DNA of 64,000 nucleotides from positions 1 through 64,000 of the forward strand of contig JAJEEE010000010.1 in the NCBI GenBank assembly GCA_022821145.1. Reading direction: 5' to 3'. Shown piece by piece: positions 1 to 64,000 of this stretch (its first letter is position 1; every line of letters starts with the position of its first letter). The position numbers and the translations under genes are program-made. Source of the stretch: Acidobacteriota bacterium. GTDB lineage: Bacteria > Acidobacteriota > Terriglobia > 20CM-2-55-15. The notes beneath the pieces are model-generated. The model ran no database searches, was not told where the DNA came from, and saw only the letters and a list, made by a program, of their open reading frames with translations.

Positions 1-240
1 GCCCGCTCCAATTCCCGGGCGGGATACGTCTGCATTCGCCCCCCTCCTTCCCGAATGCATCAATATCCCCTCCCAGAAATCCTCGGAACCGGACTTTTCA
101 TTTGCTACATCCTCCGGACACATCATTTGCTACCGACACGCCGTTCCTATGTTCTTGACCCGTTTCCCGGGCCCATTTAGGCTACCGGGCCATCCACCGA
201 GGTCGGCGGCGTCCTCGGACGCACGGAGGGACCCTGAGAG

Positions 241-1260
241 ATGAAACCCTTATCGCTATCCCTTGTCATCGCGCTCGCCTTCTGCGCGGGCGCCTGCACG
301 ACTCCGGAATCCGGGCCCGAACCCGACCCGGAATCGGCCGTCCGCGAACACGTGGAAGCCGCGCGCGCGGCCGCCGGGTCGGAGCACGCTTTCGTCCTGG
401 GACAACTCTGCGCGGGTCCGATCGAGACGGTGAACGCGGCGGCCCCGGAAGTCACCGTTCCCGACGCCCTGCCGGCCACCGACCCGGAGCGCGACTGGTA
501 TACCGATCCGGTCCAGGTGTTCGACGATCTATTCTATCTCGGGCAGACCCGGTTCTCGGCGTGGGGGCTCCGGACCTCGGAGGGGATCATCGTCGTCGAC
601 TCGATCTTCGACTATTCCGCGGAGGCCGAAATCATCGACGGTCTCCGCCGGCTGGGGATCGATCCCGGCGAGATCCGCTACGTGATCATCAGCCACGCCC
701 ATGGGGATCATTCCGGCGGCGCGGGCGTGCTGCAGCAGCACGGCGCGCAGGTCGTCATGTCGGAGGCGGACTGGGATCTGTACGAGAGCGACAACTCCGA
801 CGCCGTGGCGGCGACGCGCGACATCGTGGCGACGGACGGCATGGAGCTCGCGCTCGGCGATCACGTCGTCCGGACGTACCTGACGCCGGGGCACACGCAC
901 GGCACGCTGTCGACGATCCTTCCCGTCCACGACGGGGGGGAACCTCATGTCGCGGCTCTTTGGGGCGGGACGCTCTTCAACTTCCGTGACGCCCCCGACG
1001 ACCCGAGGCTCGACCGTCTGGCCGCGTACGCGGACTCGGCGCGTCGATTCCGCGAGTTGGCCGGCGAGGCCGGCGCCGACATCATTCTGTCGAATCATCC
1101 GACCTACGACGGCTCGACCGCGAAGATCCCGATGCTGGCCGCGCGCGGGCCGGACGATCCGCATCCCTACGTCATCGGGAACGACGGCGTCCGCCGGTAC
1201 CTGACCGTCGCGGAACGTTGCGCCGAGGCGGCGCTGGTGGCGGAGCGGGACATTCAGTGA
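241..1260 (+). CDS. Metallo-beta-lactamase-fold hydrolase, lipoprotein (B3-like motif set)
   Basis: ORF with lipoprotein-type signal (MKPLSLSLVIALAFCAGAC), HAHGDH metal motif, TPGHTHG and downstream LSNHP histidine. Confidence 0.88.
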   Translation: MKPLSLSLVIALAFCAGACTTPESGPEPDPESAVREHVEAARAAAGSEHAFVLGQLCAGPIETVNAAAPEVTVPDALPATDPERDWYTDPVQVFDDLFYLGQTRFSAWGLRTSEGIIVVDSIFDYSAEAEIIDGLRRLGIDPGEIRYVIISHAHGDHSGGAGVLQQHGAQVVMSEADWDLYESDNSDAVAATRDIVATDGMELALGDHVVRTYLTPGHTHGTLSTILPVHDGGEPHVAALWGGTLFNFRDAPDDPRLDRLAAYADSARRFRELAGEAGADIILSNHPTYDGSTAKIPMLAARGPDDPHPYVIGNDGVRRYLTVAERCAEAALVAERDIQ

Positions 1261-2378
1261 ACGGACGGACGCCGGCCTCTTCGATTTCCGTCGGCGGCGA
1301 TCCGTTCGAACAACGCCTCGTATTGGTCCGTTACGGTTTCCCACGAGTACAGGGACGCCGCCCGCTCCCGGGCGCGGCCGCGGAGTCCGTCGGCCAGTTC
1401 GCCATCGTGCAGTACGCGTGACATGAGCGACGTCAGGTCCGCCACGTCGTCGAAGTACAACCCCGCGTCACCCAGCACCTCGCGGTGCTCCGGCCGGTCC
1501 TTCGCCAGGACGCAGTTGCCGGCGCCCATGGCCTCGAGCAGCGCCGGGTGCGTGCCGCCGACCTCGGTGGCCTGGATCCAGGCATAGGCATGAGAGCGAA
1601 GTTGACGACAGTCCCTGCCGTATATCGCGCCGGGAAACAGAACGCGCGGGTCGGCCAGGGTCTTCAGACGCTCGATATAGGCGGCCGCGTACGGCGCGTC
1701 GCCCACGATCACCAGGGGCCGGTCGGTCTCGACCGCGCCGTACGCCTCGACGACCACGTGCGCGTTGTTCTCAGGCTCGAGCCGGCTGACATACAGCAGG
1801 TACTCCCGCGGCTCGAGGCCCAGTTGGCGTAGCGCGTCGACGCCCTCGTCCCGTTCGCAGTCGGCGCCGTAGGCGATCATCACCGGGTCGGCGTCGTACC
1901 GGCTGCGGTAGTAGTCCTCGATCACCCGCGCGTCGGCGACGACGGCCGACGGGATCCGCGTCGACAGGCGTTCCGAGACCTCGTAGACCATCCGCGCCGC
2001 CCGTCCCCACTTCTTCCGCAGGCGCTCGATGCCATCCACGTTCAGGACCACCGGCGTACCGGCCAGCCGGGGCGCCAGACAGAAGACCGCGTTGGCGGCG
2101 TTGCACATCAGGATGGCGTCGAAACCCCGGCCCAGCGCGTTCAGGACCGACAGGAACGTGTGCGCGGCCGTATCCAGGTGCTTGGTCGGGATCGTGGGCA
2201 GGACGACGATGCGCACGCCGCGGTAGGTGGTCCGGGGCTCCCGCAAATTGTTGGAGCGCGCGTAGACCGTCACATCGTGGCCCCGTCCCGCCAGCCGCGT
2301 CGCGAGTTCCTCGGCGAACGTCTCGAATCCCCCGTAGTTGGCCGGAATGCCGCGGATGCCCAGGATCCCGATCTTCAT
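1254..2378 (-). CDS. Glycosyltransferase family 4, DUF1972-type (rhamnosyltransferase-like)
   Basis: MKIGILGIRGIPANYGGFETFAEELA N-terminus typical of DUF1972 glycosyltransferases; GT4-like C-terminal half. Confidence 0.88.
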   Translation of the reverse strand: MKIGILGIRGIPANYGGFETFAEELATRLAGRGHDVTVYARSNNLREPRTTYRGVRIVVLPTIPTKHLDTAAHTFLSVLNALGRGFDAILMCNAANAVFCLAPRLAGTPVVLNVDGIERLRKKWGRAARMVYEVSERLSTRIPSAVVADARVIEDYYRSRYDADPVMIAYGADCERDEGVDALRQLGLEPREYLLYVSRLEPENNAHVVVEAYGAVETDRPLVIVGDAPYAAAYIERLKTLADPRVLFPGAIYGRDCRQLRSHAYAWIQATEVGGTHPALLEAMGAGNCVLAKDRPEHREVLGDAGLYFDDVADLTSLMSRVLHDGELADGLRGRARERAASLYSWETVTDQYEALFERIAADGNRRGRRPSVH

Positions 2379-2422
2379 GTCGTCTATATTAAGTATGAAG
2401 TGGAGGTTCCAGGTAGCCGAGG

Positions 2423-3559
2423 GTGAACGATCTTCTCACGGAAACGGAACGACTGCTGCCCGAATGCATGGGGCTGCTCGAGCACTGGGTCCGCCTGGAG
2501 TCGCCCAGCTTCGACGCGGACCGTGTGAACCGGCTGGGGGATGCGGTCGCGGAGGCGTTCGCCCGGCTGGGAGGGAGCGTCGAGCGCCTGCCCGAAGCCG
2601 ACCGCGGGCGCCATCTCCTGATCCGGTTCGGCAAACAAGGAGCGGAAGCGCCGGTGATGCTGCTCGGGCACCTCGACACGGTGTGGCCGGCGGGCGAGAT
2701 CGACCGGCGGCCGTTCACCGTGGACGGGGACATCGCCAGCGGGCCCGGCGTGTTCGACATGAAGGCCGGAATCGCGATGATGTGGCTCGCGCTTCGCTCG
2801 CTGCTGAGCGTGCGGGGCTCAATTCCCCTGCCCGTGGCGATCCTGCTGACCAGTAACGAAGAAGTCGGCAGTCCGAACGTCCGCGAACTGGTTCCCCGTC
2901 TGGCCGCCGGCGCGCGGGCCGTCCTGGTCCTGGAGCCGCCGTTGCCGGACGGTGTCCTCAAGACGGCCCGGAACGGGATGGGCCGCTTCGTCATTCGGGC
3001 GCACGGACGTTCGGCGCACTCCGGCGTCAATCCGGCGGACGGTGTCAACGCCGTCGAGGAAACCGCGCACCAGATACTGAGGCTCCGGGAACTCGGCGAC
3101 CCGGCAAACGGGACCACGGTGACCGCGACCATGGTCGAGGGGGGCACGCGGCCCAACGTCGTTCCGGCCGAGTGCTTCGTCCAGGCCGATTGCCGGGTTC
3201 CCTCCAGCGCGGAAGCCGAGCGCGTGACGCGGGCGATTCGCTCGCTGGCGCCGGTGCTCCCCGGCTCGCGGATCGAAGTCGAAGGCGGTTTTCGGAGGCC
3301 GCCCCTGGAACCGACGCCCGGAAATGTCCGCTTGTTCGAGATGGCTCGGAAAGTCGGCAAGGAAATCGGCCGGGAGATCGCGGGCGGGCGGACCGGCGGC
3401 GCTTCCGACGGCAACCTGACCTCCGGCGCCGGGATCGCGACGCTGGACGGTCTCGGACCCGTCGGGCTCGGAGCGCACCAGGAGGACGAGCACATCCGAG
3501 TCTCGTCGCTGCCCTGGCGAACGACGCTCGTCGCGGGCCTGATCGAGAAGTTGGCCTGA
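2423..3559 (+). CDS. M20 family metallopeptidase (glutamate carboxypeptidase/CPG2-like)
   Basis: GTG start; LLGHLDTVWPAGE, GPGVFDMKAGIAMM, TSNEEVGS motifs. Confidence 0.9.
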   Translation: MNDLLTETERLLPECMGLLEHWVRLESPSFDADRVNRLGDAVAEAFARLGGSVERLPEADRGRHLLIRFGKQGAEAPVMLLGHLDTVWPAGEIDRRPFTVDGDIASGPGVFDMKAGIAMMWLALRSLLSVRGSIPLPVAILLTSNEEVGSPNVRELVPRLAAGARAVLVLEPPLPDGVLKTARNGMGRFVIRAHGRSAHSGVNPADGVNAVEETAHQILRLRELGDPANGTTVTATMVEGGTRPNVVPAECFVQADCRVPSSAEAERVTRAIRSLAPVLPGSRIEVEGGFRRPPLEPTPGNVRLFEMARKVGKEIGREIAGGRTGGASDGNLTSGAGIATLDGLGPVGLGAHQEDEHIRVSSLPWRTTLVAGLIEKLA

Positions 3560-3575
3560 GGGGGCACGCCGATGC

Positions 3576-3604
3576 TTTACTTCCCGGCTGGCGAGGCCTA
3601 ATAT
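3576..3604 (+). promoter_or_regulatory. Candidate sigma70-like promoter upstream of DHH phosphoesterase gene
   Basis: TTTACT - 17 bp - TAATAT in the intergenic gap. Confidence 0.4.
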
Positions 3605-3659
3605 TTTGGGTTGACCGATCACCCCGGTTTCGGTCGGGGACGATGGGTCACACGGCTCC

Positions 3660-5051
3660 ATGCGTTCCGTCGCATTTATCGAAGAAGATTATCTGGCGGG
3701 CCTTCTCAAGGGCTATTTCTCAGGAAACGGACGGACCCGCTACGTCGTCACCGACCCCGCGGCGAGGCGCTACCTCAAGTCGGAGGGCCAGGACGTATCG
3801 CTCCCCGGGCGCAACAACGCCGCGCTCCGGAAGACCCTGACGAGCGAGTACCCGGACCTGCTGCTGATACAGTCCGACGATTTCGAACGCATCTCCGAGG
3901 CGCTGCGGATCGCCGCGGACGAGGGGATGCGCGTGCCCACGCTCGTCATCACGAACGAACGGGAACGGGTGGTCGCGCAAGCCGCGTTCGTTCATTGCAT
4001 CACGATGCAGGAGCTGCTCGAAGGCAACCTGCGGTGGCACATCGTCCTGGCGCGGGCCGCACGGCGGATGGAGGAAATCCGCGCCCAGTTCGAACACGCG
4101 CACCACGTGCTGATCCTGCTGCAGGACGATCCCGACCCGGACGCGATCGCCAGCGGTCTGGCGCTGCGCCACGCGCTGGGGCGGCACAGGCAGACGGCGA
4201 CGATCGGCAGCTTCGGCCGCACGACGCGTCCCGAGAACATCGCCATGGAACGGCTGCTCGACATCAACGTGGCCGAGCTCCATCCCGAGGACGTGCCGGA
4301 ATACGACCGGATCGCCATGGTCGACCTGCAGCCGCCCCACATCCGGACCGTGCTTCCCCGTCTCGACCTGGTGGTGGATCACCATCCGGAGCAGTTCGGT
4401 TACGAGGCCCGTATCCGGGACATCCGGCCCGACTACGGCGCCACCTCCACGATCCTGCTCGAGTACCTTCTGGCGACGCGCCACGGCGTCGGGCAGCGCC
4501 TGGCGACGGCCCTGCTGTACGGGATCAAGAGCGACACGTTCCTGCTCGGCCGGCAAACCAACGAATGGGACGTCGAGGCGTTCTCCTACCTCTACCCGAT
4601 CGCCAACCACAACATTCTGCGCCGGATCGAACGCCCGGAACTCCCGCCGGCGGCCATCGACGCCCTGGGCCATGCGCTGAAGACCCGACACGTCGTCGGC
4701 AAGGTGGCGTTCGTCCACCTGGGACGCGTCGAGCGCGAGGATCTCATCCCGCAGATCGCCGATTTCAGCCTGCAATTCGAGGGCGCCGACTGGGCGGTGG
4801 TCAGCGGCATCTACGACTCCGACCTGGTCATCTCGGTCCGCAACGTCGGCCATGTCCGAGCCGCCGGCAAGGTGCTGAAGGACGCGTTCGGCGCGATCGG
4901 CTCGGCCGGCGGGCACGCCTCGATGGCCAAGGCCATCGTGCCGATTTCGACGGCCTGCGCACACTGGCGCATGGCCCCCCGGAACATGCGCGGCATCAAC
5001 GCCAAGCTCGAAGAGCGGTTCCTTTCGAGTCTGAACAACCATTCGAAATAG
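3660..5051 (+). CDS. DHH family phosphoesterase (NrnA-like) with extra N-terminal Rossmann-like domain
   Basis: DDPDPDAIASGLAL, VDHHPE and GSAGGHASMA (DHHA1-type) motifs. Confidence 0.85.
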   Translation: MRSVAFIEEDYLAGLLKGYFSGNGRTRYVVTDPAARRYLKSEGQDVSLPGRNNAALRKTLTSEYPDLLLIQSDDFERISEALRIAADEGMRVPTLVITNERERVVAQAAFVHCITMQELLEGNLRWHIVLARAARRMEEIRAQFEHAHHVLILLQDDPDPDAIASGLALRHALGRHRQTATIGSFGRTTRPENIAMERLLDINVAELHPEDVPEYDRIAMVDLQPPHIRTVLPRLDLVVDHHPEQFGYEARIRDIRPDYGATSTILLEYLLATRHGVGQRLATALLYGIKSDTFLLGRQTNEWDVEAFSYLYPIANHNILRRIERPELPPAAIDALGHALKTRHVVGKVAFVHLGRVEREDLIPQIADFSLQFEGADWAVVSGIYDSDLVISVRNVGHVRAAGKVLKDAFGAIGSAGGHASMAKAIVPISTACAHWRMAPRNMRGINAKLEERFLSSLNNHSK

Positions 5052-5500
5052 TGCGGGCCGTCATCCAGCGGGTCCGGGATGCCGCCGTGCGGATCGACGG
5101 AGCGGAGCACAGCCGAATCGGCGCGGGCCTGCTCGTCCTGGTCGGTGTCGAGGACGGCGATTCCGACGACGACGCCCGCGTGCTGGCGCGAAAAGTCGTT
5201 CATCTGCGCGTCTTCGAAGACCCGGCCGGCCGCATGAACCGGTCCGTGATCGACGTCGGCGGCGCCGTGCTCGCCGTATCGCAGTTCACGCTGCTCGGGG
5301 ACTGCCGCAAGGGGCGCCGGCCGTCGTTCGTACGGGCGGCGGCCCCGGAGCCGGCCAACCGGCTGTACGAGCTCTTCGTCGACCACGCACGGGAGTGCGG
5401 CGTGAGGGTGGAAACCGGAGTATTCCGGGCCGCGATGGACGTCGAGCTCACGAACAACGGACCGGTGACCGTCTTGATCGACACGCGGGGAAAATTCTGA
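5051..5500 (+). CDS. dtd: D-aminoacyl-tRNA deacylase
   Basis: MRAVIQRVRDAAV (GTG start), AVSQFTLLGDCRKGRRPSF and TNNGPVTVLIDT motifs; start overlaps last base of upstream stop. Confidence 0.93.
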   Translation: MRAVIQRVRDAAVRIDGAEHSRIGAGLLVLVGVEDGDSDDDARVLARKVVHLRVFEDPAGRMNRSVIDVGGAVLAVSQFTLLGDCRKGRRPSFVRAAAPEPANRLYELFVDHARECGVRVETGVFRAAMDVELTNNGPVTVLIDTRGKF

Positions 5501-5659
5501 TTCCGGCCCCGTTCGCGTCAACCTCCGGCCGGCCCCGAATAGTTCATGATCGAGACCGGGTGCGGTTGACGCGGCACGGTCAGTTTTCTTATCCTGCCTT
5601 GTTCGCCCTGTTGCCGCCTCGGGCCGAGTTCCGTGCCGGCACGGCGTCGCCGGAAACGC

Positions 5660-6625
5660 ATGGACTCCAACGAAAACCCCATCGCGGTGCCTCCCGAAGA
5701 GGAGTTGAACGACCTCACCGAGGTCCGGAAACCCACCTCGCTCCTTGTGGCGCAGTTCTTCCTGTTCCCGCTGATCATCATCGCCTTCGGTGTCGGGATT
5801 TTCGTGCTGTTCGGCTACATGGCCTACGACGAACCTCCGCCGGAAGAATATCTCGCGGTCATCCGAAGTTCCGGAGGCTATTTCGACCGGCAGCGGTGGC
5901 AGGCGGCCGCCCAGATGACCAACGTCATCGCGACACGCGCGGACGAGCTCCGGGGAACGGGGTTCGCCGACGAGGTCCTGGCCGCGTACATCGACGCGCA
6001 GGCCACGACCGTTACGGGACGCGAGGCCGCGGCCTCGGATCCGCTGCTGGGATTGTTGTCGCTCGACCCGGACGAGTCCCAGCTCCGCCGGTTCCTGGCC
6101 ATGAGCCTGGGATATCTCCAGCACGCGCCCGCCGTGCCGGCGCTGACGCGGGGCCTGAACGACCCGAACGCCGAAACCCAGATCTGGACGCTGTGGGCCC
6201 TGGGCATGGTGGGCGATCCGTCGGCGGGTCCGGCGGCGGCCGGCATGATCGGATCCGGCGACGCCGGCGTACGACAGATGTCCGCCTACGTCCTCGGCGT
6301 GCTCCGGAACCCGCTGACCCGAGAGGACCTGCAGAACGCGCTCCGGGATCCGGCCGCCGACGTCCGGTGGACGGCGGCCATGTCGCTGGCGCAAATGGGA
6401 GACGCGACGGGAGCCGATCTGCTGATCGAGGTGACCGACCGAAGCTACTTCGACGGCTTCGAGGAAATGTCCGACGAGGACAAGGAAACCGTCATCACCA
6501 ACGCGGTCCATTGCCTGGGTCTCCTGAAACTGGACCGGGCTCGAGGTCACCTGGCCGAGCTGCGCGCGAACGACCCGAGCCTGAAGGTGCGCGCGGCGGC
6601 GATCGCCGCCCTCGAGGCGTATTGA
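5660..6625 (+). CDS. Membrane-anchored HEAT-repeat protein
   Basis: N-terminal TM segment (FFLFPLIIIAFGVGIFVLFGY) followed by HEAT-like helical repeats (e.g. VPALTRGLNDPNAETQIWTLWALGMVGDPSAGPAAAG). Confidence 0.78.
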   Translation: MDSNENPIAVPPEEELNDLTEVRKPTSLLVAQFFLFPLIIIAFGVGIFVLFGYMAYDEPPPEEYLAVIRSSGGYFDRQRWQAAAQMTNVIATRADELRGTGFADEVLAAYIDAQATTVTGREAAASDPLLGLLSLDPDESQLRRFLAMSLGYLQHAPAVPALTRGLNDPNAETQIWTLWALGMVGDPSAGPAAAGMIGSGDAGVRQMSAYVLGVLRNPLTREDLQNALRDPAADVRWTAAMSLAQMGDATGADLLIEVTDRSYFDGFEEMSDEDKETVITNAVHCLGLLKLDRARGHLAELRANDPSLKVRAAAIAALEAY

Positions 6626-6680
6626 TGAACGGTTCCGATGTCCTCTGCAGGTTGTTTCTGATCGATAGAGGAGTCCTCTA

Positions 6681-7217
6681 ATGAGCAAAGTGAATCCTCC
6701 CCGACCCGCGGCGAAACGCGGCGAGCCCGCCGACGCGGGGCGTCGATCGTTCTTTTCGTGGATGAGCCTGGCATGGGTCTCCTTCACCGCCTCGATGCTG
6801 GCGGCCGGCACGGCCACGGCCCGTTTCATGTTCCCGAACGTGCTCTTCGAGCCGCCGCTGACGTTCCGCGCCGGCCGGCCCGAGGAATTGCAGGTGGGCA
6901 TCGTGGACGAGCGGTTCAAGGACTCCAACCAGGTGTGGCTGGTGCGCGACGGCGGCGGGATCTACGCGCTGTCGACCACGTGCACCCACCTGGGGTGCAC
7001 GCCGAACTGGCTGTCGGCCGAACAGAAGTTCAAGTGTCCGTGCCACGGGAGCGGTTTCTACATTACCGGCATCAACTTCGAGGGGCCCGCGCCGCGCCCG
7101 CTGGAACGTTTCGCGATCGACCTGGCCGACGACGGGCAGCTCGTGATCGACAAGGGCCGCAAGTTCCAGCAGGAGAAGGGTCAGTGGGAGCTGCCGGGAG
7201 CGTATCTGGAGTTCTAG
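6681..7217 (+). CDS. Rieske Fe-S protein (menaquinol/ubiquinol-cytochrome c reductase iron-sulfur subunit)
   Basis: CTHLGC and CPCHGSGF cluster-binding motifs; N-terminal TM. Confidence 0.93.
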   Translation: MSKVNPPRPAAKRGEPADAGRRSFFSWMSLAWVSFTASMLAAGTATARFMFPNVLFEPPLTFRAGRPEELQVGIVDERFKDSNQVWLVRDGGGIYALSTTCTHLGCTPNWLSAEQKFKCPCHGSGFYITGINFEGPAPRPLERFAIDLADDGQLVIDKGRKFQQEKGQWELPGAYLEF

Positions 7218-7222
7218 CCGCG

Positions 7223-7250
7223 TGGCGCGGCCTCACCGAGGGCCGCGCCA
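7223..7250. promoter_or_regulatory. Perfect 10-bp-stem hairpin in Rieske-cytochrome b intercistronic gap
   Basis: TGGCGCGGCC-TCACCGAG-GGCCGCGCCA. Confidence 0.5.
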
Positions 7251-7287
7251 TCGAGCATTCCGACTATTCCATCAGGTCTGATCGCAT

Positions 7288-8103
7288 ATGAGTCAACTCA
7301 AGGATCTGTTATCGAATCTCTCGCCGGCCAAGCTGGGAGAGGCCATCCAGAAGAGCCAGATCTATCGGTCGGTGTTCCGGGTGGGCGTCCCGGTCTCCGA
7401 TCGAAAACGGATGCTGGTCATGCTGGGCAACGTCTTCCTGCACCTGCACCCGGTCAAGGTGCGGAAGTCGGGAATCCGGCTGCGCTTCACCTGGTGCATG
7501 GGCGGCATCACGTTCTTCCTGTTCCTGGTGCTGACCTTCACCGGCCTGCTCCTGATGTTCTACTACAGGCCGACCATCGAGTACGCCTACGTCGACATCA
7601 TCGACCTGCGCGAACAGGTGCCGCTGGGCATCATGCGGGAGATTCATCGCTGGGGCGCCCACGCGATGGTGATCAGCGTCTGGCTCCACATGTTCCGCGT
7701 GTTCATGACCGGTTCCTACAAGCCGCCCCGGGAGTTCAACTGGGGCGTGGGCGTGATCCTGCTGGTCCTGACGCTGCTGTTGAGCTTCACCGGCTACCTG
7801 CTTCCGTGGGACCAGTTGGCCATGTGGGCCATCACCGTGGGCTCGAACATGGCGCGGGCCACGCCGTTCGCCGGGTACGAGGGCCCAGGCGCCAACCTGC
7901 TGACCCTGGGCGAGAACATCCCGCTGATCAGCAGCACCAGCGACGCGCGGTTCGCGCTTCTGGGAGGCACGCGAGTGGGCGAAATGGCGCTGCTGCGCTT
8001 CTACGTGCTGCACTGCGTCGGTCTCCCGCTGGTCGCCGGTTTCCTGATGGCGGTGCACTTCTGGCGCATACGCCGGGACGGCGGCATTTCCGGGCCGCTC
8101 TAG
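7288..8103 (+). CDS. Cytochrome b N-terminal subunit (cytochrome b6-like)
   Basis: Multi-[11 protein letters not shown] and WLHMFRVF histidines, [20 protein letters not shown] motif. Confidence 0.92.
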
Positions 8104-8118
8104 AGAACGGGCAAGCGA

Positions 8119-9198
8119 ATGGAAACCATCAAGGACATCATCAACACCCTGACGGCGCCCGAGATCCTGATCACGCTGGCGGCGATCCTCTTGTTCGTCT
8201 CGGCCCGGTACCGGCACCTGTTCTACACGAACAAGGTGGCGCTGATCCTGTTTCCGGCGATGTTCGTGTTCATGGCGATCAGCATGTTCGACGAGGACTT
8301 CTACCTGATCGTCACCAAGCCGGACAACGTGCCGATCGTCGGCATGCTGTTCCTGATCCCGTTCTTCACGTGGCTCTCGATGCGCGAGGCCGTCCGCAAC
8401 GACAAGCGCACGGAAGAGGGGGCGCCGCTGATCGAAAAGGAAGAAACGGCCGACAAGGTGCTGACCTGGCCCGACCTGGTCTACACCGAGCTGATCGCCA
8501 TCGTGCTGCTGACGGTCCTGCTGGTCGGCTGGTCCATCCTGATCCCGGCGCCCCTGGAAGAGTCCGCCAACCCGGCGGCCACGCCGAACCCCTCGAAGGC
8601 GCCCTGGTACTTCCTCGGCCTGCAGGAAATGCTGGTCTACTTCGATCCGTGGCTGGCGGGCGTGGTGTTTCCGGGCCTGATCATCGTGGGGCTGATGGCG
8701 ATTCCATACATCGACACCAACCCGAAGGGGAACGGCTATTACACGTTCAAGGAACGCAGTTGGGAGATCATGACCTTCCTGTTCGGGTTCCTGATCCTGT
8801 GGGTGCTGCTGGTCATCCTGGGAACGTTCCTGCGCGGGCCCAACTGGAACTTCTTCGGCCCGTACGAGTACTGGGACACGCACAAGCTGGAAGCGCTGGT
8901 CAACGTGGACCTGTCCGACTATTTCTGGGTGCGGCTGCTCGGCATGGGACGGCCCGACAACATCCTCGTCCGGGAGAGCGTCGGGTTCCTGGTCGTGCTC
9001 GGCTATTTCCTGGTTCCCCCGATGCTGCTGGCCAAAACCATATTCAAGCGGTTCTACGAGAACCTCGGCCCGGCCCGCTATCACATCATGGTCTTCCTGC
9101 TGCTGTGCATGGCGTCGCTGCCGATCAAGATGGTTCTGCGCTGGCTGTTCAACCTGAAGTACATCATCGGGATACCGGAGTACTTCTTCAACATTTAG
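8119..9198 (+). CDS. Cytochrome b C-terminal subunit (subunit IV-like)
   Basis: PAPLEESANPAATPNPSKAPWYFLGLQEMLVYF typical of cytochrome b C-terminal domain; multi-TM. Confidence 0.9.
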   Translation: METIKDIINTLTAPEILITLAAILLFVSARYRHLFYTNKVALILFPAMFVFMAISMFDEDFYLIVTKPDNVPIVGMLFLIPFFTWLSMREAVRNDKRTEEGAPLIEKEETADKVLTWPDLVYTELIAIVLLTVLLVGWSILIPAPLEESANPAATPNPSKAPWYFLGLQEMLVYFDPWLAGVVFPGLIIVGLMAIPYIDTNPKGNGYYTFKERSWEIMTFLFGFLILWVLLVILGTFLRGPNWNFFGPYEYWDTHKLEALVNVDLSDYFWVRLLGMGRPDNILVRESVGFLVVLGYFLVPPMLLAKTIFKRFYENLGPARYHIMVFLLLCMASLPIKMVLRWLFNLKYIIGIPEYFFNI

Positions 9199-9229
9199 CG
9201 CCGATGCCTATTCGTAACTGGAGAGAGCC

Positions 9230-12130
9230 TTGAGTAGCGAAACACCGAACGGCGGAACGCCGAAACCCGCCATTCCGCCGCCCGCGAAGAAGGATCCCGC
9301 GCTCAACATCAGTCAGCGGGGCGACCGGCTGTACACCGACAACGGCCTGCACAAGTGGTTCGCCATCTCGAGCCTGCTATTGTTCGTCTTCACGGTCTGG
9401 ATGATCGTCGACGACTACAACCGGGAGTGGCGCCGCTACCAGCGGGGGTTCACGCGGCTGAGCGTGCTGCAGACCGAGCTGGACAGGCAGGCCGCGGCCG
9501 GCGCCATCGACGTGGCGGCCGTAAACGCACTGAGCGCCGAGATCGAGGCGGCTCGAGTGCGGATCGCGGAGAACGCCGCGACCCTTTCGGAAGTCGAATC
9601 GCGCCTCGAAGCGCTCAACGACGAGTTCTACTCCACGAACCAAGCCTACCTGTTCGCCCGGGCGGAATACGACGTCGAACGGTACGACTACGAGGAGGCC
9701 GTGGCCAACGACCCGGAGAACGCCGAACCGCTCCGCGTCATCGCTGAGAACCGGCTAGCGGATATCAATCAGAACCTGGAGGACGTGGAAAGGCTCCAGA
9801 TCGCGATCGAGGAAACGACGACCGAATTGGACAGTTACATCGGCGAGCGCGATCGCTTGTCGAGCGAGCGTGACGGCCTTGTGGCGGAAGCGACGCAACT
9901 CGAGGCGGCGATCGTCACGCTCGACCCGGGCCTGATCCGCACTTCCATCCGCAACGCGCCGATTCTGGACTTCATGAACCCGTCGGAGACGGTGAACCAG
10001 ATCCAGCTTCAGAACCTCCACTATGACGCCCCTTTCCTCCAGGTGCCTCGCGTCGATCGTTGCACCACGTGCCACCTGGGCATCAACGATGCGGCGAAGG
10101 ACGAATGGCAGCAGCCGTTCACCGCGCACCCGCGGCTGGACGTCTTCGTCGGCGCCGATTCCCCGCACCCGATGGACGGCTTCGGCTGCACGACCTGCCA
10201 CGCGGGCCTGGACCGGGCCGTCGAATTCTCGCGCGCCGGACACGTGCCGGATAACGCGGAGCAGCAGGCCGCGTGGGAGGACCAGTACGGCTGGTACCTG
10301 GATCATTTTCTCGAAACGCCCATGCTGCCGATGGACCGGATCGAGGCCAGTTGCCTGAAGTGCCACACCGGCGCCGGCGACGTTCCCGAGGCGCCCGCGC
10401 TGAACATGGGCCGCGACCTGATCCGGACCTACGGCTGCTTCGGCTGCCACAACATGCCCGGATACGAAGAGGTGCGGCGGGTAGGGCCCGACCTGACGAC
10501 CATCGGCGGCAAGCTCGACCCGGAATGGGTGAAGAAGTGGCTGGCCGACCCGCGTGCGTTCAAGTCGGAAGCGCGGATGCCCAAGTTCTGGTTCAACTCC
10601 AACAACGGCGGACCGGAGTTCGAGGCGCGAAACAACGCGGAGATCACGGCGATCACCGAGTACCTCTTCTCGCGATCGCAGGACGACCCGCTGCCGGCGG
10701 CGGCGCCCGCCGGCGGAGACGTGGGCCGTGGACAGGCGCTGGTGGAATCCGTCGGTTGCCTGGGCTGCCACGCCGTCGGGCCGATTCCCGACGATCCCGC
10801 CCGGACTCAGCACCGCCGCCGGTTCGGCTACAACCTTGCGAGCCAGGGCAGCAAGACCTCCGCCGACTGGTTGTACAACTGGGTCCGCGACCCGCGCGCC
10901 GTCTGGCACGACACCAACATGCCCGACATGAGGCTGACCGACGCCGAGGCGGCCGACGTAGCCGCGTACCTGGTGTCGCTGACCAACCCGGAGTGGGAGG
11001 CGGAGGCGTTCCCGGAACTGGACGAAGCGGCCCTGGACGAGGTCACGCTCGAGTTTCTGAGAACCGGCTCGACCGGTATCCAGGCCCAGGAAGCGCTGGC
11101 CGAGATGACGCTCGAAGAGAAGATCATGACGACCGGCGAGGGACTCGTCGCCCGCTACGGGTGCTTCGGCTGCCACGTGATCGAGGGCTTCGAGACCGCG
11201 CAACCCATCGGGACGGAGCTGACGCAGCCGGGAAGCAAGCTGCTCAACCAGTTCGATTTCGGATTCCTGGACATCGAGCACACGCGGACCGAATGGTACG
11301 CGGCCAAGATGGCGGATCCCCGGATCTTCGACGTCGACCGTGTCAAGCGTCCCGAGGAACTCCTGCGCATGCCGGATTTCGGGTTCGACGAGGAGCAGGT
11401 CGGCGCGATCGTGATGATCCTGACCGGGCTGGTCAAGGACCAGGTCACCCCGGACATGCGCAACGACCTGACCGCGGATATCGAGGCCGGCCGGGGACTT
11501 GTCGCGCAACGCAACTGCCGCGGCTGCCACGAAATCGAAGGCGCCGGCGGGGACATCCGGTCCACGATCGCGGATCAGGGACTCTGGCCGCCGTTGCTGA
11601 ACACGCAGGGCGCCAAGACGCAGCCCATGTGGCTGCATTCGTTCCTTCAGGAACCCGGAGAGGAAACCTTGCGCCCGTGGTTGTCGGCGCGCATGCCGAC
11701 GTTCTACCTGGACCAGGCGGAGGCGACCGTGCTCGGGAAGTACTTCTCGGCGATCGACAACGCGCCCTATCCGTTCATCGACACGGCGATCGCGACAACC
11801 GACGAGAGCCTGACAGCCGGACGGGAGCTCTTCGAGCTGGCGCAGTGCAATCTGTGCCATCCGGCGGGAGACCAGATGCCCGACCGCGACGCCGCGGATC
11901 TGGCGCCGGACCTGGGCCTGGCCGCAGAGCGGCTCCGGCCGGAATGGGTCGAGGACTGGATACTGGATCCGCAGGCCATAGCGCCGGGAACGCGGATGCC
12001 CGCGTTCTACATCGACGGCGTGTCGCAGTTGCCCGGCATACTGGACGGCGATACGCCCGGGCAGCTCGAGGCCTTTCGCGACCACCTGTTCCTGACGATC
12101 GGGAACGGGGAACGGGCCGAGGACAACTGA
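9230..12130 (+). CDS. Large octaheme c-type cytochrome with N-terminal TM and coiled coil
   Basis: 966 aa with eight CXXCH motifs (CTTCH x2, CLKCH, CFGCH x2, CLGCH, CRGCH, CNLCH); long acidic heptad-like N-terminal region. Confidence 0.9.
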   Translation: MSSETPNGGTPKPAIPPPAKKDPALNISQRGDRLYTDNGLHKWFAISSLLLFVFTVWMIVDDYNREWRRYQRGFTRLSVLQTELDRQAAAGAIDVAAVNALSAEIEAARVRIAENAATLSEVESRLEALNDEFYSTNQAYLFARAEYDVERYDYEEAVANDPENAEPLRVIAENRLADINQNLEDVERLQIAIEETTTELDSYIGERDRLSSERDGLVAEATQLEAAIVTLDPGLIRTSIRNAPILDFMNPSETVNQIQLQNLHYDAPFLQVPRVDRCTTCHLGINDAAKDEWQQPFTAHPRLDVFVGADSPHPMDGFGCTTCHAGLDRAVEFSRAGHVPDNAEQQAAWEDQYGWYLDHFLETPMLPMDRIEASCLKCHTGAGDVPEAPALNMGRDLIRTYGCFGCHNMPGYEEVRRVGPDLTTIGGKLDPEWVKKWLADPRAFKSEARMPKFWFNSNNGGPEFEARNNAEITAITEYLFSRSQDDPLPAAAPAGGDVGRGQALVESVGCLGCHAVGPIPDDPARTQHRRRFGYNLASQGSKTSADWLYNWVRDPRAVWHDTNMPDMRLTDAEAADVAAYLVSLTNPEWEAEAFPELDEAALDEVTLEFLRTGSTGIQAQEALAEMTLEEKIMTTGEGLVARYGCFGCHVIEGFETAQPIGTELTQPGSKLLNQFDFGFLDIEHTRTEWYAAKMADPRIFDVDRVKRPEELLRMPDFGFDEEQVGAIVMILTGLVKDQVTPDMRNDLTADIEAGRGLVAQRNCRGCHEIEGAGGDIRSTIADQGLWPPLLNTQGAKTQPMWLHSFLQEPGEETLRPWLSARMPTFYLDQAEATVLGKYFSAIDNAPYPFIDTAIATTDESLTAGRELFELAQCNLCHPAGDQMPDRDAADLAPDLGLAAERLRPEWVEDWILDPQAIAPGTRMPAFYIDGVSQLPGILDGDTPGQLEAFRDHLFLTIGNGERAEDN

Positions 12131-12193
12131 AGCCGGGAAAGCGGTCCGGAATGGAAACCAGTCAACCGCAGCTCTGATCAGGAGATCGACACG

Positions 12194-12985
12194 ATGAACA
12201 GCCAGAGAGCCCTTGGTCTCGCCCTTGCCCTGACGCTGGCCGCCGCGGGATGCGGCGGAGGGGGCGACGAATTCTCGCTTCCGGAGGGCGCCGGCTCGGG
12301 AGGCGCCGCGCCGACCGGCCCAGCCTACGACCCGGCCACGGCCACCGCCAGCATCGCCGGCAGCATTCTGTTCGAGGGCGATGCGCCCGAGATGCCGCCC
12401 ATCCAGATGTCGGCCGATCCCTACTGCCTGGACGCCGGCGCCGGCACGCGGGAAGAGGCAGTCATGGTCACCGATGACGCGAAGCTGCGGAACACGATGG
12501 TCTTCATCCGCTCGGGACATGACACCGGCCTGTTCTACGCCCCGCCCGCGGAACCCGTCGTGCTCGATCAGGAGGGTTGCCGTTATATCCCCCACGTCTT
12601 CACGATGATGATGAATCAGGACATCACCTTCCGGAACAGCGACAACACGCTGCACAACATCCATGCGTTCCCGATGGTGAACATGCAGATCAACGTCGGC
12701 CAGGCGATTCAAGGGATGGAAACCACCGATTCGTTCACGATCGCCGAAGGCCCGTTCGCGATCCGCTGCGACGTGCACCGGTGGATGAACTCGTTCACGG
12801 CCGTGTTCGATCACCCGTTCCACACCACGTCGGGCGACACGGGCGATTATGCGATCAACGTGCCACCGGGCGCCTATGAAGTCGTGGCGTGGCATGAGCG
12901 GTACGGCGAGATGACCGGCAGCGTGACCGTAGCGGCCGGGGAGACCGCCGAGATGAGCTTCACGTACTCGGAACCGGCGGAGTAG
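12194..12985 (+). CDS. Lipoprotein with cupredoxin-like (type 1 copper) domain
   Basis: Lipobox AAAGCGG; NTLHNIH ... IRCDVHRWM matches H...C-X2-H-X2-M type 1 copper ligand spacing. Confidence 0.72.
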   Translation: MNSQRALGLALALTLAAAGCGGGGDEFSLPEGAGSGGAAPTGPAYDPATATASIAGSILFEGDAPEMPPIQMSADPYCLDAGAGTREEAVMVTDDAKLRNTMVFIRSGHDTGLFYAPPAEPVVLDQEGCRYIPHVFTMMMNQDITFRNSDNTLHNIHAFPMVNMQINVGQAIQGMETTDSFTIAEGPFAIRCDVHRWMNSFTAVFDHPFHTTSGDTGDYAINVPPGAYEVVAWHERYGEMTGSVTVAAGETAEMSFTYSEPAE

Positions 12986-12993
12986 CGGCGACC

Positions 12994-13941
12994 TTGGGCC
13001 CGGCGGCGCCAGCAGGGGACAACGTCGGGCTTCACCGGTTCGCCGTATTCACGGCGCTGGCCACCACGTTCCTGATCTTCGCGGGCGGTCTGGTCACGAG
13101 CACGGGCTCGGGCCTGGCCGTTCCCGACTGGCCGCTTTCCTACGGGATGTTCTTTCCGCCCATGGTCGGCGGCGTCTTCTATGAACACGGCCACCGCATG
13201 GTGGCGGCTTTCGTGGGACTCCTCACGTGCGTACTTGCGGTCTGGGCCGCGCTCCGGGAGGACCGGCGCTGGGTCCGTTGGCTCTCCATCGGCGCGTTGC
13301 TGGCCGTCATCTTCCAGGCGATACTGGGCGGGATCACGGTCCGCTACCTGCTGCCGACGCCGGTCTCGGTCAGCCACGCGATGCTGGCCCAGACCTTCTA
13401 CTGCGCCGTCGTCGCGTTGGCGTTGTTCACGTCGCCGGACTGGAAGCGGGGCCTCCCCGTCGCCGGCGACCGGGCGGGCGCGCCGAGCCTGCCCTTCCTG
13501 TGCGCCATGACGACCGGCGCCGTGTACCTGCAACTGCTCCTGGGCGCCCTGATGCGTCATACCGGGTCCGGGCTGGCGATTCCGGACTTTCCGCTGGCCT
13601 TCGGCCGTCTCGTGCCGGCCTTCGAGACGCCCAACGTCGCCATTCATTTCGCCCATCGCGTGGGGGCGCTTCTCGTAACCGGCATGATCGTCTGGACGTC
13701 GGTTCGCATCCTGTCCGGTTACCGCCGCCACGCGCGCCTGGTTCGTCCCGCGATCCTGATCGCAGGGCTCCTGACGGTCCAGTTGACGCTCGGGGCCTTC
13801 ACGGTCTGGAGCGAGAAAGCCGTCATGATCACCACGTTCCACGTCGCCAACGGGGCCGTGATCCTCGCCGCCTCGGTCTTCCTGACGATCCGGTCCTTCG
13901 CGATGCTGCCCCCCGGCGGCGCCCGCCGGGGGACCGCCTGA
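12994..13941 (+). CDS. ctaA: Heme A synthase (COX15/CtaA family)
   Basis: Multi-TM; TSTGSGLAVPDWPLSYGMFFPP and MRHTGSGLAIPDFPLAFG repeats with conserved histidines. Confidence 0.92.
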   Translation: MGPAAPAGDNVGLHRFAVFTALATTFLIFAGGLVTSTGSGLAVPDWPLSYGMFFPPMVGGVFYEHGHRMVAAFVGLLTCVLAVWAALREDRRWVRWLSIGALLAVIFQAILGGITVRYLLPTPVSVSHAMLAQTFYCAVVALALFTSPDWKRGLPVAGDRAGAPSLPFLCAMTTGAVYLQLLLGALMRHTGSGLAIPDFPLAFGRLVPAFETPNVAIHFAHRVGALLVTGMIVWTSVRILSGYRRHARLVRPAILIAGLLTVQLTLGAFTVWSEKAVMITTFHVANGAVILAASVFLTIRSFAMLPPGGARRGTA

Positions 13942-13947
13942 CCCGCC

Positions 13948-14844
13948 GTGAACGCGCGAACGCACCCGGCGGCCGTGCCCGCACGGTCCGGACGGATCGG
14001 CCGTTACCTGGAACTCACCAAACCGCGTGTGACGTCTCTGGTCCTCGCCACGACGCTCGTCGGTTTCTACATGGCTTCGGACTCCGGCCTTCGGGACTGG
14101 GCGCTCCTGCACGCGATGCTCGGCACGGCCCTGGTCGCGGGCGGCGCCAGCGCGCTGAACCAGTACCTGGAACGGCACCACGACGCGCGGATGGCGCGGA
14201 CACGCGGCCGTCCCCTGGCCCGCGAACGGCTCACCGAAAGCGAAGCGCTGGCATTCGCCCTGGCGATCTCGATCGGCGGGACGCTGTACCTGGCGTTGAC
14301 GACCAACGTCGTGACGGGGTTGCTGGCCGCCGCAACGCTGTCGCTGTACGTGTTCCTGTATACGCCGCTGAAGAAGCGGACGGCGCTGGCGACCCTCGTG
14401 GGCGCCGTGCCTGGAGCCGCGCCGCCTGTCCTGGGATGGACCGCGGCCGGCGCCGCGCTGGACGGAATGGCGCTGGCGCTGTTCATGATCGTGTTCCTTT
14501 GGCAGTTGCCGCACTTTCTGGCCATCGCGTGGATCTACGACGCCGACTACCTGAAGGGAGGCTTTCGCCCCCTGACCATCACACACAGCGGCGAGGCGGG
14601 CGCGTCCCGCCAGATCATCCTGTATTGCGCGACGCTGGTTCCGATCAGCCTCCTGCCCACGACGCTGGCCGTCACCGGGCGCGCCTACATGTTCGGCGCC
14701 CTGGTCTGCGGGTTGACGTACCTGGGTTATGGCGCCGCGGTCGCCCTGTTCCGCACGTCCGCGGCCGCGAAGCGCCTGCTTCGCGTTTCGGTGATCTATC
14801 TGCCGGTGCTGTTCGCGCTGATGGTCGCGGACAAGGCCTTCTGA
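13948..14844 (+). CDS. ctaB: Protoheme IX farnesyltransferase (heme O synthase)
   Basis: GTG start; YLELTKPRVTSLVLATTLVGFY, NQYLERHHDARMARTRGRPL motif. Confidence 0.93.
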   Translation: MNARTHPAAVPARSGRIGRYLELTKPRVTSLVLATTLVGFYMASDSGLRDWALLHAMLGTALVAGGASALNQYLERHHDARMARTRGRPLARERLTESEALAFALAISIGGTLYLALTTNVVTGLLAAATLSLYVFLYTPLKKRTALATLVGAVPGAAPPVLGWTAAGAALDGMALALFMIVFLWQLPHFLAIAWIYDADYLKGGFRPLTITHSGEAGASRQIILYCATLVPISLLPTTLAVTGRAYMFGALVCGLTYLGYGAAVALFRTSAAAKRLLRVSVIYLPVLFALMVADKAF

Positions 14845-15767
14845 TGCCCGCCGTCGAAGTATCCCGCGTCCGGCATGCCTACGGCGGGCGCACGGCGCTC
14901 GACGACGTGTCCTTCCAGGTCGAGCCCGGGGAGATCTTCGCGCTGCTCGGACCGAACGGGGGCGGGAAGACGACGCTGTTCCGCATCCTCTCCACCCTGA
15001 TGCCCCCCGACGCGGGATCGGTCCGGGTATTCGACGCCGACGTGCGGACCGAAGCCGCCCAAGTGCGGCGCAGCATCGGCGTGGTGTTCCAGAATCCCAG
15101 CCTGGACGGCAAGCTGACGGCCCGGGAGAACCTGTTGCATCAGGGACGCCTGTACGGCATGCGCGGGGCGGCTCTCCGGAGTCGAATCGACGAGATGATG
15201 GCGCAGATGGCCATCGCCGGGCGCGCCGCCGATCGCGTCGAGACGCTTTCGGGCGGTCTCCAGCGCCGGGTCGAATTGGCCAAGGGACTGCTGCACGGCC
15301 CGCGCCTGTTGATCCTCGACGAACCCTCGGCGGGTCTCGATCCGGGGGCGCGCCTCGATCTCCGCCGGTATCTGACCCGGCTGCGAGACGAGCGCCGGGT
15401 GACGGTCCTCTGGACGACGCACCTGATCGACGAAGCCGAGGACGCCGACCGGGTGTTGATCCTCGACCGGGGCCGCGTGGTCGCGATGGGCAGCCCGAAC
15501 GCGCTCCGGGAAGAGATCGGAGGCGACGTCATCGCCCTGGCCACCGCGGACGCGCCCGGTCTGGGCGGACAGATCCGCGAGCGGTTCGGAATCGAGCCCA
15601 TGATTCTCGACGGTTCGGTCCGCATCGAAAAGGAAGACGGCCATCGCTTCGTCGCCGCGCTGATCGAAGCGTTTCCGGGACGGATCGACTCGGTCACGCT
15701 GGCCAAGCCCACGCTCGAAGACGTGTTCATCGACCGGACGGGCCACCGGCTCTGGGAGGACCGATGA
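14844..15767 (+). CDS. ABC transporter ATP-binding protein
   Basis: Walker A GPNGGGKTT, signature LSGGLQRRVELAKGLL, Walker B LLILDEPSAGLD. Confidence 0.92.
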   Translation: MPAVEVSRVRHAYGGRTALDDVSFQVEPGEIFALLGPNGGGKTTLFRILSTLMPPDAGSVRVFDADVRTEAAQVRRSIGVVFQNPSLDGKLTARENLLHQGRLYGMRGAALRSRIDEMMAQMAIAGRAADRVETLSGGLQRRVELAKGLLHGPRLLILDEPSAGLDPGARLDLRRYLTRLRDERRVTVLWTTHLIDEAEDADRVLILDRGRVVAMGSPNALREEIGGDVIALATADAPGLGGQIRERFGIEPMILDGSVRIEKEDGHRFVAALIEAFPGRIDSVTLAKPTLEDVFIDRTGHRLWEDR

Positions 15768-16540
15768 GCCTCGTCCTGGGCTCGGCGACGCTCTGGCAGC
15801 GGGAGCTGGTGCGTTTCTTCAGGCAACCCAGCCGCATCGCCGGCGCGCTCGGGACGCCGCTGGTCTTCTGGCTGCTCCTGGGTTCCGGTATCGGCCGTTC
15901 GTTCAGCCTCCCCACGTCCGGCGGCGACATGTATTACATGGAGTACTTCTTTCCGGGCGTCGTGGTCATGATCGTGCTGTTCACGTCGATCTTTTCGACC
16001 ATATCGATCATCGAGGACCGGCGAGAGGGCTTCCTGCAGGCCGTGCTGGTGGCCCCGACGCCCCGGGCCGCGATCGTGCTGGGAAAGATGGCCGGTTCCA
16101 CCTCGCTGGCGCTGATCCACGGCATGGCGTTGCTGATCCTGGCGCCGTGGGTCGCCGGCGCCTCTCCGGCGTCGATCCCGCGGATCGCCGCCGTCGTCGC
16201 CGTGATCGCGTTCGGCCTGACCGGGCTCGGTTACCAGATCGCGTGGCGCATGGAGTCGACCCAGGGATTCCACGCCATCATGAACCTGTTTCTGATCCCG
16301 ATGTGGATGCTGTCCGGAGCGGTTTTTCCGCCCGGCGGCGCCCCGGACTGGCTACAATGGGTCATTCAACTCAACCCGCTGACCTACGGCGTGTCGGCGC
16401 TGCGCTGGAGCATCTACGGTACGCCCGACTATCTGGCGACGGGAGGCGCGAGCCCGGGCTTGGCGCTCATCGTGATCTCGGTCTTCGCCGGCGCGATGTT
16501 CATCGCCGGCCTGGCCGTCACTCGCAGCCGGTCGACGTGA
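15764..16540 (+). CDS. ABC-2 type transporter permease
   Basis: Overlaps upstream ATPase stop (ATGA); multi-TM ABC-2 family pattern. Confidence 0.88.
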   Translation: MSLVLGSATLWQRELVRFFRQPSRIAGALGTPLVFWLLLGSGIGRSFSLPTSGGDMYYMEYFFPGVVVMIVLFTSIFSTISIIEDRREGFLQAVLVAPTPRAAIVLGKMAGSTSLALIHGMALLILAPWVAGASPASIPRIAAVVAVIAFGLTGLGYQIAWRMESTQGFHAIMNLFLIPMWMLSGAVFPPGGAPDWLQWVIQLNPLTYGVSALRWSIYGTPDYLATGGASPGLALIVISVFAGAMFIAGLAVTRSRST

Positions 16541-16553
16541 ACGGGGAATCGTC

Positions 16554-17147
16554 ATGAGGCGCCCCAACTGGACCTCGCTGGCGGCCGTTGCCATCATGGC
16601 GTCGAGCCTGACGTTCGCCGTCATCCTGAACCGTGCGACCGAGGACCCCGCGCCCGGCTTCGGCAGCGTTCCCGACTTCGAGCTGGTCGAACGCGGCGGG
16701 CGCACCGTCACGCGAGCCGACTTCGACGGCCGCGTCTGGGTGGCGGACTTCATCTTCACGCGCTGCGCCGGGACCTGCCCGATGATGACGTATCAGATGG
16801 GGCAGTTGAACGACGCCCTCCCCGGCGAGGTGGGCCTGGTTTCGTTCACCGTCGATCCCGCGCACGATACCCCGGAAACGCTCACGCGATACGCCGTTCA
16901 GCACGACGTGGAAGGGGACCGCTGGCTGTTCCTGACCGGCGCCCGCGACGCCCTGTACCGCCTCGCCCGCGAGGGTTTCCACCTGGCCGTCGACGACACC
17001 GTCGGCACGGCGTGGGAACCGATCACCCACAGCAGCCGCTTCGCCTTGATCGACACGGACGGCGTGATCCGGAACTACTACGACGGGACGTCGCTGGAAA
17101 CCGTCGACCGGATCGTCGCCGACGTCGACGCGCTGCTCGCCGAGTAG
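16554..17147 (+). CDS. SCO1/SenC family copper chaperone
   Basis: VADFIFTRCAGTCPMMTYQM (CXXXC) and later histidine in THSSRFALID. Confidence 0.9.
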   Translation: MRRPNWTSLAAVAIMASSLTFAVILNRATEDPAPGFGSVPDFELVERGGRTVTRADFDGRVWVADFIFTRCAGTCPMMTYQMGQLNDALPGEVGLVSFTVDPAHDTPETLTRYAVQHDVEGDRWLFLTGARDALYRLAREGFHLAVDDTVGTAWEPITHSSRFALIDTDGVIRNYYDGTSLETVDRIVADVDALLAE

Positions 17148-17149
17148 TC

Positions 17150-17563
17150 GTGGACTACACCGACCTGCCGGGCCTGAACGCGATCCTCAACAGCGCCTCG
17201 GCCCTGCTGGCGTCCGCCGGCGTCTACTGCGTCAAGCACGGCAAGGTCGGCGCGCACAAGGCATTCATGCTCGCCGCGCTGGGAATGTCGGCGCTGTTCC
17301 TGACTTCGTACCTGGTCTATCACTACCAGGTCGGGTCGGTCCGATTCGAGGGAGAGGGACCGGTCCGCACCGTCTATCTCGGCATCCTGCTGACCCACAC
17401 GGTCCTGGCCGCCGTGATCGTGCCCCTGGTTCTGCGGACGGTCTACCTGGCCTGGAGGGACCGCCTGGACGCGCACCGGCGCATCGCGCGGTGGACGTTC
17501 CCGATCTGGATCTACGTCTCGGTGACGGGCGTGGTCGTCTACCTGATGCTGTACCAGCTTTGA
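17150..17563 (+). CDS. DUF420 domain membrane protein
   Basis: GTG start; LPGLNAILNSASALLASAGVYCVKHGKVGAHKAFMLAALGMSALFLTSYLVYHY. Confidence 0.88.
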   Translation: MDYTDLPGLNAILNSASALLASAGVYCVKHGKVGAHKAFMLAALGMSALFLTSYLVYHYQVGSVRFEGEGPVRTVYLGILLTHTVLAAVIVPLVLRTVYLAWRDRLDAHRRIARWTFPIWIYVSVTGVVVYLMLYQL

Positions 17564-17594
17564 CAGGGCGGGCGACGGCCGGGCTTCGTCGAGC

Positions 17595-18044
17595 CTAACG
17601 GTCCTCTTCGGCGCACGGCGCGATGAGTCCGTCATCGTGCGTGCACAACCGGAATGGCGTCACGGGAGTTCCGGGATCGCTTTCCCCACTGCCCGCGGGA
17701 GCGTTCTCCCCGGCGTCCGAACGGGTCCAACCAAAACGATCGGGAGCGAATTCGAGGTTCGATCCAACCGCGGCGCAGGACGGCGCCGGCGGCGCAACGC
17801 TGCGAATGGTCCCCGACGCCGGTGGCGGCGCGGACCTGAGCGCGAACGAGCGATCCCGGGGAATCGGAACACGCGGCATCTCGATCGCGCATGGTGTCCG
17901 CCGCGGGACCTCCGGCAACCGGCCTCCGAGTACGCCCGCGACGTCGATCTCGTAAACCCGGATTCGCGGTTCCGGCGATTCCTGGGCGACAGTCGTGCTC
18001 ACGCCCGCCAGCAGCGCGATCATCGACAACGAGAAGAACCGCAT
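17595..18044 (-). CDS. Small secreted protein of unknown function (paralog A)
   Basis: Signal peptide (MRFFSLSMIALLAGVSTTVAQ); shares MPRVPxPxDRxFxLRxxPPxxxGTIR block with 18187..18654. Confidence 0.6.
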   Translation of the reverse strand: MRFFSLSMIALLAGVSTTVAQESPEPRIRVYEIDVAGVLGGRLPEVPRRTPCAIEMPRVPIPRDRSFALRSAPPPASGTIRSVAPPAPSCAAVGSNLEFAPDRFGWTRSDAGENAPAGSGESDPGTPVTPFRLCTHDDGLIAPCAEEDR

Positions 18045-18186
18045 GAGTGAAACGCTACGTGGGAAATCGGCGGGTTGTCAAATCAATTGCGTCCGGCGCG
18101 CCCGGACCGCCGATGCCGCCCCGGCCTATTCCCCGCCGGCGTGACGGGTTAGCCGAACGGCAGGAGCGGGCTGCGCGGCGTAGCGC

Positions 18187-18654
18187 CTATCGAGGATCGT
18201 CGGGTCCGGGATCGGGCGCGTCGTCCAATGGTGTCGTCTGCGACGCGGGTGTCCCGGGGATTTCCGCGCTGCCTTCCAACGGCAACTCGTCGAAGGGAAG
18301 CGCGGAGCGGGCATAGCGGAGATATCGCCCGTCGGCGGCACAAGGCCCGAAGTACCGAATCGTACCGTTCGCCAACGGTGGCAGTATCCGAAGCGTGAAC
18401 ACGCGATCGTCGGGACCCGGAACCCGCGGCATCGGCCCGGGGCATCCCCATTGGCTGGGAGGCTCCCTCAGCCGGTCGCGGAACGCGTCCGCCCAGCCCT
18501 CGTCCAGGAGCGTGAACACGTCCCGGGTCGCCAACGGCAGTGGCGCGAGCGCCGTTGGCGGTTCCTCGGTCGCCAACGGCGATTCCTGGGCGTCGGCCAA
18601 GCCCGACAACGCCGTGAGTGCGACGATCGAGAACAACGATGACCGCATGATCAC
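18187..18654 (-). CDS. Small secreted protein of unknown function (paralog B)
   Basis: Signal peptide; same MPRVPxPxDR...GTIR block as neighbour. Confidence 0.6.
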   Translation of the reverse strand: MIMRSSLFSIVALTALSGLADAQESPLATEEPPTALAPLPLATRDVFTLLDEGWADAFRDRLREPPSQWGCPGPMPRVPGPDDRVFTLRILPPLANGTIRYFGPCAADGRYLRYARSALPFDELPLEGSAEIPGTPASQTTPLDDAPDPGPDDPR

Positions 18655-18879
18655 GAAAGTACGTGCGGGTCAACCGGATGTCAAACGCTAAACCGTCCCG
18701 CGCGATCGGACCGCCTACGCTGGGTTCTACAATCTTCCGCTGAGACACCTCCGGGTCGCGAGAAACGACCGAAGATCGAGCACCGCGTCGACACTCTGCA
18801 ATAGAACCGATCGCGACGAGATCAACAGAACTGACGTTGCCAGCCGGGACAGTCGGTCGTCCGCCTCGATCGCCAATCT

Positions 18880-19308
18880 CTAATCGAATCGGAAAACCCG
18901 CTGACCCAGCGCGACGGCATGCGGCCACCGCCCCTCCGGCAGGAATCTCCAGCCGTCTCCGACGCGCAGAAAGAACCAGCCCGGGTTTCGTTCCTCGCCC
19001 GTGCTCAACCGGATATCCAGCACCACGTATTGCAGCGTGTCGAAGACCTCGCTAGCTGCATGCACGATGCGAGTTGCCTCGGCTCCCGGGTAGTAGTTGC
19101 CAGCCATGAGTTCGGCGCCTTCCTCGATGGTTCCGAACGCTGGCTGGCGGCTCAATTTCTCGATCTCTTGGCTTGAGTAACTCCAGAGCGCGAACAGAGC
19201 CCAGCCAACGAGAAGGACTCCCACGGCGAGCGTTCTGTCTACGTGCTCGTCCGAAACCGTCGTTCTCCGCCGGCCGCCCCTCACGGTCGCGCGAGTGTTC
19301 CGAGACAT
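18880..19308 (-). CDS. Hypothetical protein with single N-terminal TM segment
   Basis: ORF (longer form to 19356); TM segment LAVGVLLVGWALFALWSY; start chosen at MSRNTR. Confidence 0.5.
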   Translation of the reverse strand: MSRNTRATVRGGRRRTTVSDEHVDRTLAVGVLLVGWALFALWSYSSQEIEKLSRQPAFGTIEEGAELMAGNYYPGAEATRIVHAASEVFDTLQYVVLDIRLSTGEERNPGWFFLRVGDGWRFLPEGRWPHAVALGQRVFRFD

Positions 19309-19389
19309 GTTCGTGGCCTCGCTCCTTATCCAGTCAATCTCTAGACACAACGTCATCTTCGCGCGACACGAGTCGAAAGTTCGTCTTTT

Positions 19390-22113
19390 CTAGTCCCCGC
19401 CCAGCATGACCGGCTGGGCCGAGCCGTAGTAGATGCCGTTGAACAGGAACTTGAACGTGCCGTGCGGTTGGGCGCGGAAGGCGATCTCCGGGCCGAACAG
19501 CAGGAGCCGGCCCGCGCCGACCTCCGCGTCCACGATGGCCGCGGCGTCTTCGAGACGCTCCTCGCCCCAGGCCCAACCGCTTCGAAGGGGCCGGGAACCG
19601 AAGCGGGCGACGGCCCGGACACCGGACGCGTCCGCGTCCAACCGGAACGCCGGGCTGTTGGCAAAGACGACGTCGACCCGGGCGTCGAGACCGTAGGCCA
19701 GCGGGTGCGCCGAGTCCACCTCGACTTCCAGGATGGACCCCGGAACGTAGAATTCCTCTCGCTCCAATCGGCGCGTGCGCCCGTCGGGCGTCGTTTCCTG
19801 GAGCGCGCTCGACAGCGGCAGCCCCAGGTGCTCGGCCAGCGACGTCGAGCCCCCGATGGCCAGAACCGTGCCGCCCGACTCCATGAACCGGCGCAACGCC
19901 GGCACGGTCGTCTCGATCGACACGTCCCCCATGCGAGACGCGTATTCCTCGGGAATGTCCCGTCCGGCGCCGTTCCGGTTCGGATCGCGGGCGCGTTCCC
20001 GCGCCGGGATGGCGCCGTCGACGAAAATCAGGACATCGAAGTCCTCCGCCAGCGCGCCCGAATCCAGCTCCGGCGCATAGATGACCTCGAACGGAAACTC
20101 GAAGTTCTCCAGGATGAACCGCGTCCAGCCCGACGGGGCCGAGCCGCCGTAACGGTCCCACAGGCCAACGCGCACCGGTTGGAGCCGGAACGCCGTGACG
20201 TCGGGACGAGAGGCTGTCGCCTCGAACCGCAATCCGCGCTCCCTGGCCAGTTCCGACAACCGGGACGCCGCGCCGGCGCCGACGTCCAGGTAGATCGTGC
20301 CCGACGGCCAGGTGCGGCCGTCGACCTCGAACGGCTCGCGCAGCCGGTAGACCCCCTCGGTCGAGACCAGGCGGTTGATGGCCACGAACGCGTCGTTCAC
20401 GCCGGAACTCAGGAAATAACCCTGTTGGCCGGGAACGGCGCCGACGCGGCCGGCCGGCGCGTCGATGAGGCCGGGCACGCGCTCGAAGGGTCCGTCGAAG
20501 GCGTCCAGCACCCGGTCGAACTCCACGCCCATCTGGTAGGCGAGCGTCCACCCCGTCGTGTCGTAGGGCGGCGTGGGCGGCGCTCCCGGATAGGCGAAGT
20601 CGTCCGGATAGTCCTGGGGCTCGAACATGTCCATGACGTGCGGCCGGAACGCTTGCGCGGCGCGGACGACGTAGGAACCGGCCGGGTAGTCCACGCCGTC
20701 GATCTCGAAGTCCCCCACGGCCCGTTCGATCGCGACGCCGTTCTTGATCAGGGCGTTGACGAACCGGGTCGCGGTCGCGAAGTCCGGCTGATCGGCCGTA
20801 AGAATGTATCCCCTCGGGTCCCGGAGTTCCGGCGCCCGCAGGCGCTCGAACGCGTCACCGGCATCGGCCGGCGCATCCTGCACCCGGGCCACACGGTCGG
20901 GCGTTATGGTCCAACTGTCCCGCCCGCCCCGTTCGATGGAGTTCATCCCCATCCGCCAGATGTTGAAAAGAAGCGCGTCCCGGTACCGGGACGCGACGTC
21001 CAGAACGGCGCGGTTGGCCGTGACGGAGTAGTCGATCGACTGCCGGAAATGCCAGGTTTGAGGTTCGACCGGGCGTGGATAGTCGCCCCGGGGCAACTGC
21101 AGGTCCAGCTCGAACGGAATCTCCATCGGCGTCGGGTGGCCGATCATCTCCGTGAGGAGCCCGATCATGTTGTGGAAATACGGCGTGGTCCGAAGACCCC
21201 CGTTCCACCACGTTGAGTAGGACGCGCCGGACCGCATCGTGGCGCCCGGCTTGTCTTCGGCGAGGAAGCGCGTGTGCATGGCGCCGGCGACCAGATCCAG
21301 ACTGGTCACGATCAACGGGTCGAAGTTGTAGTTGAACGGATCCCGGAACGGGGGCGCGAACAGGACGGTGCCGTCGGGCCCGGACTGGTGGTGGTTGTAG
21401 ACGATCTGGGGAAACCACTCGCGGTAGAGCACCCGGTTGACGGCTTCGGTCTCCGGTTGCGACGACATGTAGAAGTCGCGGTTGTTGTCGTGCCCGGTGT
21501 ACTTCTGGTAGAGGCGGGGAAGATCGTCCAGCGTCCGCCGCTCGGGATCGGGCTCGCGCATGTACCAGTCGGCGACCAGATCCAGGCCGTCCGGGTTGAC
21601 GCAAACGGCCAGCAGGATCGTGTCGTCCAGGAATCGCAGCGTCTCCGGATCGTCGCGGCTCACCATCTGATGGACAAACTCCATCAATTGCTGCGCTCCG
21701 AGCGTCTCGTCGGCGTGCAGCCCGCCGTCGATCCAGACGATGGCGCGGCCGGCGGCGGCCAGTTCCCGCGCCTGGTTCTCGTCGACGCCTTCGGCCAGCG
21801 CCAGGCGCCGCGCAATCGACCGGTGCGCGTCCAGGTTGCGGTGGTTCTCGGGCGAGGTGATGATGGCCATGTAGATGGGGCGGCCTTCGGCCGACTCCCC
21901 GATCACGTCCAGGCGCATCCGGTCGGACTCGTCGGCGAGACGCGTCCAGTAGTCCTCGAGCTGTGTGTAATTCGCCAACCGGTAGTCGTCGCCGAGGTTG
22001 AAGCCGAACTGCTCCAGCGGCGAGGTGACGCCGGTCTGCGCCGCACCGGCGGACCGCCCCGAAAACAGCAGCGCCAACAGCAACGCCGCGCCGTGGACCC
22101 GGAGTCGTGGCAT
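19390..22113 (-). CDS. M14 family zinc carboxypeptidase, secreted, with C-terminal extension
   Basis: Signal peptide; GGLHADETLG (HxxE), VYNHHQSG zinc-ligand region. Confidence 0.88.
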   Translation of the reverse strand: MPRLRVHGAALLLALLFSGRSAGAAQTGVTSPLEQFGFNLGDDYRLANYTQLEDYWTRLADESDRMRLDVIGESAEGRPIYMAIITSPENHRNLDAHRSIARRLALAEGVDENQARELAAAGRAIVWIDGGLHADETLGAQQLMEFVHQMVSRDDPETLRFLDDTILLAVCVNPDGLDLVADWYMREPDPERRTLDDLPRLYQKYTGHDNNRDFYMSSQPETEAVNRVLYREWFPQIVYNHHQSGPDGTVLFAPPFRDPFNYNFDPLIVTSLDLVAGAMHTRFLAEDKPGATMRSGASYSTWWNGGLRTTPYFHNMIGLLTEMIGHPTPMEIPFELDLQLPRGDYPRPVEPQTWHFRQSIDYSVTANRAVLDVASRYRDALLFNIWRMGMNSIERGGRDSWTITPDRVARVQDAPADAGDAFERLRAPELRDPRGYILTADQPDFATATRFVNALIKNGVAIERAVGDFEIDGVDYPAGSYVVRAAQAFRPHVMDMFEPQDYPDDFAYPGAPPTPPYDTTGWTLAYQMGVEFDRVLDAFDGPFERVPGLIDAPAGRVGAVPGQQGYFLSSGVNDAFVAINRLVSTEGVYRLREPFEVDGRTWPSGTIYLDVGAGAASRLSELARERGLRFEATASRPDVTAFRLQPVRVGLWDRYGGSAPSGWTRFILENFEFPFEVIYAPELDSGALAEDFDVLIFVDGAIPARERARDPNRNGAGRDIPEEYASRMGDVSIETTVPALRRFMESGGTVLAIGGSTSLAEHLGLPLSSALQETTPDGRTRRLEREEFYVPGSILEVEVDSAHPLAYGLDARVDVVFANSPAFRLDADASGVRAVARFGSRPLRSGWAWGEERLEDAAAIVDAEVGAGRLLLFGPEIAFRAQPHGTFKFLFNGIYYGSAQPVMLGGD

Positions 22114-22256
22114 GAGAAAGGCCGTTTACCCGTGAATGTGGATCGTTCCGGTCTTGATTGTAGGAACTCGCACCGGGGTGAGCCACCCCAAATGTGCTAA
22201 AAACACAGGACGGACCGCCCGCATCCGGCGATCAACAAGGACGAGTCGACGCCAGC

Positions 22257-22559
22257 ATGCCCATCGATCCCGCGTTTCGCCAGATTATCGCCTCGCTCCG
22301 ACGGTCGCCACGGTGGGACGAGTCGCTCGACCTGCGCCTGCTCCAGGCGCTTTGGCCGGCGCTGGTCGGCGCATCGCTCGCCGAGTCGACCTCGGTCGTC
22401 GGCATTCGCGGCTCGAGGATCCTGGTCCAGGTGCCCGATCGAAACTGGGAACGGCAATTGCGGTCCATCCGGGGACGCATTCTCGCGAGGGTGAACGAAC
22501 CCTGGCCGAACCGCTGGATCAACGACATAGGATTCACGTATGAAGATCAGCGCCGCTGA
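22257..22559 (+). CDS. DUF721 (DciA-like) domain protein
   Basis: LRLLQALWPALVGASLAESTSVVGIRGSRILVQVPDRNWERQLRSIRGRILARVN. Confidence 0.8.
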   Translation: MPIDPAFRQIIASLRRSPRWDESLDLRLLQALWPALVGASLAESTSVVGIRGSRILVQVPDRNWERQLRSIRGRILARVNEPWPNRWINDIGFTYEDQRR

Positions 22560-22821
22560 CGTCGCCTACGTCGCCGCACTCGCGAACCTCGACGTGGGCG
22601 ACGGCGAGAAGGACGCGTTGGCCTCTCAACTGAGCCGAATCGTTCAGTACGTCGAACAGTTGGAGCAGCTCGACACGGCCGCGGTGGAACCGACGGCGCA
22701 GGTCGTCGCCGACGGGGGCCGCGCCGAGCGCGGGGACCGCGTCGAGCCTCGCGACGGGAGCTCCGAAGCGGCCGAGACGGTGGGGCTGTTTCGTGTGCCC
22801 AAGGTGATCGGCGAGCGATGA
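22540..22821 (+). CDS. gatC: Asp-tRNA(Asn)/Glu-tRNA(Gln) amidotransferase subunit GatC
   Basis: Short ORF with [45 protein letters not shown]; directly upstream of gatA. Confidence 0.9.
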
Positions 22822-24257
22822 GCCCGAAGCCCGCCACGATCGCCGAGCTTGCGCGCGACTACCGGGAGGGCCGCGCCCGGGCGAGCGACGTCATCGCCCG
22901 GACCATGGACGCCATCGAGCGTTCTGAACCCGGCCTGAACGCGTTCGTTTCGACACGCCGCGACAAGGCGATGGACGAAGCCCGCGCCGCCGACGCGGCC
23001 TTCGACGAAGGCCGGCCGGTGGGGACGCTGGCCGGGATTCCCATCGCCGTCAAGGACAACATGCATATCCGCGGGGAACCCACCACCTGCGCGTCCCGCA
23101 TATTGGAGAACTACGTCCCGCCGTACCACTCGACGGCCGTCGACCGCCTGCGGTCGGCGGGCGCGATCGTCGTCGGCAAGACGAACATGGACGAGTTCGC
23201 GATGGGATCCTCCACGGAGAACTCGGCGTTCTCGCCGACTCGCAACCCCCGCGACCCCGAACGCGTACCGGGGGGCTCCAGCGGCGGTTCGGCCGCGGCC
23301 GTCGCCGCCGGGCTGGTGCCCGCGGCGCTGGGATCCGACACGGGCGGCTCGATCCGGCAGCCCGCGTCCTTCTGCGGCGTCGTGGGCCTGAAACCGACCT
23401 ACGGTCGCGTGTCGCGCTACGGGCTGGTCGCCTTCGGCTCGTCGCTCGACCAGATCGGCCCGTTGACGGGTTCCGTCGCCGACACGGCCCGGATCCTCCA
23501 GGCCATCGCCGGTTTCGATCCGCTGGACTCGACATCGGCCGACGTGCCCGCGCCGGACTGGATCCGTGAACTGGACGCGCCCGTCCAGGGAACGAAGGTG
23601 GGCGTCCCGAAAGAGTATTTCGCGGACGGGATGGATGCCGGCGTCGCGGAACGCGTGCGCGCGGGAATCGACCGTCTCGAGGGACTCGGTTGCCGGATCG
23701 AGGAACTGAGCCTCCCCCATACCGAATTCGCGGTGGCGACGTATTACCTGATCTGCACCGCCGAGGCCAGTTCCAACCTGGCGCGGTACGACGGCGTTCG
23801 GTACGGTTTGCGCGCCGGCGGCGACACGCTGCAGTCGATGTACCGCCGAACGCGGATGGCCGGCTTCGGACCCGAGGTGAAGCGCCGCATTCTGCTGGGC
23901 ACCTACGCATTGAGCGCGGGATACTACGACGCGTACTACTTGAAGGCCCAGAAGGTGCGGACGCTGATTCTGGAGGACTTCCGGAAAGCGTTCGAGCGCG
24001 TGGACCTGTTGGTGACGCCCACGACGCCGACCCCGGCCTTCCGGATCGGGGAAAACATCGATGACCCGTTGGCGATGTACCTGAACGACATCTTCACGAC
24101 CACGTGCAACCTGGCCGGTTTGCCGGGCGTGTCCGTCCCGTGCGGCCGTATCGGACGCCTTCCGGTCGGTATGCAGTTGATCGGGAAACACTTCGATGAG
24201 GGCGCGGTGCTCCGGGCGGCGCACCACTTCGAACAGGCCGGCGGATTCGATGGTTAG
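22818..24257 (+). CDS. gatA: Asp-tRNA(Asn)/Glu-tRNA(Gln) amidotransferase subunit GatA
   Basis: Amidase signature [51 protein letters not shown]. Confidence 0.95.
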
Positions 24258-24810
24258 CCGCCTGTGGATGTCCGGCGTCGCGCTCTTCATGCCCGCCGCC
24301 GTCGCCGCGGCGCAGGAAGCGGAGTTCAAGCTCGGCGTCGTGCACATCGAGGAGGTGGTCGAAGGCAGCCCCGACTTCAGGCGGGCATCCGAACAGTGGG
24401 CCGCCGTTCTCGAGGAGAGGACCCGCGAGATCCAGCAACGGCAGCTCGAGTTGCGCGACGCCGAGAGGCTTCTGGTCGGAGAGGGCGCTCCCGAGGGAGA
24501 CGAACGATCGGCCTTGATCGACCGCATCGACCGTTTGCGCGTCGAAATCGAACGCATGAGCACGGACGCCCAGCGCGAACTCGACATCGTGCGCCGAGGG
24601 CTGCTCGAGCCCGTCGTGGCGAGGGTGCGCGCCCTGGTCGAGACCTACGGCGAGGAGAACGGATTCGACCTGATACTGGACACTTCGGCGCCCGAGGTCG
24701 CGCTGGCGCTGGCCATCCGGGATATCGAGATCACCGACGAGCTGCTCGCCATACTCGAGGCGGCCGAAACGCCGGACGCCGTCACGGACGATCCGGACGC
24801 GGAGCCCTGA
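24250..24810 (+). CDS. OmpH/Skp family periplasmic chaperone
   Basis: Signal peptide, coiled-coil region, [12 protein letters not shown]...; overlaps gatA end. Confidence 0.75.
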
Positions 24811-24840
24811 GCGCCCGGCCGCGGCACGGCGGTCCCCACC

Positions 24841-25782
24841 ATGACGACGGCGTCACCGAAGATTCGTTTGCTCGGGGAAGGCGACCTGGACGCGGCGGAC
24901 CGCATCGTCCGGCTCGCTTTCGGCACGTTCAACGGTCTGTCCGATCCCATGGAGTTCATGGGGGACGCCGGCTACGTCCACACGCGCTGGAAGGCGAATC
25001 CGGCGTCGGCGTTCGCCGCGGAGGTCGAAGGGCGTCTCGCCGGGTCCAACTTCGCCGCGCGGTGGGGTTCGTTCGCTTTCTTCGGGCCGCTTTCGATCGA
25101 TCCCGCGTTCTGGAACCGGGGCTTCGCCGGCGCCCTGATCGAACCGGTGATCGGCGCGTTCGATCAGTGGGGTGTCACTCTGGCCGGTCTGTTCACTCAT
25201 GCTCAGAGCCCCAAGCACATCGGTCTCTACCAGAAATTCGGCTTCCGCCCGCGCTCGCTGACGCTGATACTCGAAAAGGCGTCCGGACAAGGGGACGGCG
25301 GGGACGGCTGGACCCGTCATTCCCGGCTGGACGCCGCGCAGCGCCGCGAAGCCCTGGGCGGCTGCCGGCGCTTGACCGACAGCGTCTATCCCGGGCTGGA
25401 CGTGACGCCCGAGATCGAGTCGATTCGGCGGCAGTCGCTGGGCGATACGATCCTGCTCGGAAGCGGCGATGTCGACGGTTTCGCCGCCTGTCACTCCGGC
25501 GCCGGCAGCGAGGCCGGCAGCGGGGTGGTCTACGTCAAGTTCGGCGCCGTGGTCCCCGGCGATCGCGGGGCGTTCCGACGACTGCTTCGGGCCGTGGAGT
25601 CCTTTGCCGCATCCATCGGCGCCGCGCGTATCGTGGCCGGCGTCAACACGGCGCGGGAGGAAGCCTACGAAGACGTGCTCGCGGCCGGCTTTCGCGTGTT
25701 GCGCACCGGCATCGCCATGCATCGACCCAACGCCCCGGGATTCAACCGGCCCGGCGTGTTCGTGATCGACGACTGGCGCTGA
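24841..25782 (+). CDS. GNAT family N-acetyltransferase
   Basis: FFGPLSIDPAFWNRGFAGALIEPVI and HIGLYQKFGF motifs. Confidence 0.85.
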   Translation: MTTASPKIRLLGEGDLDAADRIVRLAFGTFNGLSDPMEFMGDAGYVHTRWKANPASAFAAEVEGRLAGSNFAARWGSFAFFGPLSIDPAFWNRGFAGALIEPVIGAFDQWGVTLAGLFTHAQSPKHIGLYQKFGFRPRSLTLILEKASGQGDGGDGWTRHSRLDAAQRREALGGCRRLTDSVYPGLDVTPEIESIRRQSLGDTILLGSGDVDGFAACHSGAGSEAGSGVVYVKFGAVVPGDRGAFRRLLRAVESFAASIGAARIVAGVNTAREEAYEDVLAAGFRVLRTGIAMHRPNAPGFNRPGVFVIDDWR

Positions 25783-25940
25783 GGGTCTCCCCGGACGCCC
25801 CGAGGGTGGTCCAACGGCCCGCAGGAACGTCGCGTGACGACGGGTTCGTGGAAGCAGGCCGGAGTTTCGCCATTGTCTGGCGATTCGGCCGCGATGGCAG
25901 TATGCTATCGAAACGTTTCGACGACACAGGAGCCAGCAAC

Positions 25941-26837
25941 ATGGAACGGACACGTATCGAGCGCCGCAAACGCCTGCGAACGGCCGGCCCGGCCTTCGCG
26001 ATGGCTTGCCTGCTCGCGCCGGCGGCCACGGCGCAGGACATCCAGGTTCAACGGGACATCGTGTACGGCACCGTCGACGGGATGGCGCTGGGGCTCGACC
26101 TCTACATGCCGCCCGGCGTCGAGGCGCCTCCGCTGGTCGTGTTCGTCCACGGCGGCGCATGGCGCGCCGGCAACAAGGACCGCGCCCCGATGGTGTTCCC
26201 GGAGAACGGCTTCGCGATGGCCAGCCTGGATTTCCGTCAATCCGGAGACGCGCCGTTCCCCGCCATGGTCCATGACATCAAGGGAGCGATCCGGTTCCTG
26301 CGGGACCACGCCGACGACTACGGCTACAACGCCGAGAAGATCGCGATCACCGGCCAGTCCTCGGGCGGGCACTTGGCGGCGCTGGTCGGCGTCACGAACG
26401 GGCACGCCGAGCTCGAAGGCGCCGTCGGGGGCCACCAGAACGTGTCGTCCGACATTCAGGCCATCATCAGTTATTTCGGCGCGTCGGACCTGACGACGAT
26501 CCTGGACCAGTCGACGCCGTTCGGGATGAACATGCGTCCGCCGGCGCTGGAGCAACTGCTGGGCGCCCTTCCCGAAGACGCCCCCGAGATCGCTCGGTTG
26601 GCGAGCCCGGTCTATCATGTCGACGCCGACGATCCGCCGCTCCTGCTGTTCCACGGGGACCGCGACCCCCAGATGCCGATCAACCAGGCCCACCAGCTCG
26701 AAGGGGAATACGAGGCGCTGGGACTGGACGTGCACTTCGACACCGTGCACGGATCCGCCCACGGGGGCCCGGGTTTCTTCGATGAGCTGCACCTGCCGCC
26801 CGCCATCGAATTCCTGCAACGCACGATCGGGGAGTAG
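25941..26837 (+). CDS. Secreted alpha/beta hydrolase (esterase, BD-FAE-like)
   Basis: Signal peptide; VFVHGGAWRAGNKD, GQSSGGHLAALVG, LLFHGDRDPQMPI. Confidence 0.88.
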   Translation: MERTRIERRKRLRTAGPAFAMACLLAPAATAQDIQVQRDIVYGTVDGMALGLDLYMPPGVEAPPLVVFVHGGAWRAGNKDRAPMVFPENGFAMASLDFRQSGDAPFPAMVHDIKGAIRFLRDHADDYGYNAEKIAITGQSSGGHLAALVGVTNGHAELEGAVGGHQNVSSDIQAIISYFGASDLTTILDQSTPFGMNMRPPALEQLLGALPEDAPEIARLASPVYHVDADDPPLLLFHGDRDPQMPINQAHQLEGEYEALGLDVHFDTVHGSAHGGPGFFDELHLPPAIEFLQRTIGE

Positions 26838-26888
26838 CAAACTGGATCGAATGCGCGCGCGTTCGCGCTGCCGGCGCCGGTTCGAGCG

Positions 26889-27458
26889 ATGCCGAAGACC
26901 CTGACGGCCATCGATGACCGGATCCGGGAGTTCATCGAATCGCAACACGTGTTCTTCGTCGCGACGGCGCCGTCCGGCGCGGACGGACACGTCAACGTGT
27001 CGCCCAAGGGGATCGACGGGCTGCACGTCCTGGACTCCAGGACCCTCGCGTACCTCGATTACGTGGGCGGCGGGGTGGAAACCATCGCCCACCTCCGCCA
27101 GAACGGACGCATCGTGATCATGGTCTGCGCTTTCGAAGGGGCTCCCCGCGTGATCCGGGTCCACGGAAAGGGCGTCGTGATCGAGCCGGGCGACGTCGAG
27201 TTCGACGCGGCGGTTCGCCGGTTGGGAAAGACCCCGGCCGCGCACGGCCTTCGATCCGTGATCCGCGTCGCCGTCGAGCGCGTCGGCGACTCCCGGGGTT
27301 ACGGCGTGCCCAACTACGTTTACCGCGGCCCGCGTACGGAACTGGACCAGTGGGCGTCGCACAAGGACCCGCCCGAGCTGCGAGACTACCAGCGCCGCGA
27401 GAACGCATCGAGCATCGACGGCCTTCCGGGACTCCACTGGACGGAACGGACCGGATAG
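26889..27458 (+). CDS. Pyridoxamine 5'-phosphate oxidase family protein
   Basis: FIESQHVFFVATAPSGADGHVNVSPKG. Confidence 0.82.
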   Translation: MPKTLTAIDDRIREFIESQHVFFVATAPSGADGHVNVSPKGIDGLHVLDSRTLAYLDYVGGGVETIAHLRQNGRIVIMVCAFEGAPRVIRVHGKGVVIEPGDVEFDAAVRRLGKTPAAHGLRSVIRVAVERVGDSRGYGVPNYVYRGPRTELDQWASHKDPPELRDYQRRENASSIDGLPGLHWTERTG

Positions 27459-27463
27459 GAACC

Positions 27464-27985
27464 GTGGACCTGAAGTACCCCATCGGCCGATTCGAGTTCA
27501 CCGGGCCGCTGTCCGAGGACGAGCGGCTGGAATGCATCCGCCGGATCGAGGCGGCGCCGGCGCGGTTGCGCGCCGCCGTGGACGACCTGTCCGTGGAGCA
27601 ACTCGACACCCGTTACCGGCCCGGTGGATGGACCGTCCGCCAGGTCGTGCACCATCTCCCCGACAGCCACCTCAACAGCTACACGCGTTTCCGGCTCGCG
27701 CTGACCGAGAACGATCCGACCATCCGCGCGTACGACGAGGCGGCGTGGGCCGAGTTGCACGACGCCCGGTCGGGCCCCGTCGGCATGTCGCTCGACCTGC
27801 TGGACGCGCTGCATCGCCGCTGGGCCGGCCTTTTGCGGAACATGAGCGACGGCGATTTCGGACGCGGCTTCCGTCATCCCGAGTTGGGAACGGTCACGCT
27901 GGACAGGAACGTCGCCCTGTATGCGTGGCATGGACGGCACCACATCGCCCAGATCACGTCGTTGCGGCAACGGAGGGAGTGGTAG
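27464..27985 (+). CDS. DinB/YfiT family putative metal-dependent hydrolase (bacillithiol transferase-like)
   Basis: GTG start; KYPIGRFEFTGPLS, GWTVRQVVHHLPDSH, AWHGRHHIAQI. Confidence 0.85.
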   Translation: MDLKYPIGRFEFTGPLSEDERLECIRRIEAAPARLRAAVDDLSVEQLDTRYRPGGWTVRQVVHHLPDSHLNSYTRFRLALTENDPTIRAYDEAAWAELHDARSGPVGMSLDLLDALHRRWAGLLRNMSDGDFGRGFRHPELGTVTLDRNVALYAWHGRHHIAQITSLRQRREW

Positions 27986-27993
27986 AGAAACCC

Positions 27994-28455
27994 ATGTCCG
28001 AACACAGAGCGCTCGTGAACTGGACCCTGGACGAGAACGGCGAGTTCCTCAAGGGACGGTTTTCCCGAAAACATACGTGGACGTTCGACGGGGGCCTGAC
28101 CGTGCCGGCGTCGCCATCTCCGGCCGTCGTCCGTGCGCCGTTCTCGGACCCCGGAGCCGTCGACCCCGAGGAAGCCTACGTCGCCTCCATCGCGAGCTGC
28201 CACATGCTGACGTTCCTGTTCCTGGCGTCCCGCAAGAAGTTCGAGGTCCGAAAGTACGAGGACGAGGCCGTCGGGCAGGTCGAGAAGGCGGAGAACGGCG
28301 TGCCCTGGGTGGCTTCGGTCGCTCTCCATCCGAGAATCGAGTACGGAGGCGACGCGCGTCCGACACCGGATGAGGAACGGCAGTTGCACGAAGCGGCTCA
28401 CGCACAGTGCTTCATCGCCAACTCCGTGAAGACGGAGGTCGCCGTCAACGTCTGA
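27994..28455 (+). CDS. OsmC family protein
   Basis: ASIASCHMLTFLFLASRKKFEVRKYEDEAVG and C-terminal HAQCFIANSV. Confidence 0.88.
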   Translation: MSEHRALVNWTLDENGEFLKGRFSRKHTWTFDGGLTVPASPSPAVVRAPFSDPGAVDPEEAYVASIASCHMLTFLFLASRKKFEVRKYEDEAVGQVEKAENGVPWVASVALHPRIEYGGDARPTPDEERQLHEAAHAQCFIANSVKTEVAVNV

Positions 28456-28479
28456 GATCGGGGAACGACCCGCAAGCGG

Positions 28480-31400
28480 TCAACGAAAGCGCGTCCTCAG
28501 GCGGATATCCAGACCGACGGCCCCGGTTTCGTCCCGGGACGCGATGAACGACGTCCGGTTGTTGAGGAAGTACTCGATCAGGATGATTTCCTGCCGGTTC
28601 GACGACAGGTCCTGGGAATAGGTCACGATCAGATCGCGCGTCACCTGTTCCGAGATGGTAATGCGCGCCGCCGGATCGTTTTCCGCGCCGACAAGAAACG
28701 GGTCGATCCGAACCAGGCTTCCGAGGCCGAAACGCGATCCCACGCGTTCCGACAACAGGTCCGAAACCAAAGTCGCCGCCGCGCCCTGAAAGAGTTCCTC
28801 GCTGGTCGGAACGGCGCCGGCGTTGCTCGCGCCCGCGAGTTCCTCACGCGTGCGTCCGCCCGCCATCAGACTGACGATCTCCAGCTGCGGCAGCGGCGGA
28901 TCGCTGCTCATGGCCATCTGGATGTCGCTGCCCGTGCCGGTGATCGTCAAGATCACGCGATAATCCCGGAGCTCGGTCTCGGCCTGGACGTCGATGCGCG
29001 GTTCGATGCCCACCGGATCGACAAAATCGACCGTGCCGCGGGTGATCAGGTAACGGTTCTCCTGCAAATCGAGAACGCCGTCGATGGATTCGACCCGGCC
29101 CGTCAGCGTCGGCTGTCCCAACGTGCCGCCGATGTCCAGGTCCAGCCGCGCGTCAACGCGGGCCAGTTCGTTTTCGATGCGGATGCCCCGCTCGCCCTGC
29201 ACGTGCACGGCCAGCACCAGGGCATCGAAAAGACCGGCGTCGGCGGACAAGCCGCCACCCGAGGATTCCCCGAACAAGGTCAGAAACTCCTCGAAACTCT
29301 CCTCGAAGGACAGGCTCGAGATGTCCGCGTTGCCGTCGAGCGCCGGCGATTCGAGCGTGCCGCGAAGGGAGAGCGAAGCGTCGAAGGCGGCTCGGAGGCC
29401 TTGCGGCGTCCGGACGCGGATGTCGCGGCCTTCCGCCTGCAGGTCCAGCCGGGACGGCCGGATTCCCTCGACCCCGATCGCGCCGCCGACGGTCACCGCG
29501 CCGCCTCCGGCCACGCCGGTCACGTCGAACACGTTGATCTGATCCCCGGTGAACTGAATGTCGCCGTTCAACTCCGACAGGCCGAGGAACAAGTCCGGAT
29601 GACTGATCGCGGCGGAGTTCAGCACAGCGAAACCATCGAGCTCAGGGTTCGCCAACGTGCCCACGACGCTGCCGCTGATCGACAGCGTTCCGCTGGTCTC
29701 CAGGTTCGGGAAACGCGCCGACAGCACCGAGGACGACAACAGCGTCAGGTTGACGTCTCCATTGACGGCGAAATCGATTTCGGAGTCGGCGGCGAGCGAC
29801 ACGTCGCCGTCGATGGTCATCGACGTGACCTCGCCGGCGAGCTCGACCCGGGAAAGGCGCACTTCCTCGGCGTCGAAGTCGAACGGAAACGGAGGAGAGG
29901 CGATCGCTTCTTCGTCCAGAAAGACCCGCAATTCCGCAACCTCCCCCTCCCCGTCGATCGACTCGAGATCGTTCAACTCGCCGTCGAACCGGGCCATCCC
30001 GGTCACCAGGACCGTGCCGGGCGCCATTCCCACGATTCCGGCCGCATCGTAGCGTGTGAACGCAGCGCGGCCGGCAAACGGATAGTTGTCGTCGAAGGTG
30101 TCCAGCTCGACGTCGATGCGCAGGTCCGAACCCATCTCGATTCGGGCCGCCGTCAGCGGCGACCCATCCGCGTCGTCGACCGTCGACACGGTGACGACCG
30201 CTTCGTCGAACGCCTGTTCCCGGAACCGGAGATCGTCGATCACCGCGCGGCCGTCGATCAGGGGATTCGCCGGTGTCCCACCGATGGTGAAGTCCGCTGT
30301 CCGGACCGTACCGCCCAGCGCGTCCGGGACGCCCAGCCACCGGAACGCCGCCAGCTCGTGGCCCGAGGCTTGCAGCGTCGAGTCCAACGCCCCCGTCGCG
30401 CGGTCGAATTCCAGATCGCCGGTCACGGTAGACGGTCCTTGGCGCAGGCGGGCGTTCCGCAGCCGCACCGTGTCCCCGTTCACCGTCACGTCCGAGGCGG
30501 CATCCCCGAGACCGATGCCGTCGTATTCCAGTCCGGCCACTTGAACCAGACCGCTAGCCTCGATGGGCGCGAGGGAATCCACTCGCAGGCGCCCGGAGAG
30601 CCGTCCGGCTGCGGGAACTGCCATTCGATCCGCGATTTCGGAAACGTCGACCGCATCCACCTCCACGTCGAGCGCGGGCTCCAGCGTTCGCACGTCGATT
30701 TCGCCATCGATAACCAGGTGGGATTCCCCCACGTCGAGGCGGACGGCATCCAACGCGGCGACATCGCCCGCAAGTTCGATCCGGCCGGCAATCCGGTCGA
30801 TCGGCAACGGGCCGCTCCCTCCAACCTCGAATTCGTAGCCTTCCAACGTGAATCGACCGGCGGCATCGGGGCGCGGCCAGCTCCCGCGGATGGATCCCGC
30901 GAACGAGCCCGTCCCCCGGGCTCTCGGATCGACGAACGCCAGGTCGGTCAGATCGCCGGAAACGAGGTCCACGGTCAAATCCACGCCCTCGGCGCCGACG
31001 AGTCCGGAGGCTTCGAGGGACGTGGCGCCCAGTTGGCCCGCCATCCCCTGCAGCTCGACCTCGCCGGGCCGTCCCCGATAGAAGGTCGTCCCGGCCACGG
31101 GCAGGTGAAGCGCCGCGCCCGGCGCCGTCGGTTCCGACGGCGAAAACGCGGCCTCGCCGGACAGATCGAAATCGTCGAATCGCCCGCGGAACCACCCGGC
31201 CATCGTTCCCGAGACGCTCGAATCCAACACGGGGTCCGGACCCCATGGATAGAAACCGCGCAACAGGGCGGCGTCGATATCCTGATAGGCGAGATCAAGT
31301 TCGGCCCGCGAGGGACCCGGCAAAGGGAGCACCCTCACGGCGCCGGTCGCGCGGCCGCCGAAGGCGTCGGCCTCGAGGTTGTCCGCCGTCAACACGCCGT

Positions 31401-32373
31401 CGGGGAACGTGTACGCGTACTGCGACGAAACGTTCGAGCCCGTCCATTCATGAAAGCGCAGGCGTGGAGAACGCATGCGCCCGCTCGACGCGAAGTGCGT
31501 CGAGGAGAAATCCAACTCACCGACGAGCTCCATGCCGCCCTCGAACTCGTCGTCCGGAAAGAAGTGGTTCATGAACGCGAGATCGGCAACGCCCGTATAG
31601 GCCAGCACGCCCGAGAAGGGAGGAAGAATACTGTCGATGCGGCCTTGGAGCTCGAGGCGGCTCTCGCCCGATACCGCCTCGATCCCGTGAACGAGCACGC
31701 CTCCCGGCGTGTAGTCGAAGTCCACGCCCAACGCGTAGGGAATCTGCAGCCCGTCTTCCCATGCCACCTGGCCGGCCCATTCCAGGCGGCCCGCAAGAAT
31801 CCCGGTGTCTTCGGCGTAGTCGAATCGGCCACCGACGTCCGAGAGCCGGAAGTCGATGTCCACCCGCTCCTCGTCGAAGGAGAACTGTCCGCCGGTCACG
31901 TTCAGGTCTCCGATGGCGAGCTCGAAGCGGGGCGGCTCACCCGCGGGACGTTCGGGCGGTGGCGGCACGTTCGTTTGTCCGTTGTCTCCGATTTCGAGAC
32001 GAAAGCGCGGGCGCACGATTTCCAACGACGTCAGGTCGATCTGCCGGAAAAGCAACGCGTTCCACCGGAGGCCGACCGCGACGCGCTCGATCTCGAGCAA
32101 CGGCGCGTCGGCCCGATCCTCTTCGCCGCGCAGGATGAGACCGTCGATGGCGAATCCCTGGTCCATGAAATCGATTTCGAAGCGCTCCAGGGACGTTTCC
32201 AGGCCGGTCCGATCCTCGATGGCGCGCACGATGTTGTCGGCGGCCATCACGCGGAAATCGTCGGAGCCGAGGAAGTACACGAGACCGGCCGCCGCGGCCA
32301 GCAATCCGAGAACCACCGCCCCCATCGCGGCCAGAACCCGACTTTTCCGGATCTTGCGAAACTTCACGTTCAC
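28480..32373 (-). CDS. Translocation/assembly module TamB-like protein (AsmA/TamB family)
   Basis: 1297 aa, N-terminal TM, repeated beta-helix-like pattern, C-terminal DUF490/TamB block (YLITRGTVDFVDPVGIEPRIDVQAETELRDYRVILTITG). Confidence 0.9.
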   Translation of the reverse strand: MNVKFRKIRKSRVLAAMGAVVLGLLAAAAGLVYFLGSDDFRVMAADNIVRAIEDRTGLETSLERFEIDFMDQGFAIDGLILRGEEDRADAPLLEIERVAVGLRWNALLFRQIDLTSLEIVRPRFRLEIGDNGQTNVPPPPERPAGEPPRFELAIGDLNVTGGQFSFDEERVDIDFRLSDVGGRFDYAEDTGILAGRLEWAGQVAWEDGLQIPYALGVDFDYTPGGVLVHGIEAVSGESRLELQGRIDSILPPFSGVLAYTGVADLAFMNHFFPDDEFEGGMELVGELDFSSTHFASSGRMRSPRLRFHEWTGSNVSSQYAYTFPDGVLTADNLEADAFGGRATGAVRVLPLPGPSRAELDLAYQDIDAALLRGFYPWGPDPVLDSSVSGTMAGWFRGRFDDFDLSGEAAFSPSEPTAPGAALHLPVAGTTFYRGRPGEVELQGMAGQLGATSLEASGLVGAEGVDLTVDLVSGDLTDLAFVDPRARGTGSFAGSIRGSWPRPDAAGRFTLEGYEFEVGGSGPLPIDRIAGRIELAGDVAALDAVRLDVGESHLVIDGEIDVRTLEPALDVEVDAVDVSEIADRMAVPAAGRLSGRLRVDSLAPIEASGLVQVAGLEYDGIGLGDAASDVTVNGDTVRLRNARLRQGPSTVTGDLEFDRATGALDSTLQASGHELAAFRWLGVPDALGGTVRTADFTIGGTPANPLIDGRAVIDDLRFREQAFDEAVVTVSTVDDADGSPLTAARIEMGSDLRIDVELDTFDDNYPFAGRAAFTRYDAAGIVGMAPGTVLVTGMARFDGELNDLESIDGEGEVAELRVFLDEEAIASPPFPFDFDAEEVRLSRVELAGEVTSMTIDGDVSLAADSEIDFAVNGDVNLTLLSSSVLSARFPNLETSGTLSISGSVVGTLANPELDGFAVLNSAAISHPDLFLGLSELNGDIQFTGDQINVFDVTGVAGGGAVTVGGAIGVEGIRPSRLDLQAEGRDIRVRTPQGLRAAFDASLSLRGTLESPALDGNADISSLSFEESFEEFLTLFGESSGGGLSADAGLFDALVLAVHVQGERGIRIENELARVDARLDLDIGGTLGQPTLTGRVESIDGVLDLQENRYLITRGTVDFVDPVGIEPRIDVQAETELRDYRVILTITGTGSDIQMAMSSDPPLPQLEIVSLMAGGRTREELAGASNAGAVPTSEELFQGAAATLVSDLLSERVGSRFGLGSLVRIDPFLVGAENDPAARITISEQVTRDLIVTYSQDLSSNRQEIILIEYFLNNRTSFIASRDETGAVGLDIRLRTRFR

Positions 32374-32975
32374 TCCACGATCTCCACCCGGCTGCGTTCC
32401 GGCAGGCCCGCGGCCCAGGTTTCCGCTTCACGCAGGATCGTCTCCAACCGAACCAGCTCCTCGACGACGCCGGCCGCTTCATCCAGCGTCAACTCGAGGC
32501 CGCGCTCCGCCGCTTCGGGGGCGAAGACGGTGTCGAAATAGAGCTGGACCTCGTCCTCGCTGACCGGTTTCTCGAAACGGATCCGAAAATAGCGCAGGCT
32601 CTCGATGCGCTCGCGGGCGCCCTGACGCAAATCCTCCGCAGACAGCGGAAAGCCGGGGTCTTCCCGCAGAGAGAAAGCGGCCAGGAAGCGATCGATGTCC
32701 TGTTCGGTCGCCGCCAGCCCGGGCACACGGGCCACATAGGTGCGCACCAGCATGTCTCCGATCACCCGGTCCAGGAGCGCACGGTCGCTGGCCGGGAGGT
32801 CGTCTTCTTCGAAGGAGGCCGCCAACGCCCGGTACCGGGCCAGGTCGCCTTCGGTGACAACCTGTCCTTCGACGATGGCCAACATGCGATCGACGACCTG
32901 GGCCGAACCCGGACCCGCCGAGGCCAGGACCAACGCGACGGCGAACGATGCACGCGATTGGACCCAAGCCCGCAT
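32370..32975 (-). CDS. SurA-N-like periplasmic protein, apparently lacking a PPIase domain
   Basis: Signal peptide; VVDRMLAIVEGQVVTEGDLARYRAL resembles SurA N-terminus; only 201 aa; 4-nt overlap with the downstream TamB-like gene. Confidence 0.65.
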   Translation of the reverse strand: MRAWVQSRASFAVALVLASAGPGSAQVVDRMLAIVEGQVVTEGDLARYRALAASFEEDDLPASDRALLDRVIGDMLVRTYVARVPGLAATEQDIDRFLAAFSLREDPGFPLSAEDLRQGARERIESLRYFRIRFEKPVSEDEVQLYFDTVFAPEAAERGLELTLDEAAGVVEELVRLETILREAETWAAGLPERSRVEIVE

Positions 32976-35707
32976 CAGAACGCGTGCCCCAGGGTGAGAA
33001 ACGCCTTGTTCAGGCTCTCGCCCGGCTGCCTGTTGAGATTGAACCCCAAATCGACCCGGATCGGGCCCAGCGGCGTCTGGTAGCGAAACCCGAGGCCGAG
33101 CGTATGCGTGAAGTCGCCGAAGCCGAAGTCCGAGATGCGTTCGAATACCGTCCCGGTGTCGTAGAACACGGCGCCGCCGACGCCGGAGAACAGGAACGGG
33201 ATCGGAAAGCGGTACTCCAGGTTGACGATCGCCAGGGCGTTGCCGCCGGCCGGGGCGAGCCGGACGCCCCCGGGCGAGTCCGGATCGAAGCGGGACGCGC
33301 CGATGGGACCGGCGTCATCCAGGCTGAAACCTCGAAGCGTCGTCGAACCCCCGGCGAAGTAGCGTTCGGTGATCGGCAGCGACTGCGTTCGCCCGTACGG
33401 CTGGTTCCAACCGAACCGCGCCGACGCGGCGATGACCGCGCCCTTCGCGGGCCGGAACAGGCTGAACTGAGTGAACACCGACGTGAAATTGATCTCGGAC
33501 CCGAGAGCACTGTTCGCGAACTGGAACGTCCCGGTGAAGTAGTTCCCGCGCGAGGGATCGAAGACGTCGTTGCGCGTGTCGCGGATGTAGGACGCGCCCA
33601 CACGGGAAATCTGGTAGACGCCCACCTGGTCCGGAAACGCGTCGGTATGCCGGTTGTCACGTATGTCGCGAAGGTTGACCGTCTGATAGCTCGCCGTCAA
33701 CAGCAGGCTGTCGTCGTTGGCGAAGCGCTTGAGCGACTGGAACGAGAAGTCCACCTTGCTCGCGTCGAACGCCGGCTGCCGCGCCCGCTCCACGAACAGG
33801 GACGCGAAACCGTCCAGCTCCCAGTTGAACAGGCGGGGCTCGCGATACGTTGTCTGGAAGCGTTGCTCGCGCCGGCTTCCGCGGATCCGTGCGCTGATGG
33901 AGCGATCCAGACCCCAGAGATTGGAATGCGTGACTTCGACCGTGCCTCGGATCCCCTCGCGATCCTGTGCCCCCACCCCGTAGGTCAGGACGACGGGACC
34001 GGCGTCCTCAAGTTGGATCAACACGTCCCGCTCCCGAAGTTCCGGGCGTTCGAGGGGCACGATCTCGACACGGTTGAACAGGCCCGTGGCATACAGTTGG
34101 CGTTGCGCTTCGAGGATGGCCTCCGGATCGAACGCGCGTCCGCTTTCGAGCCCGCTGTTGCGGTGAACGATCTTTTCCTGCGTCCGCGTATTGCCGGCCA
34201 CGAAGATGCGCCGGATCGTCGAGGCCGGGCCTTCCGTGACCCGATACGTGACGTCGATGCTGTCGTCGCCTGCGGGCTCCACGATCGACTCCACGCGAAC
34301 GGCGTCGTGCCCGCGCTCGTGATACCGCGCCGTAATGGCGCGACGCCCCTCCTGGACGAGACCCTGGCTGAAGAACTCCCCGGAAGCCACGCCCGACCAA
34401 CCGGCGACATCCCGTGCATCGTACGCCCCGGCGCCCGCGATCTCGACTTGACCCACTCGAAGGCGCCGGCCTTCGACGATGCGGACCGCGACGGCGATTG
34501 CTCCCGAGCCGCGAGAGGCCTCGGCCGTGACGGTGGTGCCCGTGAATCCCGACGTCCGGTAGAGTTGCCGGATCATCTCGGCCGCTTCCTCGAGCAGCGC
34601 CTCGCTGAAGACGCCACGGCTGAACAAGCCGTCGGAGGTGATTCCGATGCGTTCGTACAGCATGTCGTCCGCGAAGTAGTCATTCCCTTCGATTCGGACT
34701 TCCCGGATCGCGACACGGTCGCCGGTCGTGACGACGTAGTCCACGGAATGCGACGACTCCGGGCCCGGCAGCTCGTAACCGGCGACGACCCCCGCCTCGA
34801 GAAATCCCTCCCTGAACAGGTGTTCCAGCAGAGCCCGCCGGCCTTCCTCGACGAGATCGGCGTCCACGCGGCGCTCGTCGTAGAAGGGCAGAAGCTCCTC
34901 CCGCAGATCGCGGGACAGGTCATAGCCGGTGACGTCCAGATCCAGGCGGTCACCGGCTTCGACGGCGATTTCGACGTCTACGGCGTTGGACTCCGGATCG
35001 TAGTTCTCCGCCTCGACCGTGAGACGCGTACTGATGTAGTCCCGCTCCGAGAACAGTTCCGCCACGGAAGCGAGCCGTTCGTCGATGCGCCGCCGCTCGA
35101 ACCGTTCGCCGGCTTCGACGTCCAGGGCGTCCCGAAGCGCGTCGACCGGGAACGCGTCCTGGCCGGCGAACTCGATACGGCCCACCACGGCGCGCGGGCC
35201 GGGCTCGACGCGGAGCGTGGTCGTCACCAGCCGCGTGGCGGGATCGAAATCGAGAATCGGCTCCACTCCCGCCTGGAAGTGTCCCAGGCCCTGAAGCTCG
35301 GCCCGGATCCCGTCCACGATCCGATCGACCTCGTTCCGGGAGAAGCGTCGTCCGTAGGGAAGGGTGACATAGCTGGAGACGGCCCGTTCGAGAACGGTTT
35401 CCGGTTCCAGGCGGATCGTCGCGAAGAAGTAGGGCGGCTCGACTTCGAACACCAACCGCGTGCCCGCCGGCCCGGACTCGGCGCGGACTTCGATCCGGCC
35501 GTATCCGGCCGCCTGGTAGAGGGACTGGATGGCCTGCCGCAGCGCGGCCGGCGTCAACCGATCCCCGGTCCGCAGGCTCAACGCGTCGGCCGCGTCCGGA
35601 TCGCCCCCCCTGACTTCGATCGACGCGACGCGGGTGTCATAGGGAACCTGCGCGGCCGCGGCGAGCGACGACCATGACACCAGCGCAATGATGCGGATCG
35701 CCCTCAT
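32975..35707 (-). CDS. BamA/TamA (Omp85) family outer-membrane protein
   Basis: POTRA repeats followed by C-terminal surface-antigen barrel (YFAGGSTTLRGF..., terminal aromatic F); start placed at MRAIRIIALVSW. Confidence 0.9.
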   Translation of the reverse strand: MRAIRIIALVSWSSLAAAAQVPYDTRVASIEVRGGDPDAADALSLRTGDRLTPAALRQAIQSLYQAAGYGRIEVRAESGPAGTRLVFEVEPPYFFATIRLEPETVLERAVSSYVTLPYGRRFSRNEVDRIVDGIRAELQGLGHFQAGVEPILDFDPATRLVTTTLRVEPGPRAVVGRIEFAGQDAFPVDALRDALDVEAGERFERRRIDERLASVAELFSERDYISTRLTVEAENYDPESNAVDVEIAVEAGDRLDLDVTGYDLSRDLREELLPFYDERRVDADLVEEGRRALLEHLFREGFLEAGVVAGYELPGPESSHSVDYVVTTGDRVAIREVRIEGNDYFADDMLYERIGITSDGLFSRGVFSEALLEEAAEMIRQLYRTSGFTGTTVTAEASRGSGAIAVAVRIVEGRRLRVGQVEIAGAGAYDARDVAGWSGVASGEFFSQGLVQEGRRAITARYHERGHDAVRVESIVEPAGDDSIDVTYRVTEGPASTIRRIFVAGNTRTQEKIVHRNSGLESGRAFDPEAILEAQRQLYATGLFNRVEIVPLERPELRERDVLIQLEDAGPVVLTYGVGAQDREGIRGTVEVTHSNLWGLDRSISARIRGSRREQRFQTTYREPRLFNWELDGFASLFVERARQPAFDASKVDFSFQSLKRFANDDSLLLTASYQTVNLRDIRDNRHTDAFPDQVGVYQISRVGASYIRDTRNDVFDPSRGNYFTGTFQFANSALGSEINFTSVFTQFSLFRPAKGAVIAASARFGWNQPYGRTQSLPITERYFAGGSTTLRGFSLDDAGPIGASRFDPDSPGGVRLAPAGGNALAIVNLEYRFPIPFLFSGVGGAVFYDTGTVFERISDFGFGDFTHTLGLGFRYQTPLGPIRVDLGFNLNRQPGESLNKAFLTLGHAF

Positions 35708-35795
35708 GAGTGTTTCGACGGTCCGAAACACGAAAAACCGCCGGGACAGGGTAACAGCGGTGTAATTTGTCGGCGGACCGGGCCGGCCGGTCCGT

Positions 35796-35987
35796 TCAGG
35801 CCGGCTTGACGATTTTTCCGTTGCGGATGCAACTCGTGCATACGCGCATCCGCCGAGGCGTCTTGCCGTCAAGGACGCGAACGCGTTGAAGGTTGGGGTT
35901 CCATCGCCGGTTCGTCAGGTTGTGCGCATGGCTGATCCGATGACCGTACATCGGACCCTTGCCGCAGATCTCGCATCGCTGGGCCAT
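35796..35987 (-). CDS. rpmB: 50S ribosomal protein L28
   Basis: [38 protein letters not shown]...[12 protein letters not shown]. Confidence 0.95.
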
Positions 35988-36058
35988 TCTCGGGAACTCC
36001 TCGTACCGATACCCCGTCCGCGCCCGCGCACGGTTTCGGGCAACCACGGAACCCGGAA

Positions 36059-36067
36059 ATTATAGCA
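36059..36067 (-). promoter_or_regulatory. Candidate extended -10 promoter for rpmB
   Basis: Minus strand reads TGCTATAAT (TGnTATAAT). Confidence 0.5.
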
Positions 36068-36168
36068 GACCGCGCCCGCGTCCGGCCGCGGCGAACGCGA
36101 CGGCCGAAGCGTGCGGCCGCGTTTGGCGGCGCTGATAGAATGTTCTCGACGCCGATCCGTCCCGCGCC

Positions 36169-37200
36169 ATGAAACGCCTGACGCAAAGCCTGAGGTTGGC
36201 CGTGACGGCCGTTTGCGCCGGTATCGCCGCGTGCGGTACGGCCGGCATCGACACGGCCGGCGTGGCGGCGCGCGTCAACGGCGTCGACATCGCCACCGCG
36301 CAACTCGAAGAGGAATTCGCGTTCACGATCCAGGGCCTGGAGCCCGCGCCCGACGTGGAGGAGGCCGACGACCTGAAGCTCCAACTGCTGAACGACATGA
36401 TCACCAACGAGATCATGATGCAACTCGCCGCGGAGCGCGGCTTGATGGCCACCGACGCGGAGGTGGACGCCCAGTTCAACGAATACCGCGCCCAGTACTC
36501 GACCGCACGGTTCCAGGAATTGCTCGATTCGCAGGGATTGACACGGGACGAGGTCCGCGACGACCTGAGGGTCTCGCTGACGATCGAGAAGCTGGTCAAC
36601 ATGGAGATCACGTCCCGGATTACGGTCTCGGACGAAGACGTCCGGACTTTCTTCGAACGCAACGCCGCCAGCTTCGACTTCCCCGAATCCTACCTGATCG
36701 CCCACATCCTGATCACGCCGGTCCGCGACGAGGCCGTCAACAACCTCGAGGGCGACGACGCCACGACGCTGGACGAGGCCCGGGACAAGGCGGCGCGGCT
36801 GCTCCGCGAGATCCAGGACGGGCAGGACTTCGGCATGATCGCCCGGCGCTATTCGGAGGATCCCTCGTCCGCGCCGGCCGGCGGCGAGCTCGGTTTCCGG
36901 CCGATCGAGTCCATCGCCGGCCTGGACCCGGCCCTGGCCGAGGCCGTGCTCCGTCTGGACGTCGGCGAGACGTTGCCTGCGCCGGTCGAAACCGGTTTCG
37001 GGCTCCACCTCGTGAAGCTGCTCGACGTGGACGCGGGCGGGCGGAAGGACCCGAGCGACCCGCGCATCGAGAACGACATCCGGCAGATGTTGTTCGCGCG
37101 CCGCGACCAGTTGCTGCGGGGGGCATTCTACGAGAAGGCCCGGAACGACGCCGAGGTGGAGAACTACTTCGCCGAGCGGATCCTGGAACGGGCCTACTGA
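36169..37200 (+). CDS. Peptidylprolyl isomerase, SurA/PrsA-type lipoprotein
   Basis: Lipoprotein signal; YLIAHILITP...ARRYSEDPSSAPAGGELGFRPI...GFGLHLVKLLDV (rotamase domain). Confidence 0.9.
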   Translation: MKRLTQSLRLAVTAVCAGIAACGTAGIDTAGVAARVNGVDIATAQLEEEFAFTIQGLEPAPDVEEADDLKLQLLNDMITNEIMMQLAAERGLMATDAEVDAQFNEYRAQYSTARFQELLDSQGLTRDEVRDDLRVSLTIEKLVNMEITSRITVSDEDVRTFFERNAASFDFPESYLIAHILITPVRDEAVNNLEGDDATTLDEARDKAARLLREIQDGQDFGMIARRYSEDPSSAPAGGELGFRPIESIAGLDPALAEAVLRLDVGETLPAPVETGFGLHLVKLLDVDAGGRKDPSDPRIENDIRQMLFARRDQLLRGAFYEKARNDAEVENYFAERILERAY

Positions 37201-37226
37201 GGGCGGGCACGGCCATACACGAACGG

Positions 37227-37729
37227 TCAGGCCCCCACCACGACCAGCAACTCGCCGGCGTCCACGGTCTGGCCCTCGGCCACCGCGATGCGCTCCACGA
37301 CGCCCGGCCCGGCGGCGCGAATCTCGTTCTGCATTTTCATCGCCTCGACGATGACCAGGCCGACTCCGCTTTCGACGGCCGCGCCCTCCTCTACGAGCAC
37401 CCGAACGACGCGGCCCGGCATCGGCGCCCGGACCTCTCGGCGGCCGGGCCGCCCAACGCCTCCGCGGCCGGCCAGGATCGCGCGCCGGTCCAGCAGCTCG
37501 ACGCGCAGGCTCCGTCCGCCGACGCGCACGTCGTATCCACCGTCGACGGCCGCCACCTGCACTTCGACCGAACGGCCGTCCCGCACCGTCCAGAACACGC
37601 CGGGCGCGACCTCCCGCAACGCGATGCGGTAGTCCCGGCCCTCAACGGTGGCCTGCACCGGATCGAGGTCCGTCGAATGCAGCTCGACCTCGACTCTTTC
37701 GTTGTCGGCCCCGACGATCGCAACGTACT

Positions 37730-37733
<4 letters not shown>
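37227..37733 (-). CDS. Biotin carboxyl carrier protein (biotin/lipoyl attachment domain)
   Basis: VIVEAMKMQNEIRA biotinylation motif; GTG start overlaps accC stop by 4 nt. Confidence 0.88.
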
Positions 37734-39250
<1,517 letters not shown>

Positions 39251-39254
39251 CGTC

Positions 39255-40670
39255 CTATCCAGGCGGCCGCCGCGCGGACCATCCCGCGTCCCGCTCGTAA
39301 GCATGCGCGGCGCGAAGCACCCGCGCCTCGTCGAACCGCCGTCCGATCATCTGGAGGCCGATGGGCAAACCGGCGTCCGAAAACCCGCACGGAACGGAGA
39401 TCGCGGGCAGACCCGTCAGGTTCGCCAGCCGCGTCATGCGCGTCAACGCGTGCAAGACGGTCTCGTTCCCGTCAGCCCATTCGATCGCGGTCTGATCGAC
39501 GGCCGGCGCGGTGATCGGGAGCGCGGGCAGCGCGAGCAGATCGACCGACCTCAGAACGGCGTCGACGGCCGCCGCCAGCACGCGGCGCTCGCGCTGGGCG
39601 CGAACGTAGTCCACCGCCCGCAACTCCTTGCCCGCGGCGATCCGCTCGCGGACGTCGTCGCCGTACATCCCGGGGCTGGATCGGAGACGTTCCTCGTGGC
39701 GCTCGAACACCTCCGCGGTCGCGATGGCCTTGAATATCGTTTCGTAACCGTCCGTGTCCGGCACGCCGACCTCGACGCGTTCCGCGCCCAATCCGCCCAG
39801 CGCGTCCAAGGCCGTTTCGACCGCGGACGCGACGCCCGGCTCGAGCCGGTGGAAGAAGGCGTCCCGCGGCACTCCGAGCCGCATCCCCGCGACGCCGCCC
39901 TCGAGCTGTTGCGAATAGCGTCCGGCGGGCGCGTCCGCTGAGAAGGGGTCGCCGGGATCGTGGCCGGCCACGGCCTCCAGCAGGAGCGCGGCGTCCGCGA
40001 CCGTTCGCGCGATCGGCCCCACGTGGTCCAGCGACGGCGACAACGGAATGACGCCGCGGACGCTGACGCGCCCGTAGGTCGGCTTGAGGCCGACGGTTCC
40101 GCAGAGCGCCGAGGGAATGCGGATCGACCCGCCGGTATCGGACCCCAGCGATCCCAACGCCATCGAGAGCGCGACCGACGCGGCCGAACCGCCGCTGGAC
40201 CCGCCCGACATCCGCTCTAGGTCCCAGGGGTTGCGGGCGGCGCCGTAGTGCGGGTTGACGTTGGTCACGCCGAAGGCGAGCTCGTGGAGGTTCGTCTTCC
40301 CGACCAGGACCGCGCCGGCCGCGCGCAGGCGCTCGACGACGCACGCGTCTTCGGCGGGAACGCGGTCCTCGAAGACGCGCGAGGCGGCCGTCGTTCGGAC
40401 GCCGGCGGTGTCGATCAGGTCCTTGAGCGAAATCGGAATGCCGTGGAGCGCGCCGCGGTCCTCCCCGGACGCCAACGCCCGGTCGGCGGCTTCGGCCTGG
40501 GCCAGGGCCCGATCGTCGGTCACCGTGATGAACGCATGCGTTCCGGCATTCAGCGCGGCGATCCGCTCCAGCGCCGCACGCGTCAACTCCAGGGACGAGA
40601 TCGCGCCGTCGCGAATGCGCTCCGCGGCCGAAACGATCGTCAGCGACCGCAAATCGTCCGGCGTCACCAT
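39255..40670 (-). CDS. Amidase (GatA-like amidase signature family)
   Basis: [48 protein letters not shown]. Confidence 0.88.
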   Translation of the reverse strand: MVTPDDLRSLTIVSAAERIRDGAISSLELTRAALERIAALNAGTHAFITVTDDRALAQAEAADRALASGEDRGALHGIPISLKDLIDTAGVRTTAASRVFEDRVPAEDACVVERLRAAGAVLVGKTNLHELAFGVTNVNPHYGAARNPWDLERMSGGSSGGSAASVALSMALGSLGSDTGGSIRIPSALCGTVGLKPTYGRVSVRGVIPLSPSLDHVGPIARTVADAALLLEAVAGHDPGDPFSADAPAGRYSQQLEGGVAGMRLGVPRDAFFHRLEPGVASAVETALDALGGLGAERVEVGVPDTDGYETIFKAIATAEVFERHEERLRSSPGMYGDDVRERIAAGKELRAVDYVRAQRERRVLAAAVDAVLRSVDLLALPALPITAPAVDQTAIEWADGNETVLHALTRMTRLANLTGLPAISVPCGFSDAGLPIGLQMIGRRFDEARVLRAAHAYERDAGWSARRPPG

Positions 40671-41869
40671 AGGCTCTGGCGCGCCCGAACCCCGTAGGGA
40701 ATCGAGACCAGGAAGAGGAAGAGCATCAGCACTTCGGAGTCGCCGAAGTTGTATTCGAACAGGCCGGCCGTCGTGAAGGCGACCAGCACCGACAGGCCGG
40801 CGACCCCCGTCCAGCGGGCGATTCCGTCGGCGGAACGCGCAAAGCGAACCATGTCCATCCCGATCCGGACGAGCAGCCACAGGAAGGCGGCCAGTCCCAG
40901 GAGACCGCGTTCGGCGGCGATCTGGAGAAAGTTGTTGTGCAGATGGCCCGTATAGAGGTCTTCGATGTCGTTCCCCCGGTAGTAGTCCGCGAACTCGAAG
41001 GCGACCCGTTCCGGCCCGACGCCGAACAGCGGGTCATCGCCCACCATCCGGGCCGCGACGGCGGCCATCTCGATGCGGCCGCTGTCGGGGGCGAACACGC
41101 CATCCGTGAAGCTCATCGCGACGCGGTTCCAGACCAGACCGGCGCCCAGGACCGCGATGGCGCCGATGGGAATCAGCACGCGCGCCATCCTCCGGAACGA
41201 CACGGAGACGGCCGAAACGCCGGTCGCGGCCAGCGCCCCGAGCCAGGCGCTCCGCGTAAAGCTGAACAGCAGGGAGGCGCCGATGAGCACCGCGCCGATC
41301 CGAAACAGGTTCAGGCTCAAGACCGCCAGGAGCGGGAGCACGAACGACCAGACCAGCATCTGTTCCCCGCTGAACGTCATCCAGTGACCCATGAATCCCG
41401 TGGCTCGCGCCAGCACCGTGGGATCGTCGGCCAGACTCCCGGTGGACCGGTAGACGGAATACTGGAGGCCGAACTGCACCAAGCCCGCGACGGCGGCGGC
41501 CGACGCCACCGCGATCGTCACCATGACGGTCTGCCGCAACCGCCGCTCACTGGTCACGAACGTCGCGGCCAGGACGCCCATCGAGAACAGGACGAACTTC
41601 CGCACGGGACCCAGCCCGACGGACGGGTCCGCCGACATCGCCAGCGATACCAGCGTTGCGGCCGCGAACGCCGCCAACGGCACGAAGTACGCCGGCCACC
41701 GGGGCGCGCGGGGACGCAGTATGAGCCACGCCGTCAAGGTGAGCGTCAGCAGGATCTGGGCCGCCGCGATGGAAACCAGCGTGGCCGCGCCCGTCGCGAG
41801 CGTAAGACGGAACATCCATTCGTCGGCGGTCGCCGTCATCGGGCGGGATTCTAACACCGCCGCGGACAA
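40664..41869 (-). CDS. O-antigen ligase/polymerase family membrane protein
   Basis: Multi-TM; GVGPERVAFEFADYY...HLHNNFLQIAAERGLLGLAAFLWLL (Wzy_C motif). Confidence 0.85.
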   Translation of the reverse strand: MSAAVLESRPMTATADEWMFRLTLATGAATLVSIAAAQILLTLTLTAWLILRPRAPRWPAYFVPLAAFAAATLVSLAMSADPSVGLGPVRKFVLFSMGVLAATFVTSERRLRQTVMVTIAVASAAAVAGLVQFGLQYSVYRSTGSLADDPTVLARATGFMGHWMTFSGEQMLVWSFVLPLLAVLSLNLFRIGAVLIGASLLFSFTRSAWLGALAATGVSAVSVSFRRMARVLIPIGAIAVLGAGLVWNRVAMSFTDGVFAPDSGRIEMAAVAARMVGDDPLFGVGPERVAFEFADYYRGNDIEDLYTGHLHNNFLQIAAERGLLGLAAFLWLLVRIGMDMVRFARSADGIARWTGVAGLSVLVAFTTAGLFEYNFGDSEVLMLFLFLVSIPYGVRARQSLW

Positions 41870-41878
41870 CGAATACCG

Positions 41879-41907
41879 TTGGTCCAGCCGGCTCCGGAAA
41901 CTACAAT
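41879..41907 (+). promoter_or_regulatory. Candidate promoter upstream of ankyrin gene (copy 1)
   Basis: TTGGTC - 17 bp - TACAAT. Confidence 0.4.
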
Positions 41908-41955
41908 GTCACATTGCCTCCGCACTGGCAGGGGCGCAACACACCTGGAGGATCC

Positions 41956-43518
41956 ATGTTTCCAGCCCGAAACGGCAGGCGCGCGACAGCGCTCGGCGCC
42001 GCGCTGGTCCTGGCCGCATCGCTTCCCGTCATGGCGCAGGCCCCGGAAACGCGGCTCGCCGACGCCGCGCGCGACCTGGACGTTGCGACCGTCCGGTCGC
42101 GGATTGCCGAAGGCGCCGACGCCAACGCGTTCGGGACCGACGGCACGCCCGCCCTGCACTGGTTCGTGCGCGTCGACGACCTGGAGACGGCAAGCTTCCT
42201 GGTGGAGGCGGGCGCCGACGCGACGCAGGCCAACCGTTACGGCGTGACGCCGCTCTACCTGGCGGCCGCGAACGGAAACGCCGCGACGATGGAGATGCTC
42301 CTCGACGCGGGCGCCGATCCGAACGCGGTCGATCCCACCGGCGAGACCGTGCTGATGACGGCGGTCCGCGTCGGGAAGGTCGACGCGGTCCGGCTTCTGC
42401 TCGACCGCGGGGCCGCCCTCGATGCGCGGGATCCCACCTACGAGCAGACCGCCCTGATGTTCGCGGTGAGAGGCGGCCATACCGAGGTGGTGCAATTGCT
42501 GATCGATCGCGGCGCCGATCCCGGCGTGACGACGCGAGTGGGGAACCCGCCCCGCTGGGTCCTGCCCAATTCGGTGCCGGGGTTCTCCTTCGGCGTGGGT
42601 ATCGTCCGCGGCGGTCTGCCCGAACGCGGCGTCCGCGATCCGATTCCGGGCGGGTTGTCGCCCCTGCACTACGCGGCGCGCGACAACCGCGTCCAGTCCG
42701 CGCGGATCCTGCTCGAGGCCGGCGCGGATATCGAGCAACGCGACCCCAACGACATCACGCCGCTGCTGATGGCGATCGGCAACAACCAACTGGAGACCGC
42801 GCGCTTCCTGATCGAGGCCGGCGCCGATGTCAACGTTTCGGACTGGTACGGGCGCACGCCGTTGTGGCAGGCCGTCGAGGTCCGCAACATGGACTTCGAC
42901 AACGCGTCGCTCGTGAACGGCGTCGACCGCGAACCGGTGCTGGAGTTGATCCTCACGCTGCTCGAATCCGGCGCCGATCCCAACTCGCGGTCGCGCGAGG
43001 CCATGCCCATCCGCAAGCACATGCTGCGGATCACGGGCACGCTGGCGTGGGTGGATTTCGTCGGCCAGACGCCGTTCATCACCGCGTCGCTGTCGGGCGA
43101 CCTGGACGTCATGCGCCTGTTGCTGGAACACGGCGCGGACCCCCATATCGCGACGGTCGAAGGCACGACGGCGCTGATGGCGGCGGCCGGCGTCAACTGG
43201 GTGGTCGACCAGACCTCCGACGAAGGCCCGGAAGCGCTCCTGGAAGCCGTCAAGCTTTGCCATGAGCTCGGAATGGACCTGAACGCCGCGAACTCGATGG
43301 GGATCACGGCCGTGATGGGCGCGGCCAACCGGGGCTCGAACGCCATCATCGAGTACCTGGTCGCCAACGGCGCGAGCCTGGACGCGGCGGACCAGCTGGG
43401 ACGGACGCCCCTGGACTGGGCCGGCGGCGTCTTCCTGGCCACGCACGCCGCGGTGCCCAAACCCGAATCGATGGCCTTGATCGAACGGCTCATGGCGGAG
43501 TCGACCGCCAATGAGTAG
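41956..43518 (+). CDS. Secreted ankyrin-repeat protein (module copy 1)
   Basis: Signal peptide MFPARNGRRATALGAALVLAASLPVMA; many ankyrin repeats (TPLYLAAANGNAATMEMLLDAGADPN). Confidence 0.9.
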   Translation: MFPARNGRRATALGAALVLAASLPVMAQAPETRLADAARDLDVATVRSRIAEGADANAFGTDGTPALHWFVRVDDLETASFLVEAGADATQANRYGVTPLYLAAANGNAATMEMLLDAGADPNAVDPTGETVLMTAVRVGKVDAVRLLLDRGAALDARDPTYEQTALMFAVRGGHTEVVQLLIDRGADPGVTTRVGNPPRWVLPNSVPGFSFGVGIVRGGLPERGVRDPIPGGLSPLHYAARDNRVQSARILLEAGADIEQRDPNDITPLLMAIGNNQLETARFLIEAGADVNVSDWYGRTPLWQAVEVRNMDFDNASLVNGVDREPVLELILTLLESGADPNSRSREAMPIRKHMLRITGTLAWVDFVGQTPFITASLSGDLDVMRLLLEHGADPHIATVEGTTALMAAAGVNWVVDQTSDEGPEALLEAVKLCHELGMDLNAANSMGITAVMGAANRGSNAIIEYLVANGASLDAADQLGRTPLDWAGGVFLATHAAVPKPESMALIERLMAESTANE

Positions 43519-45751
43519 CCGCATCCCGATCCTTCTGCTCCTGGTCTGGACGGCGCCCGTCGCATGGGGCCAGTCCGACCGCGATTTGCTGGACACCTAC
43601 TGTGTGGGGTGCCACAACCCCGAGGTCGGCGCCGGCGGGCTGGCCTTCGACGCGTACGACGTCGAGAATGTCGGGGACCACGCCGAGGTCTGGGAAACCG
43701 TCGTGACGAAGCTCCGGACCGGGATGATGCCTCCCAGCGGCGCGCGCCGGCCGGAACGCGCCGTGCTCGACGGGTTCGCGGCCCGGCTCGAGGCGCGGCT
43801 CGATTCGGCCGCCGCCCAGGTTCCCGAGCCCGGGAACCCGGCCCTGCACCGCCTGAACCGGACCGAGTACGCCAACGCCGTGCGCGACCTGCTGGCATTG
43901 GACGTGGACGCCACGCGGCTGCTGCCGGCCGACGACGCCGCCGAAGGGTTCGACAACATCGCCGACGTCCTGGGCGTCTCGCCCTCGCTGGTTCAGGGTT
44001 ACGTGTCGGCGGCCATGAAGCTGAGCCGGTTCGCGGTGGGCGACCTGACGTTGCCGCCGACGCGCACGACCTACACGGCCCCGGAGGGGTTCGAGCAGGA
44101 TCGGCACATCGACGGATTGCCCCTGGGCACGCGGGGCGGCATGGTGATCGAGCACACCTTCCCGCTGGACGCCGAGTACGAGTTCACGGTGGGCGGCGGG
44201 CGGGGCGGTCCGCCGATCGACGTGACGATCGACGGACAACGGGTCGAAGCGCAGAACTTGCGCCGGTTCCGGATACCGGTCCAGGCCGGACCGCACCGGA
44301 TCGGCGTCGCGCTCATCGACCGCGTGCGCTCCGCCGGCGTCGACGGCATCTACTCGGTCTACACGGTCGGCGGCGCCGTCTCGAGCGTGTCCATCAACGG
44401 CCCCTTCGACGCCACGGGCCGCGGCGACACGCCGAGCCGGCAACGGATCTTCGTGTGTTACCCGGCGAACGCGGAGGCGGAGGAACCCTGCGCCGAGGAG
44501 ATCCTGGCCCGGTTGGCGCGGCGGGCCTTCCGCCGGCCGGTGTCCGCGGAGGAAACCGCGCAACTGATGCGGTTCTACCGGCAGGGACGGGACGCCGGCG
44601 GTTTTGAAGTCGGCATCCAGCAGGCGCTGGCGCGCATCCTGGTCGCGCCGCGGTTCCTGTACCGGTTCGAGGAGGAACCGCCCGACGTGGCCCAGGGCGG
44701 GGTCTATTCGATCGGCGACTTCGAGCTCGCATCCCGGCTATCGTTCTTCCTGTGGAGCTCCATACCCGACGACGCGCTCCTGGACGCAGCCGCCCGAGGC
44801 ACGCTCCACGAACCCGACGTGCTCGAAGCGCAGGTCCGCCGGATGCTGGCGGACCCCAAGTCGGATGCGCTCATCGACAACTTCGCCGGCCAGTGGCTCT
44901 ATCTGCGGGAGCTGGCCAACGTCCAGCCCGAGTCCGACGTCTTCGACGAGAACCTGCGGCAGTCCTTCACGCGCGAAACCGAGTTGCTGTTCGAAACGAT
45001 CCTGCGCGAGGAACGGAGCATCCTCGACCTGCTGGCCGCGGACTTCACGTTCGTCGACCAGCGCCTGGCCGAGCACTACGGGATCCCGGACATCCGCGGC
45101 AGCTATTTCCGCCGGATCACGCGCGAGGACGACGACCCGCGCCGCGGGCTGATCGGACACGGAAGCATCCTGGCGGCCACGTCGGTCGCGAACCGGACGT
45201 CGCCGGTCAACCGCGGAAAGTGGATTCTCGAGAACATCCTGGGAACGCCCGCGCCGGAACCGCCGCCGGGCGTGGAGACGACCCTGGACCCCGATCCCGA
45301 AGCCGCCGCCCCGACAACGCTGCGCGAACGGTTGGAGTCGCACCGGGCGAACCCGGTCTGCGCCTCCTGCCACCAGCTCATGGACCCGATCGGATTCGCC
45401 CTGGAGAACTTCGACCTCGTCGGGGCATGGCGCGATTTCGAAGCCGGATCCCCGATCGACGCGACGGCCGTGATGGTGGATGGAACCGAGCTCGGCAATC
45501 CGTCGGACCTGCGCGAGGCGCTGTTGTCCCGGCCGGAGGCTTTCGTGACGTCGGCGACGCGCAAACTGATGACCTACGCGCTGGGACGCGCCGTCGACCA
45601 TCACGACATGCCGGCCGTACGGTCCGTGGTCCGGGCGGCGGCCGACGACAACTACCGGCTGTCGTCGCTCATTTCCGGGATCGTCGAAAGCATGCCGTTC
45701 CGCATGCGAACGAAGGGAGCCCCGGAGGAACCCGGCGCCGAAGCGCCATGA
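43511..45751 (+). CDS. DUF1592/DUF1588/DUF1585-type protein with cytochrome c-like motifs (module copy 1)
   Basis: YCVGCHNPE, NRTEYANAVRDLLAL, ASRLSFFLWSSIPDD, CASCHQLMDPIGFALENFD. Confidence 0.92.
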   Translation: MSSRIPILLLLVWTAPVAWGQSDRDLLDTYCVGCHNPEVGAGGLAFDAYDVENVGDHAEVWETVVTKLRTGMMPPSGARRPERAVLDGFAARLEARLDSAAAQVPEPGNPALHRLNRTEYANAVRDLLALDVDATRLLPADDAAEGFDNIADVLGVSPSLVQGYVSAAMKLSRFAVGDLTLPPTRTTYTAPEGFEQDRHIDGLPLGTRGGMVIEHTFPLDAEYEFTVGGGRGGPPIDVTIDGQRVEAQNLRRFRIPVQAGPHRIGVALIDRVRSAGVDGIYSVYTVGGAVSSVSINGPFDATGRGDTPSRQRIFVCYPANAEAEEPCAEEILARLARRAFRRPVSAEETAQLMRFYRQGRDAGGFEVGIQQALARILVAPRFLYRFEEEPPDVAQGGVYSIGDFELASRLSFFLWSSIPDDALLDAAARGTLHEPDVLEAQVRRMLADPKSDALIDNFAGQWLYLRELANVQPESDVFDENLRQSFTRETELLFETILREERSILDLLAADFTFVDQRLAEHYGIPDIRGSYFRRITREDDDPRRGLIGHGSILAATSVANRTSPVNRGKWILENILGTPAPEPPPGVETTLDPDPEAAAPTTLRERLESHRANPVCASCHQLMDPIGFALENFDLVGAWRDFEAGSPIDATAVMVDGTELGNPSDLREALLSRPEAFVTSATRKLMTYALGRAVDHHDMPAVRSVVRAAADDNYRLSSLISGIVESMPFRMRTKGAPEEPGAEAP

Positions 45752-45819
45752 CTCGTATCGCTTTGTCGAAACCGCCAAATCCCTTAAGATAGGCGGCACG
45801 CATCGAGGAGGTCCGAACC

Positions 45820-47145
45820 ATGGCAGCATTCGTCGAGAAGAAGCATCTCTCACGCCGCACGTTCATGCGCGGCGCCGGCGTGGCCGTGGCCTTGCCGATG
45901 CTCGAGTCGATGGTGCCCGCCGCCACGCCGATGGGGCAGGCCGCCGCACCGAAGAACCGGCTCGGCGCGATCTATTTCCCCCACGGCGCGACGATGGCCA
46001 AGTGGACGCCGGCCGCCGACGGCGCCGGATTCGAGTTCTCCGAGATCCTGCAGCCCCTGGAACCGTTCCGCGACAGCGTCAACGTGATCAGCGATCTGCG
46101 GCATCCCATGGCGTACGGCAGCGGGTCGGCGACGGCCAACCACAACCGGTCATCGGCCGTCTTTCTCAGCGGCGCCTTCGCCGAAACCGGACCGCAGGCC
46201 TACCTCGGCGTCACGATGGACCAGGTGGCGGCCCGGCGCATCGGGCAGGAAACGCCGCTGCCCTCGGTGGAAATGTCGATCGAGGACAGCAGCCTGAGTT
46301 GCGGCGAGGGCATGAGCTGCGCCTACCGGAACACGATCTCCTGGCAGTCGGCCACTTCGCCGTTGCCGATGGAAAACAACCCGCAGGTCATCTTCGAGCG
46401 CCTCTTCGGCGACGGCAGCACCGAAGAACAACGCACGGCCCGCCGCCAGCAGTCCCTCAGCCTGCTGGACGACGTTCTGGGCGAAGTGAACGACCTCCGG
46501 GGCCGGCTCCCCGCGGCCGACAACCGCCGCCTGGACCAGTACCTGACCGACGTGCGCGAAATCGAGCGCCGGATCGAACGCGTGGGACAGCAGGTGTCCA
46601 CCGGCATCGCGGTGCCCGACGCGCCGGTGGGCATTCCCCAGGACTTCGAAGAGCACATGCACTTGATGTTCGACCTGTGGGTTCTGGCGTGGCAGGCCGA
46701 CATCACCCGCATCACGACGCTGCTGATGTCGAAAGAACTCTCCAACGCGGTCTATCCGAACAGCGGCGTCCGCGATTCGTTCCACACGCTGTCGCACCAC
46801 TCCCACAACCAGGAGAACAAGGACCGGTTCGCGGTCCTGAACAACTACCACGTCGGCGTCTTCACGTACCTGCTCGAGAAGCTGCGCGCGACGCCGGACG
46901 GCGACGGCGACCTGCTGCGGAACTCCATGGTGCTCTACGGCAGCGGGATCAGCGACGGCAACGAGCACAACCACGACCCGCTCCCGGTCATCCTGGCCGG
47001 CCGCGCCTCGGGCCGCCTCGAGACGGGACGCCACATGCGCAACCCGTCGGGAACGACCATGTCCAACCTGTTGCTGGCGATGCTGCACAAGCTGGGCATC
47101 GAAGAGGAAAGCTTCGGCGACAGCACCGAGGTGATGTCGATCTAG
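45820..47145 (+). CDS. DUF1552 domain protein (module copy 1)
   Basis: LSRRTFMRGAGVAVALPMLESM twin-arginine-like N-terminus; paralog of 56860..58242. Confidence 0.92.
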   Translation: MAAFVEKKHLSRRTFMRGAGVAVALPMLESMVPAATPMGQAAAPKNRLGAIYFPHGATMAKWTPAADGAGFEFSEILQPLEPFRDSVNVISDLRHPMAYGSGSATANHNRSSAVFLSGAFAETGPQAYLGVTMDQVAARRIGQETPLPSVEMSIEDSSLSCGEGMSCAYRNTISWQSATSPLPMENNPQVIFERLFGDGSTEEQRTARRQQSLSLLDDVLGEVNDLRGRLPAADNRRLDQYLTDVREIERRIERVGQQVSTGIAVPDAPVGIPQDFEEHMHLMFDLWVLAWQADITRITTLLMSKELSNAVYPNSGVRDSFHTLSHHSHNQENKDRFAVLNNYHVGVFTYLLEKLRATPDGDGDLLRNSMVLYGSGISDGNEHNHDPLPVILAGRASGRLETGRHMRNPSGTTMSNLLLAMLHKLGIEEESFGDSTEVMSI

Positions 47146-47438
47146 GGCCCCGCCGTGACAGGCCGCGGCGCCCGATCGGCGACGCACTGCGGCCGGGCAG
47201 CATAGCCGGAGGCGCATGCCTGCCGGCCCGTCCACACTCCACGCGGCCTGTCGACCTCGCAGTCTACCCGTCTCGGTACGACATGCACCGCAACCCGAGG
47301 CGCCTTGCCGTAACGGAGCCGTCCGTTTACCGCAAAGCCTGGCGGTTATGTCGGCGACTTGCCACGCGATGACGCAACGAGCGTGGCGAAGGGACCCTGC
47401 AGATTCGTTCCGTGACATCGTTGACAGGTCGTCCGTTC

Positions 47439-47663
47439 ATGGACAAGAATCGGCGTAGGCGTGTCACGACCAACAACGACTCAAGGGAACGTGACGAACT
47501 GCTGGCGAAAGCCGTTCATGAGTTGACTCGGCAGTCCAGGGAGGCCGATCGCATTCCACTCACCAATGAGTTTCGCATGGCACGCGAAAAAGCAGTTGAA
47601 GGAATCCAGAGAAGGAACGTCAGGAGTACACGAAATGGCGGACAGGAAACAGTTTGTGGGTGA
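47439..47663 (+). CDS. Small hypothetical protein (74 aa)
   Basis: ORF MDKNRRRRVTTNNDSRERDELL...; overlaps next small ORF. Confidence 0.35.
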   Translation: MDKNRRRRVTTNNDSRERDELLAKAVHELTRQSREADRIPLTNEFRMAREKAVEGIQRRNVRSTRNGGQETVCG

Positions 47664-47844
47664 CATGTCCGTTGACCCCAGACTGCGAGCGTTGCTCGAT
47701 TCGTCGGCAGAAGTCAACGTGACCGAGGAAGACTTGAGAGAACAGAGAATCAGTTTTGCTTTTGGGAACGCTCCGGTCGACGCGAAGGACATTACCAAAG
47801 AAAGCGTCCGGCTAGCCTCCAAGAATCTTCGCTTGCGACGCTAG
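47635..47844 (+). CDS. Small hypothetical protein (69 aa)
   Basis: ORF MADRKQFVGDMSVDPRLRALLDSSAEVNVTEEDLREQRISFAFGNAP... Confidence 0.4.
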   Translation: MADRKQFVGDMSVDPRLRALLDSSAEVNVTEEDLREQRISFAFGNAPVDAKDITKESVRLASKNLRLRR

Positions 47845-48614
47845 ACGGACACCGCCAGTTCCGCGCTCCTCCATAAACTTTCTCCATGTCGATTCGCGAG
47901 AGAGAGCATCCCCAACTCTACCTGTGCCGCCCATCGGATCGTGCGCCGTCATCTGGCGCGCGTTGTCGCGGTCGGCGAACTCGTCGAAGTACAACGTGCG
48001 AGTCAATTAGTCCGTCCCAAGAATTCGTCAGTTCCAAAAGAACAGGGAGGGTATCGGGACAACACAGTGTTTCCGGCGGCTTGATCGGAAACCAACCTAG
48101 CCCTATGAAATCCAGACCGACGTCATGAACCGACGAAAGACAGTGACATCTTTCGGAAAGCTGCGACGCGACCAATGCGAAAACGGACCGACGGCGTCAG
48201 CGAGGAGAAATCCTCCCTGTCGTGCTCCGCCGTCTCGGCAATCGACCAGATCCGCGCGGTGTCCTCTTCGGCGAAGAGTCTTCGAAACACGCGATCCCGT
48301 GAACACCTCCGAAATCGATGGGAATACACTACCTAGGGCCGGCTGGACCCGGGCCGCGCCTGGATCGTCGCCAGTCCCGCCGTCGAAATCCCCAGCCCGC
48401 CGACAACGACAAAAAATCGATTTGAGTTTCGCACCTTCCGTCACCGAACCTCCCTCCGCTGCAGCGTCCCAATCGGCCCTCCGATACCGATTCTGGCATG
48501 GGCACCGCAGATAAAGTGCCCGGTTCCCGCTCCCATTCTCGAAACGTCCCAGGCATGCCGAATTCTCAGCGATGTCGGCATACAGTTCCGAATCTCGGAA
48601 CACTCGGACGGCCG

Positions 48615-50384
48615 CTAGTGTGACCGGTCCCGCCGAATCGCCTCATAGAAGCTCTCTGAGTGAATCTTCGTAACCTTCGACAGAGCACGCCGAGCAGCAA
48701 TGACGACATCACCGTGAAACTCGGAAAAGGCGAAGACTCGGACATTATAGCGAAAATGTGTATAGGCCTGAGTCCATTGACCGATTGGGAAGACCAGTGT
48801 CAACGGTATTCCGGTCTCTTCGTTAGTGCGCCTTACTACTAGTTCATTGACATCTTCGAAAGTAGGGGGTCTCGGGACATCGAGCCATACACCCGCCTTT
48901 ACCAACGCCTCGTCGGCATTAGCCGCCATGCCGGCCCGCATATTCAGAAGTTCCTCCCCGATATTTCTCTGGACCTCGTCCACGATACGTTCCCGATTCG
49001 CCTTGTCCTGCAGAGCCGTCAAAAAATTGGTCACCAACGCCCTCTCCGCATGGCTCGGGACAGATCCGTTGATTCCATAGACTTCACGCGGCAAAACGCG
49101 ATTGCGGATTCTATAAAGATATTGCTGAAGAACCGCGTCCGTCGGTTCCGCCGCCAAGTCTCCGCCGATCGCCGCATCGCTCATGCCGAGAAAAAAAGTC
49201 ACAATGTCATCGTCAGACGTGCCGTGGCGTTGCCACATGTCAACCTTACGCTCCAATGCCCTCTTCAGAAGACCTTCCGCCGCACGAACCTTTGGATGAT
49301 GGTAGATGTAGCTGAACAACATCAACTTGCAGATGACAATCTGCTCAATCGCGTTCATACCCTCTTTTGGAAGTCTAAGCCGATACGTGTCGTAGAAAGG
49401 AAATGAATTTGACGAGTTCTTGGGAGAGCGGCTGACTGAGTGTCCGGCGGCGTTGTACAGCGCCTCAAGGCGATCTTCACCGTCCGCCAGCGTTTCCTTT
49501 TCGATCCGGATGGAATAAAGATACCTTTCCAAGTCATATCGTAAGGGCAGTCCGGCGTTAGCGGCGTCTCGAAGAAGATAGTCGAGCTTGTCGGAATCGA
49601 ATCCGGAGGAAACGATGTCGGCGATGAATTGAAAGAAGGGGTGGTCGCTTCGTCCAACGAGAAATAGTGCCACCCGCACGAGATTGACCGGCCCTTCGTA
49701 CTCCTTCGGTGTGCCAGACTTCAAACGCCTCGATTGAGCACTGCTCAACAGCCCTGTCACTCCGTCCGAAAGGGCAACACAGAACGAGATTACTTCGCCC
49801 GCTCCTTTGGACTTTCCGGTCAGACGTGACAGTTCAAGCGATGCCGCTTTGAGAGGCGACAACTTCTCGTACACTAATTCGGAAGTATGGCTAAACAGAC
49901 TGTGGCCGACGTCGTGCAACAGTGCAGCGAGCCTCAGCTCTTGCTTGAGTTGAAGTATGCGGAGATCCGTGTCGCCGCCTACCGGAATGCTATTGAGAAT
50001 CGTCTCGATCTCGCCGCGGGACCGAGTCAGCAAGGCGTCGAAGGTGCGGGAGGCAACGGTCATTACGCCGACACAATGCTCGAAGCGAGTATGACGAGCG
50101 GAAGGATACACGTGGTACGCCAAGCCGACTTGATGGATGTCGCGTAACCGTTGAAAGATTGGAGAGTCTATTAACACCAGTTCGCGCCAGCTGAGGGTAT
50201 TCGTGCCCCATAGATTGTCGTGTACTACTTTCGATGTCTTCACGGGAAGCACCGGGTGGACCGCTTCCGGGCCGAAGAATTCGGGATGTGCCGTCTCGAA
50301 GTACCGATCCACTAAACGCGAAATGTGCGCCAGAGCTGGAAGGTCCTTGAGAAACGCAGCGCGGTTCATCGAAGGGGTTATCAC
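48615..50384 (-). CDS. HD-domain phosphohydrolase (COG1078/dGTPase-like)
   Basis: RHTRFEHCVGVM, LAALLHDVGHSLFSH and SDKLDYLLRDA motifs; GTG start overlaps upstream stop (GTGA); alternative ATG at 50369. Confidence 0.85.
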   Translation of the reverse strand: MITPSMNRAAFLKDLPALAHISRLVDRYFETAHPEFFGPEAVHPVLPVKTSKVVHDNLWGTNTLSWRELVLIDSPIFQRLRDIHQVGLAYHVYPSARHTRFEHCVGVMTVASRTFDALLTRSRGEIETILNSIPVGGDTDLRILQLKQELRLAALLHDVGHSLFSHTSELVYEKLSPLKAASLELSRLTGKSKGAGEVISFCVALSDGVTGLLSSAQSRRLKSGTPKEYEGPVNLVRVALFLVGRSDHPFFQFIADIVSSGFDSDKLDYLLRDAANAGLPLRYDLERYLYSIRIEKETLADGEDRLEALYNAAGHSVSRSPKNSSNSFPFYDTYRLRLPKEGMNAIEQIVICKLMLFSYIYHHPKVRAAEGLLKRALERKVDMWQRHGTSDDDIVTFFLGMSDAAIGGDLAAEPTDAVLQQYLYRIRNRVLPREVYGINGSVPSHAERALVTNFLTALQDKANRERIVDEVQRNIGEELLNMRAGMAANADEALVKAGVWLDVPRPPTFEDVNELVVRRTNEETGIPLTLVFPIGQWTQAYTHFRYNVRVFAFSEFHGDVVIAARRALSKVTKIHSESFYEAIRRDRSH

Positions 50385-50779
50385 GCACCGGGGGAAAACT
50401 GTTGCTTGGCCAACGAAACGGCTTCTTTCAGGAATCGTTTGGTGCCGTCGGGGAGGTCCTCGGTCTCTTGAGACCACAAGTCAGCGACAGCATTAGGGAG
50501 CGTTATCGTGTCGTAGTGGGGATTCGCGGCAGAAACGCTAGCATTCCAGTGCAGTGCTTGCAGGAAGTCCGTCAGTTCTTGACACTTTGGGTATGGACCA
50601 TCCCAATTGAAACAGAGGTGAGCGAGAAATTCCGGCTTGCCCTGTGCGTCACGGCGCTTCAACTGGTAAAACAAGGCATGCCATGGCTCCTCGTCCTTGA
50701 AGGGCATAGCAACGCTCGCCTTCTGCATTGCGGCAGCGATCTGCTTTACCAATTCACCCAGAGACATTTCGAGATTCAT
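50381..50779 (-). CDS. Small protein of unknown function (132 aa), coupled to HD phosphohydrolase
   Basis: ORF with GAGGAG SD 5 nt before ATG; 4-nt GTGA overlap with next gene. Confidence 0.75.
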   Translation of the reverse strand: MNLEMSLGELVKQIAAAMQKASVAMPFKDEEPWHALFYQLKRRDAQGKPEFLAHLCFNWDGPYPKCQELTDFLQALHWNASVSAANPHYDTITLPNAVADLWSQETEDLPDGTKRFLKEAVSLAKQQFSPGA

Positions 50780-51151
50780 GCGTGCTCCTCGTGCAAGCGT
50801 AGAGCAAGAACGACGGTCCTGATCGTAAACCCGTGCCCGCCATCAACGCAAGAAAAACGGGAACTACAGCGCGTTGGGCCAAAGTACGTGCTAACAAAGT
50901 AGCATCCGACGGCGGCAGGCCAGGTAAGGTCCCAGCAGAGCGAGCCGGGGACACTCATCGCGTCGACAATAACACCGTCGGACGGCGGCGGGATTGCGGC
51001 GGGAAACGGCGCAGCACTGCGCTTCTTTCACCACCGCGGCGGTGTCCGGCTGAGTTGATCGAGGGGCATTGTCTGCATATCGATCGCGGAGCCGCGAACG
51101 GCCGATGTTGTTGTCGCAGAGAGTTCGGCGCATGAGGTTCGCCCGTCGGCC

Positions 51152-51572
51152 GTTCATGGACCACCAGGGCGGGACTTCCTCGCCGACATGTCAGCGCGAG
51201 GCAAGCATATCGCCGTTTTCGAGCGTTGCGAGGATGCGCTGACCGTGCTGGCCGCCTACACGGCTTTTCCGCCCGTCGTTCGCAACGCGCTCAAGGGCCT
51301 GCGCCCGTCGCACTCTCTGGCACTGGCAGAGAACGTGGAGTTCGGCGGGCTGGATTCGAATCACCGACTTGGACGGGGACTCGAACCTGCCGCCCGTCGT
51401 TCACGAGACCCGTCTCACGAACGCTGAATTCACAACGGCCCGGCGGTTGATGAGCGCGACCATCCCGCAAGCAGTCGAAATCGGCGGCGACGCCGGCCAA
51501 CGCCGCCTAGCCGTGCATGATGCAGCGACGCGGGAGACCGGTTCGTTGTGGCTTCGCCGTGACGAAGAATGA
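51152..51572 (+). pseudogene. Degraded VWFA-related gene (internal deletion and frameshifts)
   Basis: Fragments match VWFA paralogs: cgttcatggac..., AVFERCEDALTVLAAYTAF...LRPSHSLALAE and VHETRLTNAEFTTARRLMSATIPQAVEIGGDAGQRRLAVHDAATRETGSLWL. Confidence 0.78.
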
Positions 51573-51687
51573 CCGAGCCGGGTCGAAGAAAATGGGCCGT
51601 GCGGCGGCCCGATGATACGCTTCAGTTGTCGGTTCGCGGCGACGTCAGCGAGGATCTGCGCCGGTACTGTCGCTCCGACAACGCTGT

Positions 51688-53373
51688 ATGACACGCATCG
51701 TGGTATACGGTCCGAACCGAAGGCTGGGTACATTGGTCGCCCGACTGGCGGTCATTGTCTGTCTTTGGTCCGGCGCGAGCCTTCTATGCGCCGCGCAAGC
51801 CGGAGACGAACCCGATGTCCTGCGTGTCGGCGCCCAGCTCGTGCAGGTGAACGTCGTCGTCACCGACGACGACGGCCCCGTCCACGATCTGACGGCCGAC
51901 GACTTCACCGTGCTGGACGACGGCGTCGTACGCACGATCGAGGTGTTCGAGGTCATCCGCTCCGAGACCGGCGATTCCGATGCGGCGGCGATGCTGCCCG
52001 ACCACGTCGTATCGAACCGGCTGGACCGCCGCGGACGCCGGCCCGAATCCGCCACGGCCATTCTCGTCGACCGGCTGAACACGCTCGGCCCCGATCAGGC
52101 GTTCATGGACGACCAGGTCCGGACTTTCCTCGATGAAGCGGCAGCCGGCGGCGAGCATGTCGCCGTCCTCGAACTCCGAGAGGACGGCCTGACCGTCCTG
52201 GCCGACTTTACGAATCACGCCTCGGTCCTTCGGAACGCGCTGGAGAGCCGCCGCCCGTCCCACTCCCTGGCGATGGAGTCGAGCCAGGACTTCTTCATGG
52301 GCGGATTGGACCCCGTGCTGGCGGAAGCGGCGGGGGAATCCACCGGCGACGAAGACGACAATGCCGACGGATTGGCGACCACGTTGCTGATCCAGGTTCA
52401 ACGGTACTACATGAACCGGCGCGTCTTGCTGACGGCCGCGGCGCTCGAGGCCGGCGCACGATACTTGTCACCGTTGCCCGGCCGGAAGAACCTCGTATGG
52501 CTTTCCGCGCAGTTTCCGTTTCCGTACAGGCCTTGGCAGGACCCGCGATTCAACATCGCCGGCGCCAACCTGCCGCCCGCGACGCTCGACCGGATCGAGG
52601 ACGTCTTTCGCATCATCGTCGACAGTGACGTCGCCGTGTATCCGATCGATGCATTGGGACTCCGCAGCGAACGCTTCCGCGGCTTCGGGGGCAACCGCGA
52701 CGCGGCCGCGGACTTGAACAAAATAGTCGATCTGCCGATGAGGATCGCCGCGGTCACCGGGGGACGCACGTCGTTCAACACGAACGGGCTGACCACCCGG
52801 ATGCGCGAGGCGGTCCGTGACATGAACGCCAGCTACTCGCTCGGGTTCTACGTTCCGGAAGTCGAGTCCGACGCGGAGTTCCATGAGATCGACGTTCGTG
52901 TCGAGCGCGATGACGTCGACGTCCTGCACCGGAGCGGCTACTTCGGGTTCGACGCCTCCCCGTCGGTCGAACGCGCCCTGAACCAGACGTTGACGGATCC
53001 GTTCGACGCGACCGGCATCGGCCTGCTCGCGGCCGCGGAACCCATACCGGACGAAACGGGCAGCTATACGGTCACACTCGCAGTCGACGTGAATGACATC
53101 GACCTGATTCGGAAAGGCGACCACTGGGCCGGTTCACTCACGGTCGCGATGGGTTTCTACGCTACTTCGTTGGACGAGTATCGGCGTTTCGCGCCCGTCC
53201 GTCACGAGGTCCGCCTAACGGATTCGCAACTCGCAACGGCCCGGCAGGTGATGAGCGTGATCATCCCGCAAGCAGTCGATACGGGGAACGACGCCGGCCA
53301 TCTCCGCGTGGCCGTGCAGGATGCAGCGACGGGCGAGACCGGTTCGCTCTGGCTGAGCCTCGGCCAAGAATAG
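51688..53373 (+). CDS. Acidobacterial VWFA-related domain protein
   Basis: Signal peptide; RVGAQLVQVNVVVTDDDGPVHDLTADDFTVLDDGV; SYSLGFYVPE (TIGR03436-like). Confidence 0.88.
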   Translation: MTRIVVYGPNRRLGTLVARLAVIVCLWSGASLLCAAQAGDEPDVLRVGAQLVQVNVVVTDDDGPVHDLTADDFTVLDDGVVRTIEVFEVIRSETGDSDAAAMLPDHVVSNRLDRRGRRPESATAILVDRLNTLGPDQAFMDDQVRTFLDEAAAGGEHVAVLELREDGLTVLADFTNHASVLRNALESRRPSHSLAMESSQDFFMGGLDPVLAEAAGESTGDEDDNADGLATTLLIQVQRYYMNRRVLLTAAALEAGARYLSPLPGRKNLVWLSAQFPFPYRPWQDPRFNIAGANLPPATLDRIEDVFRIIVDSDVAVYPIDALGLRSERFRGFGGNRDAAADLNKIVDLPMRIAAVTGGRTSFNTNGLTTRMREAVRDMNASYSLGFYVPEVESDAEFHEIDVRVERDDVDVLHRSGYFGFDASPSVERALNQTLTDPFDATGIGLLAAAEPIPDETGSYTVTLAVDVNDIDLIRKGDHWAGSLTVAMGFYATSLDEYRRFAPVRHEVRLTDSQLATARQVMSVIIPQAVDTGNDAGHLRVAVQDAATGETGSLWLSLGQE

Positions 53374-53484
53374 CCGAGCCCGGTCCAAGGAAATGTCCGG
53401 TCCAAGGAAATGGGCCTCGCGGCGATCCGATGATACGCTTCAGCTACAGGTCTACGGCGACGTCGGCCGCCTCGGTAACGCTGT

Positions 53485-55194
53485 ATGACATACATCGCGC
53501 GACACGGTCCGAACGGCAGGCCGGGCACGTCGGTCGCCCGGCTGTCGGTCGTCGTCTGTCTTTGGTCGGGCGCGGACCTTCTCGGCGCGGCCCAGGTGGG
53601 CGAGGAAGCCGGCGTCCTGCGCGTCGGCACGCAGCTCGTGCAGGTGAACGTCGTCGTGACCGGCGACGAGGGCCCCATCCGGGACCTGACCGTCGACGAC
53701 TTCACCGTCCTGGACGACGGCGTCGAACGCCGTATCGAGGTCTTCGACGTGATCCGCTCCGCGACGGATGACGCCGATCCGGCGGCGATGCTCCCCGACG
53801 GCATCGTGTCGAACCGCCTCGATCGCCGTGGACGACGGCCGGAATCCGTCACGGCCATCCTCATCGATCGGGTGAATACGCAGGTTATCGACCAGCCGTT
53901 CATGGACGACCAGGTCCGGTCGTTCCTCGACGACGCGTCGGCCACCGGCGAGCACGTCGCCGTTCTCGAACTCGGCGAGGAGGGGCTGACTGTCCTGGCC
54001 GACTTCACGGCTCACCCCGTGGCTGTTCGCGACGCGCTCCAGTCCCGACGCCCATCGCACTCGCTGGCGTTGGAATCGAGCCGGGATTTCGTCACGGGCG
54101 AGATGGACCCGGTGCGCGCGGGAACGGAGGGATTTCCTCACGCCAACGATTACATCCGATCGAGCCTGGAATTCTTCTGGGGACGGGACCCCATGAGCGC
54201 AATGACGGCAGCACGATCGCCCTTCCGGCTATACGCGGACGTGCTCTCGCGCCAGATTGAAGCGTATTACATGGAACGGCGAGTCGTACTGACGGTTGCC
54301 GCACTCGAGGCGACGGCCCGGCACCTGTCAGAGTTTCCCGGCCGCAAGAACCTCGTGTGGCTCTCCGCGCGGTTTCCGTTTCCGTTCCGGCCGTGGCAGG
54401 ACCCTCGACTCAACTTCGCTGCCGCGAGCGGGTGGCCGCATTCCACTCTGGATCGAATCGACGAGGCGTTTCGCAGGATCGTCGACAGCGACGTCGCCGT
54501 GTATCCGATCGATGCACTGGGCCTACCCGCTCGATCGGACGCAACAATCGGCATTCAGATGGAGATCGCCGAAATCACGGGCGGACGCGTGTCGTTCAAC
54601 ACCAACGGACCGGCCGCACGCATGCATCAGGCGGCCCGGGACACGGGCACCAACTACTCGTTGGGATTCTACGTCCCGGAAGTCGAGTCCGACGCGGAGT
54701 TTCACGAACTGGAGGTTCGCGTGGACCGCGACGGCGTCGACGTACTGCATCGGAGCGGCTACTTCGGATTCGGCGCCGACGCGCCGGGTTCAGGCGACCT
54801 GGACCGGACCCTGCAGGACCCGTTCAACGCGATGGGAGTCGGCCTGCTCGCCACGGCGGAACCCGTTCCGGCCGCGCCCGGCCTGTATACGGTCACCCTC
54901 GCCATCGACGTGAACGACATCGACCTGATCCGGGAAGCCGATCACTGGACCGGATCGCTCGCGGTTGTGACGAGCTTCTACATCACCGAATTGGACCGGT
55001 ACTCGAACGGGCCGCCCGTCATGCACGCGATCCGGCTCACCGACGCCGAATACGAGACGGCGCAGCGGTTGTCGAACGTCGTTCTCGAGGACGTCGTCGA
55101 AACCGACGGCTACGCCGGTCATCTCCGCGTGGCCGTGCAGGATGCAGCGACGGGCGAGACCGGTTCGCTCTGGCTGAGCCTCGGCGAGGAGTAA
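53485..55194 (+). CDS. Acidobacterial VWFA-related domain protein (paralog)
   Basis: Same domain layout as 51688..53373; near-identical 3' end. Confidence 0.88.
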   Translation: MTYIARHGPNGRPGTSVARLSVVVCLWSGADLLGAAQVGEEAGVLRVGTQLVQVNVVVTGDEGPIRDLTVDDFTVLDDGVERRIEVFDVIRSATDDADPAAMLPDGIVSNRLDRRGRRPESVTAILIDRVNTQVIDQPFMDDQVRSFLDDASATGEHVAVLELGEEGLTVLADFTAHPVAVRDALQSRRPSHSLALESSRDFVTGEMDPVRAGTEGFPHANDYIRSSLEFFWGRDPMSAMTAARSPFRLYADVLSRQIEAYYMERRVVLTVAALEATARHLSEFPGRKNLVWLSARFPFPFRPWQDPRLNFAAASGWPHSTLDRIDEAFRRIVDSDVAVYPIDALGLPARSDATIGIQMEIAEITGGRVSFNTNGPAARMHQAARDTGTNYSLGFYVPEVESDAEFHELEVRVDRDGVDVLHRSGYFGFGADAPGSGDLDRTLQDPFNAMGVGLLATAEPVPAAPGLYTVTLAIDVNDIDLIREADHWTGSLAVVTSFYITELDRYSNGPPVMHAIRLTDAEYETAQRLSNVVLEDVVETDGYAGHLRVAVQDAATGETGSLWLSLGEE

Positions 55195-55250
55195 CCGGCC
55201 CGGCCGCGGGCGCGGGACAACGATTCGACCCCCGCTCGCCGGAAGCGTCG

Positions 55251-56042
55251 CTACGACTTCTCGGGACCGCGTTTGTGCGAATAGAGAGGACTGTATTCCA
55301 GTCCGTATGGAGTGGTGCGCTTCGTGGCGGCTTTCTCCCGGGAGTACTCTTTCCGAGACCGCCAGATCTCCGCCACCTCCGCCTCCGTACAATCGTCCAG
55401 GGCGATCTCCTCGCGCGGCACGAAGAATACCTGACCGATCGGCATGCTGTGTATCCCGGAGATTCCCTCTCCGGGTTCCAGGACGTAACGGAATTCGGAG
55501 TCGTGGACGTACCAATCCGTTTCGACCCGTACGACCAACATCGGCGCGATCGGCCGCTCGATCATGTTGAGAACGGGAACGTACACGGTGTCCCAGGCGG
55601 CCTCGGTGCGGAAGTTCGTCGCGCCGCGGAGCGTGACGGCGCCCGCCGGAGTGCCGAGGTCTTCGGGTACGAAGAACGCTCGCGCCAAGGCGGGCGCGGA
55701 CTTCGGGGGGAGCGGCGGGTTCGCGACCATGAACTCCACGTCGTGCCGCATCTTGCCGTTGCTCCCGACCGGAAGCGCGTAAGTGATCGAGAAGATCGCC
55801 TGCCGATCCCCGGAGGCCGCGGTGACGAAATAGGTGAAGCGGTATTGCCCGTCGCCGAGGAACTCGACGTGATACGACTCCGCCGGCTCCAGCGGCGGAT
55901 AGACCAGAAACCCGAGGGCGCTCCCGGCCTCCAGGACCGGGCAGTTGCGCGAGTGTTGCGGCAGGTGCGGCCGCTGGGATTCCTTACGCGGCTTCAAGCC
56001 GACACCGGGCCGCGTCGAATTGGGGAACATCCGGACTCTCAT
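55251..56042 (-). CDS. Hypothetical protein
   Basis: Long ORF with plausible beta-rich sequence; exact start uncertain. Confidence 0.55.
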   Translation of the reverse strand: MRVRMFPNSTRPGVGLKPRKESQRPHLPQHSRNCPVLEAGSALGFLVYPPLEPAESYHVEFLGDGQYRFTYFVTAASGDRQAIFSITYALPVGSNGKMRHDVEFMVANPPLPPKSAPALARAFFVPEDLGTPAGAVTLRGATNFRTEAAWDTVYVPVLNMIERPIAPMLVVRVETDWYVHDSEFRYVLEPGEGISGIHSMPIGQVFFVPREEIALDDCTEAEVAEIWRSRKEYSREKAATKRTTPYGLEYSPLYSHKRGPEKS

Positions 56043-56145
56043 GGGCAGATGACAGGCGACGGGCGGTTCGTGTCGATGACGAGCGGGAAACCGTGCGCTC
56101 GAGGAACCGAGCGGCGGCCACGCCCCGCGCCGCGCGCGGCGCCGG

Positions 56146-56730
56146 CTACTGGTTCGGGTTGATGCCGCGGGTCCGGCTCAACCACTCGACAAGGGTTTCC
56201 AATTCTTCGTCCGTGATCACCGCGCCCTGTTCTCTCATGTTGACCAGCACGACGCGCCATCCGTCGAGCGAGTACCGCGACTCGTTGATCCGGTCCATGC
56301 CGTGACACGGCGTACACGCCCTCTCCATCAGCCGGAACGCTTCCGGATCCGTGAAGAACACGGTGATCTCGGGAGGAATGTACGACCGGGGGAATGCCTC
56401 CGAGTCCGCGCCGAACTCGGCCACGAGCCAATCGAGGAGAAGGTTCCGGTCGTCGTCGGAGAGGACCACGTCCTCGTAGTCCATGTGCTGGGAGTCGATG
56501 AGATCCACCCATCCGGCTCTGTCCAGGGCAAAAAAGGCGTAGTCGTCGATGCCGTGGCACGAAATGCAGTTCTGGCGTATGACCTGCCACACGGGGCCAT
56601 CCGGTCGTTCGACGCTCGGCCGGGCGGCGCTCCTGTCCTGCGCGCCCGCGGACGCGCCCGGCGGGACCCACAGCCCCACGAGGACGAGGACCGCCCACGA
56701 TGTTGCGGATTTTCTGGAGTTCGCCTTCAT
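56146..56730 (-). CDS. Secreted c-type cytochrome with two CXXCH motifs
   Basis: Signal peptide; CISCHGIDDY and CTPCHGMDRI. Confidence 0.82.
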   Translation of the reverse strand: MKANSRKSATSWAVLVLVGLWVPPGASAGAQDRSAARPSVERPDGPVWQVIRQNCISCHGIDDYAFFALDRAGWVDLIDSQHMDYEDVVLSDDDRNLLLDWLVAEFGADSEAFPRSYIPPEITVFFTDPEAFRLMERACTPCHGMDRINESRYSLDGWRVVLVNMREQGAVITDEELETLVEWLSRTRGINPNQ

Positions 56731-56859
56731 CCGCCGTCTTCCTCGATTGAGTTCATCCAACCCGCGTGAGGGAACGCTTCTCGCAAAAACCGATGATCGC
56801 CGCGCAGACCCGAAGGATCGGGCGCGCGGCGATCATGAAACGGCGGTTCCGGTTCGGGC

Positions 56860-58242
56860 CTAGGCTATGGATAGCCGTCCCGTGCTGTCACCGAGTACGC
56901 CTCGCTTGAGACCGTACAACTCGCTCAGCTCGGGGCCGTACAACTCGACCGGCTCGATATCGTACAGCTCGAGGACGCCGAGGAGCATGTTCGAACACCG
57001 CTCGACGTTGTCCGGGTACACGATGTGACGATTGCCCCGGAAGGTCCCGTCGACGCCGCCCACCAGGATGACGGGCACTTTCTCATGAGCGTGGCGATGG
57101 GAGTTGCCCATGTTGGTGCCCTTGTAGATCAGCACGTGATCGAGAACGCTTCCGTCGCCGTCGGGAATGTTCTTCAACTTCTCGACGAAGTACGCGAGGT
57201 TCTGGACGTGATACCGGTTGATCTTGGCGTAGTTGGCGATGTTGTCCGGCTTGTCGCCGTGATGGGACGATCCGTGCCACCCGCCGTCGAACCCGGACTC
57301 GGGGAAGGTGGTGCCGGTCAGATCGCGGCCCAGCATGAACGTGATCGAACGCGTGATGTCTCCCTCGAAAGCCAGCGCCATCAGGTCGTACATCAAGTGG
57401 AAATGGTCGTGCTTGCTCTGGGGCACGCCGAAGGGGATCTCCTCGGTGGGCTCCGCCACGTTCTTGTCCATCGCGATCTGGATGCGGCGTTCGATCTCGC
57501 GGACATTGTCCAGATAGGTGTCAAGGCGGGCCTGATCTCCCGCGGGCAGGTCGCGCTTCAGCGCGGGGATCTCGCGGGTGACCGAATCGAGGATGCTGGC
57601 GTTCCGCATGCGTCCCCGCAGCCGCTCCTCGGTGCTCGTCCCGTCGCCGAACAGCCGCTCGAAGGCCACGCGGGGGTTCGTTTCGGTCGGCAGCGGCTGG
57701 GTGGGCGTCGGCCACGAGATGCTGTTGGAGTAGGCGCAACTGTAGCCGAAGTTGCACCCGCCGAAGTTGCCGGTATCCTCGATCCCGAGCTGAAGCGACG
57801 ACAGGATCGTGTCCTGGCCGTACTTCTTCGCGACCATCTGATCGACCGTGACGCCCAGATACGGGTTCACGTTGTTCCGTCGCGGGCGGGCGCCGGACAA
57901 CAACGCGGCGCCGCGCGCGTGATCGCCCGCGGGTTCTTCGAGGGTCGGCGCCGAGGCCGTTGCATCGAGGTTGGTGAGGAGAACCGTGTGGTCCCGGAAC
58001 GGCTCCAACGGTTTCGTGATGTAGGAGAAGTCGAAATCGGAGCCTTCCTGCGCGGGGCTCCAATAGCCCGGGGCCGCCCCGTGCGGGTGCCAGATCCCCA
58101 CGAAACGGGGGGTCGGCGCCGCCGCCGTCTGGTTCAACGGCGTTTGAGCCGGAAGCATCGATTCCATCAACGGCAGGGACACCGTCGCGCCGACGCCCTT
58201 CAGGAACGTCCGGCGGGGGATCGCCTTCTTGGTGATAAACAT
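56860..58242 (-). CDS. DUF1552 domain protein (module copy 2)
   Basis: MFITKKAIPRRTFLKGVGATVSLPLMESM; aligns with 45820..47145. Confidence 0.92.
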   Translation of the reverse strand: MFITKKAIPRRTFLKGVGATVSLPLMESMLPAQTPLNQTAAAPTPRFVGIWHPHGAAPGYWSPAQEGSDFDFSYITKPLEPFRDHTVLLTNLDATASAPTLEEPAGDHARGAALLSGARPRRNNVNPYLGVTVDQMVAKKYGQDTILSSLQLGIEDTGNFGGCNFGYSCAYSNSISWPTPTQPLPTETNPRVAFERLFGDGTSTEERLRGRMRNASILDSVTREIPALKRDLPAGDQARLDTYLDNVREIERRIQIAMDKNVAEPTEEIPFGVPQSKHDHFHLMYDLMALAFEGDITRSITFMLGRDLTGTTFPESGFDGGWHGSSHHGDKPDNIANYAKINRYHVQNLAYFVEKLKNIPDGDGSVLDHVLIYKGTNMGNSHRHAHEKVPVILVGGVDGTFRGNRHIVYPDNVERCSNMLLGVLELYDIEPVELYGPELSELYGLKRGVLGDSTGRLSIA

Positions 58243-58299
58243 GGACGCGGCCTCCTTCACTCGCAAGATGCAGGCATGCCTGTCGGCATACTAAGTCCG

Positions 58300-60690
58300 C
58301 TATTCGGCCGATGCAAGTTCTTCCGACCTCGCACGCATCAGAAACTGCGGGCTCTCGACGATGCCCTTGACGATCGAGCTGAACCGGTATCCGTCCTGCT
58401 CCGCATCCCGGACGATCGAACGGATCGAGGGCATATCGGAGTATTGGACGCCACGCCCCAGGGCGTACGTCATCATGTTCCGGGTAATCGTCCGGACATA
58501 CTGCGGCGTGTAGCCCAGCAGGAACTGCCGCAGCTCGGCGGGTCCGTTGACCACCGTGCCGTCGTGAAGCTCCACCGTCGTATCGAACGGCGTCCGGTCC
58601 TCGTCTCCCCGATCGGTTCGCCAGCTTCCGTCGGCGTCGAAGTTCTCGAGCGCGAAACCGATGGGATCCATCAGCCTGTGGCACGTCGCGCACGGTTCGT
58701 TCACACGGTGGATGGTCATCTGCTCGCGCAACGTGAGAACCCTTCCATCGTCGTTGCCGGAGTCCTCCAGGGCCGGAACGTTCGGCGGTGGGGCCGGCGC
58801 CGGACTGCCGAGAATGTTCTCCAGGATCCAGACCCCGCGCTTGACGGGCGAGGTCCTGAAATTCTGAGTGAACGTGATCGACAGGAAGCTCCCCTGCCCC
58901 AGCAGCCCCCGGCGATAGTCCAACTCCGGCCCGAGGTTCACGCGGCGGAAGTGGGAGCCGTAAATGCCCGGGATGCCGTAGTGTTGGGCCAGCCTCTCGT
59001 TGATGTACGTGTAGTCCGCCGTCAACAGGTCGACGATGCTGCGGTCCTCCCGGATGATGCTGTCGAACAGCAACTCCGTTTCGCGGTGGAAGCTCCGCCT
59101 CAGATCATCGTCCCAGTTGGGATAGAACTTGCCGTCGGGGAACGTCACGGGCAGGTTTCGCAGGTACAGCAACTGGTTGGCAAAATTCTCCACGAGAGCT
59201 TCGGATCGGGCGTCCCGGAGCATGCGGTCGACCTGCTGTCCGAGCACCGTGGGATCGCCCAGCCGCCCCGCGGCCGCGAGGTCGATCAACTCGTCGTCGG
59301 GGATGCTGCTCCACAGGAAGAATGACAAGCGAGACGCCAATTCCAGATCATCGATGCGATAGGTCTCGCCCGGAGCCAGACCGGCCGGCTCCCTTTCCAG
59401 GCGCACCAGGAACTGCGGGCTGGCCAGGATCCTGCGGAGCGCCAACTCGATCCCGTCCTCGAAGCCGCCATCGGCGCGACCCTCGTTGTAGAACACCATC
59501 AAGGCCTCGAGGTCCTGCGCGTCCACGGGACGTCGAAAGGCCTGCCTGGCCAGCGTCGAAATGATCTCGTTCGCGCAGGACGCTTCCTGATCCGGGTTCT
59601 CGGGCCGGCACGTGAAGACCTTGCGGATGCTGGGCGAGTCCGTCGGCCGCTCGGCGCCGAACGGCCCGGAGATCCTGAAGAAGCCGATGATCGGGGGATA
59701 CTGCAACTGTGCGATGCGGTTGTTCTCCAGGGACTTCCGATCGTATTCCTGGACCATGTTGAGGCTGGGTCCGTAGTTCCTCGCAAGGAACGTGGCCCCC
59801 ACGTCGCGAGTGCCGGCCCGCACGTAGGCCGTCACATCGATGGATCCGTCATTCTCCGCGGACATGCCGGAACTGATGCCGACGCCGGTATAGTCGGCCA
59901 CCCCGATGCGCTCGCCGTCGACCAGGAACACGACGCGCTCTCCCGGGTGAAAGCTCCCCAGGCCGTAGTTCTGGACCGAGAACCTGTATTCGCCGTCGGC
60001 CGGGAAGGTGTGACGAACGCGCATGCCGCCGCGCGTGCCGAACGGCAGTCCCTCGATGTGATGCGACTGCGACGTGTCGGCCGACGCGATGTAGCTGGCC
60101 TGCGTCGGGGACCGCCAGTAGCCGACCGCCATGCGGGCGATCCGCGCCGCCGCCGTCAGGTAGGATTCCAGCAGCGTCGGGGACAACGTCAAGGAACCCG
60201 CGACGTTGTCGAAGCCGTCCGCCGAATCGTCCGGAGGCAGGAACAGCGCGGGATCGATTTCAAGGTCGATAAGGTCGCGAACCGCGTTGGCGTATTCGGC
60301 CCGGTTCATGCGGTGCATCACGATGGATCCGGGATTCGGACGATCGGCCGCGGCGCTGTCGATCGTGTTCTCCAGCCAGTCCCGAAGCGCCTCGTACTCC
60401 GCCTGGGCGGGCCGCCGCACGCCGGCCGGAGGCATCACGCCGGCCCGCAGTTTGCGTATGACCGTTTCCCACAACTCGGCGTTGCTCGCGATATCGGAGA
60501 AATCGGCGTTCTCCAGCGTCAGGTTCGCCGTTCGGACCTGATCGCTGTGGCAGGTGACGCAATACGTATCGACCACTGCCTTGTGGTTCCGCGCGTCGGC
60601 GGGTAAATCGGCAGCGGTCGAGACACCCTGCCCGTAGCCGGGGACCGCAGCCAGCAAAGCGATGCAACTGATTGCCCACGCCGTCTTCAT
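58300..60690 (-). CDS. DUF1592/DUF1588/DUF1585-type protein with cytochrome c-like motifs (module copy 2)
   Basis: YCVTCHSDQ, NRAEYANAVRDLIDL, ASRLSFFLWSSIPDDEL, CATCHRLMDPIGFALENFD. Confidence 0.92.
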   Translation of the reverse strand: MKTAWAISCIALLAAVPGYGQGVSTAADLPADARNHKAVVDTYCVTCHSDQVRTANLTLENADFSDIASNAELWETVIRKLRAGVMPPAGVRRPAQAEYEALRDWLENTIDSAAADRPNPGSIVMHRMNRAEYANAVRDLIDLEIDPALFLPPDDSADGFDNVAGSLTLSPTLLESYLTAAARIARMAVGYWRSPTQASYIASADTSQSHHIEGLPFGTRGGMRVRHTFPADGEYRFSVQNYGLGSFHPGERVVFLVDGERIGVADYTGVGISSGMSAENDGSIDVTAYVRAGTRDVGATFLARNYGPSLNMVQEYDRKSLENNRIAQLQYPPIIGFFRISGPFGAERPTDSPSIRKVFTCRPENPDQEASCANEIISTLARQAFRRPVDAQDLEALMVFYNEGRADGGFEDGIELALRRILASPQFLVRLEREPAGLAPGETYRIDDLELASRLSFFLWSSIPDDELIDLAAAGRLGDPTVLGQQVDRMLRDARSEALVENFANQLLYLRNLPVTFPDGKFYPNWDDDLRRSFHRETELLFDSIIREDRSIVDLLTADYTYINERLAQHYGIPGIYGSHFRRVNLGPELDYRRGLLGQGSFLSITFTQNFRTSPVKRGVWILENILGSPAPAPPPNVPALEDSGNDDGRVLTLREQMTIHRVNEPCATCHRLMDPIGFALENFDADGSWRTDRGDEDRTPFDTTVELHDGTVVNGPAELRQFLLGYTPQYVRTITRNMMTYALGRGVQYSDMPSIRSIVRDAEQDGYRFSSIVKGIVESPQFLMRARSEELASAE

Positions 60691-60716
60691 GGCCGGCTCC
60701 ATCGGATCCAATAATG

Positions 60717-60745
60717 TTGAACGGAATTCTAATGCAAACTATGAT
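60717..60745 (+). promoter_or_regulatory. Candidate promoter for ankyrin gene (copy 2) in divergent intergenic region
   Basis: TTGAAC - 17 bp - TATGAT. Confidence 0.5.
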
Positions 60746-60798
60746 CGACCACGCAGCAAATTGATTCCCGTGATCGACGAAGCTGCGGGAGGCCACAG

Positions 60799-62637
60799 AT
60801 GCGTAAAAGAGGCCTGATCGGCTGCTCGCTGGTCGCAGTGTTGTTGTGCGCCGCCATTGTCGGCGCGGCGGCCCACGACGTCGCCGACGCGGTGATGAAC
60901 GGGAGCGGGGCGGCGGCGGTGCGCTCCATGCTGCAGGAAAAGGCCGCGGAGACGCTCCGCCCGGCGGCGGCTGAACCCGATTTTCCGTTCGAGCGCGTCC
61001 GCGAGTTTCTCGACTACGTCAATGCCCCGCAGGTGGATGGCGCCACCGCGTTGCACTGGGCCGTGCGTTGGGATGACCTGGAAACCACGGATCTGCTGCT
61101 CAGCGCGGGGGCGGAGGTGTCCTCGGCGAACGCCGAAGGCGCGACGCCGCTGTTGCTGGCGGCGGTGAACGGGAACGCAGCGATCATCGGCCGGCTGATC
61201 GAGGCCGGAGCCGATGCGAACGCCCCGCTCACGCTGAACGGGGACACCGCGCTCATGCTGTCGTCCCGCACGGGAAAGACCGGCGCAGTTCGAACGTTGC
61301 TTGACGCCGGCGCCGACGTCAACGCGCTGGAGACCTGGGGGGGCACGACCGCGCTCATGTGGGCGGTCGAGGAAAACCACCTCGATACGGTCGCGATGCT
61401 CCTGGACAACGGCGCGGACGTCAACGCCCGGTCGTATTACATTCCCTCCGCCACGGGACGCGGATTCGAAGGCGCCTCCCCCGTGCCTCCCGCGCCGGAT
61501 CAATCGCCGGCCGAATACGCCAACGGTTGGCTGACGCCGATGATGTTCGCCGCGCGGGAAGGCCACATGGAAATCGCGCAGGCCCTGGTGGCGGCCGGCG
61601 CGGACCTGGACATCGTCTCGGCCGACGGAAAGAACGCGCTGGCCCTGGCGATCTTCAACGGCCACTACGAAATGGCGTCGTACCTGATCGACAACGGCGT
61701 GGACGTCAACCAGGCCGACGCGCAGCGCTTCACGCCGCTGTTCTGGGCCGTGGACCGGCGCAACATGGAATTGGCGACCAATGGCCTGCCGTGGACCGTG
61801 ACGGCGGATCCCCTGCCGCTGATCCGGAAGCTCCTGGACGCGGGCGCGGACCCCAATGCGGTCGTGGACAACACACCGAGGGCGCGCAATCGCGGGGCCT
61901 CTCCTCGGATCGTGTTCGCATCGGCGCTGATGCGCGCCGCGTTCACCGGCGACCTGGCCACCACCCGGCTTCTCCTGGAATACGGGGCCGATCCTTTCGC
62001 GGTCTCCAGCGACCGGGAATCCATGCTGCAGGCCGCGGCCGGCCTCGCGCTGATCCCGGGCTACCAGATGGAAAGACCCCTGGACGAGAGACTCGAGGTC
62101 GTCAAGCTGTTCGTGGAGCTCGGACAGGACGTCAATTGGGCCGACGGCTACGGCATCACGCCGCTGATGGCCGCCGCCAACCTGGGATATACGGAAATCG
62201 TCGAATACCTGGTGGATCAGGGCGCGGACCTGGGCGCGTACGACCTGGGCAAGAAGCTGGACGGATCGTTCATGGCGAGCGTCGAGCCGCTGATGCCCGT
62301 CGACTACGCGATCGGCGTGGGCACGTTCCTGCCGAACAATTCCGTCGAGAATCGTCCCGAGACCGAAGCGGTCATGTTCCGGCTGATGGCGGAACGGGGC
62401 ATCGAGCACACCACCTCGGAATGCACGTTGAGGGGATTCACCTGCGCCACGGCCAACGTCGATCCCAAGACGGCGACGCCGGCGGAAATCATGGTGATGC
62501 GGCGTGTGCAGGTCGGAAAGGACGTCGACGGGCTCGCCACGGGTCTGGACGCCGACGAAGAGCTGGCGAACTCCTCGGAATCGGAGCGCGGCGATCGACC
62601 GCTCTTCGAACGGAACCAGCAACAGGATCAGCAGTAG
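60799..62637 (+). CDS. Secreted ankyrin-repeat protein (module copy 2)
   Basis: Signal-like N-terminus; repeated TPLLLAAVNGNAAIIGRLIEAGADAN-type ankyrin units. Confidence 0.9.
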   Translation: MRKRGLIGCSLVAVLLCAAIVGAAAHDVADAVMNGSGAAAVRSMLQEKAAETLRPAAAEPDFPFERVREFLDYVNAPQVDGATALHWAVRWDDLETTDLLLSAGAEVSSANAEGATPLLLAAVNGNAAIIGRLIEAGADANAPLTLNGDTALMLSSRTGKTGAVRTLLDAGADVNALETWGGTTALMWAVEENHLDTVAMLLDNGADVNARSYYIPSATGRGFEGASPVPPAPDQSPAEYANGWLTPMMFAAREGHMEIAQALVAAGADLDIVSADGKNALALAIFNGHYEMASYLIDNGVDVNQADAQRFTPLFWAVDRRNMELATNGLPWTVTADPLPLIRKLLDAGADPNAVVDNTPRARNRGASPRIVFASALMRAAFTGDLATTRLLLEYGADPFAVSSDRESMLQAAAGLALIPGYQMERPLDERLEVVKLFVELGQDVNWADGYGITPLMAAANLGYTEIVEYLVDQGADLGAYDLGKKLDGSFMASVEPLMPVDYAIGVGTFLPNNSVENRPETEAVMFRLMAERGIEHTTSECTLRGFTCATANVDPKTATPAEIMVMRRVQVGKDVDGLATGLDADEELANSSESERGDRPLFERNQQQDQQ

Positions 62638-62705
62638 CGAAACCGCGGCGGGTTCGGGCCTAGCGAAACGGGCTCCCTGAGAGTCCAAGTGTCGGAATCA
62701 CGGCC

Positions 62706-64000
62706 GTGTCACGCATCGCACCACACCTGCCGCGCCGAAGCCTGAGTGCCTCGTTGGCCCGACTGTCACTGGTTTGGGCTTTCGCCTCCGGCGCATCCAG
62801 TCTCTTCGCGGCGCAAGTCGACAATGAACCGGACGTCCTGCGCGTCGGCGCGCAACTAGTCCAAGTCAACGTCGTCGTGACCGGCGACGACGGCCCTGTC
62901 CACGGTCTGACCGTCGACGACTTCACCGTGCTGGACGACGGTGTCGAACGCACGATCGAGGTCTTCGAGGTCATCCGTTCAGCGACGGTCGATTCCGACC
63001 CGGGGGCGATGCTTCCCGACAACGTCGTGTCGAACCGGCTGGATCGCCGGGGACGGCGGCCCGAGTCGGCCACGGCCCTCCTCATCGACCGGCTGAACAC
63101 GCTGGGTCGCGACCAGGCGTTCATGGACCAGCAGGCGCGGGAATTCCTCGCCGAGGCGTCGGCGGCCGGCGAGCACGTCGTCGTTCTCGAGCTCGGCGAG
63201 GAGGGGTTGACCGTCCTGGCCGACTTCACGGCTCCCCCGGAGGCCATTCGCGACGCGCTCGAAGACCGGCGCCCGTCCCACTCCCTGACGATGGGATCGA
63301 GCCTGGAGTTCTTCACGGGCGGGCTGGACCCGATACTGGAGAACCTGAGGGACCGACTCGAGGAAGAGCAAGGTACGGGAGAGTCGGAAGGATCGAGCAC
63401 GATCCTGGAAGTTGATCCGGACGAACTCCCGGATACGGTCGAGTTCGAAGTTCAGCTCCAACGCTATTTCATGAACCGGCGACTCCTGATGACCGCCGCG
63501 GCGCTCGAGGCGAGCGCCCGTCACCTGGCGCGGCTGCCCGGCCGGAAGAACCTCGTATGGATGGCCGCTCAGTTTCCGTTCCCGTACGAGGCGTGGCAGG
63601 ACACCCGCTTCACCAGTTCCACCAACTTCATGCCGCCTTCCACCCTGAATCGGATCGACGCGGTGTTTCGCGAGATCGTGGACAGCGACGTCGCCGTGTA
63701 TCCGATCGACGTCATGGGCATTCGGAACCCCGACTCGACCGAGGACATGGACTTCACGCTCGATCTTCCGATGAAGATCGCCGAGGTCACGGGCGGACGC
63801 GCATCGTTCAACACCAACGGATTGGCGACACGGATTCGCGAGGCCGTCCGCGACATGCACTCGAATTACTCGTTGGGATTCTACGTTCCCGAAGTCGAGT
63901 CCGATGCCGAGTTCCACGAGCTCGAGGTGCGCGTGGACCGCGATGACGTCGAGGTGCTGCACCGGGACGGCTACTTCGGATTCGGCGCCGACGCGACCGG
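62706..64000 (+). CDS. Acidobacterial VWFA-related domain protein, truncated by window end
   Basis: GTG start; frame open to window end; RVGAQLVQVNVVVTGDDGPVHGLTVDDFTVLDDGVERTIEVFEVI. Confidence 0.85.
   Translation, partial: MSRIAPHLPRRSLSASLARLSLVWAFASGASSLFAAQVDNEPDVLRVGAQLVQVNVVVTGDDGPVHGLTVDDFTVLDDGVERTIEVFEVIRSATVDSDPGAMLPDNVVSNRLDRRGRRPESATALLIDRLNTLGRDQAFMDQQAREFLAEASAAGEHVVVLELGEEGLTVLADFTAPPEAIRDALEDRRPSHSLTMGSSLEFFTGGLDPILENLRDRLEEEQGTGESEGSSTILEVDPDELPDTVEFEVQLQRYFMNRRLLMTAAALEASARHLARLPGRKNLVWMAAQFPFPYEAWQDTRFTSSTNFMPPSTLNRIDAVFREIVDSDVAVYPIDVMGIRNPDSTEDMDFTLDLPMKIAEVTGGRASFNTNGLATRIREAVRDMHSNYSLGFYVPEVESDAEFHELEVRVDRDDVEVLHRDGYFGFGADAT

Follow-up and report, generated by a model that had tools for sequence, protein, structure and literature searches.

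A small protein encoded with a SAMHD1-type HD protein: a candidate antiviral module in an Acidobacteriota genome

Introduction

Why does the gene for an HD protein of the SAMHD1 kind overlap that of a small upstream protein in an Acidobacteriota bacterium, and could the two serve together in defence against viruses? We address these questions for a gene pair in the window (the whole stretch of DNA that was analysed, 64,000 nucleotides of contig JAJEEE010000010.1), which is part of a 4.2 Mb draft genome. A preliminary description, made from the sequence alone, had suggested an accessory enzyme with a partner, possibly a defence or nucleotide-sensing module. Our literature search revealed no description of this pair; it covered subscription papers incompletely, and a prior description is possible.

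Results

Structure of the gene pair

Both genes of the cassette are located on the minus strand. The features are as follows:

50381–50779 (including stop), minus strand: gene for P0001, the small partner of 132 aa (ATG at 50779 to TGA at 50381; open reading frame with GAGGAG site)
48615–50384 (including stop), minus strand: gene for P0002, a predicted SAMHD1-type HD protein of 589 aa (GTG at 50384)
50785–50790, minus strand: GAGGAG ribosome-binding site of the partner gene (sequence read directly)

The GAGGAG sequence sits five bases ahead of the P0001 start codon. The GTG start of P0002 and the P0001 stop share four bases (GTGA), and an alternative start codon for P0002 (ATG) is found 15 bases further in. 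The two frames, the GAGGAG sequence and the GTGA overlap had been listed in the preliminary description, together with the HD motifs treated below, and each could be located as described.

The pair forms a patch of about 54% GC surrounded by DNA of about 66% GC. P0001 and P0002 have a GC content of 54% and a GC3 of 61–63%, compared with 65–70% and 82–91% in the neighbouring genes, so that the foreign-looking composition reported earlier is borne out. As to marks of a genomic island, neither a tRNA nor an Rfam match was found around the pair, and the only flanking repeats are short and probably due to chance.

The closest relative of the pair is found in G525, a genome of the same phylum. Its HD protein is an orthologue of P0002 (56% identity, 587 aa compared with 589 aa), and its partner, 53% identical to P0001, is likewise encoded upstream of the HD gene, the genes overlapping by 17 bases. 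Between these relatives, pN is 0.31 and pS is 0.74 for P0001; the values for P0002 are 0.31 and 0.82. This constraint on the amino acid sequence (pN < pS) indicates that the 132-aa reading frame is a real gene and, with the orthologue in G525, upholds the initial view of a genuine coupled partner.

P0002 is predicted to have a SAMHD1-type core

Pfam analysis of P0002 revealed a match to the HD domain (E = 1.5e-5) and a weak one to HD_assoc_2. Sequence searches of the PDB returned 2hek, 2o6i/4lrl and SAMHD1, related bacterial HD proteins thus being among the matches. The motifs HTRFEHC, LLHDVGH and DKLDYLLRDA are all present; HTRFEH, HDVGHSLFSH and DSDKLDY occur in the window copy and its relatives and align with SAMHD1. 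The H...HD...D metal ligands and the catalytic histidines of SAMHD1-type (COG1078) HD proteins are likewise found; in SAMHD1, these motifs hold the metal and catalyse hydrolysis. Judged by its sequence, the core of P0002 is of the SAMHD1 type, and the motifs for metal binding and catalysis are intact, in line with its original assignment to the COG1078/SAMHD1 kind. Its substrate is probably dNTP.

The proposed search of both proteins against PADLOC yielded a weak match of the dGTPase model to residues 71–171 of P0002, over the active site of the HD core (E = 4.9e-4); beyond this no PADLOC model covers the family, and none matches P0001. The NCBIfam model TIGR01353 scored 18.6 bits against P0002, below its curated cut-off of 152.

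L083, a relative longer than P0002, was modelled with AlphaFold (mean pLDDT 70). The model could be aligned to SAMHD1 structures over approximately 570 columns, with E values of about 1e-15 and TM scores of up to 0.73 of the target. The overall SAMHD1 fold is thus seen in this relative and predicted from it for P0002. Because the matched columns correspond to all of P0002, its carboxy-terminal part is predicted to be the ordinary second lobe of SAMHD1 and not the long extension that had been assumed.

A scan of genome contigs with P0002 alone retrieved only unpaired HD proteins of Bathyarchaeota. The genome of the window encodes a second HD protein (contig C3, 149816–151087) with a strong HD_assoc_2 match, which is probably of the ordinary housekeeping type; no homologue of the small partner was found at this gene.

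Profile comparison supports homology of the small partners

P0001 did not show any hit in Pfam, NCBIfam, PADLOC or PHROGs, nor did the partner relatives that were compared with Pfam, PADLOC and PHROGs. A PDB search with the partner returned nothing useful, and the structure model of P0001 is poor (pLDDT 44).

The plasmid-type partner proteins (A7) clearly constitute one family. A plain profile of this family does not find P0001, which is too divergent (6–8 bits); this approach failed as proof of homology and was replaced by profile–profile comparison. When P0001 and its orthologue in G525 were combined into a profile, this matched the profile of the plasmid and prophage partners over 85 columns (E = 2.6e-5), with a score of 35 as compared with a maximum of 19.6 among 200 column shuffles. 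For the G397 partner the match to the plasmid type has an E value of 3e-4, and none of 200 shuffles scored as high. The partner of L058, a viral contig, matches the window type only (score 21.9; maximum 18.7 in 200 shuffles), with no match to the plasmid type. NP-x-[YF] closes the best-conserved stretch of every partner compared. These profile scores, taken together with gene position, support homology of the partners across the loci.

Partner-bearing HD proteins form their own clade

Ten further loci have an open reading frame of similar size directly upstream of a related HD gene. They come from three genomes of the same phylum (G071, G525 and G397), four plasmids and three viral contigs, and the upstream frame encodes 130–149 aa in all 11 paired loci, the window included. 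Each of the plasmids with the best P0002 relatives (Rhizobium, Desulfosarcina, Methylocystis and Sphingobium) has a frame of 134–141 aa immediately upstream of the HD gene. In nine of the 11 loci, the nearest possible HD start falls within a range from 17 bases inside to 25 bases beyond the partner stop. It lies 43 bases after the stop in G397, and 58 bases inside or 77 bases after it in L016.

Maximum-likelihood analysis separated the 11 HD proteins with a partner from 45 partnerless ones by a branch with a support of 100/96, most loci having been found via similarity to paired HD proteins and several rows being long-branched. The unpaired proteins came from plasmids and viral contigs, from Bathyarchaeota and from the same phylum; a locus was counted as partnerless according to its upstream reading frames or its annotation. 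A smaller tree with 10 paired and 41 unpaired proteins gave 97/94. Among four unpaired plasmid HD genes used as controls, none had an adjacent small partner annotated. It had been considered beforehand that such HD proteins might routinely occur without the partner in housekeeping loci, or that the 132-aa frame might lack homologues beside HD genes; instead, the partner-bearing proteins are a clade of their own, and partner homologues adjoin HD genes.

Several single loci deserve mention. A partner copy stands alone on a plasmid of Rhizobium leguminosarum TP16 (L055, 5980–6354), no HD gene being present within 6 kb of it; a second hit is reported for the same record. The HD copy of Methylocystis parvus (L013, 5884–7832) ends early, at 437 aa, where an IS6 transposase gene starts, and has apparently been cut. 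Plasmids of Sinorhizobium (L095, 1135–4922) and Roseibium (L097, 267–3886) have in common a row of genes for a radical SAM protein, a 3′–5′ exonuclease, an AAA ATPase and an HD protein without a small partner, possibly another HD-based cassette.

Distribution and genomic neighbourhood

The pair is rare and sporadically distributed: the partner profile matched two of 392 genomes of the phylum (E below 0.001) and the HD profile three of 399 genomes of the class. Genes for PtuA and PtuB (Septu) are found near the Rhizobium and Sphingobium pairs; the Desulfosarcina pair has those for NucC and a CBASS cyclase in its vicinity, and the Methylocystis pair one for an Mrr-type nuclease. Two of the viral-contig pairs are located among tail genes, the third near a serine integrase.

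In the window, the pair is flanked by DUF1592/DUF1552 and VWFA-like genes, and no recognised defence gene was found near it. The neighbourhoods in G525, G071 and G397, as far as read, contain no obvious defence genes; the G397 copy adjoins a gene which by eye reads as gyrB. The suggested role in defence or nucleotide sensing is plausible in view of the relatives next to Septu, CBASS and Mrr genes and within prophage tail modules; at the pair of the window and the same-phylum copies, no such defence gene was recognised. Two similar tandem genes in the window (51688–53373 and 53485–55194) are VWFA-type in look, with no Pfam match at an E value of 0.01.

Variants of the HD protein

The paired HD proteins are 515–908 aa long. 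Those of the plasmid/prophage type (about 800–850 aa) have a carboxy-terminal domain with the invariant pattern E...GG-x2-D-x9-ENK...Q-x-RRY. This domain has no match in Pfam or the PDB, and the L083 model is poor there; its motif suggests a nuclease-like domain. In the HD protein of L058 its place is taken by a PRTase-CE domain (E = 1e-23), which is also matched by the PADLOC models for the retron III-A PRTase (PRTase_III-A). This fusion lies in the tail-gene region of the viral contig and has its own upstream frame of 130–135 aa (locus at 5629–8763).

Short forms without either added domain are found in the window (589 aa), G525 (587 aa) and G397 (515 aa). Recurrence of the short form in another family argues against decay of the window copy. 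Truncation or decay was ruled out by the same length in G525, the constraint and the absence of any remnant of the carboxy-terminal domain in the window.

Discussion

A proposed function and its alternatives

We propose, with confidence somewhat better than even, that P0001 and P0002 are one functional unit, in which a SAMHD1-type dNTPase under control of the small partner depletes dNTPs on infection, and that this unit is a candidate antiviral module. Such a defence is likely because relatives are found on plasmids beside virus-defence genes and inside prophages. The HD protein would be a deoxynucleoside triphosphate triphosphohydrolase of the SAMHD1 type. Its co-translated partner most likely has a regulatory role and would restrain or license the enzyme as inhibitor, sensor or adaptor. 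Infection would free the enzyme from this control; the ensuing depletion of dNTPs would stop viral DNA synthesis. The added carboxy-terminal domain of the relatives, nuclease-like or PRTase-CE, probably serves as an additional effector or as an alternative one. Where the protein has the short form, as in the window, the effector would have to be the HD core itself.

Other functions of such a pair were weighed. SAMHD1-type enzymes also act in the control of dNTP pools, and the same-phylum copies are located among ordinary genes, that of G397 beside the apparent gyrB. The pair might on these grounds be an accessory of nucleotide metabolism that plays no part in antiviral defence: a regulated dNTPase, the small protein being its subunit, which balances pools or removes damaged nucleotides. 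We regard this as unlikely in view of the sporadic distribution, the foreign composition of the pair, and the relatives that plasmids and prophages carry next to Septu and CBASS. The small gene coming first, the tight coupling and the sites in mobile elements would be expected of a toxin–antitoxin-like element as well, as would the divergent MerR-like regulator gene upstream in five of seven plasmid/prophage-type loci (there is none in the window). The HD protein would then act as toxin and its small partner as antitoxin, serving maintenance of plasmid or prophage with defence as a side effect at most. A multidomain enzyme of 515–908 aa is large for a maintenance toxin, the plasmid copies are associated with defence genes, and an orphan partner exists in R. 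leguminosarum, which makes such an element rather unlikely.

The exchange of nuclease-like and PRTase-CE domains among the relatives, as known from sensor–effector systems, could mean that nucleotide sensing is the main task of the HD core, which would bind dNTPs allosterically and gate an attached or separate effector instead of being the killing enzyme. Given the intact catalytic motifs and the absence of an added domain from the short proteins of the window, G525 and G397, we consider this quite improbable.

Beyond the proposed dNTP-depleting unit of the window, the variants raise the possibility of an as yet undescribed family of immune systems with two genes each. In these, a SAMHD1-type dNTPase core with interchangeable carboxy-terminal effectors (none, nuclease-like or PRTase) would be under the control of its own small protein, itself representing a new family, such that nucleotide sensing gates different killing domains. 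This wider proposal is tentative, and we hold it with slightly less than even confidence.

Comparison with known systems

With the SAMHD1/COG1078 HD proteins (PDB 2o6i, 4lrl, 2hek) the cassette family shares the HD core, the catalytic motifs, the second lobe and the overall fold, as predicted from sequence and model; it differs by the small upstream partner, the sporadic, mobile distribution and the carboxy-terminal additions in relatives. Bacterial anti-phage dGTPases (PADLOC dGTPase) are HD hydrolases as well, and their profile matches weakly in the active-site region. However, this match extends over only about 100 residues (E = 5e-4), and those enzymes are described as single-gene systems. 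The retron type III-A PRTase effector (PRTase-CE, PF24390) recurs as the carboxy-terminal domain of one paired HD protein, that of L058, where it is fused to the HD core, whereas it is absent from the window copy.

Bacterial dNTPases are already known in immunity, but Clover is one of the few cases in which it is understood how they are restrained before infection. Clover consists of the dGTPase CloA and the nucleotidyltransferase CloB; the HD dGTPase defends against phage with its co-encoded regulator and is toxic without it (PMC12265719). Like the cassette as proposed here, Clover combines two genes, for an HD dNTPase and for a regulator encoded with it, and dNTP depletion is the proposed effect. 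The partner of the cassette, in contrast, is a protein of 130–149 aa without nucleotidyltransferase match or motif, and the partner alignment contains no conserved acidic motif of the Pol-beta-type form [D/E]h[D/E]. Further, the HD protein of the cassette is nearest to SAMHD1/HD_assoc_2 proteins, and some family members carry an added putative effector domain. The cassette is most likely analogous to Clover; as its partner shows no nucleotidyltransferase features, it is not a member. If the proposed function is correct, a conserved partner without a recognised domain, together with a core whose effectors are exchanged, would represent a different answer to the problem of restraint, and a bacterial counterpart to the way in which human SAMHD1 is controlled.
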